A stretch of DNA of 36,398 nucleotides from Limosilactobacillus sp. Its GTDB lineage: Bacteria; Bacillota; Bacilli; Lactobacillales; Lactobacillaceae. Positions 1 to 36,398 of the stretch are shown piece after piece. The stretch's first letter is position 1. Every line of letters begins with the position of its first letter. The stretch covers positions 1 through 36,398 of the forward strand of contig NZ_JALCQI010000013.1 of NCBI RefSeq assembly GCF_022651205.1. The letters run 5' to 3'. The position numbers and the translations under genes were made by a program. The notes beneath the pieces were generated by a model, which saw nothing but the letters and a program-made list of their open reading frames with translations, was not told the DNA's origin and did no database searches.

Positions 1-348
1 TCATTAACGGTTCCATCAGATCAATTAAAGCTATTGAAGATGATCTACTTAGATCCATCTTCTAACTACCTTAATGATAAGTCACGGAATTATATCAAAT
101 GGCTAATGAATACCGTTTCTGCTGAGCAAAGCTGGGGTATTTCTGCTGGAAGCAGTAATTATTACCTGAAGAACGGTTGGCGTCCTGCCAGTGATAATGG
201 TTTATGGGAAGTTAATAGTATTGGTTATATTCCAAATGGTAGTAATAGCTATACAATTGCAGTTTATACTCGGAACAACCGTAATTTTAATTGGGGTGTT
301 AGTTATGTTGAGGCCTTGGCTAGAATTACGCGCCAAATTATAGGTTAA
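1..348 (+). CDS. C-terminal part of a secreted serine hydrolase (class A beta-lactamase-like), cut by the window edge
   Basis: The reading frame is open from the first base, so only the last ~115 residues are present. A TTG at 34 is internal and is not a convincing start. The visible part ends a beta-lactamase/DD-peptidase-like fold: a helix (KSRNYIKWLMNTV), a W-G-I-S-A-G strand, KNGW in the place of the family's KTG motif, then V-N-S-I-G-Y-I and Y-T-I-A-V-Y-T strands as in PF13354 (Beta-lactamase2) proteins. The catalytic SxxK would lie upstream of the window. It sits directly upstream of other wall-active secreted genes and has its own terminator. In such islands this domain is usually an extracellular peptidoglycan or ester hydrolase; its substrate is unknown. 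Whether it carries GW repeats upstream cannot be seen. Confidence 0.75.
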   Translation, partial: SLTVPSDQLKLLKMIYLDPSSNYLNDKSRNYIKWLMNTVSAEQSWGISAGSSNYYLKNGWRPASDNGLWEVNSIGYIPNGSNSYTIAVYTRNNRNFNWGVSYVEALARITRQIIG

Positions 349-365
349 GCACTTAAAAACTTGGT

Positions 366-402
366 AAAAAACTAGATTGGAAAATTCCTATCTAGTTTTT
401 TT
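366..402 (+). terminator. Rho-independent terminator
   Basis: The stem AAAAAACTAGAT (366-377) pairs with ATCTAGTTTTTT (390-401). GGAA/TTCC extends it inside the loop, and a T-run follows. It separates the serine hydrolase gene from the broken endolysin-like gene. Confidence 0.85.
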
Positions 403-451
403 GTTTGGTGTTAAGATAAGAGTGTTTATATTTATGGAAGGGTAAGATCTG

Positions 452-2511
452 ATGAAAAATCACTTTAAATTGTATAAAGCTGGCAAACTAGCCAGAATAA
501 CTGGTATTACTTCAATAATGGTCAAAACGCTACCAATTGGCAATATATCAATAATAATTGGTATTACCTAAACCCGCAAAATAGTGCGATGGAGACGGGA
601 CTACAAACGATTAACAATAGTAAATACCTTTTAAATCCACAACACGATGGCACATATGGTGCAATGCAGACTGGTTGGCAATCTGTTAATAATAATTGGT
701 ACTACTTTGCTAATAATGGTGCGGCTATGAACGGCTGGCAATGGTTAGGAAATAATTGGTACTACTTTGATCCGTCCAGTTCAATTATGCAAAGTGGTTT
801 AAAGCAGATTAATAACCATGGTTACTACTTAAATGATCAACATGACGGTACTTATGGCGCAATGAAGAATGGCTGGCAACAAATTAATGGCCGTTGGTAT
901 GGCTTTGGCGGTGCTAATGATGGTGCTGCCTACACTGGTTGGCATCTTATTAATAATAACTGGTACTACTTCAATCAAGATGGAGAAGCACGGACTGGTT
1001 GGCAAACGATCAACGGTCACCGTTATTACTTCGATCCGACTAATGCTTGGGCGCTTAAAAGTTGGCAAGTATTGAATAACAGCTGGTATTACTTTGACAC
1101 TAACAATACCTGGGCTTTAACGGGTTGGCAGTGGTTAGGAAATAATTGGTATTACTTTGCTCCTACAAATAATGCAATGCTTGCTGGTCTTCAGACTATC
1201 AATAACAACTTGTATTACCTTAACGATCAACATGATGGTGCATACGGTGCGATGAAGACTGGTTGGCAATTGGTTAATGGTAGCTGGTACTACTTTAACA
1301 ACAGTGGCTCAGCATTATCTAGTTGGCAAACAATCAATGGTAACCGTTATTACTTTGATCCTACGAATCACCAAATGTTTACAGGTGTTCATTTAATTAA
1401 TGGCGACTACTACTTCTTTAGCCCATCAGGAAGTCAACAAAAGGGATTAGTTTATAATCCTGCTACAGGTTCACTACAATATTACGATCTTGTTACTGGT
1501 GTTCGCCAAAATTCAGCAATTGTGGACGGAAAAACCTTATACTTCAATTCAACTACTGGCGATCTGGATTTGAATAATCTAGCTGATGGCTTAAATAAGC
1601 TGGGAAATAATCATTACTTTAAGAGTAATAATCGTTTGGGAGCAAATACTTGGGAAAAGGTAAACGGTAGTTGGTACTACTTTGGTGATAATGCAGCCGC
1701 AACCACTGGCTGGTATAAGTCACCAGCAGGTTTCTGGTACTACTTTAACCAGGATGGAACTGCCAAAACTGGTTGGCAAAGCATCAATGGTCACTGGTAC
1801 TTGTTTGATGCTAACAATGCAAATTCAGTTCTAGGATGGTACCAATCACCGGCAGGTTTCTGGTATTACTTTGATCCAGAAAATGCATGGGCTCATACTG
1901 GCTGGACATTTGTCGGCCATAATTGGTACTACATGGACCCAACCAATGCTAATATGTGGACTGGTGGACATTGGATTGATGGTCACTGGGTAAACCTGCA
2001 AAGTAATGGTGCCTTTGTTGGCTTTAGTCAACGGGTAATTAATTGGTTCTTGGCCCGTGAAGGCAAGTTAACCTATTCAATGTACGGTTCACGAACTGGG
2101 GCTGATGGAACTGCTGACTGTTCTGGTTCAATGACACAAGCTGTTTGGAGCGCTGGCGGTCATACACCTGCCCATACTTATTCCACTTTAGATTTGGGTA
2201 ATTACTTGCTTCAAAATGGTTACTACCTTGCAGGACGTGGCCGTGGCGTTCAAAATGTTCAATACGGTGATATTGTGATTTGGGGTAACCCAGGTGCTTC
2301 TGCTGGTGGAGCAGGTCATACGGTAGTTATCTCTACTGCAGGCCCAGATCCAATGTGTATCTCAACTTGTGGATACTACTGGAGTTCAAATCCAAATTCT
2401 CGGTACGGTGCTGCTGGTCAAGCTGTTCAAGAATTTAACTATCAATGGTATTGGAACGATGATGATCGGCCATACCAAATGGTTTATCGTCCTAACTTCT
2501 ACTGGGCATAA
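452..2511 (+). pseudogene. GW-repeat Amidase_5 peptidoglycan hydrolase, 5' end broken by a deletion/frameshift
   Basis: An ATG at 452 with a good site (GGAAGGG, 436-442) starts a KxYKxGKxW-type signal peptide, MKNHFKLYKAGK, but this frame stops at 569-571. From about 478 the neighbouring frame is open to 2511 and encodes ~22 GW/YYF repeats, then an Amidase_5 (PF05382) domain resembling the phage lysin Pal: W-x-L-A-R-E-G-K-x-T-Y-S-M, catalytic Cys in ADCSGSM (511, numbered from the ATG at 589) and His in GGAGHTVV (577). The hydrophobic core and cleavage site of the signal are missing. Both KAGK (aaagctggcaaa) and the repeat codons S/G-W-Q-T read through GCTGGCAAAC, which suggests recombination between them. 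The ATG at 589 has no ribosome site and would give a non-secreted protein. Dead or phase-variable gene is the likely reading; a sequencing error cannot explain the missing hydrophobic segment. Confidence 0.8.
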
Positions 2512-2513
2512 TG

Positions 2514-2554
2514 ATAATAAAAGATCTCATCAGTTGATGGGATCTTTTATTATT
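2514..2554 (+). terminator. Rho-independent terminator (symmetrical)
   Basis: ATAATAAAAGATC (2514-2526) pairs with GATCTTTTATTAT (2541-2553), with a further CATCA/TGATG stem inside. It follows the stop codon of the endolysin-like gene by three bases. Confidence 0.9.
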
Positions 2555-2625
2555 AATTGCGGTGTTAATTCTAAAATAGATGTTGTAAAATAATTGTGAT
2601 TAAGCGTAAAAAAGGAGAATCATCA

Positions 2626-4632
2626 ATGACTAACAAGAGTCTTCATTCTCATAAATTGAGAAATACGATTTTAGTTGCCGGTGCTGCTTTAACACTTGGA
2701 TTATTATCATCTAACACTAAAGTAAGTGCTGATAACATTGCTACCGAAAATACAATCTCAAGCTATGCAGTTAAGGCTAGTACTTCTGCTAGTTTAGCCG
2801 CAACTCCAGCAGCTAATAGTTATGCTGCTGCAAGTTCAGCAATTAGTGCTACAAGGACTGCTAGTGCTGCTAGTGCTGCTGCAAGTTCAGCAATTGCTAG
2901 CGAGACTTCTGCAATAAATTCTGAATATGATGCCAAGAGTGCAGCACAAGTTAAGGCTAATTCAGCAGCTGAAAAAGAATTATCTGATGCTAATTCTTCA
3001 GCCTATGCAATTGCTTCTAGTGCTGTAAATACTGATCCAACAAAAATTCCTGGGATCGAATCAGCTGCCCCAGCAGAATATAAAGCATATAGTGATGCTA
3101 CTTCAAGTGCTAATGCCGCATACGCTCAAGCAAGTGATGCAGCCGTTCAAGCTTCAACCGCTGCATCAGCTGCCAAGGTAGCTAGTGCTAATGCTGCTTC
3201 TGACTTAGATGCCGCTAAGAAGGTCGCTGAATCAGCTTCAAGTGATGATAAATCAAATGCTGAAGCCGCAGTTGCGGAAGCAGAAAAGAAGAGTGCTGAA
3301 GCCAAGAGTGCATATGAAAAGGCACAAAAGGAAAACGAAGATGCTCAAAATAAGTTAACAGAAGCTAAGAAAACTCAGGAAAGTGCATTGGCAACTGCCA
3401 AGACCTTGTTTATCGGTTCGCTTGCTCAAAGTGGCTTCCTGAATAAGCTTGAACAAAGTAACCGAGACGCTTTACAAAAATTACAAAAAGAAAATCAAGC
3501 AAAGCTTGCTGCAATTGAAAAAGAAAAAGCGGATGCCCTTGCTTCAATGAAAAATACAATTAATGGTTATTTGAAGGCTCAACTGGCTTACTTGAACACC
3601 AATCCGTTTTTACCAACAGGAACTCCTAATAGTTGGGGGACTAAAGAAGTTAAGCAAGAAGATGGTACTACTGAAACTGTTTGGTACTACTATGGAAAAG
3701 ATGGTAAAGCTCTACAAGGTTGGCAGCAATTAGGTGGCAACTGGTTCTACTTCACACCAAGTGATGGTTCCATGGTTACTGGAATTCAAAAGATTGATGG
3801 GAATATTTATTACCTTAATATTAATCATGATGGTTCTTATGGTGCAATGAAGACCGGCTGGCAAAAGGTTGATGGCAAATGGTATGGCTTTAAAGGCGAT
3901 GGAAGTGCATATCTTGGCTGGCAATTGCTTAATAATCACTGGTATTATTTCGATACTGATGAAGGATATGCCTTAACTAGTTGGCAAAAGATTAACGATC
4001 ATTGGTACTACTTTGATCCAGTTAACGCCTGGGCGCAAACAGGTTGGTTTAAATCTGGAGCTGGTTTCTGGTATTTCTTCGATTACAGTAATGCCTGGGC
4101 CCTTACTGGTTGGCAACGACTTAATAATCGTTGGTACTACTTTGATCCAGTCAATGCTAATGCTCAAACAGGCTGGTTCCAATCACCGGCTGGCTACTGG
4201 TACTTCTTTGATTACAATAATGCCTGGGCATTAACTGGCTGGCAATGGATTAATGGTCACTGGTACTGGTTTGATAACACTAATGCATCTGCATATACTG
4301 GCTGGAAATGGTACCGTGGCTATTGGTACTTCTTTAACCAAGAAAATGCTTGGATGTCAACTGGCTGGACAACTAACCGGGATAACAATGAGTTATACTA
4401 TCTTGACGCGGCAGGACATCCAGTTACTGGTTGGCAGATGAGTCAAGATGGTACTTGGTACTACTTCCAATCAGGTAGTTATGCTGCTGCTACTGATTGG
4501 CAATGGCTAAATGGTCACTGGTACTACTTTAATCCAGGTTATCCAAAGCACGGTGCAATGATGACTGGTTGGCAAAATATCAATGGTAAGAGCTACTACT
4601 TCTACAGCAATGGTTACTGGAGTGGCTACTAA
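2626..4632 (+). CDS. Secreted Ala/Ser-rich coiled-coil protein with C-terminal GW/YYF wall-binding repeats
   Basis: A 668-aa protein. The ATG at 2626 is chosen because GGAG lies eight bases upstream and a classical signal peptide follows (KLRNTILVAGAALTLGLL, cleavage after VSA at residue ~35); an upstream GTG at 2596 lacks both. Residues ~45-310 are almost pure Ala, Ser, Lys, Glu and Asp, with heptad-like EAEKK/AEAKSAYEKAQKE segments, so a long extracellular helical stalk is expected. Residues ~340-668 are about 14 GW-x-x-x-x-x-x-WYYF units of the choline/glucan-binding repeat type (PF01473-like). No catalytic domain is visible and there is no LPXTG. It may be a structural, adhesive or spacer protein held on the wall by its repeats. 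It has its own terminators on both sides. Confidence 0.85.
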   Translation: MTNKSLHSHKLRNTILVAGAALTLGLLSSNTKVSADNIATENTISSYAVKASTSASLAATPAANSYAAASSAISATRTASAASAAASSAIASETSAINSEYDAKSAAQVKANSAAEKELSDANSSAYAIASSAVNTDPTKIPGIESAAPAEYKAYSDATSSANAAYAQASDAAVQASTAASAAKVASANAASDLDAAKKVAESASSDDKSNAEAAVAEAEKKSAEAKSAYEKAQKENEDAQNKLTEAKKTQESALATAKTLFIGSLAQSGFLNKLEQSNRDALQKLQKENQAKLAAIEKEKADALASMKNTINGYLKAQLAYLNTNPFLPTGTPNSWGTKEVKQEDGTTETVWYYYGKDGKALQGWQQLGGNWFYFTPSDGSMVTGIQKIDGNIYYLNINHDGSYGAMKTGWQKVDGKWYGFKGDGSAYLGWQLLNNHWYYFDTDEGYALTSWQKINDHWYYFDPVNAWAQTGWFKSGAGFWYFFDYSNAWALTGWQRLNNRWYYFDPVNANAQTGWFQSPAGYWYFFDYNNAWALTGWQWINGHWYWFDNTNASAYTGWKWYRGYWYFFNQENAWMSTGWTTNRDNNELYYLDAAGHPVTGWQMSQDGTWYYFQSGSYAAATDWQWLNGHWYYFNPGYPKHGAMMTGWQNINGKSYYFYSNGYWSGY

Positions 4633-4661
4633 TAAGTTAAATTAATATTTTATTGATTGAG

Positions 4662-4696
4662 AACGTCTTGACTTAATGAGGGTCAAGACGTTTTTT
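4662..4696 (+). terminator. Rho-independent terminator
   Basis: AACGTCTTGAC (4662-4672) pairs perfectly with GTCAAGACGTT (4682-4692), followed by a T-run. Confidence 0.92.
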
Positions 4697-4840
4697 GTAA
4701 CAAAAAATTTCACTAATATTACAAGACGGCAACATTCGTTAACAAACTGACGACATTCAACTTTTTAAGAAAAATTTATTGTATAGTAGTAACCGTTGAA
4801 ATTATTGATGAACGAATTAAAGGGAGTTGTATTTTAGTTT

Positions 4841-6145
4841 ATGAGTAAGAAACATTACAAGTTATATAAGAGTGGTAAGCAATGGTTAACTATGGGAATC
4901 ACTATTGCTTCATTAGCTTTTGGTATAACAATGGCTACTGACGCTCAAGCTGATGTAGTTGCTCAAGACAATGCAACTTCGACTACTCAAGTTGCTCAAT
5001 CACAACAAACTGTTGAAAGTGCAACTGTGGCAGCTAGTTATGCAAGTACCAATAGTAGTACTGCTAGTGCAAGTAATAATGTCGTTTCAGCACAGCCAGC
5101 AACAACTAACAACTTTTCCACTAATGTTGCTAGTCAAGCTAGTCAAACAACTTCAGTAGCCCAAAATGGGTTAGTTAAAGAAAATGGTAATACTTATTAC
5201 TACAACAATAATGCCAAAGTTACCAATGAATGGGAACAAGTAAATAACAGTTGGTATTACTTTGGCAATGAAGGAAATGCCCAAACTGGTTGGTACCAAT
5301 CACAAGCTGGCTTCTGGTATTACTTCAATAATGAAACTGCTCAAGCAGAAACTGGTTGGCAAAAGATTAATAATAACTGGTATCACTTTGACGAAACCAA
5401 TGCTAATGCAAGTACTGGTTGGTATCAGTCCAATGCCGGTTTCTGGTACTACTTCGATCAATCAAATGCCTGGGCTGAAAAAGGTTGGCAGAAGATTAAC
5501 AATAACTGGTACTACTTCGATGATACCAACGCTAATGCTTTAACTGGTTGGCAAAAGATTAATAACAACTGGTACCACTTTGATGAAAGTAATGCCTGGG
5601 CTAACACCGGCTGGTACAAGTCTAACGCTGGTTTCTGGTACTACTTCGATCCAACTAACGCCTGGGCTTTAACTGGTTGGCAAAAGATTAACAATGTTTG
5701 GTACTACTTCGATACCACCAATGCTAATATGCTTACTGGTACTCAAACGATTGATGGTAAGACATATAATTTTGGATCCAATGGTGCTTGGTTGGATGAT
5801 CATAGTGAAGCCGTAAATAAGGCAATGTCAATGCGTGGTCGTGCTTATGTATGGGGTGGTAATAATCCATCTACTGGTTTTGATTGTTCTGGGTTAGTTC
5901 AATGGGCATATGGCTTAGGCGCTAACTATCGAACAACTTACCAACAACAAGCATTAGGTACTCACCACTATGATGTTGCAAATGCTCCTAAGGGTGCGTT
6001 GCTATTTTATGGTAGTAATAGTGCACCATACCATGTAGCGATTTCTCTTGGTAATGGTGCATATGTCCATGCTCCAGAACCTGGTGACGTAATTAAAGTT
6101 GGTTACACTAAGTACTACTCAGCAAGTTACTACGTTGTGTTGTAA
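4841..6145 (+). CDS. Secreted NlpC/P60 endopeptidase with GW/YYF repeats and KxYKxGKxW signal
   Basis: A 434-aa secreted peptidoglycan endopeptidase, expected to cut stem peptides (gamma-D-Glu to diamino acid in this family). The start MSKKHYKLYKSGKQW matches the KxYKxGKxW signal class (TIGR03715), often linked with accessory Sec export; cleavage is likely after DAQA (37). A Ser/Thr/Gln-rich linker (38-107) and about nine GW repeats (108-312) precede the catalytic domain (320-434), with Cys349 in FDCSGLVQWAYG, His398 in YHVAISLG and His410 in YVHAPEPGD, so all three active-site positions are present. The AAGGGAG site is unusually far (14 bases) from the ATG. The gene is flanked by terminators and is probably monocistronic. 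Confidence 0.92.
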   Translation: MSKKHYKLYKSGKQWLTMGITIASLAFGITMATDAQADVVAQDNATSTTQVAQSQQTVESATVAASYASTNSSTASASNNVVSAQPATTNNFSTNVASQASQTTSVAQNGLVKENGNTYYYNNNAKVTNEWEQVNNSWYYFGNEGNAQTGWYQSQAGFWYYFNNETAQAETGWQKINNNWYHFDETNANASTGWYQSNAGFWYYFDQSNAWAEKGWQKINNNWYYFDDTNANALTGWQKINNNWYHFDESNAWANTGWYKSNAGFWYYFDPTNAWALTGWQKINNVWYYFDTTNANMLTGTQTIDGKTYNFGSNGAWLDDHSEAVNKAMSMRGRAYVWGGNNPSTGFDCSGLVQWAYGLGANYRTTYQQQALGTHHYDVANAPKGALLFYGSNSAPYHVAISLGNGAYVHAPEPGDVIKVGYTKYYSASYYVVL

Positions 6146-6203
6146 TTAGTTTTAGAATATAAGATAATAGATGAAACAATTAATAAAGAAGGAGCATTAT
6201 TAT

Positions 6204-6710
6204 ATGAAAAAACTTATGGCAACTGTTGCTGCCGGTGCATTAATGATTACTTTAGCAGGCTGTGGTAATTCAAGTAGTTCTACTAAAGATAATTCAAGTA
6301 ATGATGCATCCTCAAGTAAGGTTGTAAAAAGTGCAAAAACTTCTGGTAAGACCGCGGCTACTTCTACTAATCAGAGCAAGAAAGCAAGTGAAAAGTCAGT
6401 ATCTAGTTCTGCAGTAACAAGTAGTTCATCCAGTAATGTTACTTCTAGTAGTAAGTCTACTACTGCTACTTCAACATCAGAGCAAAGCACTCGTGAGCAA
6501 ATGACAGCACAAGATGCCAAAAATATTGTTAAAGAACATATCGGTAATCAGTTAAACAATGCTGGTATCTCAGGTAAGCCAGCTACTGGATTACCTTCAA
6601 TTGATGAGGTTGATGGATATACGGCTGTTCAAAATGGAATTAACGATTGGACTGTAAGTGGTAACGGTCATTCATTCCATGTTACGGCTACTTCTGTTAC
6701 TGGAAAATAA
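6204..6710 (+). CDS. Small Ser/Thr-rich lipoprotein of unknown function
   Basis: A 168-aa lipoprotein. The ATG at 6204 follows AAGGAG by nine bases and gives MKKLMATVAAGALMITLAGC, a signal peptide with lipobox LAGC, so the product is anchored to the outer face of the membrane. Residues ~20-108 are a low-complexity Ser/Thr/Lys/Ala tether. The C-terminal ~60 residues (TAQDAKNIVKEHIGNQL...SFHVTATSVTGK) look like one small globular domain with an amphipathic helix followed by beta strands. I do not recognise the domain. Its layout, a disordered tether and a short C-terminal domain, matches the lipoprotein encoded at 13659-14192. Confidence 0.85.
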   Translation: MKKLMATVAAGALMITLAGCGNSSSSTKDNSSNDASSSKVVKSAKTSGKTAATSTNQSKKASEKSVSSSAVTSSSSSNVTSSSKSTTATSTSEQSTREQMTAQDAKNIVKEHIGNQLNNAGISGKPATGLPSIDEVDGYTAVQNGINDWTVSGNGHSFHVTATSVTGK

Positions 6711-6723
6711 TTGAATATAACAT

Positions 6724-6763
6724 AATCCATAGTCTACAGTGACGTAGATTATGGATTTTTTAT
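6724..6763 (+). terminator. Rho-independent terminator
   Basis: AATCCATAGTCTAC (6724-6737) pairs with GTAGATTATGGATT (6744-6757) with one G-T pair, followed by T-rich sequence. Confidence 0.9.
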
Positions 6764-6841
6764 TTTGGACTGAAAGATATTGTGGATAGGCTGAATTGCT
6801 TTATAATTACAGTGTTAAAGATTAGTTTTGGAGGATTTTTA

Positions 6842-7813
6842 ATGAGAAAAATAGGTTTAGTAATTGTTACATCGCTACTTGCGGTAACTTTAGCAGCATG
6901 TGGTAACACACATAATAGTAATTCATCTTCTAGTTCGAACAATACGAAAGTTGCTAAAAAGGCAGCTAATAGTACTACCATGAATACTTCTAATAATTCA
7001 ACGCTCGATCCTAATCAGCTAACGCCAGCTCAAAACGCTGCACTAGTTCTTTATTATACTGGTGAGCATATGCCAGGGTCTGATCAAAATGATTACTCTA
7101 AGGATATGGATGTATCTGGTCAGGGAGCGGTTGTAAAAATTTATAATAAGAATAGCGTTCCTAAGGGAGAGGGACCGCTTTATAAGGATTATCCTGATGG
7201 TGCAGATCTTTTATACTATGTGAAGCTTAATCAAAAGGATAGTGAACATGGAATAGATAGCACTTACTACACAATAGCTGGGAACAAGACTTACATCTCT
7301 GATAGCGATGCGGGAATATCTCCTGATGGGGTAACTAAAGCTGAGATGGTTGCTTATGCTAAGCAGCATCATGCAGTTAAGCGGATTATGAATGTTGCTA
7401 ACAATACTAAGGTTCAAGACATGCGGAATCAATCTGCATCAGCAAATAATTCACATAATTTATCAACTCAGCAACTGGGAACCCTTGTAGCTTTATATCA
7501 AGAACCAGATTGGTTTAAGGACGGAATAAGTGATGGAATGATGTGGTATGGAAGCAACTCGAATGGCTTTAGTTACGTTACCGCTAATGGTGATCCAACT
7601 AGCTGGCTGTATTTTAAACGAAATGGCAACGACGTAACGATTAAATACGTTGATCCTAAAGAGGGTCAATCAGTAGCAGAGGCTTCGACCACAACGAAAC
7701 ACGTTACTGTATCGGGACTGCTTCGAGATTACTATACTAATCAGTCACAGAAAGATGAAGTTAATGGTTATGCTAATAAGCTAAAGCCAGAATCAGATTA
7801 TAACGATAACTAA
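6842..7813 (+). CDS. Lipoprotein with two related C-terminal domains, unknown function
   Basis: A 323-aa lipoprotein. The ATG at 6842 is preceded by GGAGG at seven bases and gives MRKIGLVIVTSLLAVTLAACG with lipobox LAAC. After a short Asn/Ser tether, one segment begins LTPAQNAALVLYYTGEH and a second begins LSTQQLGTLVALYQEPDW. Both continue with alternating hydrophobic strands, and each follows the pattern L-(S/T)-x-x-Q-x-(A/G)-x-L-x-x-L-Y, which suggests an internal duplication. I recognise no enzyme motif. It belongs to the same envelope island as its neighbours and may be a lactobacillus-specific surface family. It converges on the LCP gene across a shared terminator. Confidence 0.85.
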   Translation: MRKIGLVIVTSLLAVTLAACGNTHNSNSSSSSNNTKVAKKAANSTTMNTSNNSTLDPNQLTPAQNAALVLYYTGEHMPGSDQNDYSKDMDVSGQGAVVKIYNKNSVPKGEGPLYKDYPDGADLLYYVKLNQKDSEHGIDSTYYTIAGNKTYISDSDAGISPDGVTKAEMVAYAKQHHAVKRIMNVANNTKVQDMRNQSASANNSHNLSTQQLGTLVALYQEPDWFKDGISDGMMWYGSNSNGFSYVTANGDPTSWLYFKRNGNDVTIKYVDPKEGQSVAEASTTTKHVTVSGLLRDYYTNQSQKDEVNGYANKLKPESDYNDN

Positions 7814-7814
7814 T

Positions 7815-7862
7815 AAAAAAATATCATTCAGAATTATCTAAAATTCCGAATGATATTTTTTT
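7815..7862. terminator. Bidirectional terminator between convergent genes
   Basis: AAAAAAATATCATTC (7815-7829) pairs with GAATGATATTTTTTT (7848-7862), with an inner GAATT/AATTC stem. A-run and T-run on either side allow use in both directions. Confidence 0.9.
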
Positions 7863-7863
7863 A

Positions 7864-9342
7864 TTATTCACGAGTTGTAGTTGGTTCTTGAACAGTACGT
7901 GCTGTAGTGTTTTCAGAAACACGACCAGTAGTAGGAGTTCTTGTAGTTTGGTACTCACTACGGACGGTTGATTGTGTTCTTCTTTCTGTTTGAGGAACTT
8001 GGGTAGTAACCTGTGAGCTTCTTATTTCACCATAGGTTCTTGCACTATTAGAATAGATAGAACTTTGTTTTTGTGATGACGATTTTATTGATGTCTTACC
8101 ACCAATAACATAATCGCTTCCATTACCACTACCTGGATCGTTATAACTAGCACCACCAGGAAGAATAAAGTCTGTATTAGTTACACCATTATAGGATGGT
8201 TGAGACTTGTACATTCTAGTTTCGTGGTTAACAACTTTTTTAGGCTTAAGACCTAATTGTTTCCGAATAAGTTTAGAAATACGATTAATTTCTTTTGGAC
8301 TAGCAATTTGGAATGAGACGCCCTCAATTGTGGCATCTTGTCCTTGGAAATGGTAAGTTGTGACATTATCCATAGCGGCATGGTAATTACCGTATAGTGT
8401 TGCAATATCGTCAACTGGAATATTTGTTTTTACGCCATCTTTAACTGCATCCAGAATATTATTTGCAGTTCCAATAGAGCCGGATTTCTTAAATTTCTGA
8501 ATAACGCTTTCGATAATTTGTTGTTGACGTTTTTGTCGTCCATAATCATTATTTGGATCACTGTAACGCATCCGAGAATATTTAAGAGCTAACTCACCGT
8601 TAAGGTGTTGCTTTCCTTTCTTAAAGTGGTGTCCTTCGTACGTGAACGCAAAAGGATTATCTACGGTTACACCACCGACTGTATTAACAACCTTTTTTAA
8701 AACCCCCATGTTAATAACGGCATAGTAATCAATCGGAACATCTAACAGCTCGGAGACAGCTTTAACGGTCTTTTTGGGACCACCGATTGAATATGCTGCA
8801 TTAATCTTTACGTATGTAGGACCTTCTTTAGTCGGAACACGAACTAGCGTATCACGAGGAATACTGGTCATAGTTATTTTCTTTGTTTTAGGGTTAATTG
8901 TAAACAATTCAAGCGAGTCAGTATTTCCACCAGTATTTCCACGATCCAAGGCACCGACATCAGTTCCCATTGCTAGGACAGAAACAGGCTCACCTTTTTG
9001 GAGCTTTTTGCTGATTTTACCATCGCCACTGCCAAAAATATTATTAGCAGCCGAATTAATCTTATGGTATTCGTAGCCACCACCGAGTAATACCAAAATA
9101 ACTAGTGCCCAAATAATATTTTTAACCCAGCGAGGAGTTCGGTAGTGATGAACTTCTGGTGTATTTGGATTCATATTTGATGAAGTTCTCCGTGGGTTAT
9201 TATTTGAAGACTTAAATTTTGGTAACTTAAATTTTGACATTTTGGATTCATGATTTTGCTTCTGATCCTGAGCTACCTTATCATGGATCCGTTGTTCCAT
9301 CTTTTTTCGATATTCTTCACGTGTCTCGTGATTGTCATTCAT
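7864..9342 (-). CDS. LytR-CpsA-Psr (LCP) family wall-polymer ligase
   Basis: A 492-aa type II membrane protein. The ATG at 9342 (MNDNHETREEYRKK) is preceded by GAGG at eight bases; an in-frame TTG at 9360 has no site. A charged cytoplasmic head (1-70) and one membrane helix (~73-91) precede the LCP domain (~117-350), with conserved NTDS (140-143), SIPRDT (160-165) and the R-M-R-Y-x-D...D-Y-G-R-x-x-R-Q-Q-Q block (~265-283) that binds the pyrophosphate lipid substrate. Family role: transfer of teichoic acid or polysaccharide from its lipid carrier to peptidoglycan. The tail (~385-492) is a Ser/Thr/Arg/Gln-rich disordered extension. Its place beside wall hydrolases and wall-binding proteins fits a wall-assembly role; the exact polymer is not shown. 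Confidence 0.93.
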   Translation of the reverse strand: MNDNHETREEYRKKMEQRIHDKVAQDQKQNHESKMSKFKLPKFKSSNNNPRRTSSNMNPNTPEVHHYRTPRWVKNIIWALVILVLLGGGYEYHKINSAANNIFGSGDGKISKKLQKGEPVSVLAMGTDVGALDRGNTGGNTDSLELFTINPKTKKITMTSIPRDTLVRVPTKEGPTYVKINAAYSIGGPKKTVKAVSELLDVPIDYYAVINMGVLKKVVNTVGGVTVDNPFAFTYEGHHFKKGKQHLNGELALKYSRMRYSDPNNDYGRQKRQQQIIESVIQKFKKSGSIGTANNILDAVKDGVKTNIPVDDIATLYGNYHAAMDNVTTYHFQGQDATIEGVSFQIASPKEINRISKLIRKQLGLKPKKVVNHETRMYKSQPSYNGVTNTDFILPGGASYNDPGSGNGSDYVIGGKTSIKSSSQKQSSIYSNSARTYGEIRSSQVTTQVPQTERRTQSTVRSEYQTTRTPTTGRVSENTTARTVQEPTTTRE

Positions 9343-9377
9343 ATTTTGTACCTCAATCAAAAGTTTTTAACCTTATT

Positions 9378-9407
9378 AATATACTATAAATGTAAGGGTC
9401 ATTTCAA
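9378..9407 (-). promoter_or_regulatory. Candidate promoter of the LCP gene
   Basis: On the minus strand TTGAAA (9402-9407) is followed after 18 bases by TATATT (9378-9383), ~35 bases before the start codon. Confidence 0.45.
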
Positions 9408-9512
9408 TTTGCTAATATTAGCTTAACAATTCTGTAAACATTTCGTTTTATAATATCAGTTAGTGTAGAATTATGATATAAGATTATTTCGACAAACTAT
9501 GGGGGAAGATTG

Positions 9513-11657
9513 ATGAATAAAAATCTTGTGAAAATAACGACAGTTGCGGCACTGACCACCGCAATAGGGATTGGGATTGCTGAAAATAATGTTCTCGCTG
9601 ATACACAAACAACCGATTCCGCGACAAGTGTTAATTCTGATAATGTTAATAGTAATCAGCCCATTGTCAGTAATGTTGCTCAGCAGCAAGCTTCAGCGAC
9701 AACTGCAGCACTTTATTCGGCCAATTTAAATACACAGAGTACCCAGTACGTAAACTTCTCACAAGGGTATACTCTTGATAAATTAAGGGGTATTTCTAAC
9801 TCTACTGAAGCAAATGATTTTCAGCAGACAACAATTAGCGGGTTGAGTATGAATAATTACCAATCAGACAGTGTTGCCGCTAAAGAATATGTAAATGTTA
9901 ATAACCTAAGTCCTGAACAAACGATCCAAATGAATCAGTATGGAGTAGGCTTAGTAAATCAAATTAGAAGTGAGTTTGGCTTGGAGCCTTTTCAATTAAA
10001 TGACGAAACGATAGATCAGGTTCGGTCAATGGCGTTGGAATATCAAAATAAGAATGAATCATTAATGAATGGTCATTGGCATGATCCAGAAATTCTTAAC
10101 AATCATAGTGAAAATATTGCTGCCCAACAAATTTATAATGATAATATAAATGGTTTAGCTGTTCGTCCTTTTGCAAGTGCTAAAGGGAATGAGTTTATCA
10201 ATAATAATGCTATTCCTGTATTTAGTGTAACTACAATGGATGATTTAAGAGCACTAATTTACTATGGTGTAATGGGAATGCTCTTTAATGATGCTTCAGA
10301 TAATTTTGGTCATGCACAAAATTTTTTGACTAATCCACAAAGAATTAATACGCTTGGGATCTACCCATCCATTACTAAATCAGTTGGTACGGGAACTTAT
10401 AGTGATGGTTCGACATTTAATTTTAATTTGTTAAATGTTGATATGCATTTTATCTGGGCTGAAGGTGATAATAATTCTAGTACTGCTGAAGAATATAACA
10501 CTCCTGGCTGGCATTTAATTGATAATGAATGGCGACATTTTGATCAGGCTGGACTATTAGAGTTAGGTTGGAAGTGGATCAACGGTAATTGGTATTACCT
10601 AGAACCGACAACTGGTAATATGCAAACTGGTTTGAAGAATGTTAATGGCAATGTGTACTACTTAAACAATAGTGGTGCGATGGTAACTGGTTGGCAAAGG
10701 GTAAATAATAATTGGTATTATTTCCAAAATAATGGTGCTGTGTTGACTGGCTGGCAATTCATTAACGGCCACTGGTATTACTTTACTAGTCAGGGGGTTG
10801 CAGAGACAAACTGGCAGTGGATTGGGAACCATAAGTATTATTTTGATTTAGATAATGCATGGGCATTGACCAATTGGCAAAATTTGAGCGGTAATTGGTA
10901 TTACTTTGATTTAAACAATGCTTGGATGGATACGAATTGGCAATGGATTGATAATAATTGGTTCTACTTTAGCCCTAGTTATGGCCAAATGATGACGGGA
11001 TTACAAACGGTTGAAAATAGTTTATACTTCTTAAATACGCAACATGATGGCAATTATGGGGCTATGCGGTCTGGTTGGTGGAATATTAATAATAACTGGT
11101 ATTTCTTCTATAATAATGGAGCTGCAGCAAAGGGATGGTTCCGGTCTGGTGCAGGAAACTGGTACTACTTTGGTAACGATGGTAAAGCGTTGACAGGTTG
11201 GCAAAAGATCAACGGGCATGGTTATTACTTTGATACTGTTAATGCCTGGGCAGTACGTGGATTTCAGTTGATTGATAACAGTTGGTATTACTTCGATCCA
11301 GTAAATACTTGGCAGAATAGTGGCTGGCAATTTATTGGTAATAACTGGTTCTATATGAACTCAACGACTGGCCAAATGGAGAGTGGGTTGCAAACGGTTA
11401 ACGGAAAGGTATATTTCTTAACCACTCAACATAACGGTTTGTTTGGAGCAATGACTACTGGTTGGCAAAAAGTTAATGGAAAATGGTATTACTTTGACGC
11501 TAGTGGCTCAGCATTAATCGGCTGGCAAAAGATTAATGGTCACTACTACCACTTTAAGAATAATGGTGAAGCGGATACTGGGGATGTTTACTTAACCAAT
11601 AACGGACAAAGTAAGCTTTACCATTTTGATGAGCAAAATGCATGGTTAACTGAATAA
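9513..11657 (+). CDS. Secreted SEC10/PgrA-like (CAP-related) protein with GW/YYF repeats
   Basis: A 714-aa protein. The ATG at 9513 follows GGGGGAAG and starts a signal peptide with cleavage after VLA (29). Residues ~130-325 resemble the SEC10/PgrA surface-exclusion domain (TIGR04320), a CAP-superfamily relative: V-N-Q-I-R-S-E-F-G, GHWHDPE, S-E-N-I-A-A, T-M-D-D-L-R-A-L-I-Y-Y-G-V-M-G-M-L-F-N-D and F-G-H-A-Q-N-F-L. The rest (~330-714) is about 17 GW/YYF repeats. No LPXTG is present, so attachment is likely through the repeats. SEC10/PgrA proteins were named from plasmid surface exclusion; in lactobacilli their role is unknown, and no conjugation genes are nearby. TATAAT at 9449-9454 is a plausible -10, without a clear -35. 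Confidence 0.85.
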   Translation: MNKNLVKITTVAALTTAIGIGIAENNVLADTQTTDSATSVNSDNVNSNQPIVSNVAQQQASATTAALYSANLNTQSTQYVNFSQGYTLDKLRGISNSTEANDFQQTTISGLSMNNYQSDSVAAKEYVNVNNLSPEQTIQMNQYGVGLVNQIRSEFGLEPFQLNDETIDQVRSMALEYQNKNESLMNGHWHDPEILNNHSENIAAQQIYNDNINGLAVRPFASAKGNEFINNNAIPVFSVTTMDDLRALIYYGVMGMLFNDASDNFGHAQNFLTNPQRINTLGIYPSITKSVGTGTYSDGSTFNFNLLNVDMHFIWAEGDNNSSTAEEYNTPGWHLIDNEWRHFDQAGLLELGWKWINGNWYYLEPTTGNMQTGLKNVNGNVYYLNNSGAMVTGWQRVNNNWYYFQNNGAVLTGWQFINGHWYYFTSQGVAETNWQWIGNHKYYFDLDNAWALTNWQNLSGNWYYFDLNNAWMDTNWQWIDNNWFYFSPSYGQMMTGLQTVENSLYFLNTQHDGNYGAMRSGWWNINNNWYFFYNNGAAAKGWFRSGAGNWYYFGNDGKALTGWQKINGHGYYFDTVNAWAVRGFQLIDNSWYYFDPVNTWQNSGWQFIGNNWFYMNSTTGQMESGLQTVNGKVYFLTTQHNGLFGAMTTGWQKVNGKWYYFDASGSALIGWQKINGHYYHFKNNGEADTGDVYLTNNGQSKLYHFDEQNAWLTE

Positions 11658-11666
11658 GTTGATTAA

Positions 11667-11696
11667 GAAAGGTTGGCGTTGAGTCAGCCTTTTTGT
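11667..11696 (+). terminator. Rho-independent terminator
   Basis: AAAGGTTGGC (11668-11677) pairs with GTCAGCCTTT (11683-11692) through some G-T pairs, followed by Ts. Confidence 0.75.
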
Positions 11697-11702
11697 GTTA
11701 GC

Positions 11703-11731
11703 TTGTTAGCTAAATAATTAAGTGCTAAAAT
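11703..11731 (+). promoter_or_regulatory. Promoter with extended -10
   Basis: TTGTTA (11703-11708), a 17-base spacer and TAAAAT (11726-11731) preceded by TGC. It drives the TTG-initiated repeat protein gene that begins at 11768. Confidence 0.7.
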
Positions 11732-11767
11732 GAAACCGTATTTTGTTACTTTTGGGGAGGAATAATC

Positions 11768-12976
11768 TTGAAAAAGAAATTATGGTTGGCTTCAACCACT
11801 GTTTTAGCAGGATTAGCGCTTGGAATTACTAGTGTTAGTGCTGATACTAATGTAAGTACAAATAGTAGCAATATGAATAGTACTACTGTTGCTACTACTA
11901 ATAATGTAAATACAGATAGTAGTGCTGTATCGACTCAAGTAAGTAATAGTGATGCAGCAGTTACGAGTGCTTCTGCTGATACTAGTGCACAAGGTAGTAA
12001 TGTTGCAAGTGAACAACAAACTACGACTGTTGCTCAGTCTGTCACAGCCACTACCAGTCAAGCACGAGCAGATTGGTACTCTGGTTATTCAACTGGCTGG
12101 CAATCAAGTCGGAATTATGATGGTACCTATGATTGGACTTATCGTAAGACTGATGGTACGCGAGCAGAAAGTGAATGGCTATTAATCAATGGTTCCTGGT
12201 ACTATTTTGATGGTTTAGGTGAGATGTCAGCTAACGGATGGCATAGTGCTCCATGGCATGGGCAATATAACGAATATTATTTTGATGTTAATGGCCACTA
12301 CGTAACAAATAGTTGGCATTCATATAATAATGGCAAATATGCATATCCAGAATATACATGGTCATATTCCAAGTCTGATGGCACACGAGCAGAAAGTGAA
12401 TGGTTATGGATCAATGGTGCTTGGTACTATTTTGACGGTGCAGGTGACATGGTTGCTAATGGATGGCATGGTGCTCCATGGTATGGGCAATATAACGAAT
12501 ATTATTTTGATGTTAATGGCCACTACGTAACAAATAGTTGGCATTCATATAATAATGGCAAATATGCATATCCAGAATATACATGGTCATATTCCAAGTC
12601 TGATGGCACACGAGCAGAAAGTGAATGGTTATGGATTAATGGTGCTTGGTACTATTTTGACGGTGCAGGTGATATGGTAGCTAATGGCTGGCATGGTGCT
12701 TCGTGGAATGATCAATACAATGAATATTACTTTGATGTAAACGGCCACTATGTAACAAATTGCTGGCATTCATTCAGTAATGGCCATAACCAATATCCAA
12801 CCTGGTCGTATTCTAAAGCAGATGGTACTAGGGCCGAGAATGAATGGTTATGGATCAATGGTGCTTGGTACTATTTTGATGGTGCAGGTGATATGGTAGC
12901 TAATGGCTGGCATTATGCTCCGTGGAATGGTGAATACAGGGAATATTACTTTGATGTTAATGGTCATTGCCTATAA
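11768..12976 (+). CDS. Secreted repeat-only protein with 75-residue WYYFDG/EYYFDVNGHY repeats
   Basis: A 402-aa secreted protein. The TTG at 11768 is taken as start because GGGGAGG ends seven bases upstream and MKKKLWLASTTVLAGLALGITSVSA follows directly as a signal peptide (cleavage ~25). After a Ser/Thr/Asn linker (26-97) the protein consists of about four long units with the pattern SDGTRAESEWLWINGAWYYFDGAGDM...GWHGAPW...NEYYFDVNGHY. These are a longer variant of the GW/YYF repeat carried by the upstream genes. No catalytic domain is visible and the protein ends right after the last unit, so it may be a pure binding protein (glucan or wall polymer) or the remainder of a larger one. Units two and three are nearly identical in DNA. 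Confidence 0.85.
   Translation: MKKKLWLASTTVLAGLALGITSVSADTNVSTNSSNMNSTTVATTNNVNTDSSAVSTQVSNSDAAVTSASADTSAQGSNVASEQQTTTVAQSVTATTSQARADWYSGYSTGWQSSRNYDGTYDWTYRKTDGTRAESEWLLINGSWYYFDGLGEMSANGWHSAPWHGQYNEYYFDVNGHYVTNSWHSYNNGKYAYPEYTWSYSKSDGTRAESEWLWINGAWYYFDGAGDMVANGWHGAPWYGQYNEYYFDVNGHYVTNSWHSYNNGKYAYPEYTWSYSKSDGTRAESEWLWINGAWYYFDGAGDMVANGWHGASWNDQYNEYYFDVNGHYVTNCWHSFSNGHNQYPTWSYSKADGTRAENEWLWINGAWYYFDGAGDMVANGWHYAPWNGEYREYYFDVNGHCL
12258..12707 (+). repeat. 225-bp tandem duplication inside the repeat-only gene
   Basis: Two copies lie exactly 225 bases (75 codons) apart. The stretch starting at 12261 matches that starting at 12486 without difference for about 150 bases, then shows only scattered third-position changes. 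A more diverged unit follows from about 12711. Confidence 0.9.
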
Positions 12977-12990
12977 TTAAATCTAATTTA

Positions 12991-13019
12991 GAAGGCTGTC
13001 TGAATTGGCAGCCTTTTTG
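12991..13019 (+). terminator. Rho-independent terminator
   Basis: AAGGCTG (12992-12998) pairs with CAGCCTT (13009-13015), with additional pairs inside and a T5 tail. Confidence 0.9.
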
Positions 13020-13057
13020 TTATACAATCAAATAAAAAGAGACTTGGTGAATTGAAA

Positions 13058-13570
13058 ATGGATTCAGGTATTATTTCGGCTTGGGCTGATGTGGCTTCGG
13101 CTATTTTGGCTTTTTTTGCTTTATTGGCAGCTTGCTATGCATGTTACGTAAGTAGAAAAGATTTAAAATATCGGTTAGATCCTAAGCCGAAACTTCATTT
13201 TTGTGTTGCATATGATTGTGAGGATGGGAAAGATGGTTATCAGTTAGTTTGTATTAATTCAGGTGATATGGCAGCAATTATTAATATTAAGGAGCCAAAG
13301 CCAAAAAGAACAATAAAATATATTCACAGAAATTGGCCATCAGCAAAGTTTGATAATGAAGCTATAAATAGCATTATTGTCGATCCACATACTAAAAAGA
13401 AAATTTTCTTTGTTGATAAATCATTTTGTAATAAAGTAATTGGTGAAAAACGAAAAAATATAAATTACTGTTTGAAAATTTTTGAAGCTATTAATAAGAT
13501 TGAAAGTGATCTTATTTTTGACTTTAATAAGAATGAAAATATTACTGTAAAAGAAGTACAGCATGTTTGA
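13058..13570 (+). CDS. Small membrane-anchored protein, unrecognised
   Basis: A 170-aa protein with one N-terminal membrane helix (residues ~8-30, V-A-S-A-I-L-A-F-F-A-L-L-A-A-C-Y) and a charged soluble part, probably cytoplasmic. The ATG at 13058 sits seven bases after GGTGA; a TTG at 13052 would be too close to it. The soluble part has strand-like segments (L-H-F-C-V-A-Y-D, Y-Q-L-V-C-I-N-S-G-D) and a Lys-rich middle. Similar short N-terminal-helix proteins are often single hypothetical genes in accessory regions. I do not recognise a family. Base composition is more A-rich than that of the preceding repeat genes. Confidence 0.75.
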   Translation: MDSGIISAWADVASAILAFFALLAACYACYVSRKDLKYRLDPKPKLHFCVAYDCEDGKDGYQLVCINSGDMAAIINIKEPKPKRTIKYIHRNWPSAKFDNEAINSIIVDPHTKKKIFFVDKSFCNKVIGEKRKNINYCLKIFEAINKIESDLIFDFNKNENITVKEVQHV

Positions 13571-13590
13571 GCTAAATGTTTTATAAACCC

Positions 13591-13629
13591 AAAAAGAGGA
13601 ATCAGCGCTAATTGCTGACTCCTCTTTTT
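13591..13629. terminator. Strong bidirectional terminator
   Basis: AAAAAGAGGA (13591-13600) pairs with TCCTCTTTTT (13620-13629), with an inner TCAGC/GCTGA stem. It serves the membrane protein gene on the plus strand and the lipoprotein gene on the minus strand. Confidence 0.92.
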
Positions 13630-13658
13630 GTGAAAGAATGCTATTTCCACTATTTTAA

Positions 13659-14192
13659 TTATTCGTTATGACTTACTGTAACTCCACTTGGTAATGCTCC
13701 TGACCAGTCTTTGTATTGAACTTGGGAACTTCCCTTGGTAGTGTAGCGATCCATCCCATCGCTATCAACATTGTGGGTAACTCCTTCAGAGTCAGTCCAA
13801 GTTGCGACATCACCTAAACCAAGTTGAACTGATTTTTGTTCCTTAACGCTGCTTGATGAACTAGCAACTTTAGCTGGAGCAGTAACTTGTTGGTTAGCAC
13901 CATTGTTAGTTGCACTTGCAGCCGAACTGGTAGTTACGTTCTTAGCAGAACTTGTGCTACTACTTGAAGATGCAACGTTTGTACTTGCTAAGTGGTTAGT
14001 AGCAGCTGCAGTTTTAGCACTGGTTGATGCTGACTTTTCACTCTTCTTGTGACTTTGCTTAACCACTTGTGAACTTGATGCTTCATGGGTCTTGTGCGAT
14101 GTAGTTGTGGAACTGCCAACAGCACAACCACCTAGACCTAGTGCAAGTAAAATAACAAGTGAACTATTTAAAACTTTCTTATTCATCTTCAT
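13659..14192 (-). CDS. Ser/Ala-rich lipoprotein of unknown function
   Basis: A 177-aa lipoprotein. The ATG at 14192 is used because AAGGAG ends ten bases upstream; a second ATG at 14186 is further away. MKMNKKVLNSSLVILLALGLGGC carries lipobox LGGC. Residues ~25-120 are a disordered Ser/Thr/Ala/Lys tether. The end is a compact unit (L-G-L-G-D-V-A-T-W-T-D-S-E-G-V-T-H-N-V-D...Y-K-D-W-S-G-A-L-P) with a D-S-E-G/D-S-D-G pattern. The layout mirrors the lipoprotein at 6204-6710, but the C-terminal domains differ. I do not recognise a family. Confidence 0.85.
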   Translation of the reverse strand: MKMNKKVLNSSLVILLALGLGGCAVGSSTTTSHKTHEASSSQVVKQSHKKSEKSASTSAKTAAATNHLASTNVASSSSSTSSAKNVTTSSAASATNNGANQQVTAPAKVASSSSSVKEQKSVQLGLGDVATWTDSEGVTHNVDSDGMDRYTTKGSSQVQYKDWSGALPSGVTVSHNE

Positions 14193-14213
14193 GGTAATAG
14201 CACTCCTTCCGGC

Positions 14214-14283
14214 AACGTTAATTTTAACGTTGTTGTTCTCTTTCGATGCATATATTGTAACATAGTTGAAATATTAATGTAAA
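14214..14283 (-). promoter_or_regulatory. Lipoprotein promoter with an inverted repeat in the leader
   Basis: On the minus strand TTTACA (14278-14283), an 18-base spacer and TACAAT (14254-14259) form a promoter. Downstream of the predicted start lies an inverted repeat with perfect arms AACGTTAA/TTAACGTT (14214-14231) and a 2-base centre, a possible operator just upstream of the ribosome site. Confidence 0.55.
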
Positions 14284-14436
14284 TATTTAGCAATTAAAAT
14301 GGTTGATTTTGCAATTTTTGTAATGAAGTGCAATGAAAGGGTAATAAAGGAGACTTAATTAATATTACTTGGCTTTTTGTTGATTAAAATTATATAGATA
14401 TTGCTGAAGCTGTAGTGAGTACCACAAAGAACACAT

Positions 14437-14478
14437 AAGCCTGTAATACCAGCGTATTGTTGGCATTACAGGCTTTTG
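14437..14478 (+). terminator. Orphan terminator-like hairpin containing CCTGTAAT
   Basis: AAGCCTGTAAT (14437-14447) pairs perfectly with ATTACAGGCTT (14465-14475), then TT. No plus-strand gene ends upstream of it. Its stem resembles the hairpin at 16760-16806. Confidence 0.6.
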
Positions 14479-14518
14479 GTTACTTAAATAGCGCTGTTTT
14501 AACTTTAGTGAACTGAAT

Positions 14519-14572
14519 TATCTTAATCATATGCAGAATATCTTGATCATTTTGTGAATTTTGATTAAGATA
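14519..14572. repeat. Three copies of an 11-mer, TATCTTRATCA
   Basis: TATCTTAATCA (14519-14529), TATCTTGATCA (14539-14549, exactly 20 bases later) and the inverted copy TGATTAAGATA (14562-14572). Spacing of two helical turns and the mixed orientation suggest a protein-binding array. Confidence 0.7.
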
Positions 14573-14590
14573 CTTTACTTTTTAACGTTC

Positions 14591-14633
14591 TTGCTACTAA
14601 TTAGTAGTAAAGGCATGACCGTCATGCTATAAT
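14591..14633 (+). promoter_or_regulatory. Toxin-antitoxin promoter with two palindromic operators
   Basis: The extended -10 TGC-TATAAT (14625-14633) has a weak -35 region. A perfect palindrome CTACTAATTAGTAG (14594-14607, extendable to 14591-14610) covers the -35 position. A second, GCATGAC-C-GTCATGC (14613-14627), fills the spacer. This layout is typical of autoregulated toxin-antitoxin operons whose HTH antitoxin represses its own promoter. Confidence 0.75.
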
Positions 14634-14664
14634 GATATAGCAATAAAATACTGGGAGGATTGTA

Positions 14665-14955
14665 ATGGAGGTTGGTGAGGCATTAGCAAGATTAAAATTT
14701 CTTGTAAATCATGATCGATTTTATATGGTTCAACGACAAAGTAGAATGGCAATGCCGGTTTCTGTAACTTTAGCTAAGGAAATTGTTAGACAGTTATCCA
14801 TTAACGATTTTGTCAAACATGAACCTAATCGAAATAATCCATTACAATTTGTTTGGGTATTTAAAACTAGTGATGGACAGACTTATTACATTAAGTTTGT
14901 TTTTACTGAGAACAACCAGAAAGTGGTACTTATCAGTTTTCATCTTGATTATTAA
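14665..14955 (+). CDS. MqsR-like toxin (putative mRNA interferase), first gene of the module
   Basis: A 96-aa protein with the size and pattern of MqsR/RelE-fold toxins. Compared from memory with E. coli MqsR it shares the early helix (A-L-A-R-L-K-F-L-V), L-S-x-x-D-F, and the C-terminal strand pair Y-Y-I-K-F-V-F...V-V-L-I-S-F-H where MqsR has V-Y-L-K-I-T-V...V-L-I-V-S-F-K. The aligned basic and aromatic residues fit a ribonuclease active site, but activity is inferred. ATG 14665 has GGGAGG six bases upstream. The antitoxin ATG lies 14 bases after the stop, with a very strong AAAGGAGGAGG site between them, as expected if the antitoxin must be made in excess. Toxin-first order matches mqsRA. 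Confidence 0.75.
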   Translation: MEVGEALARLKFLVNHDRFYMVQRQSRMAMPVSVTLAKEIVRQLSINDFVKHEPNRNNPLQFVWVFKTSDGQTYYIKFVFTENNQKVVLISFHLDY

Positions 14956-14969
14956 AGGAGGAGGTTTAT

Positions 14970-15893
14970 ATGGCTTACCAAAAGAACTTCACAACTACTT
15001 ATACCATTAACGGACATGAGTACACGGTAACGGCGCCGGCTCTTTTTGACAGTAACACCAATGAACTGATTCCGGATAAAGAGCTGGATGATCAAGCTGC
15101 CGAAATAGCTCGTCAACAATACCGTGATGAGATGGGATTACTGTCACCACAAGAATTAAAGCAATATCGTGCTAAGGTAGGACTATCTCAACGTAATTTA
15201 GCTGAATTAACTGGGTTAAGTCCAAATACAATAGCACTTTACGAGGCTGGTGCATTTCCTACCAAAGCCAATAATAGACTGCTAAAATCACTCATTGCTA
15301 ATGATGATGTGCTTCAACAATATATTGCTGATGAAAAGAATGATTACTCTGATGAATTAATTTCGAAGGTGAACTCTTATCTAAGTAATAATGATGGTGT
15401 GGTTGAGTCACAAAAGGAGAAACCTAAGTTTACGGCCGTACAATTAGCTAATTGGTTACGAGTTGAAAACTATTTTGAAAGGGATAGCGATTTAAATATT
15501 GACCCTTTGACACAAATGAAGGTCATTAAACTGCTCTACATTGCATATGGGAGATTTTTAGCCGCAACCAGAAATAAATTATTTTCTTCAACAATCGTTC
15601 ACTTCCAATATGGCCCATTGATAACGGAAGTACATTCTAAATTTAATGGTCAGAGTGTTCTGGACATTGATAAACCAGATAAAGAAGCGATGGATGACTA
15701 CAACCTAGTTTCACAGGATGGCGAGATTGCGGACCTTCTAAGTAAAGTGAATGAAGATTACATTAACTACAACGCTGCTCGATTAAGCAAGCAAACTCAT
15801 CGGCCAGGTTCACCGTGGGACTTAACTCCAGATCGGGAAGTAATTAAGGATCAGTTGATTTTTGATACGTTTAAGCGAGGGATAGAAGAATAA
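14970..15893 (+). CDS. Fused antitoxin: MqsA-type HTH domain plus Panacea (DUF4065/SocA-like) domain
   Basis: A 307-aa protein. Residues ~1-50 form a strand-rich lead (T-I-N-G-H-E-Y-T-V-T-A-P-A). Residues ~50-110 hold an XRE/MqsA-like HTH: LSPQELKQYRAKVGLSQRNLAELTGLSPNTIALYEAGAFPT, here split as L-S-P-Q-E-L-K-Q-Y-R and G-L-S-Q-R-N-L-A-E-L-T. Residues ~150-305 are a Panacea/DUF4065 domain: L-T-Q-M-K-V-I-K-L-L-Y-I-A-Y-G, F-Q-Y-G-P-L-I-T-E-V-H, and a terminal G-S-P-W-D-L-T...I-F-D-T-F. The Panacea domain is known to neutralise diverse toxins in PanTA systems; HTH-Panacea fusions also bind their promoter. MqsA normally starts with a zinc-binding CxxC domain, but this protein contains no cysteine at all, so that part is replaced or degenerate. 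Confidence 0.85.
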   Translation: MAYQKNFTTTYTINGHEYTVTAPALFDSNTNELIPDKELDDQAAEIARQQYRDEMGLLSPQELKQYRAKVGLSQRNLAELTGLSPNTIALYEAGAFPTKANNRLLKSLIANDDVLQQYIADEKNDYSDELISKVNSYLSNNDGVVESQKEKPKFTAVQLANWLRVENYFERDSDLNIDPLTQMKVIKLLYIAYGRFLAATRNKLFSSTIVHFQYGPLITEVHSKFNGQSVLDIDKPDKEAMDDYNLVSQDGEIADLLSKVNEDYINYNAARLSKQTHRPGSPWDLTPDREVIKDQLIFDTFKRGIEE

Positions 15894-15920
15894 AGTTCGT
15901 ATAGTAAAAAGGAAGTATTG

Positions 15921-16571
15921 GTGTTGAAATATTTTACTAAATTACGTCAAGTTGTAATGGAAATGGAGAAAGAAGAAGTTGTTATTTATCCTTGCTACGT
16001 TAGTTATAAAAGTACGAAGTATATTGTATTGATTGAGCGAATTCTTGACGATACAAATAATTCCGATATTGCAAAACTAATTTTTATGGATGCAGATAAT
16101 TTATCTGATAAGCTAGCAGTTATGGTAAATGATTATAGTTTTTCTTCAGCTACTACTAAGGAGATCAGAATATTTTTTAATATTCCATATGAGGATGGTA
16201 AACTTGGTACGCTTTTTCAGAATCTTTATATGAGTTTAAGCAGTCAATTTCCAAACCACTATTTTCCAAACTATAAGAACCAAAAGTCACTTCGACAAAT
16301 TGTTCTTGATGAAATTGGTAGCAATTCTCCTGCTAATGCTGACAAAAAGTACTGTCATCATATTAAACGCCTTGGTGTAACTTCAAACGGTAAGCATATG
16401 AGGAGAAGTGCTTATAACAGTCAAAAAACTCAACTACTCCGTCCATCTCTATTCAATTATTTTTGTAAAGATAAATCGTTGAGTTTCTGTTTTTATGATG
16501 ACCCAAATATGGAGCGAAACGATACGCAAATTATTAATTATTTTTCTAGTAACAAGGGAATTAATGTGTAA
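15921..16571 (+). CDS. Third gene of the toxin-antitoxin operon, unrecognised (possibly DUF6037-like)
   Basis: A 216-aa protein starting 27 bases after the antitoxin stop. GTG 15921 is chosen because AGGA ends about seven bases upstream; TTG codons at 15918 and 15924 are alternatives. It has no signal or membrane segment. An N-terminal half of helix then strands (Y-P-C-Y-V-S-Y-K-S-T-K-Y-I-V-L-I-E) is followed by a basic C-terminal half with a notable block Y-C-H-H-I-K-R, R-R-S-A-Y-N-S-Q-K-T-Q-L-L-R-P-S-L-F and L-S-F-C-F-Y-D-D-P. The block of Arg, Asn and Lys suggests a ligand- or nucleic-acid-binding site. From memory it resembles proteins called DUF6037, but this is unverified. No promoter or terminator is seen before it, so it is probably cotranscribed with the toxin and antitoxin. 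Confidence 0.75.
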   Translation: MLKYFTKLRQVVMEMEKEEVVIYPCYVSYKSTKYIVLIERILDDTNNSDIAKLIFMDADNLSDKLAVMVNDYSFSSATTKEIRIFFNIPYEDGKLGTLFQNLYMSLSSQFPNHYFPNYKNQKSLRQIVLDEIGSNSPANADKKYCHHIKRLGVTSNGKHMRRSAYNSQKTQLLRPSLFNYFCKDKSLSFCFYDDPNMERNDTQIINYFSSNKGINV

Positions 16572-16759
16572 TACTTAGTATTAATTAAGATAGCTTAAAT
16601 GTTATATTTAGTAGTAAATTATTTACAACTAATATATTGTCACATCAGCTTTTGACCATAGTTTCTGAATACACTTTTAACACGTTTAGAGTCTAATACT
16701 GTCATACCAATACCTCAGCTAATACAAAACAGCGACTCTAGTCAGCATTTATAACCATG

Positions 16760-16806
16760 AAAAGGCCTGTAATAGCAATAATCAACGTTGCTATTACAGG
16801 CCTTTT
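16760..16806 (+). terminator. Very strong terminator hairpin with a 19-bp perfect stem
   Basis: Bases 16760-16778 (AAAAGGCCTGTAATAGCAA) pair perfectly with 16788-16806, with a 9-base loop and a T-rich tail. It probably ends the toxin-antitoxin operon. The CCTGTAATA core is shared with the orphan hairpin at 14437-14478. Confidence 0.85.
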
Positions 16807-16818
16807 GTATACTATTTT

Positions 16819-16847
16819 TTGTATCTCCCCACCGTCTATATTAAAAT
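16819..16847 (+). promoter_or_regulatory. Promoter of the LtaS-like gene
   Basis: TTGTAT (16819-16824), a 17-base spacer and TAAAAT (16842-16847), 30 bases before the ATG. Confidence 0.65.
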
Positions 16848-16877
16848 AGGAAAGATATTATTTTAGGGGAGAAAATC

Positions 16878-19802
16878 ATGCATCGATTAAAAAGTAATCT
16901 AGTTTGGGTTGCGCTGATGTTCTGGGTTGGAATTGCTCAGGTATATTGGCAACTTGGACCACATATAGCAAGTTACAGTAATGCCAGTCTTCACACCAGT
17001 GCGTATGAAGTCTTAAAAGGCTTAACATTGCTTGGCTCTGATATTCTGATTTTACTGTTAGGGTATTTCCTATCACAAAGGAGTCATCGTGAATCGACAA
17101 TCATTAAAGCATGGCTGAACGCTTTAGTCCTGGGTGTCCTGGCTAGTGTATTAGTGGCACTTAGCACCAACCAGCTTGCAAAGGTCACAGTCTTTCATAT
17201 CGACTTCTTCAATGCAACTTTTCCGTTATTGCGGAATACCTATCCACTGATTTTCGGAAGCTTACTGGGACTAATTCTGACTGCAGTAATTAATGATCAA
17301 AAATTCATTTGGCGTCGATCGGCTTTGATTAGTATTTGGCTTCTCATAATTGTCCCACTCTTTTGGACACCAAATATTTGGGGATGGACGAGTAACCATT
17401 TAACATTATTTTATGCGTTACTGTTTGTCCTTGGTGCCAATGTTAAGCAGGGAAGTTATCATCGAAAATGGCTTCTTATTACTGGCTTAGGATTACTGAT
17501 CACAGTTGTCCTTCAAGGGATCATGCCATTCATGAGTATTGATGGGCGAACAACAAGTCGCTTCACCACACCAACCAATATTTTCACCGTTTTAGCTGCT
17601 TATGGAATTGTCAAAATTACGGTGAATCACTTAGAACAGCCAAATTGGCGATCGTTATATTCCTACTTAACGTTAATTGAGAATACGGCATTACTGGCAA
17701 GTGTCCAACTCATCGTGAAACTTCACAACGCTTATGGCAGCTTGAAGGAGGGAATAATTACAATTATTTTTCTCCTTTTTTCCTTAGCATGTTCCTACGT
17801 TTGGTGTAGATTATCAACGGGTAATTTTGCTAAGCGACACCTTCAGCGAATTGATCGGTTCACTGGTCAATCCGCTGACGAACAGCTTCAATTAATAAAA
17901 CAGCGGCTTAATTCCTGGATGCCAAACATTATTCTGGGGTTTATCTCCTACCTAATCGCAGCTCTTTCGATGCTATTAATGAATGACGGCTTTTCTGTAA
18001 GTCCGAACGTTGATGCAACCTACAATATTTTTGCCTACACTTTTGGTCAACGGGAGCTACTATTACTCTTTACGGCATTCTTGATCTTCGCGGTCATTAA
18101 GTTTATCCAGGCATTGACCAATCGCTATTGGATCGGGTTGATTAGTGTTATTGCAATCAGTGCAGTTTTTGTTGTGGCTAATCATGAAAAAAATGTTGCT
18201 CGAAACGAACCAATCCTTCCTGCAGATCTTGCGATGGTGCGGGTCGCTAAAAACTTGTTTGGCATGGTTGATGGTATAGTTTGGATAGTTGCCCTGGTAA
18301 CCTTAATGATCCTGATTGCGGTAACTGTTTGGCTAGAAAAGACTCATCCCCTAAGAAACGCAGTGGGGGGGGTAACACAACGGTTGCTATTTGTTCTCCT
18401 GGCCCCATGCTTATTTGCGACAGCATTTTTGTGGAATCATCAGAATACACCCTTTAATAATCTGATGACTTCCATTGATGATCAGCCAATGTTTTATAAC
18501 CAATTAAGTGGGGCAAGAATCAATGGTCCACTACTTCAATTCATGAACAACATTGACGTTACCGTAATGGCTAAGCCAACTGGATATTCTCGACAGAAAA
18601 TGGCTGCAATTGTCCGCAAGTACCATTTGGATGCTCAGCAAATTAACCGTCAGCGAACTAATTCATTTAGTAAGCAAACCATTATTTTCAATTTGAGTGA
18701 AAGCTTTGCTAATCCACAACGGGTTCCCGGGGTGCAATTGAAGAACAATCCCGTACCGTACATTACTAAACTCAGTAAACAAAATACTGGTGGCTTAATG
18801 ATCAGTTCAGGGTATGGTGGTGGAACAGCCAACATGGAATATATGGCATTGACCGGGTTCGCGTTAACTAATTTTTCGCCGACCCTGCCAACACCGTATA
18901 CCCAATTGGTTAATAATTTGAAAAACAATCCATCAATCGCTCAGCAATTTAAGTCTGCAATTGCAATCCATCCCTACAACGGTGCATTTTATAACCGAAC
19001 GGAGGTTTACCGAAAGTTTGGCATTGATCGCTTTCTTTATCTGGGAAGTAAGTACCCAATTCGTCATCAGAAAAAGATTGATCGTAGTCCATACTTTTCC
19101 GATCAAACTTCCTACCAAAATGTGTTAGATCAATTAATGAATTATCATGGTGGCCGGTTCATTAACCTGGTAACGATGCAGAACCACTTCCCGTATAATC
19201 AACATTATTATAATGAGATTAGTAAATATCAGGCGACAAAAGTTTCTGCCGGTACTGATAAGTCGTCAGTAAATGATTTTACCACTGGGATCCACCATAC
19301 TGATGAAGCAATGAAACAATTCATTACGGCAATTGACAAAATTGAAAGGCCAATTACGGTTGTCTTTTATGGGGATCACTTACCAGGAATCTATGGCAAT
19401 GAGATGACCAAGGATGGCCTTAAACTCCATGAAACAGATTATTTCATTTACTCTAATCGGTATGCGCGAGAACATGGCGCACGGAACTTTAAGCAGAAGA
19501 CAGCTTACGTTGCGCCAAACGACTTTATTGCAATGGCAGCTAAGCAAACCAACTCTAAGGTGGACTGGTATCAGGCCTTGCTGACACGGGTTTACGAACA
19601 GCTGCCGGTGATTACCGAGGATGTTCAGGCAAGCGGTAATGTGAATGCCTACAATAGTAACAGTCGCTTTATTACGCAAAAAGGTAAGATCCTTAAAGAA
19701 AACCAGCTAACGAAAAAGCAAAAAGCGCTACTTCATGATTACCGTCTTGTTCAGTACGATGTCACGGCAGGTAAGCACTATGTTGTTAAAACGATGAAGT
19801 AA
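16878..19802 (+). CDS. Large LTA-synthase-like phosphoglycerol transferase with acyltransferase-like membrane half
   Basis: A 974-aa membrane protein, much longer than ordinary LtaS (~650 aa). Residues ~1-560 hold many membrane helices. The first ~250 residues resemble the membrane domain of acyltransferase-3 proteins (L-G-Y-F-L-S-Q-R-S, F-T-T-P-T-N-I-F-T-V-L-A-A-Y), but the usual histidine of the first helix is not seen. From ~605 an extracellular sulfatase-fold domain follows: N-L-S-E-S-F-A-N-P, G-G-G-T-A-N-M-E-Y with Thr650 in the nucleophile position, T-M-Q-N-H-F-P-Y, and metal-binding Asp833-His834 in V-V-F-Y-G-D-H-L-P-G. LtaS-family enzymes transfer glycerol phosphate from phosphatidylglycerol to lipoteichoic acid or glycan acceptors. 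Start ATG follows GGGGAG. Which polymer it modifies is unknown. Confidence 0.85.
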   Translation: MHRLKSNLVWVALMFWVGIAQVYWQLGPHIASYSNASLHTSAYEVLKGLTLLGSDILILLLGYFLSQRSHRESTIIKAWLNALVLGVLASVLVALSTNQLAKVTVFHIDFFNATFPLLRNTYPLIFGSLLGLILTAVINDQKFIWRRSALISIWLLIIVPLFWTPNIWGWTSNHLTLFYALLFVLGANVKQGSYHRKWLLITGLGLLITVVLQGIMPFMSIDGRTTSRFTTPTNIFTVLAAYGIVKITVNHLEQPNWRSLYSYLTLIENTALLASVQLIVKLHNAYGSLKEGIITIIFLLFSLACSYVWCRLSTGNFAKRHLQRIDRFTGQSADEQLQLIKQRLNSWMPNIILGFISYLIAALSMLLMNDGFSVSPNVDATYNIFAYTFGQRELLLLFTAFLIFAVIKFIQALTNRYWIGLISVIAISAVFVVANHEKNVARNEPILPADLAMVRVAKNLFGMVDGIVWIVALVTLMILIAVTVWLEKTHPLRNAVGGVTQRLLFVLLAPCLFATAFLWNHQNTPFNNLMTSIDDQPMFYNQLSGARINGPLLQFMNNIDVTVMAKPTGYSRQKMAAIVRKYHLDAQQINRQRTNSFSKQTIIFNLSESFANPQRVPGVQLKNNPVPYITKLSKQNTGGLMISSGYGGGTANMEYMALTGFALTNFSPTLPTPYTQLVNNLKNNPSIAQQFKSAIAIHPYNGAFYNRTEVYRKFGIDRFLYLGSKYPIRHQKKIDRSPYFSDQTSYQNVLDQLMNYHGGRFINLVTMQNHFPYNQHYYNEISKYQATKVSAGTDKSSVNDFTTGIHHTDEAMKQFITAIDKIERPITVVFYGDHLPGIYGNEMTKDGLKLHETDYFIYSNRYAREHGARNFKQKTAYVAPNDFIAMAAKQTNSKVDWYQALLTRVYEQLPVITEDVQASGNVNAYNSNSRFITQKGKILKENQLTKKQKALLHDYRLVQYDVTAGKHYVVKTMK

Positions 19803-19868
19803 GTAGTACTACAGATACGAATTTCAAGGTTAAGATTGCTAATAGAAAGGAATGAATTATTTTTCTCA

Positions 19869-19909
19869 TTTACAATCAAACATCCTTAGTGTATGGTAGA
19901 AGGGATGTT
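19869..19909 (+). promoter_or_regulatory. Candidate promoter overlapped by an inverted repeat, upstream of the AI-2E gene
   Basis: TTTACA (19869-19874), a 17-base spacer and TATGGT (19892-19897). The inverted repeat AACATCC (19879-19885)/GGATGTT (19903-19909) spans the -10, and could be an operator or an RNA stem. A terminator follows at once, so an attenuation arrangement is possible. Confidence 0.4.
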
Positions 19910-19911
19910 GT

Positions 19912-19939
19912 GGCACCTGCTTTTACGAGGTGTCCTTTT
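19912..19939 (+). terminator. Terminator hairpin between the LtaS-like and AI-2E genes
   Basis: GGCACCT (19912-19918) pairs with AGGTGTC (19928-19934) followed by CTTTT. It is either the terminator of the LtaS-like gene or an attenuator of the next gene, which starts 27 bases later. Confidence 0.6.
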
Positions 19940-19965
19940 ATTTTGTAAATGTTAGGATTATTATA

Positions 19966-21084
19966 ATGAATCGAGAAAAATTTTATCATTGGCTGTTTTG
20001 GCCGATTGTTTTTTTGACAATTGCGACACTAATATTTGTTTGTACCAAAATTCAGTTTATTTTTAAGCCATTTTGGACATTCCTATCAGTAGTTTTTGTC
20101 CCATTGCTGCTGTCGGGATTCTTATATTACATGTTGAACCCAATTCTGAATTTGATCATGAAGATCAGGATCGGTAAATTCCGGATAAATCGTGGCGTGG
20201 CTAGTTTACTAATTGTTGTCCTGCTAATACTAATTATCATTTGGGGAATTTCGGCATTAATTCCACCAGTAGTAAAGGAAATTAGCCAATTAGTTAATCA
20301 CTTGCCGCAAACAGTTAATGGGCTGCAGAGTTTAATGAACGATACGATTAAGCATTCGCCGTTGAAACACGTGGATCTTAATGCATACTACCGTCAGTTT
20401 GATCATCAATTAGCCGCTTATGCACAAAAGATCTTGAAGGGGCTCTCTGAACGGGTTGGCGACATTATTGGAATGGTTACTAACATTACCGTTGTTACCA
20501 TTACAGTTCCGGTGATGCTCTTTTACATGTTAAAGGATGGCTCAAAATTGGTTCCTGCCATTCAAAAGTGGCTTTCACCACACCACGCTAAGGAAGTTAA
20601 CCAGTTGCTTGGCAAGATGAACAACACCTTGTCTTCATACATTGCCGGACAAGTGATTGAATGTCTCTTCGTTGGTGTCTTTACTTCAATTGGTTACCTA
20701 ATTATCCACGAACCACTGGCACTTGTCCTTGGGATTGTCGCTGGTTTGTGCAACATTATCCCCTATGTTGGTCCATACATCGGGATCGCCCCGGCACTAT
20801 TTGTTTCTTTGACAATGGCACCGGATAAACTAATTTGGGTAATTGTCGTTGTCCTGATTGTTCAACAGATTGACGGTAACATTATTTATCCAAATATCAT
20901 CGGTAAAACCCTTAAAATTCATCCACTAACAATCATTGTTCTCTTGCTTGCTGCGGGGCACATTGCTGGGATTGCCGGAATGATTCTTTGTATCCCATTC
21001 TATGCTGTTCTTAAGACTGTGGTTGAATACATGTTTGATATTTATCGGATTGAGCATCCGGTGAAGGATGAACAGGGAGAATAA
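19966..21084 (+). CDS. AI-2E family transporter (TqsA/PerM/YtvI-like membrane protein)
   Basis: A 372-aa polytopic membrane protein. ATG 19966 with a weak TTAGGA site is preferred over an upstream in-frame start at 19930 that lies inside the terminator. It has the AI-2E (PF01594) plan: two N-terminal helices, a third (L-L-I-V-V-L-L-I-L-I-I-I-W-G), a soluble amphipathic region (residues ~100-170, P-P-V-V-K-E-I-S-Q-L-V-N-H-L-P), then a C-terminal helix bundle with the conserved P-Y-V-G-P-Y-I-G, Q-Q-I-D-G-N-I-I-Y-P-N-I-I-G and L-A-A-G-H-I-A-G-I-A-G-M. Members export small molecules or act as antiporters; quorum-signal transport is shown only for some, and the substrate here is unknown. Confidence 0.9.
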   Translation: MNREKFYHWLFWPIVFLTIATLIFVCTKIQFIFKPFWTFLSVVFVPLLLSGFLYYMLNPILNLIMKIRIGKFRINRGVASLLIVVLLILIIIWGISALIPPVVKEISQLVNHLPQTVNGLQSLMNDTIKHSPLKHVDLNAYYRQFDHQLAAYAQKILKGLSERVGDIIGMVTNITVVTITVPVMLFYMLKDGSKLVPAIQKWLSPHHAKEVNQLLGKMNNTLSSYIAGQVIECLFVGVFTSIGYLIIHEPLALVLGIVAGLCNIIPYVGPYIGIAPALFVSLTMAPDKLIWVIVVVLIVQQIDGNIIYPNIIGKTLKIHPLTIIVLLLAAGHIAGIAGMILCIPFYAVLKTVVEYMFDIYRIEHPVKDEQGE

Positions 21085-21114
21085 TAGCTTTTTGTAATGT
21101 TTTATTAATAGATC

Positions 21115-21162
21115 TTAAAAATCCTGGAGGGTACTTTATAATACGCCTACAGGATTTTTTAA
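21115..21162. terminator. Terminator after the AI-2E gene, bidirectional by structure
   Basis: TTAAAAATCCTG (21115-21126) pairs with CAGGATTTTTTAA (21150-21162). Before the IS insertion it would also have ended the small minus-strand gene now at 23314-23421. Confidence 0.85.
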
Positions 21163-21179
21163 GTTTTAAAGAATATAAA

Positions 21180-21184
21180 CTATT
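21180..21184. repeat. Left target-site duplication of the IS21 element (CTATT)
   Basis: CTATT precedes the left end TGTC; the same five bases follow the right end at 23314-23318. Confidence 0.8.
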
Positions 21185-21226
21185 TGTCCACACCGGTTAT
21201 AAAATGTTGGAAAACACCGATTTAAA
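21185..21226 (+). repeat. Left terminal region of the IS with two 24-bp-spaced binding repeats
   Basis: CACCGGTTATAAA begins at 21191 and CACCGATTTAAA at 21215, exactly 24 bases apart. Both match the repeats at the right end in inverted orientation. They are the expected transposase-binding sites of IS21 elements. Confidence 0.85.
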
Positions 21227-21250
21227 ATTGTCGATTTTCCAACATTTTTT
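21201..21250 (+). terminator. Terminator hairpin inside the left end of the IS
   Basis: AAAATGTTGGAAAA (21201-21214) pairs perfectly with TTTTCCAACATTTT (21235-21248), then Ts. It lies between the IS edge and istA, and would stop transcription entering from outside, limiting transposase expression. Confidence 0.8.
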
Positions 21251-21285
21251 TATACTTGTTTCATATTAAATCTGGAGGAATTTAT

Positions 21286-22497
21286 ATGAGACAAGATATT
21301 CGACAGGAGTTGAGAAAATATCAAATGGATAAAATTAAACCAAATTTCACTGAATTAGGTCGCCAATTAGGCTGTGATCCGAGGACTGCTAAAAAATATT
21401 ATTATTTGAAAGAAGATGGTTACGAAAACAAAAGAAAAAGACGTAAAAGTAAACTAGATCCCTATCGAAACATTATTGATGAAAAGGTTAAAAATTCTTG
21501 TTCAGCTACTTCAATTTTCTATTTTATTAAGGAAATGGGTTATACCGGCGGTATAAGTATATTGCGTGATTATTGTCATCAAATTAAAGTGAAAAAGCAC
21601 ACAACTCCGGTTGTAAGAATTCAGACTGCTCCAGGTCAATCTGCACAAGTTGATTGGAAAGAGGATTTTGTTCTACATACCCGAAAAGGTACTCCTATTA
21701 AGTTCTCAATTTTTCTTTATGTTCTTGGATATTCTAGGAAAAAGTATCTTAACTTTGTCTTTGATCGGAAACAAGATACCTTATTCTCCAGTTTAGTCGG
21801 AGCTTTTGAATTCATGAACGGAGTTCCTAAGGAAATTGTCTTCGACAATATGAAAACGGCTGTTGATCATGCTAGAAGTTCCTTTACTAAGGTTGTATGG
21901 AATGAGAAGTTACTGGAGTTTGCACGCACCGCTGGTTTCACACCTAAATCATGCAAACCATTCAGACCACAAACCAAAGGTAAAGTCGAATCGCTAGCTA
22001 GAACCATTGAACGATTAAGAGTCTATGATTATGAATTTGATAATGTAAATGACTTAGCACAGCTAATTCATAAGTTAAATGTGCAGCTTAATAATGAATT
22101 GAGTCAAGCAACTGGGGAGAAGCCCAACACTTTATGGACAAAAGAAAAAGAATATTTATCGCCTTTTGACAAGAATTTGCTTCTTTCAATAATTGATCGG
22201 GATCAAACTCGCAAAGTTTCCAATGAATCCATGATCACTTACAAGGGTAATAAATATTCTGTACCAGTTAAGTATATCGGAAAAGAAGTTACAGTCAATA
22301 TAACCGACTCACTACTTCTTGTATCATTTGATGGCCGTCTTCTGCGAAAGCATTCGCTTTCGAATCAGAAAATAAATTACCACCATGATGATCTACAAGA
22401 AATACTCGCCAATGGTGTATATCACGATCTCGCCGAAGAAGAATTGGAGAGACAGGTTCAACGTAATCTTACTATGTTTGACAATTTAAGAGGATAA
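21286..22497 (+). CDS. istA: IstA transposase of the IS21 family
   Basis: A 403-aa DDE transposase. ATG 21286 follows GGAGG by seven bases. An N-terminal HTH (F-T-E-L-G-R-Q-L-G-C-D-P-R-T-A-K-K) precedes the rve-type catalytic core with D in A-Q-V-D-W-K-E-D, D in I-V-F-D-N-M-K-T-A-V and E in K-G-K-V-E-S-L-A-R. The C-terminal beta-barrel (K-Y-S-V-P-V-K-Y-I-G) is typical. It binds the end repeats and joins DNA strands together with IstB. Full length with no frameshift. It is separated from istB by four bases, so the two are translated from one transcript. Confidence 0.96.
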   Translation: MRQDIRQELRKYQMDKIKPNFTELGRQLGCDPRTAKKYYYLKEDGYENKRKRRKSKLDPYRNIIDEKVKNSCSATSIFYFIKEMGYTGGISILRDYCHQIKVKKHTTPVVRIQTAPGQSAQVDWKEDFVLHTRKGTPIKFSIFLYVLGYSRKKYLNFVFDRKQDTLFSSLVGAFEFMNGVPKEIVFDNMKTAVDHARSSFTKVVWNEKLLEFARTAGFTPKSCKPFRPQTKGKVESLARTIERLRVYDYEFDNVNDLAQLIHKLNVQLNNELSQATGEKPNTLWTKEKEYLSPFDKNLLLSIIDRDQTRKVSNESMITYKGNKYSVPVKYIGKEVTVNITDSLLLVSFDGRLLRKHSLSNQKINYHHDDLQEILANGVYHDLAEEELERQVQRNLTMFDNLRG

Positions 22498-22501
22498 ATT
22501 A

Positions 22502-23260
22502 ATGACAGCTTATACAGAATTAGAAAATAATTTAGAAGCACTAAAACTAAATGCTATTAAAGAATATCTACCAAATTACCTTGAAGGAGACAAGCAACTC
22601 TCACTAGCTGAAATCCTTAAACAATTAACTGATAAAGAATTAAATTACCGTAAGCATCGCTCAGCACGTATGTCAATTCACACGGCGCATTTTCCCTATC
22701 AAAAAGAAATTAAAGATTTTGATTTTAATTTTCAACCTTCTGTTGATAAAGGGAAAATAACCAATTTAATGTCAATGGAATTTGTTGAGAATGCACGCAA
22801 TGTTTTATTTATTGGCAGTTCCGGTGTGGGGAAAACACATTTAGCTACTGGACTAGGAGTTGAAGCATGTAAAAATCATTTAAGTACTTATTTTGTTAAT
22901 TGTCATGAACTAATTGAAAGGCTGAAATTAGCCTATCAAGAGAATCGTCTTGAGCCGATGCTCAAGAACTATCTTCGTTATAAGCTTTTAATAATCGACG
23001 AAATCGGCTACTTACCAATTGATGATTTAGGATCTAACCTATTCTTTCAGCTAATTTCAAGGAGATATGAAAAAAAGTCAATCATTGTTACTACTAATAT
23101 TCCACTATCTAAATGGGGACAGACTTTCTCTAATCCTACTATTGCCAATGCCATTCTAGATAGATTAGTCCATCATTCAGAAATATTTAAAATTTCTGGC
23201 AAATCATATCGTATGAAAGATTACACGGAACAACATGCAAAGCAGCATTTAAACCGGTGA
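22502..23260 (+). CDS. istB: IstB AAA+ helper ATPase of the IS21 family
   Basis: A 252-aa DnaC/DnaA-like AAA+ ATPase. Walker A is G-S-S-G-V-G-K-T-H-L (residues ~101-110) and Walker B L-L-I-I-D-E-I-G-Y-L. An N-terminal helical part (L-K-L-N-A-I-K-E-Y-L) is the IstB_IS21 N-terminal domain. It assembles on target DNA and delivers it to IstA. The last codons and stop (T-T-T-A-A-A-C-C-G-G-T-G-A, 23248-23260) are themselves the innermost copy of the right-end binding repeat, so gene and terminal repeat overlap. Confidence 0.96.
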   Translation: MTAYTELENNLEALKLNAIKEYLPNYLEGDKQLSLAEILKQLTDKELNYRKHRSARMSIHTAHFPYQKEIKDFDFNFQPSVDKGKITNLMSMEFVENARNVLFIGSSGVGKTHLATGLGVEACKNHLSTYFVNCHELIERLKLAYQENRLEPMLKNYLRYKLLIIDEIGYLPIDDLGSNLFFQLISRRYEKKSIIVTTNIPLSKWGQTFSNPTIANAILDRLVHHSEIFKISGKSYRMKDYTEQHAKQHLNR

Positions 23261-23313
23261 AAAAGTACATTTTTAAACCGGTGATTTCTGACAATTTTAA
23301 ATCGGTGTTGACA
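23248..23313 (-). repeat. Right terminal region of the IS with three 24-bp-spaced binding repeats
   Basis: TTTAAACCGGTGA at 23248 and 23272 and TTTAAATCGGTGT at 23296 are spaced exactly 24 and 24 bases. They are the inverted counterparts of the left-end repeats. Confidence 0.9.
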
Positions 23314-23318
23314 CTATT
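23314..23318. repeat. Right target-site duplication of the IS21 element (CTATT)
   Basis: CTATT follows the right IS end directly and matches 21180-21184. Its complement, AATAG, contains the TAG stop of the small minus-strand gene. Confidence 0.8.
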
Positions 23319-23421
23319 TGTTTTGTACCGCTTGGACAGCCTGTTCAGCAGTTAAGTTAAATGACTTCATTAAGCGTTGTTTGATATCTTGATTATCAAG
23401 ACCAAGTTCTTTATTTTCCAT
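23314..23421 (-). CDS. Possible 35-aa protein whose stop abuts the IS
   Basis: On the minus strand ATG 23421 opens a 36-codon frame, M-E-N-K-E-L-G-L-D-N-Q-D-I-K-Q-R-L..., with an amphipathic-helix look (F-N-L-T-A-E-Q-A-V-Q-A-V-Q-N-K). It ends with TAG inside the IS target duplication. TATAAT (minus, at 23450-23455) precedes it, but no good ribosome site is seen. The IS did not change the protein but separates it from the terminator now at 21115-21162. I do not recognise it. It may be a genuine small protein or the remnant of a longer gene. Confidence 0.35.
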   Translation of the reverse strand: MENKELGLDNQDIKQRLMKSFNLTAEQAVQAVQNK

Positions 23422-23497
23422 TCAATTATATTCGGAAAGATTCCTATATATTATATAAAGAACGGCTAAAAATATAATTTAAACTATTTTTTATTTA

Positions 23498-23560
23498 AAC
23501 TTGCAAAAGTTTTAAGGATCCTATATAGTTAGTTACATAAGCAATTAACCATATAACTAA
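23498..23560 (+). promoter_or_regulatory. GntR-ABC operon promoter with two inverted repeats
   Basis: TTGCAA (23501-23506), a 17-base spacer and TATAGT (23524-23529) form a good promoter. AACTT-GCAA-AAGTT (23498-23511) overlaps the -35. TTAGTTA (23529-23535) pairs with TAACTAA (23554-23560) around the start point. Either could be the operator of the encoded GntR repressor. Confidence 0.7.
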
Positions 23561-23583
23561 TTGGCTGTTAAGGAGATGATCTT

Positions 23584-23967
23584 TTGCAATTTCACTTTAA
23601 CGAGTCAACACCGTTATACCAACAAATCGCAAGTCAACTGGAAGAAATGATTTTTACCGGTGGCTTTGATGAAGGGAGCCAGGTACCATCAACTACCCAG
23701 CTTTCCCAGCAATTACATATTAATCCAGCAACGGTTTTGAAAGGGATGAATATCCTGGTTGATGCGGGGTTGATTGAAAAGCACCGTGGACGCGGAATGT
23801 TTGTACGAACGGGGGCTCGACAAAAGATTATGGAAGAGCGTAAAGAAAGTTTCTATAAGGATTATGTCAAAACTCTCCTTGTGGAAGCACATAAATTAGG
23901 AATTAATAAGCAACATTTAGTCGAATTAATTGAGCGGGGTGAGCATGATGGAACAATTAAAGATTAG
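23584..23967 (+). CDS. GntR family repressor, YtrA subfamily
   Basis: A 127-aa regulator. TTG 23584 is the start, with AAGGAG eight bases before it. The N-terminal winged helix is of the GntR type (P-L-Y-Q-Q-I-A-S-Q-L-E-E-M-I-F...V-P-S-T-T-Q-L-S-Q-Q-L-H-I-N-P-A-T-V-L-K-G), ending with H-R-G-R-G-M-F-V. The short ~50-residue helical tail without an effector domain defines the YtrA subfamily, which represses neighbouring ABC transporter genes. Its end overlaps the start of the ATPase gene by about 20 bases, implying coupling. The inducer is unknown; in relatives cell-wall stress or antibiotics release repression. Confidence 0.92.
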   Translation: MQFHFNESTPLYQQIASQLEEMIFTGGFDEGSQVPSTTQLSQQLHINPATVLKGMNILVDAGLIEKHRGRGMFVRTGARQKIMEERKESFYKDYVKTLLVEAHKLGINKQHLVELIERGEHDGTIKD

Positions 23968-24817
23968 TCATTTATCAAAGAAATTTGGACGTCGAGTAAT
24001 TCTTGATGATGTTTCATTCACTTTAGAGCCGGCAAAAATTTATGGCTTGCTCGGTCGAAACGGTGCGGGGAAATCGACTCTCCTAAACTTAATCAGTAAC
24101 CGGATCTTTCCGACATCTGGTTCGATCAAGTTAGGTGATCAGGAGGTCAATACTGATCAAACTTTGGATAAGATTTTCCTTATTGGTGAAGATAACCTTT
24201 ACTATAAGCAGGTAAAAATTAACCAAATGTTTGACCTTGCTGATGGTGCATACGGTAATTTTGATTATCAAAATGCTGAACAAATGCTTAAACAGTTTGA
24301 GCTTGATGGTAACCAAAAATTTGCCAAACTTTCCACTGGTCAAAAAACCGCTGCTAAGATTAGCTTGGCATTAAACGTTGATGCTGATTATATTTTTCTT
24401 GATGAGCCGGTATTAGGATTAGATGCTAACCACCGTGAAATTTTCTATCAAGAATTAATTAAGTCATACCAAAAGCGGCCACGGACGATCGTTTTGTCAA
24501 CTCACTTAATTGATGAAATTCAACAATTGGTTGAGCATGTGATCTTGATTGATCGTCATCGGGTTCTTGAGGATGCTGATGTTCAGGATTTGCTGGACCG
24601 GGCATACGATATTTCTGGTCCTGCAAAGTTAGTTGATCAGTATACGGAAGGGTTGAACGTCCTTTCAACAACCGACTTGGGGAATATTCGGACAGCCCAT
24701 GTCTTTGATCAGTTACCAGAAGATCGGATTCTTCCTGATCAAGTTCAGATTGGACACTATGATTTACAGCACTTATTTATCTACTTAACGAATGGAGGCC
24801 AACAAGAAGATGCTTAG
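23948..24817 (+). CDS. ABC transporter ATP-binding protein (YtrB-like)
   Basis: A 289-aa ATPase. ATG 23948 lies eight bases after GGGG; ATG 23945 directly before it is also possible. Walker A G-R-N-G-A-G-K-S-T (~37-45), a degenerate signature L-S-T-G-Q-K-T-A-A-K, Walker B Y-I-F-L-D-E-P-V-L-G-L-D and switch H in L-S-T-H are present. The ~75-residue C-terminal extension is typical of bacitracin/YtrB-type ATPases. It overlaps the upstream repressor gene and, by eight bases, the downstream permease gene, so the three form one coupled operon. The substrate is not evident. Confidence 0.93.
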   Translation: MEQLKISHLSKKFGRRVILDDVSFTLEPAKIYGLLGRNGAGKSTLLNLISNRIFPTSGSIKLGDQEVNTDQTLDKIFLIGEDNLYYKQVKINQMFDLADGAYGNFDYQNAEQMLKQFELDGNQKFAKLSTGQKTAAKISLALNVDADYIFLDEPVLGLDANHREIFYQELIKSYQKRPRTIVLSTHLIDEIQQLVEHVILIDRHRVLEDADVQDLLDRAYDISGPAKLVDQYTEGLNVLSTTDLGNIRTAHVFDQLPEDRILPDQVQIGHYDLQHLFIYLTNGGQQEDA

Positions 24818-25517
24818 TCATGAACAACGATTAGTAATTACCAATGTTTTTCATCGCCTCGGTTGGGCGTTAGCCGTTGCTGCTGCTTGGGCTGTCGGCG
24901 TAGTATTTTTGGGATATTTTGTTGAATTGCTAATTGATCGTCGTGTTGATTCATTTCTCGTTAGCTTGCAAGGAATTCCAGGAGTATTACCGCCAGTATT
25001 CACAATGATTTTACTCGGTTATTTCTTAATTACTGCTTATGATGATTTTAAGTGGACAATTCAAAACGGGATTTCACGAAAGACCCTTTGGTGGGGACGA
25101 TTGATTGCTTTAGCCCTTGCTACCATTGGAATTTGGGTGGTTAATAACTTATTAAGCTTGTTTGACCACCCGCTAGCAAGTTGGCAGGCGATGGGGATGC
25201 AATTATTAGTTCTTCTTTCTAGTACGTTAATTTTTCAAATGATTGGTAATGGATTTGGTTTGCTTAACCGGACCTGGAAGTGGATTGTCGGCATCGGCCT
25301 GCCGATCCTATTTATCATTTTCTTGGTTGCACTTATTCGGGCAATGATGAGCCTTAATATTGGTTATCAACATAATGAATGGATCGGTCCTAATAGTGCT
25401 CTGTGGACAATTCTTAGTTCTTCCAGCACCTGGTGGATCATTTGGGGAATCACCATGGTTATCGTCATTTTTCTTTCCAAGTTCTTCAACGATAAAATGC
25501 AATTGAGAAGGGATTAA
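24810..25517 (+). CDS. ABC transporter membrane subunit
   Basis: A 235-aa membrane protein with about six helices (for example W-A-L-A-V-A-A-A-W-A-V-G-V-V-F-L and I-G-L-P-I-L-F-I-I-F-L-V-A-L). ATG 24810 is used: GGAGG ends eleven bases upstream, and the earlier in-frame ATG 24792 contains that site. The motif Q-N-G-I-S-R-K-T-L-W-W-G-R is the coupling-helix pattern of ABC-2-like permeases of YtrB-type ATPases. It is the partner of the preceding ATPase. Confidence 0.85.
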   Translation: MLSHEQRLVITNVFHRLGWALAVAAAWAVGVVFLGYFVELLIDRRVDSFLVSLQGIPGVLPPVFTMILLGYFLITAYDDFKWTIQNGISRKTLWWGRLIALALATIGIWVVNNLLSLFDHPLASWQAMGMQLLVLLSSTLIFQMIGNGFGLLNRTWKWIVGIGLPILFIIFLVALIRAMMSLNIGYQHNEWIGPNSALWTILSSSSTWWIIWGITMVIVIFLSKFFNDKMQLRRD

Positions 25518-25526
25518 GGAAAGAGA

Positions 25527-25632
25527 GTGCCTTCGCTCCAAAGAGTTTCCGGAAAGCTAGCAATTTCTCCTGACGAAGGCGACTCGCGCCTAGGAAGGAG
25601 GTTGCTAGCTCTAGGAAACTCGAGCGAAGCAC
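25527..25632. other. Long imperfect hairpin element, candidate structured RNA or dispersed repeat
   Basis: The sequence between the ABC and proC genes is unusually GC-rich and highly structured. Nested paired segments are GTGC(C)TTCGCTC (25527-25538) with GAGCGAAGCAC (25622-25632), GAGTTTCC (25543-25550) with GGAAACTC (25614-25621), GCTAGCAA (25556-25563) with TTGCTAGC (25602-25609), and an apical AGGCG (25577-25581) with CGCCT (25587-25591). Further short inverted repeats continue to ~25700. It encodes no convincing protein. Strand is unknown. A mobile miniature element or repeated palindrome is as likely as a functional RNA. Confidence 0.6.
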
Positions 25633-25726
25633 GTTTAGACTAAGTTGCCTAGAAAAAGCTAGACAGAGATTGCGGTCACAGCAAGCACCCTTTTCGCCTT
25701 CCATTACCCAAAATAATTTAAAACAC

Positions 25727-25776
25727 AAACAATCCCGTCACTAGTCATTTAACCGATTAGTAACGGGATTGTTTTT
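25727..25776. terminator. Bidirectional terminator between the ABC operon and proC
   Basis: AAACAATCCCGT (25727-25738) pairs with ACGGGATTGTTT (25763-25774), with an inner ACTA/TAGT stem. Confidence 0.9.
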
Positions 25777-25791
25777 TAAAATTTACCATTC

Positions 25792-26577
25792 TTATTTTCC
25801 GGCTGCCTTGTTAATTGCATCAATTACTGCATAGCGGAACTGATTCTTTTCCAAGGCCATTACACCCTTAATTGTTGTGCCGGCTGGTGAAGTAACTTGA
25901 TCACGAAGTTCAGCGGGAAGTTTGTTAGTATCAAAAGCAAGTTTCCCGGTTCCCTTAACCATACTTGAAATCAAACGATAAGCTGTTTGTCGATTCATTC
26001 CGTTCGCAACGGCACCATCACTCATGGCATCCATGAAGACATCCACAAATGCTGGTCCACACCCGCCAATGACGCCAACAATATCTAATTGATTTTCACT
26101 AACTGGGATCACATCACCTAATAATTTAAGGAAAGCGATAATCTTATTTGCCTTTTCATCGGTAATCGCTTCAGGAAGAGCTAGCCCAATTGTTCCTGCA
26201 TTAACGGCAACCGGGGTGTTGGGAATCATTGTTGCCACTGTAGCATTGGTAATCACTGATTGTAATTCTTTCAATGAAACACCAGCAGCTGCTGAGATAA
26301 CAGTTGTTGAGGCGGGAAGCTGGCTTAATTCTTGAGCGATCTTTATTGTGATCGGTGCGGGGGTAGTAAGCACAACGAAGTCAGGATTAGCATTAACAAC
26401 ATCTTGATTATTATTAACGACGGTAAAGCTGAGATCTTGTCCAAGTTTGGTAACCCGAGGATTATCTGGGTTTTCGCCAATGATATTAAACTGGTTCGTA
26501 TTTACGAGTCCCTTAATAATTGCGGACCCCATATTACCGACACCAACGACTGCAATTGTTTGTTGATTAGTCTCCAT
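25792..26577 (-). CDS. proC: Pyrroline-5-carboxylate reductase
   Basis: A 261-aa enzyme for the last step of proline synthesis: pyrroline-5-carboxylate + NAD(P)H to L-proline, in the cytoplasm. ATG 26577 follows GGAGG by six bases. The N-terminal Rossmann motif is A-V-V-G-V-G-N-M-G-S-A-I, and the family signature G-G-C-G-P-A-F-V-D-V-F-M-D-A-M-S-D-G-A-V lies near residue 165. The length is normal. Its start overlaps the end of the upstream MucBP-like gene by 11 bases, so the two are translationally coupled. Confidence 0.95.
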   Translation of the reverse strand: METNQQTIAVVGVGNMGSAIIKGLVNTNQFNIIGENPDNPRVTKLGQDLSFTVVNNNQDVVNANPDFVVLTTPAPITIKIAQELSQLPASTTVISAAAGVSLKELQSVITNATVATMIPNTPVAVNAGTIGLALPEAITDEKANKIIAFLKLLGDVIPVSENQLDIVGVIGGCGPAFVDVFMDAMSDGAVANGMNRQTAYRLISSMVKGTGKLAFDTNKLPAELRDQVTSPAGTTIKGVMALEKNQFRYAVIDAINKAAGK

Positions 26578-27289
26578 CTTGATCCTCCAATTTGACATAG
26601 TTACCGGTAATAAACATTCCATTACCGACTTTGTACCAGATAATTTCATCATTATCACTCATCTTACCAGTGATCGTGATTTCTTGACCATCCTTAATTT
26701 CGCCAACTTTATCACCATATGGTTTATTAAAAGCGTCAATTGATCTTCCTGGAAGATAGTCAATCACTGCTTTTGTCTTCTTCATTGGAATTACTGCCAT
26801 ATTGTCAGCAAGCTTAGATTGAAAGTCTTCATCTTCGGTTTTGAATGGGTTATCCACAATTGTCATTTTGTCGTATTTTACCCATTGATCACTGCCAATT
26901 TCGTACCAAAATTCTCCTGATTTAGTTGCAACGCGGTGAAAGGCCTTCAGAACAATATCGTCCGGGAAAGGAGTGCCAACTTGCATCCCGTTCGGCATAT
27001 CGTAAACTGCAGTAACCGCATCGAGGTGGAGATACATTTCGATCGATTCCACTTCACCCCAGTTTTTATTCCGATAATAAACGTGAATGCTATGTGGCTG
27101 ATCATCAAATTTTCCGGTTAATTCCCCCTCACTTTTGACAAATTGGTAACCGTCGAATTGCTTCTTTTTAACGGAATATTCTTCTCCCATAAATCCCCGT
27201 AAGAGTTGGGGGACAACCAGGTTTTCTCCAGTATCAATATTTGTGTAGTAGACCCAGATTGGGTTTCCTGTTTTGAACTTATCTTCCAT
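26567..27289 (-). CDS. MucBP-like domain protein without signal peptide, cotranscribed with proC
   Basis: A 240-aa protein. ATG 27289 lies eight bases after GGGG; a GTG at 27298 is less likely. Residues ~9-75 resemble a MucBP repeat (W-V-Y-Y-T-N-I-D-T-G-E-N-L...G-E-E-Y-S-V-K-K-K-Q-F-D-G-Y-Q-F-V-K-S-E-G...I-H-V-Y-Y-R). The rest shows two SH3-like or S-layer-associated segments (E-F-W-Y-E-I-G-S-D-Q-W-V-K-Y and I-I-W-Y-K-V-G-N-G-M-F-I-T-G-N-Y-V-K-L). Such modules are normally extracellular, but there is no signal peptide, membrane helix or sorting motif. Either it is cytoplasmic, leaves by another route, or lost its signal. Coupling with proC is unexplained. Confidence 0.8.
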   Translation of the reverse strand: MEDKFKTGNPIWVYYTNIDTGENLVVPQLLRGFMGEEYSVKKKQFDGYQFVKSEGELTGKFDDQPHSIHVYYRNKNWGEVESIEMYLHLDAVTAVYDMPNGMQVGTPFPDDIVLKAFHRVATKSGEFWYEIGSDQWVKYDKMTIVDNPFKTEDEDFQSKLADNMAVIPMKKTKAVIDYLPGRSIDAFNKPYGDKVGEIKDGQEITITGKMSDNDEIIWYKVGNGMFITGNYVKLEDQDGD

Positions 27290-27321
27290 CCTTTTCACCC
27301 CGTCAACTATATTTACTTTTC

Positions 27322-27330
27322 ATTATAGCA
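27322..27330 (-). promoter_or_regulatory. Extended -10 promoter of the MucBP-like gene and proC
   Basis: On the minus strand TGC-TATAAT (27322-27330). No clear -35 is seen, consistent with an extended -10. Confidence 0.6.
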
Positions 27331-27369
27331 TTGATAAGGTGAAACCTCTGTGATGAACAGGTTAACAAA

Positions 27370-27414
27370 GTGTAAAAAAATAGAAGACTGGAAAAACATG
27401 TTTTTTCCCAGTCT
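27370..27414 (-). terminator. Terminator of clpE
   Basis: On the minus strand AGACTGGGAAAAA (27402-27414) pairs with TTTTTCCAGTCT (27385-27396), followed by TCTATTTTTTT down to ~27374. Confidence 0.85.
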
Positions 27415-27440
27415 CCAATAGATTATTCGTAATTTAACTT

Positions 27441-29645
27441 TTAATCAGTAACTTTATCTGCCTGTGGTGCGGCAACAACAGTAATATTACCATCTTTATC
27501 TAGTTGTGCAGCAAGCTCGTGAGCATCATTGTGATCAAGAACATAGTCAGCAATTCGATCTTCGATTTGTTCTTGAATTACCCGACGAAGAGGACGCGCA
27601 CCCATCTTTGGATCATACCCCAAGTCAACTAACTTCTCATCAACATTTTCAGGAACAGTAATTGATAAGTCACGGTCAGTCAGCATCTTGTTAACATCGC
27701 TAATCATCAGGTTAACAATCTTCATCAAATTATCCTTGCTGAGGGCATTGAATTGAACAATGTCATCAAACCGGTTCAAAAATTCTGGCTTAAAGTAGTT
27801 GGTCAATTTATCAATGATTGAGTGAGTACTTCCAGTTGACTCAGCACCAAAACCAACGCTAGCTTGAGCATCGCCAGTTCCGGCATTAGAAGTCATGATA
27901 ATGATCGTGTCCTTGAAACTAACGGTCCGACCTTGTGAATCGGTTAATCGACCATCATCGAGGATTTGTAAGAACATGTGCATAACGTCAGGGTGAGCCT
28001 TTTCCACTTCGTCAAGCAAGATTAAGCTGTAAGGGTGACGACGAACTTGTTCAGTTAATTGACCAGCTTCTTCATAGCCAACATAACCTGGAGCCGCACC
28101 AATAAGTTTTGAAGTAGATGTCTTATCCATGTATTCTGACATATCAAAACGAATCATTGAATCCTTAGAACCAAATAGTTGAAGAGCAAGTTGCTTAGCC
28201 GTTTCGGTCTTCCCAACACCAGTAGGACCAACGAAGAGAAAACTACCAATTGGCCGACCAGACTTGTTTAAGCCAATCCGGTTCCGACGAATTGCCCGCG
28301 CAATCTTATCAACTGCTTCAGTTTGGCCAATGACATGTTCGTCAAGCTTCTTATCAAGATCCCGAAGTTGGTTTTCTTCTTGTTTTTGCAGATCGCCGAC
28401 AGGAATATTAGTCTTTTCTTCGACAATATCCTGCATATCCTTAACGGTTACCGTTGCGGATTCCTCAGAATGATTTTCTTCCGCTTCCTTCTTTGCCTTT
28501 TCAAGCTTGCTTACTTGATCCCGATAAAAGGCAGCTTTTTCATAATCTTGGTTATCTGCTGCTTGTTGCTTATGTGCTTCAGCAGTGTGAATTTCGTTTT
28601 CAATTGCGTTTGGATCAACATTCTTTAACGTTAAATTCTTCCGTGAACCCGCTTCATCCATTAGGTCAATTGCCTTATCTGGCAGGAACCGTTCTTGAAT
28701 GTAGCGATCTGAAAGTTTAGCGGCAGCCACGATTGCATCATCCGTGTACTTAACGTGGTGGTAATCTTGGTAGCGGCCTTTAATCCCGTTAAGGATCCGG
28801 ATCGTTTCATCAACTGAAGGTTCATTAACTTCAACTGGTTGGAAACGCCGTGCAAGGGCAGCATCCTTTTCAATCTTTCGGTATTCATTAAGGGTAGTTG
28901 CACCAAGAAGTTGGAAGTCGCCACGGGCAAGGGCAGGCTTCAAAACGTTTCCGGCATCCATGCCGCCTTCAGCATTTCCGGCACCCATGATTTCGTGGAT
29001 TTCATCAATGAAGAGGATAATGTTCTTGTTCTTCCGCACTTCGGCCATTAATTGTTGCATCCGCTTTTCAAACTGTCCCCGAATCCCGGTTCCTTGAACA
29101 AGGGAAACAACATCAAGCCGAATGATTTCTTTATTAGCAAGCTTTTCTGGTACTTCACCGGAAACAATCGCAGTAGCTAAGCCCTCAACGACAGCAGTCT
29201 TACCAACACCAGCTTCACCGATTAAAACTGGGTTATTCTTAGTCCGGCGATTAAGGATTTCAATAACTCGCTTGATTTCGTTATCACGACCGATAACTGG
29301 ATCAATCTTTCCTTGGCGAGCAAGGTCGGTTAAGTTAATGCCGTACTGACCAAGGATTCCCTTGCCGCGACCACCGTTACCGCCTTGTCGTTGGTTTTGA
29401 CCGCTAAAAGCAGCCCCATTACCAGCAGCTTGTTGACTTTGCATATTATTCATGGCATTCATGAAGTCTTCGAGGCTTCCAAAACCGAAATTATTCATTC
29501 CGTTACCTCCATTCATCATATTTGTTTGCATGTTTTGTAATTTTTGATAGCAATTTTGACATAAATCGAGTTGAACTCGTTGGCCATTAAGGTTCATTTG
29601 TAAATGGATCGTTGCAGGATTCTGATGACAATTTTGACAAAGCAC
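27441..29645 (-). CDS. clpE: ClpE, AAA+ unfoldase of the Clp protease system
   Basis: A 734-aa heat-shock ATPase that unfolds substrates for ClpP. GTG 29645 is the start: AAGGGGG lies nine bases upstream and the protein begins M-L-C-Q-N-C, the ClpE zinc finger with Cys3, Cys6, Cys29 and Cys32. A Gly/Asn/Gln-rich linker follows, then AAA+ domain 1 (Walker A G-E-A-G-V-G-K-T; Walker B L-F-I-D-E-I-H-E), a UVR-type coiled segment ([10 protein letters not shown]), and AAA+ domain 2 ([24 protein letters not shown]). It lacks the Clp_N repeats of ClpC, as ClpE should. A CtsR box lies in its leader. Confidence 0.96.
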
Positions 29646-29700
29646 CGCAAAATACCCCCTTAGTAAAATAGATCCGACCATCGAAAAGGAAATTATTATC

Positions 29701-29755
29701 TTTGACCTTTCCTGACCATTGATGTTAATTATACTTACTTTTTGTTTGACTGCAA
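29701..29755 (-). promoter_or_regulatory. clpE promoter with CtsR operator
   Basis: On the minus strand TTGCAG (29750-29755), a 16-base spacer and TATAAT (29728-29733) form the promoter. Directly downstream GGTCAGG-AAA-GGTCAAA (29701-29717) matches the CtsR heptad repeat RGTCAAA-NAN-RGTCAAA. An extra half-site AGTCAAA overlaps the promoter (29745-29751). Confidence 0.9.
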
Positions 29756-29804
29756 GCCAAATGAATTGGTTTAAGAAAAAATTAGTCAAACTTTCTATTA
29801 AATT

Positions 29805-29834
29805 TTAGCACTCTTGATAGATGAATGCTAAAAT
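29805..29834 (+). promoter_or_regulatory. CIRCE element (HrcA operator) overlapping an extended -10 promoter
   Basis: TTAGCACTC (29805-29813), nine bases, then GAATGCTAA (29823-29831) matches the CIRCE consensus with one changed base. The right arm overlaps TGC-TAAAAT (29826-29834), an extended -10 on the plus strand. It lies 44 bases before the 61-aa gene and faces away from clpE. Confidence 0.85.
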
Positions 29835-29877
29835 AAGGGTGGTGAAAAAGTCAGAGATCCTTTAATGAGGTGGTTAA

Positions 29878-30063
29878 ATGACGGAAAGAGATTATCAACA
29901 GGAACTTGAGGATTTGCATTCGGGAAAGATTAGTCATTTTGATATTACTCCAGAGGAATTTCAGGCATTTCAGCCGGTTTTTCATGGTTATCAATACCGG
30001 ACGCAAATTGAAGCGGAAGCCCATCGTGGGGGAACGCTTACATATCGATTAAAAAAGCGATGA
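29878..30063 (+). CDS. Small 61-aa protein behind a CIRCE element, function unknown
   Basis: A 61-aa acidic, His- and Gln-rich protein with no membrane segment (M-T-E-R-D-Y-Q-Q-E-L-E-D-L-H-S-G-K). The motif S-G-K-I-S-H-F-D-I-T-P-E-E-F-Q-A-F-Q is followed by a basic C-terminal end (L-T-Y-R-L-K-K-R). GAGGTGG sits five bases before the ATG. The upstream CIRCE-like site suggests HrcA control and induction by heat. ptsH follows 117 bases later from its own promoter. I recognise no characterised family; it may be a small stress-related adaptor or RNA-binding protein, but nothing proves this. Confidence 0.8.
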   Translation: MTERDYQQELEDLHSGKISHFDITPEEFQAFQPVFHGYQYRTQIEAEAHRGGTLTYRLKKR

Positions 30064-30080
30064 TCAATCGTTGAGAGAAC

Positions 30081-30109
30081 TTGTAATTAAAGTTTACAAT
30101 TGCTAAAAT
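30081..30109 (+). promoter_or_regulatory. pts operon promoter
   Basis: TTGTAA (30081-30086), 17 bases, TAAAAT (30104-30109) with TGC before it. The -35 forms an inverted repeat with TTACAA (30094-30099). Confidence 0.8.
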
Positions 30110-30180
30110 AAAAGCAATGAAATTATCAGGGCCTGGCCACTGACAATTTGCTAATATGCTCGAAGGAGAATGATTTAATT

Positions 30181-30447
30181 ATGGAAAAACGTGATTTTAC
30201 AATTACATCTGAAACAGGTATTCACGCTCGCCCAGCAACTATCCTGGTTCAAGCAGCTTCTAAATATAATTCTGATGTTACCCTTTCATACGAAGGTAAG
30301 AGTGTTAATTTGAAGTCCATCATGGGTGTTATGTCACTCGGTGTTGGTCAAAATGCTTCAGTTACCATTACTGCTAAGGGTGACGATGAAAAGGAAGCTT
30401 TGGATGCCGTTGCTGAAACAATGAAGAAGGAAGGCTTAACAGACTAA
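30181..30447 (+). CDS. ptsH: HPr phosphocarrier protein
   Basis: An 88-aa cytoplasmic carrier that takes phosphate from Enzyme I at His15 (T-G-I-H-A-R-P-A-T) and passes it to sugar-specific EIIA proteins. Ser46 in [11 protein letters not shown] is the HPr-kinase site used in catabolite control of Gram-positive bacteria. Length and motifs are normal. AAGGAG lies 12 bases upstream, rather far. The stop codon TAA overlaps the ptsI ATG by one base (TAATG). Confidence 0.98.
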
Positions 30448-32177
30448 TGTCCACACTTTTGAATGGCTTGGCGGCGAGCAGTGGGATTGCTATTGCTCCT
30501 GCCTACCTATTAGTGGGACCAGATTTATCTGTTAACCAACAATATTCAGCAAATGAGAATCATGAGGTCAAACGGCTTCATGATTCTTTTACTTTAACGT
30601 TGAATGAAGTTCAGACAATTCGCCAGCATGCCCATAAATCATTGGGGAAGAGGGCAGCGGCAGTTGTTGATGATCAGCTGGCAATTTTAGATGACCGGTC
30701 CCTCCATGCTGAAATTCTTAAAAAAGTTAATCGTGACCATTTATCTGCAGAATGGGCAATTAAGAAAACTGCAGATGAGCAATTAAAAATTCTCGAAAAA
30801 ATGAACGATAATGACTATCTTTCGTCGCGAGCAACGGCAATTAAGGACGTTACTAAAAGAGTGCTTAGTCATTTGATGGGGGTTGAACTTCCCGATCCAA
30901 CCCTTTTGGATCATCGGGCAATTTTTGTAGCTCAAAATATTACACCAACTGATACCGCACAGTTTGACCGGCGATTTGTTGCCGGACTTGTTACTGATGA
31001 CGGGGGTAGAACCTCTCATTTTACAATTATGAGTAAGACTCTATCGTTACCAGCAGTTGTTGGGACCGAGAAGGCTACTAAAATAATAAAAAATGGCGAT
31101 TTACTGATCGTTGATGGGATTCATGGCAAAGTTATTGTTGATCCGTCAGAAGAGGAAGTAGATCATTATCAGCGATTAGCCGCCCAATTTGATCGCGAAC
31201 AACAAGAGTGGGGGACATTAAAGGATGAACAAACCGTTAGTACCGATGGCCGCCACTTTAAGGTTGTTGCTAATGTCGGAACGCCAATTGATGTCCTTGA
31301 TGCTCGGCAAAATGGGGCTGAAGGAATTGGCCTGGTTCGGAGTGAATTCTTGTATGCGAGTGGTGATCGACTTCCCAGTGAAAAAGAGCAAACACAAGCT
31401 TATAAACAATTTTTAACTGAAATGCCAGGGCAACGAGTAGTGGTCCGCACTCTTGATATTGGTGGTGACAAGAATCTGGGGATACTAAAGCTGCCTCAAG
31501 AAAACAACCCGTTCCTTGGATTTCGAGCAATTCGAATTGGCCTTGCTAAGCCTGAGATTCTTCGTCCACAATTACGGGCACTCCTTCGTGCTTCGGTATA
31601 TGGACGGCTAGCAATTATGTTTCCAATGATCGCAACAGTTGAAGAATTTTGGCAAGCACGAAAAATTTTGGATGAAGAACGGCAACGACTATTAAATGAG
31701 GGAGTTCAAGTAGCAGATAACATCGAAGTCGGGATGATGCTTGAGATTCCTTCAAGTGCCGTGATGGCAGATGCCTTTGCCCGTGAGGTGGATTTCTTTA
31801 GTATCGGCAGTAATGATCTAATTCAATACCTATTTGCAGCTGATCGGGGGAATCCTCGCGTGGCCTACCTTTATCAAGAATTACATCCGGCTGTTCTTCG
31901 TTTAGTTAAGAAAGTTATTGATGCAGCTCATGCTGAAGGTAAGTGGGTAAGTATGTGCGGTGAGATGGCAAGCAACCCATTAGCAACCCCATTGTTAATG
32001 GCGATGGGATTGGATGAATTCTCCATGAATAGTAGCAGCATTTTGCATATTCGCTCATTAATTAATCAACTTAGTACTCGTCAATTACAACCGCTAGTTC
32101 ACAAGGCTCTCAATGCGACAACTGCTGCCGAAGTTGAACGATTGGTTCGTCAAGCAGTCCCTAAAGTGATCGAATAA
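30447..32177 (+). CDS. ptsI: Enzyme I of the phosphotransferase system
   Basis: A 576-aa enzyme that phosphorylates itself from phosphoenolpyruvate and then phosphorylates HPr. The swivelling domain carries active His191 in G-G-R-T-S-H-F-T-I-M-S. The C-terminal barrel carries the PEP-binding signature D-F-F-S-I-G-S-N-D-L-I-Q-Y and the catalytic acid Cys504 in S-M-C-G-E-M-A. The start overlaps the ptsH stop, so the two are coupled. No convincing terminator is seen between its stop and the promoter of the next gene. Confidence 0.98.
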   Translation: MSTLLNGLAASSGIAIAPAYLLVGPDLSVNQQYSANENHEVKRLHDSFTLTLNEVQTIRQHAHKSLGKRAAAVVDDQLAILDDRSLHAEILKKVNRDHLSAEWAIKKTADEQLKILEKMNDNDYLSSRATAIKDVTKRVLSHLMGVELPDPTLLDHRAIFVAQNITPTDTAQFDRRFVAGLVTDDGGRTSHFTIMSKTLSLPAVVGTEKATKIIKNGDLLIVDGIHGKVIVDPSEEEVDHYQRLAAQFDREQQEWGTLKDEQTVSTDGRHFKVVANVGTPIDVLDARQNGAEGIGLVRSEFLYASGDRLPSEKEQTQAYKQFLTEMPGQRVVVRTLDIGGDKNLGILKLPQENNPFLGFRAIRIGLAKPEILRPQLRALLRASVYGRLAIMFPMIATVEEFWQARKILDEERQRLLNEGVQVADNIEVGMMLEIPSSAVMADAFAREVDFFSIGSNDLIQYLFAADRGNPRVAYLYQELHPAVLRLVKKVIDAAHAEGKWVSMCGEMASNPLATPLLMAMGLDEFSMNSSSILHIRSLINQLSTRQLQPLVHKALNATTAAEVERLVRQAVPKVIE

Positions 32178-32255
32178 ATCCTTAAGTGATCTTAATATTT
32201 GACAAAAAAACTTGTTGTTGCTGATTGAACAGTCTACAATTGTCAGGATACCTTT

Positions 32256-32288
32256 TTGCGGATCATTAGATGCTTTTGTATAATGATC
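32256..32288 (+). promoter_or_regulatory. Glycolipid operon promoter inside an inverted repeat
   Basis: TTGCGG (32256-32261), 17 bases, TATAAT (32279-32284). GATCATTA (32261-32268) and TAATGATC (32281-32288) form perfect arms that cover the promoter, a possible operator. Confidence 0.65.
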
Positions 32289-32334
32289 TTACGATTATTT
32301 TAAATTGAGATTAAAGAAAAAAGGAGCAATTAGC

Positions 32335-33552
32335 TTGAAGATAGGTCTTTTTACAGATACATATTTTCCCCAAGTAAGCGGGGTCGCGACGTCGATTAAG
32401 ACGCTCCGTGATGAACTAATTGCTCAGGGACACCAGGTATATATTTTTACCACAACGGATCCTAAAGCAAAGGACGATGACAAAGAAAATGGGATCTATC
32501 GTTTTCCAAGCATCCCCTTTGTGTCATTTACGGATAGACGGATTGCCATTCGGGGTGCTTTTCGCGCAATCAAGATTGCAGAGAAGCTTCAATTGGATAT
32601 TGTTCATAATCAGACCGAATTTTCATTGGGGGTAATGGGTAAAGTTGTTGCGCATCACCTGAACATCCCTTGTCTTCATACTTATCACACAATGTATCAG
32701 GACTACCTTCATTACATTGCTAATGGCCATATTCTAAAGCCAAAGGATGTTGGTCGATTAGCCCATATTTACCTCCATAATATTTCTGGAGTAGTGGCAC
32801 CGAGTGAACGGGTGTTAGAGACAATGCGTTCTTATAATGTTGACGCACCAATTCGGATTATTCCAACTGGGATTAACTTGCGAGTATATGGTCAGCGGGA
32901 TTCTCTTGAAGAGAAGAACGCTCTCCGTGCCAAGTGGGGGTATAAGCCAGATACACCAGTGCTTTTATCGCTAAGCCGGCTTGCATTTGAAAAGAATATC
33001 CATACCTTAATTGAAGCAATGCCCGATATCTTAGCTAAAAAACCTGATGCTCAGTTACTGATAGTTGGGGATGGACCCGCAAGAGAAACTTTGGAACGAC
33101 AGGTTCGGCACCTGCATTTGACTGATCATATTCAGTTTGCGGGGCAGGTTGATAATGATGATGTTCATCATTACTATCAAATGGCAAATGTTTTTGTTTC
33201 TGCGTCTGATTCTGAGTCCCAGGGATTGACATATGATGAAGCATTGGCATCTGATTTGCCGATTGTGGTAATGCGGAGTGAGTATACTGATGAGTTAATT
33301 GATGACCCAGCTATTGGGGTTAGCTTCCAAAAGCGGATTGCTCTTGTTAATGGTGTCCTTCGTTACCTTAATAATCCGCGGACGCCTGAGGAACAGAATA
33401 AGCGTGATGCAAAATTACACGAGATTTCTGCAGAAGTATTTGCTCAGCGGATTCTTAAATTTTATCAAGATTGCCAAGAGACAATGGCTGAGAAGCAATC
33501 TAGTCAATCAAAGGGTACATTTCGGAATCTTTTTCATCGATCGAGGAGTTAA
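32335..33552 (+). CDS. GT4 glycosyltransferase, putative 1,2-diacylglycerol 3-alpha-glucosyltransferase
   Basis: A 405-aa enzyme. TTG 32335 is the start, with AAGGAG eight bases upstream; the protein begins M-K-I-G-L-F-T-D-T-Y-F-P-Q-V-S-G-V-A-T-S, the hallmark of monoglucosyl-diacylglycerol synthases (pneumococcal Spr0982, LafA/BgsB group). The C-terminal GT-B domain has E-S-Q-G-L-T-Y-D-E, the EX7E motif, and G-D-G-P-A-R. Expected reaction: UDP-glucose + diacylglycerol to alpha-glucosyl-diacylglycerol at the inner membrane face. This is the first step to the lipid anchor of lipoteichoic acid. It is the first gene of a three-gene operon. Confidence 0.9.
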   Translation: MKIGLFTDTYFPQVSGVATSIKTLRDELIAQGHQVYIFTTTDPKAKDDDKENGIYRFPSIPFVSFTDRRIAIRGAFRAIKIAEKLQLDIVHNQTEFSLGVMGKVVAHHLNIPCLHTYHTMYQDYLHYIANGHILKPKDVGRLAHIYLHNISGVVAPSERVLETMRSYNVDAPIRIIPTGINLRVYGQRDSLEEKNALRAKWGYKPDTPVLLSLSRLAFEKNIHTLIEAMPDILAKKPDAQLLIVGDGPARETLERQVRHLHLTDHIQFAGQVDNDDVHHYYQMANVFVSASDSESQGLTYDEALASDLPIVVMRSEYTDELIDDPAIGVSFQKRIALVNGVLRYLNNPRTPEEQNKRDAKLHEISAEVFAQRILKFYQDCQETMAEKQSSQSKGTFRNLFHRSRS

Positions 33553-33555
33553 GCA

Positions 33556-34581
33556 ATGTTAAAAATTACCATGTTTTCGTCTGCCGACAAGGTTGCCGGA
33601 CAAGGGGTCGGCAGTGCTTACTTGGAATTAATCCATCTCTTAAAAACTCGCTTTGCCGATCAGTTTGACATTGCGATTAATAAATATCGAAAAAGCCAGA
33701 TCAGTCATTATCACACGATTGATCTGCCCTTTTATTTCTCAACATTTTCTAAAAAGCGGGGACGGAAAATCGGCTACGTTCACTTTCTTCCCGAAACTTT
33801 AGAGGGAAGCTTACAAATTCCACAACCATTTCGTGGAATCTTTTATCGGTACGTAATCGCCTTTTATAAGCGGATGGATCACTTAGTTGTCGTTAATCCA
33901 TCCTTTATTGATAAGCTAGTTGCGTACGGGATTCCTCGTGACCACGTGACTTATATTCCTAATTTTGTTGACTCGGATAACTTTTTCCCGGTTGATAAAC
34001 AAACTCGGCAAGAATATCGGAAAAAGTATCATCTGCCAGCAGACAAGTTTGTGGTTCTCGGAAGCGGTCAGATCCAGGAACGAAAAGGAGTTCCCGATTT
34101 TATTAAACTGGCCCAACAGAATCCCAATATCCAGTTTGTGTGGGCAGGTGGCTTTTCGTTTGGCCGCTTAACTGATGGTTACAGTGAGTTAAAAAAAGTT
34201 GTTGATAATCCACCGACAAATTTGCTGTTTACGGGAATTGTTAGTCGAAAAGAAATTGCAGAATTAAATAATGCTGCTGACTTATTCTTACTTCCATCAT
34301 TCAACGAACTATTTCCAATGTCAGTTCTTGAAGCATTCAGTTGTGGTACGCCCGTAATGCTTCGTGATCTTGATTTGTATCATTCAATCATTGATGGGGA
34401 TTACGAACCAGCGAAGGATGTCAGTGAAATGCAAACTAAGCTTGTAGAACTCATCCATAATCCGGAAAGATTGAATTACTTACGGGAACGAGCAGTTGAA
34501 ACTTCAAAGCGTTACTCGAAAGATCACTTAGCAAAAGTTTGGGATCGCTTTTACCGTCAACAAGCAAAGGAGGCTAATTAA
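33556..34581 (+). CDS. GT4 glycosyltransferase, CpoA/LafB-like second-step glycolipid synthase
   Basis: A 341-aa enzyme starting three bases after the previous stop, with GAGGAG overlapping the end of that gene. The start M-L-K-I-T-M-F-S-S-A-D-K-V-A-G-Q-G-V-G-S-A-Y and Y-V-H-F-L-P-E-T-L match the pneumococcal CpoA group, and E-L-F-P-M-S-V-L-E is the EX7E motif. Known members add the second sugar (galactose or glucose) to monoglucosyl-diacylglycerol; which sugar is used here cannot be told from sequence. The product serves as membrane lipid and as lipoteichoic-acid anchor. Confidence 0.9.
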   Translation: MLKITMFSSADKVAGQGVGSAYLELIHLLKTRFADQFDIAINKYRKSQISHYHTIDLPFYFSTFSKKRGRKIGYVHFLPETLEGSLQIPQPFRGIFYRYVIAFYKRMDHLVVVNPSFIDKLVAYGIPRDHVTYIPNFVDSDNFFPVDKQTRQEYRKKYHLPADKFVVLGSGQIQERKGVPDFIKLAQQNPNIQFVWAGGFSFGRLTDGYSELKKVVDNPPTNLLFTGIVSRKEIAELNNAADLFLLPSFNELFPMSVLEAFSCGTPVMLRDLDLYHSIIDGDYEPAKDVSEMQTKLVELIHNPERLNYLRERAVETSKRYSKDHLAKVWDRFYRQQAKEAN

Positions 34582-35600
34582 TGAGCCGGCGTAATTGGGG
34601 CGTCCTGGTTATGATGCTCCTGATTGGGGTGGGGATTTTTGTATACGCCTTACGTGACATTAATCTTCATGTTTTGATTCAGGAATTTAATACGATCAAT
34701 TGGGGATGGATGCTTGTTGCGGTTATTTGTATTTGTCTTTACCTCGGATTGGAAGGAGTTGTGGTAAAGATATTTATGAAAGATCGCTATCCAGATTTTA
34801 CCTGGAAAGACTCATTTCGGTTACCTCTAATTGAACAGCTATTTAATGGGATTACTCCATTTTCAACTGGGGGACAGCCTGCACAACTGGTGGCGATGCT
34901 CCAATCTGGTGTGGATGGCGGAATTGCTAGTTCCGTTCTTTTAATGAAGTTTGTTGTCTTTCAAGCAATGATTGTAGTAAACTTTCTTATTTCGCTACTA
35001 ATTGGTTTTCATTATATTGATGAAAAACTTCACGCATTAGCATTATTAGTTGTCTTTGGCTTTACAATCCATCTTGCTGTCATCGTTGGCTTGTTGATGG
35101 TGATGTATTGGTACCACTTTACTAAAAAAGCAACGAACCTGCTTATTAAGCCGCTTGCATTATTTATGAAAGCAAAACGATACGAAAGAATGAAGATTCT
35201 TTTGAACGAGAAAATTGATTCTTTCTACCAGGAAAGTCTAAAAATGAAAAAGGAATATGGTAAGTTAGCAAGAGTATGCATCGTCACAATTGCTCAGCTC
35301 TTTTTCTACTACATTATTCCGTATTTCATTCTTCTTGCTTTAGGCGTTCATCATATTAACTTCATAATGGTAGTTAGCCTGCACGTGTTAATCTTTATGG
35401 TGATTTCACTATTCCCAATTCCTGGAGGTGCAGGAGGAGCAGAGTATAGCTTTTCCGTTTTATTTGCTAGTTTTGTTAATTCAAATACTAAATTGATTTT
35501 AGCAATGCTTCTTTGGCGGTTATTAACGTATTATTTTGGGATGTTTGCTGGAATAATTGCTTTAATCGTTAAGCCAAACCGGGTTCAACATCGTAAATGA
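34581..35600 (+). CDS. Flippase-like membrane protein (LPG_synthase_TM/UPF0104 family)
   Basis: A 339-aa protein with about eight membrane helices; the start overlaps the previous stop (TAATG) behind AAGGAGG. Family motifs are E-Q-L-F-N-G-I-T-P-F-S-T-G-G-Q-P-A-Q and L-F-P-I-P-G-G-A-G-G-A-E-Y-S-F. It corresponds to the membrane part of MprF without the aminoacyl-transferase domain. Located behind two glycolipid synthases, it may move the glycolipid across the membrane; this is inference from context. Confidence 0.88.
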   Translation: MSRRNWGVLVMMLLIGVGIFVYALRDINLHVLIQEFNTINWGWMLVAVICICLYLGLEGVVVKIFMKDRYPDFTWKDSFRLPLIEQLFNGITPFSTGGQPAQLVAMLQSGVDGGIASSVLLMKFVVFQAMIVVNFLISLLIGFHYIDEKLHALALLVVFGFTIHLAVIVGLLMVMYWYHFTKKATNLLIKPLALFMKAKRYERMKILLNEKIDSFYQESLKMKKEYGKLARVCIVTIAQLFFYYIIPYFILLALGVHHINFIMVVSLHVLIFMVISLFPIPGGAGGAEYSFSVLFASFVNSNTKLILAMLLWRLLTYYFGMFAGIIALIVKPNRVQHRK

Positions 35601-35700
35601 GTTTGATAGATTGTCGAAATAAAATGAATGATTAGAATTGATTTGGAAGCTTTCAAGAAAAATCAAGGTATGATTGAATTTTATATGTTCAAGTAGAGTG

Positions 35701-35730
35701 AGGGTGAGAAAAAGTTTTCTCGCCCTTATT
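35701..35730 (+). terminator. Terminator of the glycolipid operon
   Basis: AGGGTGAGAAAA (35701-35712) pairs with TTTTCTCGCCCT (35715-35726) with one G-T pair; the T-tract is short. Confidence 0.75.
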
Positions 35731-35757
35731 ATTTAAAACGAATGTGGGGGATGAAGG

Positions 35758-36006
35758 GTGTACTCTTCAAATTTAGAAAAAATTATTAAACGACTTCAAG
35801 CAATGACACTTGATCACTCTAATAATAGACAGAAAAGAATATTTGAACAGTTTGGAATTCCTCTTTGTGAGGTAACGTATATTCGCTCAAGTGGTGAATT
35901 CGTTTTTGAACGCTATCGTCCGCGAGAACGTTTTCGTTTTGATGATATTGATTTAGCTGCAATTGAAGTCTTTAATTGCCTGTATGATTTTAAGCATACA
36001 TTTTAA
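35758..36006 (+). CDS. YkuJ family (DUF1797) small protein
   Basis: An 82-aa cytoplasmic protein. GTG 35758 is the start with GGGGG seven bases upstream. The pattern I-I-K-R-L-Q-A-M, R-I-F-E-Q-F-G-I-P-L-C-E-V-T-Y and F-R-F-D-D-I-D-L-A-A-I-E-V-F matches B. subtilis YkuJ along the whole length. The function is not established. It lies between the glycolipid operon and the rRNA promoters. Confidence 0.88.
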   Translation: MYSSNLEKIIKRLQAMTLDHSNNRQKRIFEQFGIPLCEVTYIRSSGEFVFERYRPRERFRFDDIDLAAIEVFNCLYDFKHTF

Positions 36007-36020
36007 ATTAGAATTTCCTA

Positions 36021-36049
36021 TTGACGTGGACTAGCGAACAAGGTATATT
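36021..36049 (+). promoter_or_regulatory. rRNA operon promoter P1
   Basis: TTGACG (36021-36026), 17 bases, TATATT (36044-36049). Confidence 0.75.
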
Positions 36050-36119
36050 AGTTATCGTTGCCTGTGAGGTAATATGAATGAAAGTTACATTTTATTGTAA
36101 ATTCATTTGAAATAATATG

Positions 36120-36148
36120 TTGACATTAATTTGTTGTCATGATATATT
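36120..36148 (+). promoter_or_regulatory. rRNA operon promoter P2
   Basis: TTGACA (36120-36125), 17 bases, TATATT (36143-36148). Confidence 0.85.
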
Positions 36149-36212
36149 ATTTAAGCTGCTTGTTGAGGTCAATGATTTAATCTTTGATGAGTTAATCAAT
36201 TAAAATTAGTTG

Positions 36213-36241
36213 TTGACATTGAAATGGGTATGCGATAAAAT
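36213..36241 (+). promoter_or_regulatory. rRNA operon promoter P3
   Basis: TTGACA (36213-36218), 17 bases, TAAAAT (36236-36241). P1 to P3 are spaced about 95-99 bases apart. Confidence 0.85.
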
Positions 36242-36249
36242 ATTAAATG

Positions 36250-36398
36250 TTGTTCAGCTTTGAAGTTGAACAAGGTAGACCTTTGAAAACTGAACAAAGT
36301 TTCGACGAATCAAATGTGTAGGGTCTTCAATCATTACGATTTGAAGCAAAACATTTGCGAAGTCAATTCGCTTAATTAATTTGAATTAGAGCTATTCA
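36250..36398 (+). other. Leader of an rRNA operon with boxB/boxA-like antitermination signals
   Basis: TTGTTCA (36250-36256) and TGAACAA (36267-36273) form a boxB-like hairpin. CTTTGAAAAC (36281-36290) follows, matching the boxA core of Gram-positive rRNA leaders. The rest runs to the window edge without reaching a recognisable 16S start, and probably includes the 5' half of the 16S processing stem. Confidence 0.75.

Follow-up and report, generated by a model that had tools for sequence, protein, structure and literature searches.

Putative MqsR:PanA toxin-antitoxin operon without a zinc site, and a DUF6037 gene, between att-like repeats in Limosilactobacillus

Genes and features of the locus

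The window (the whole 36,398-nt stretch of DNA that was analysed, from a Limosilactobacillus sp.) contains a compact three-gene locus. The source assembly consists of 1.53 Mb in 42 contigs and is 86.8% complete. Over 13.5-17.5 kb, the locus aligns with Limosilactobacillus vaginalis DSM 5837 in two long matches of 98-99% identity; a longer stretch matches at 96-99% identity, and all three encoded proteins are 99-100% identical to their L. vaginalis counterparts. On these matches, the source genome is taken for a close relative of DSM 5837. The features of the locus are as follows.

14410-14481, + strand: end repeat, upstream copy, partial (112-185 of the model); hairpin at 14439-14473
14594-14607, no strand: candidate operator palindrome CTACTAATTAGTAG, 57 nt ahead of mqsR
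14613-14642, no strand: two more palindromes, flanking a -10-like hexamer at 14628-14633
14665-14955, + strand: mqsR, predicted RNase-type toxin of 96 aa; PF15723 over cut-off
14970-15893, + strand: panA, predicted antitoxin of 307 aa; PF13274 over cut-off; zinc-less MqsA-like N domain (~1-57), HTH (~58-121) and Panacea (~155-304)
15924-16571, + strand: DUF6037 gene (putative cargo), TTG start, 215 aa, 30.7% GC; PF19503
16639-16809, + strand: full end repeat (att-like), with a terminator-like hairpin at its end (16760-16806)
16735-16748, + strand: tRNA-Thr 3'-end-like core ACTCTAGTCAGCAT, 13/14 bases as in the tRNA-Thr(AGT) 3' end of genome G262

The three genes are open, lie on the same strand and are tightly spaced, as an earlier note made from this DNA alone had described. 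The gap between mqsR and panA is 14 nt; that between panA and the DUF6037 gene is 30 or 24 nt, depending on whether the latter starts at TTG 15924 (215 aa) or TTG 15918 (217 aa). The note placed this third gene correctly, but its length of 216 aa is given by neither start. The strong ribosome site that it saw before panA is present (AAAGGAGGAGG).

Toxin, antitoxin and candidate operator

The proposal of an MqsR-type toxin is borne out by the profile search, in which MqsR scores 33.4 bits against PF15723 (MqsR_toxin; curated cut-off 26.2). Of the four residues on which E. coli MqsR toxicity depends, K56 and Y81 correspond to K51 and Y75 here, K96 is replaced by H93 and Q68 stands opposite a gap, the sequences being too distant for a firm alignment. 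Comparison with PDB sequences retrieved no MqsR.

PanA scores 43.0 bits against SocA_Panacea (PF13274; cut-off 25.7), passes the HTH_3 cut-off and is encoded 14 nt from the toxin gene, where the PanAT criterion allows up to 100 nt. It remains below the cut-offs of the MqsA profiles (PF15731, 21.8 vs 30 bits; TIGR03830, 59.9 vs 61.8). The AF2 model of PanA resembles E. coli MqsA with middling scores; Cys37 and Cys40 of MqsA align with D27 and T30 of PanA, and Cys3 and Cys6 fall ahead of the PanA start. The N-terminal region seems to be an MqsA-like domain that lost its cysteines. The HTH, the Panacea domain and the lack of cysteine claimed for this antitoxin hold; a bare HTH-Panacea fusion does not, as the MqsA-like domain has seemingly been kept.

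There is no cysteine in the whole 307 aa of the window PanA. Cysteine is also absent from the first 60 residues of every full-length (290-335 aa) MqsR-linked PanA examined (19/19, window included); of 13 other relatives, which are short or broken or lack MqsR, 4 contain one there. These counts cover 30 listed loci, a plasmid and a phage locus. L051, whose 328-aa protein is free of cysteine over residues 1-60 but for which no MqsR was found, is counted with the 13 others. The 30 loci are among the matches listed in a PanA search that gave a match of any kind in 122 of 397 genomes, many covering just part of the protein. For each of the 19 full-length PanA proteins examined, tblastn (E 1e-3) detects MqsR in the same locus; in L026, where a contig ends, the match is only partial. 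No PanA relatives were found in the viral contig collection.

The earlier note stated that MqsR toxins normally pair with zinc-finger MqsA. The pairing with Panacea stands, but it is not new: according to PMC10440598, MqsR:PanA pairs of Bacillus fungorum and Lactobacillus rossiae (MqsR_D2:PanA) have been tested as toxin-antitoxin systems, with an MqsR toxin and an HTH-bearing Panacea antitoxin, as here. In the same text, the N-terminal domain of B. fungorum PanA neutralises alone and Panacea is favoured as a sensor; that PanA is said to contain a zinc-binding domain, whereas the window PanA has no cysteine. PMC8832971 counts 90 MqsR-like proteins among 1,268 putative Panacea-linked toxins and includes one MqsR that was toxic yet not rescued by its PanA. 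In PMC2791442, the four cysteines of MqsA are called perfectly conserved; E. coli MqsRA is likewise a toxin-first operon, and its antitoxin joins an N domain, which PanA seems to share, to an HTH, but its zinc site is absent from the window PanA, which has the Panacea domain in addition. Judged by its sequence, the cysteine-free PanA is a zinc-free variant of the already known MqsR:PanA kind; the zinc site is gone in 19/19 full-length MqsR-linked PanA proteins examined, yet the pairing and the predicted fold persist.

Three palindromes with 7-bp arms lie within 14594-14642, compared with a mean of 0.25 in 500 mononucleotide shuffles. The earlier note took them for autoregulatory; all three are present, but only the first (14594-14607) is widely conserved, and autoregulation is a prediction. 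Over 26 mqsR upstream regions, CTACTAATTAGTAG is found exactly in 12, with one mismatch in 3, two in 6, three in 2, four in 1 and six in 2; two or fewer mismatches occur in 21/26 regions and in 0.08% of 5,200 mononucleotide-shuffled regions. This count uses one locus per genome, 130 nt of upstream sequence and MqsR matches beginning by residue 6; it includes both the window and L. vaginalis and omits truncated-mqsR loci such as L026, L032 and L099. In the 21 good loci the operator sits 51-61 nt ahead of the mqsR match and is often lengthened to GCTACTAATTAGTAGC; exact copies occur in loci of Limosilactobacillus, Ligilactobacillus, Pediococcus, Levilactobacillus and Lentilactobacillus. E. coli MqsRA also has a palindromic operator.

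In its own 1.53 Mb assembly, exact CTACTAATTAGTAG occurs once. A perfect copy precedes a 144-aa antitoxin without Panacea in L041; the mqsR-panA pair of a Lactococcus phage does not have this operator. The palindrome at 14613-14627 is missing in all six relatives checked, L. vaginalis among them, and that at 14625-14642 is present in three of the six. TATAAT at 14628-14633 has no good -35, and the consensus scanner listed no mqsR promoter. No earlier report of this operator was found in the literature searched; a precise candidate, CTACTAATTAGTAG, is now defined.

In the proposed mechanism, MqsR would be an mRNA-cutting toxin that is bound and blocked by the cysteine-free MqsA-like N domain of PanA. 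The HTH dimer of PanA would bind CTACTAATTAGTAG in the -35 zone and repress the operon, and the Panacea domain may be the trigger sensor, as in the published proposal. If the antitoxin were lost or triggered, MqsR would halt translation, shielding kin from phage and penalising loss of the island.

The end repeat and the islands of relatives

Copies of an end repeat bracket mqsR, panA and the DUF6037 gene on both sides. The upstream copy is partial and degenerate; it is detected with nhmmer (E 1.3e-7) using a model of four copies that includes the downstream window copy, and is 90% identical to one L. rudii copy over query positions 109-178. On sequence, the bracket is probably an att-type border. 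The strong final terminator of the earlier note agrees with the hairpin at 16760-16806: the 186-nt stretch that contains it folds at -42.8 kcal/mol (z -4.56), with none of 200 shuffles as good, although the consensus scanner did not list it. A sequence of about 110 nt followed by a hairpin is common to the window, L. rudii and Lactobacillus sp. 0.1XD8-4, behind differing third genes.

A search with the window copy detects the repeat in 4/5 genomes, only beside the module. With one L. rudii copy it is found in 7/16 genomes, and in three of these (G262, G386 and G197) it lies apart from any MqsR-PanA pair; the 16 genomes were hand-picked, partly for PanA matches, and one is filed as Lactobacillus sp. 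The repeat was not found in plasmids, phages or the viral contig collection, and no description of such a repeat-bounded island in Limosilactobacillus was found in the literature searched. The end repeat may serve as a marker for finding further island cargo.

The 14-nt core of the window copy matches the tRNA-Thr(AGT) 3' end of G262 at 13 positions (best of 200 shuffles, 10); the likeness stops short of 18 or 24 nt, where there is no real excess over shuffles. In G386, the end of a tRNA-Thr(AGT) gene is overlapped by one repeat copy, and the next copy follows after 2.7 kb. In G262 and G197, repeat copies are found 11-13 kb and 5 kb, respectively, downstream of a tRNA-Thr that has the same orientation; this link is only suggestive because the sequence directly behind the tRNA differs from the repeat. 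The window itself contains no tRNA.

Taken together, the locus is best read as an MqsR:PanA type II toxin-antitoxin operon plus an unrelated cargo gene, which together would be the remaining unit of an integrative island that targeted tRNA-Thr (probability roughly 0.7, as judged from sequence comparison). The end repeat could instead be an untranslated 3' region with a terminator; ordinary homologous recombination at it would then exchange the third genes, and its resemblance to tRNA would be accidental or a by-product. Both-side changes in 11/29 predicted hairpin pairs (four sequences) are consistent with this, as are the lack of a recombinase in the window and the shortness of the tRNA likeness (about 14 nt). 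However, there are two versions of the tRNA-Thr end, and they are mirrored by two versions of the repeat core: copies ending GTCAGCA match the G262 version at 12-13/14 bases and GTGAGCA copies match the G386 version at 13/14, with two 12/14 matches equalled by shuffles and no match for the G197 copy. The overlap with a real tRNA-Thr gene also argues against a simple 3' region, as does the conservation of the 110 nt ahead of the hairpin, which fold no better than shuffles (z 0.41). This alternative is considered unlikely.

Elements and defence islands that target tRNA genes typically have a tyrosine recombinase, repeats with a tRNA-end-like core and defence-type cargo. The relatives of the locus resemble them in recombinase and cargo and, over a short core, seemingly in the repeats. 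A 402-aa tyrosine recombinase is 96% identical between G386 and L. rudii and is present as a remnant in G262; no gene like it lies within the window. Repeat-closed units in G262 and G386 hold AlbA (scanned in G262) and TIR (scanned in G386, PADLOC bSEFIR; 98% identical in G262) genes; the AlbA reading frame of G386 looks broken. Those of L. rudii hold ThsB, PDC-M50A and AlbA, and then MqsR-PanA with a 357-aa gene. The full array in L. rudii (L174, 4638-15910) reads recombinase, ThsB-like TIR, PDC-M50A, AlbA, repeat, MqsR-PanA-357 aa, repeat, broken panA and an FRG-domain (PDC-S15) gene; the last is 93% identical in G262. Unlike the usual elements, these consist of several direct-orientation units closed by related ends of about 170-200 nt, and in the window copy the recombinase and the tRNA are both missing.

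A broader model is offered tentatively, at somewhat less than even odds. Limosilactobacillus would have an island system that targets tRNA-Thr(AGT). Its small defence units (AlbA plus TIR, Thoeris-type ThsB, MqsR-PanA with a swappable third gene) would follow one another head to tail; all would end in the same att-bearing sequence and rely on a single tyrosine recombinase for movement. The zinc-free MqsR-PanA would stabilise the island, and DUF6037 would be cargo.

Decay of the pair and the DUF6037 gene

Decay of the pair is frequent in relatives. An orphan panA in the window's own genome (contig C8:35337-36257; locus L052, 4335-5258, minus strand) is intact, with 96% protein identity to the window PanA, and is preceded by just the last 37 bp of mqsR; the 300 nt upstream contain no operator, the best site having 5 mismatches to CTACTAATTAGTAG. 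In addition, panA is frameshifted in G197, mqsR is truncated in L. portuensis and a second panA is broken in L. rudii. Homology of the latter begins within one base of the same mqsR point as in the orphan. Such decay would fit a reading of the pair as a degraded, neutral relic that has its neighbour by chance. In the window, however, all three genes are open and the operator has no mismatch, and L. vaginalis keeps them; the orphan also differs from the window panA with dN 0.020 and dS 0.406, a divergence that in part predates toxin loss. The remnant reading is improbable.

In L. portuensis (L099, 5777-5986), one ORF begins as an AlbA-type gene and finishes as mqsR, apparently after a deletion; this suggests that an AlbA unit once preceded mqsR-panA there, as in L. 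rudii.

The third gene product scores 112.3 bits against PF19503 (DUF6037; cut-off 28.8). Its AF2 model is confident (pLDDT 91.6), and no good match to the fold was found; DUF6037 has no mention in the literature searched, no copy in phages and no relative in the viral contig collection. In L. rudii (the 357-aa gene) and Lactobacillus sp. 0.1XD8-4, the slot ahead of the same end repeat holds other genes. According to the accessible text of PMC8832971, PanAT loci can have accessory third genes; DUF6037 is not named and a repeat-closed slot is not mentioned in that text.

The earlier note counted the third gene as a module member and proposed looking for it beside the pair elsewhere; this search is negative except in near-identical L. 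vaginalis (1/17 other pair loci). The 17 loci omit the phage, the broken loci L099, L102 and L103, and L029, L030, L034, L040, L041, L045 and L046; no DUF6037 was seen in any of these. Conversely, MqsR was found in none of the 22 other DUF6037 genomes, and Panacea is present in 6/22, on a different contig or at least 244 kb away; this test excludes G816 and G1018, which are below the DUF6037 cut-off, and retains G325, which is also below. A true tripartite system, with DUF6037 as chaperone, second effector or phage sensor, is very improbable: the gene is intact (2/648 bases differ from L. vaginalis), on the same strand and close behind panA with no terminator seen between, but it is not linked to the pair in the other DUF6037 genomes and, L. 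vaginalis aside, in the other pair loci compared, five DUF6037 plasmid regions (of six records, H24 excluded) have no MqsR or SocA-type gene annotated nearby in what is incomplete annotation, and the G587 copy lies between ArdA and TcpE genes.

By this distribution, DUF6037 is best regarded as cargo, outside the toxin-antitoxin system; it would probably be read through from the same operon and have a mobile-element function of its own. Swappable genes riding behind a toxin-antitoxin pair argue against assigning each such third gene to the toxin system. The arrangement in G587 (L104, 3728-5389) is as in a conjugative element, and this placement could suit an anti-defence role.

Other features lie upstream in the window. 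A break point common to other genomes is found at 14380-14388, with an N run close by in L. vaginalis and the end of homology to L. portuensis; it is perhaps an insertion-sequence hot spot. The TTG-started ORF at 13052-13570 (172 aa, 29.5% GC) has no good family match and, by eye, a single membrane stretch near its N-terminus; it may be a further low-GC cargo gene. Region 9510-12976 encodes two surface proteins with choline-binding/glucan-binding repeats, the first with a SEC10/PgrA domain.
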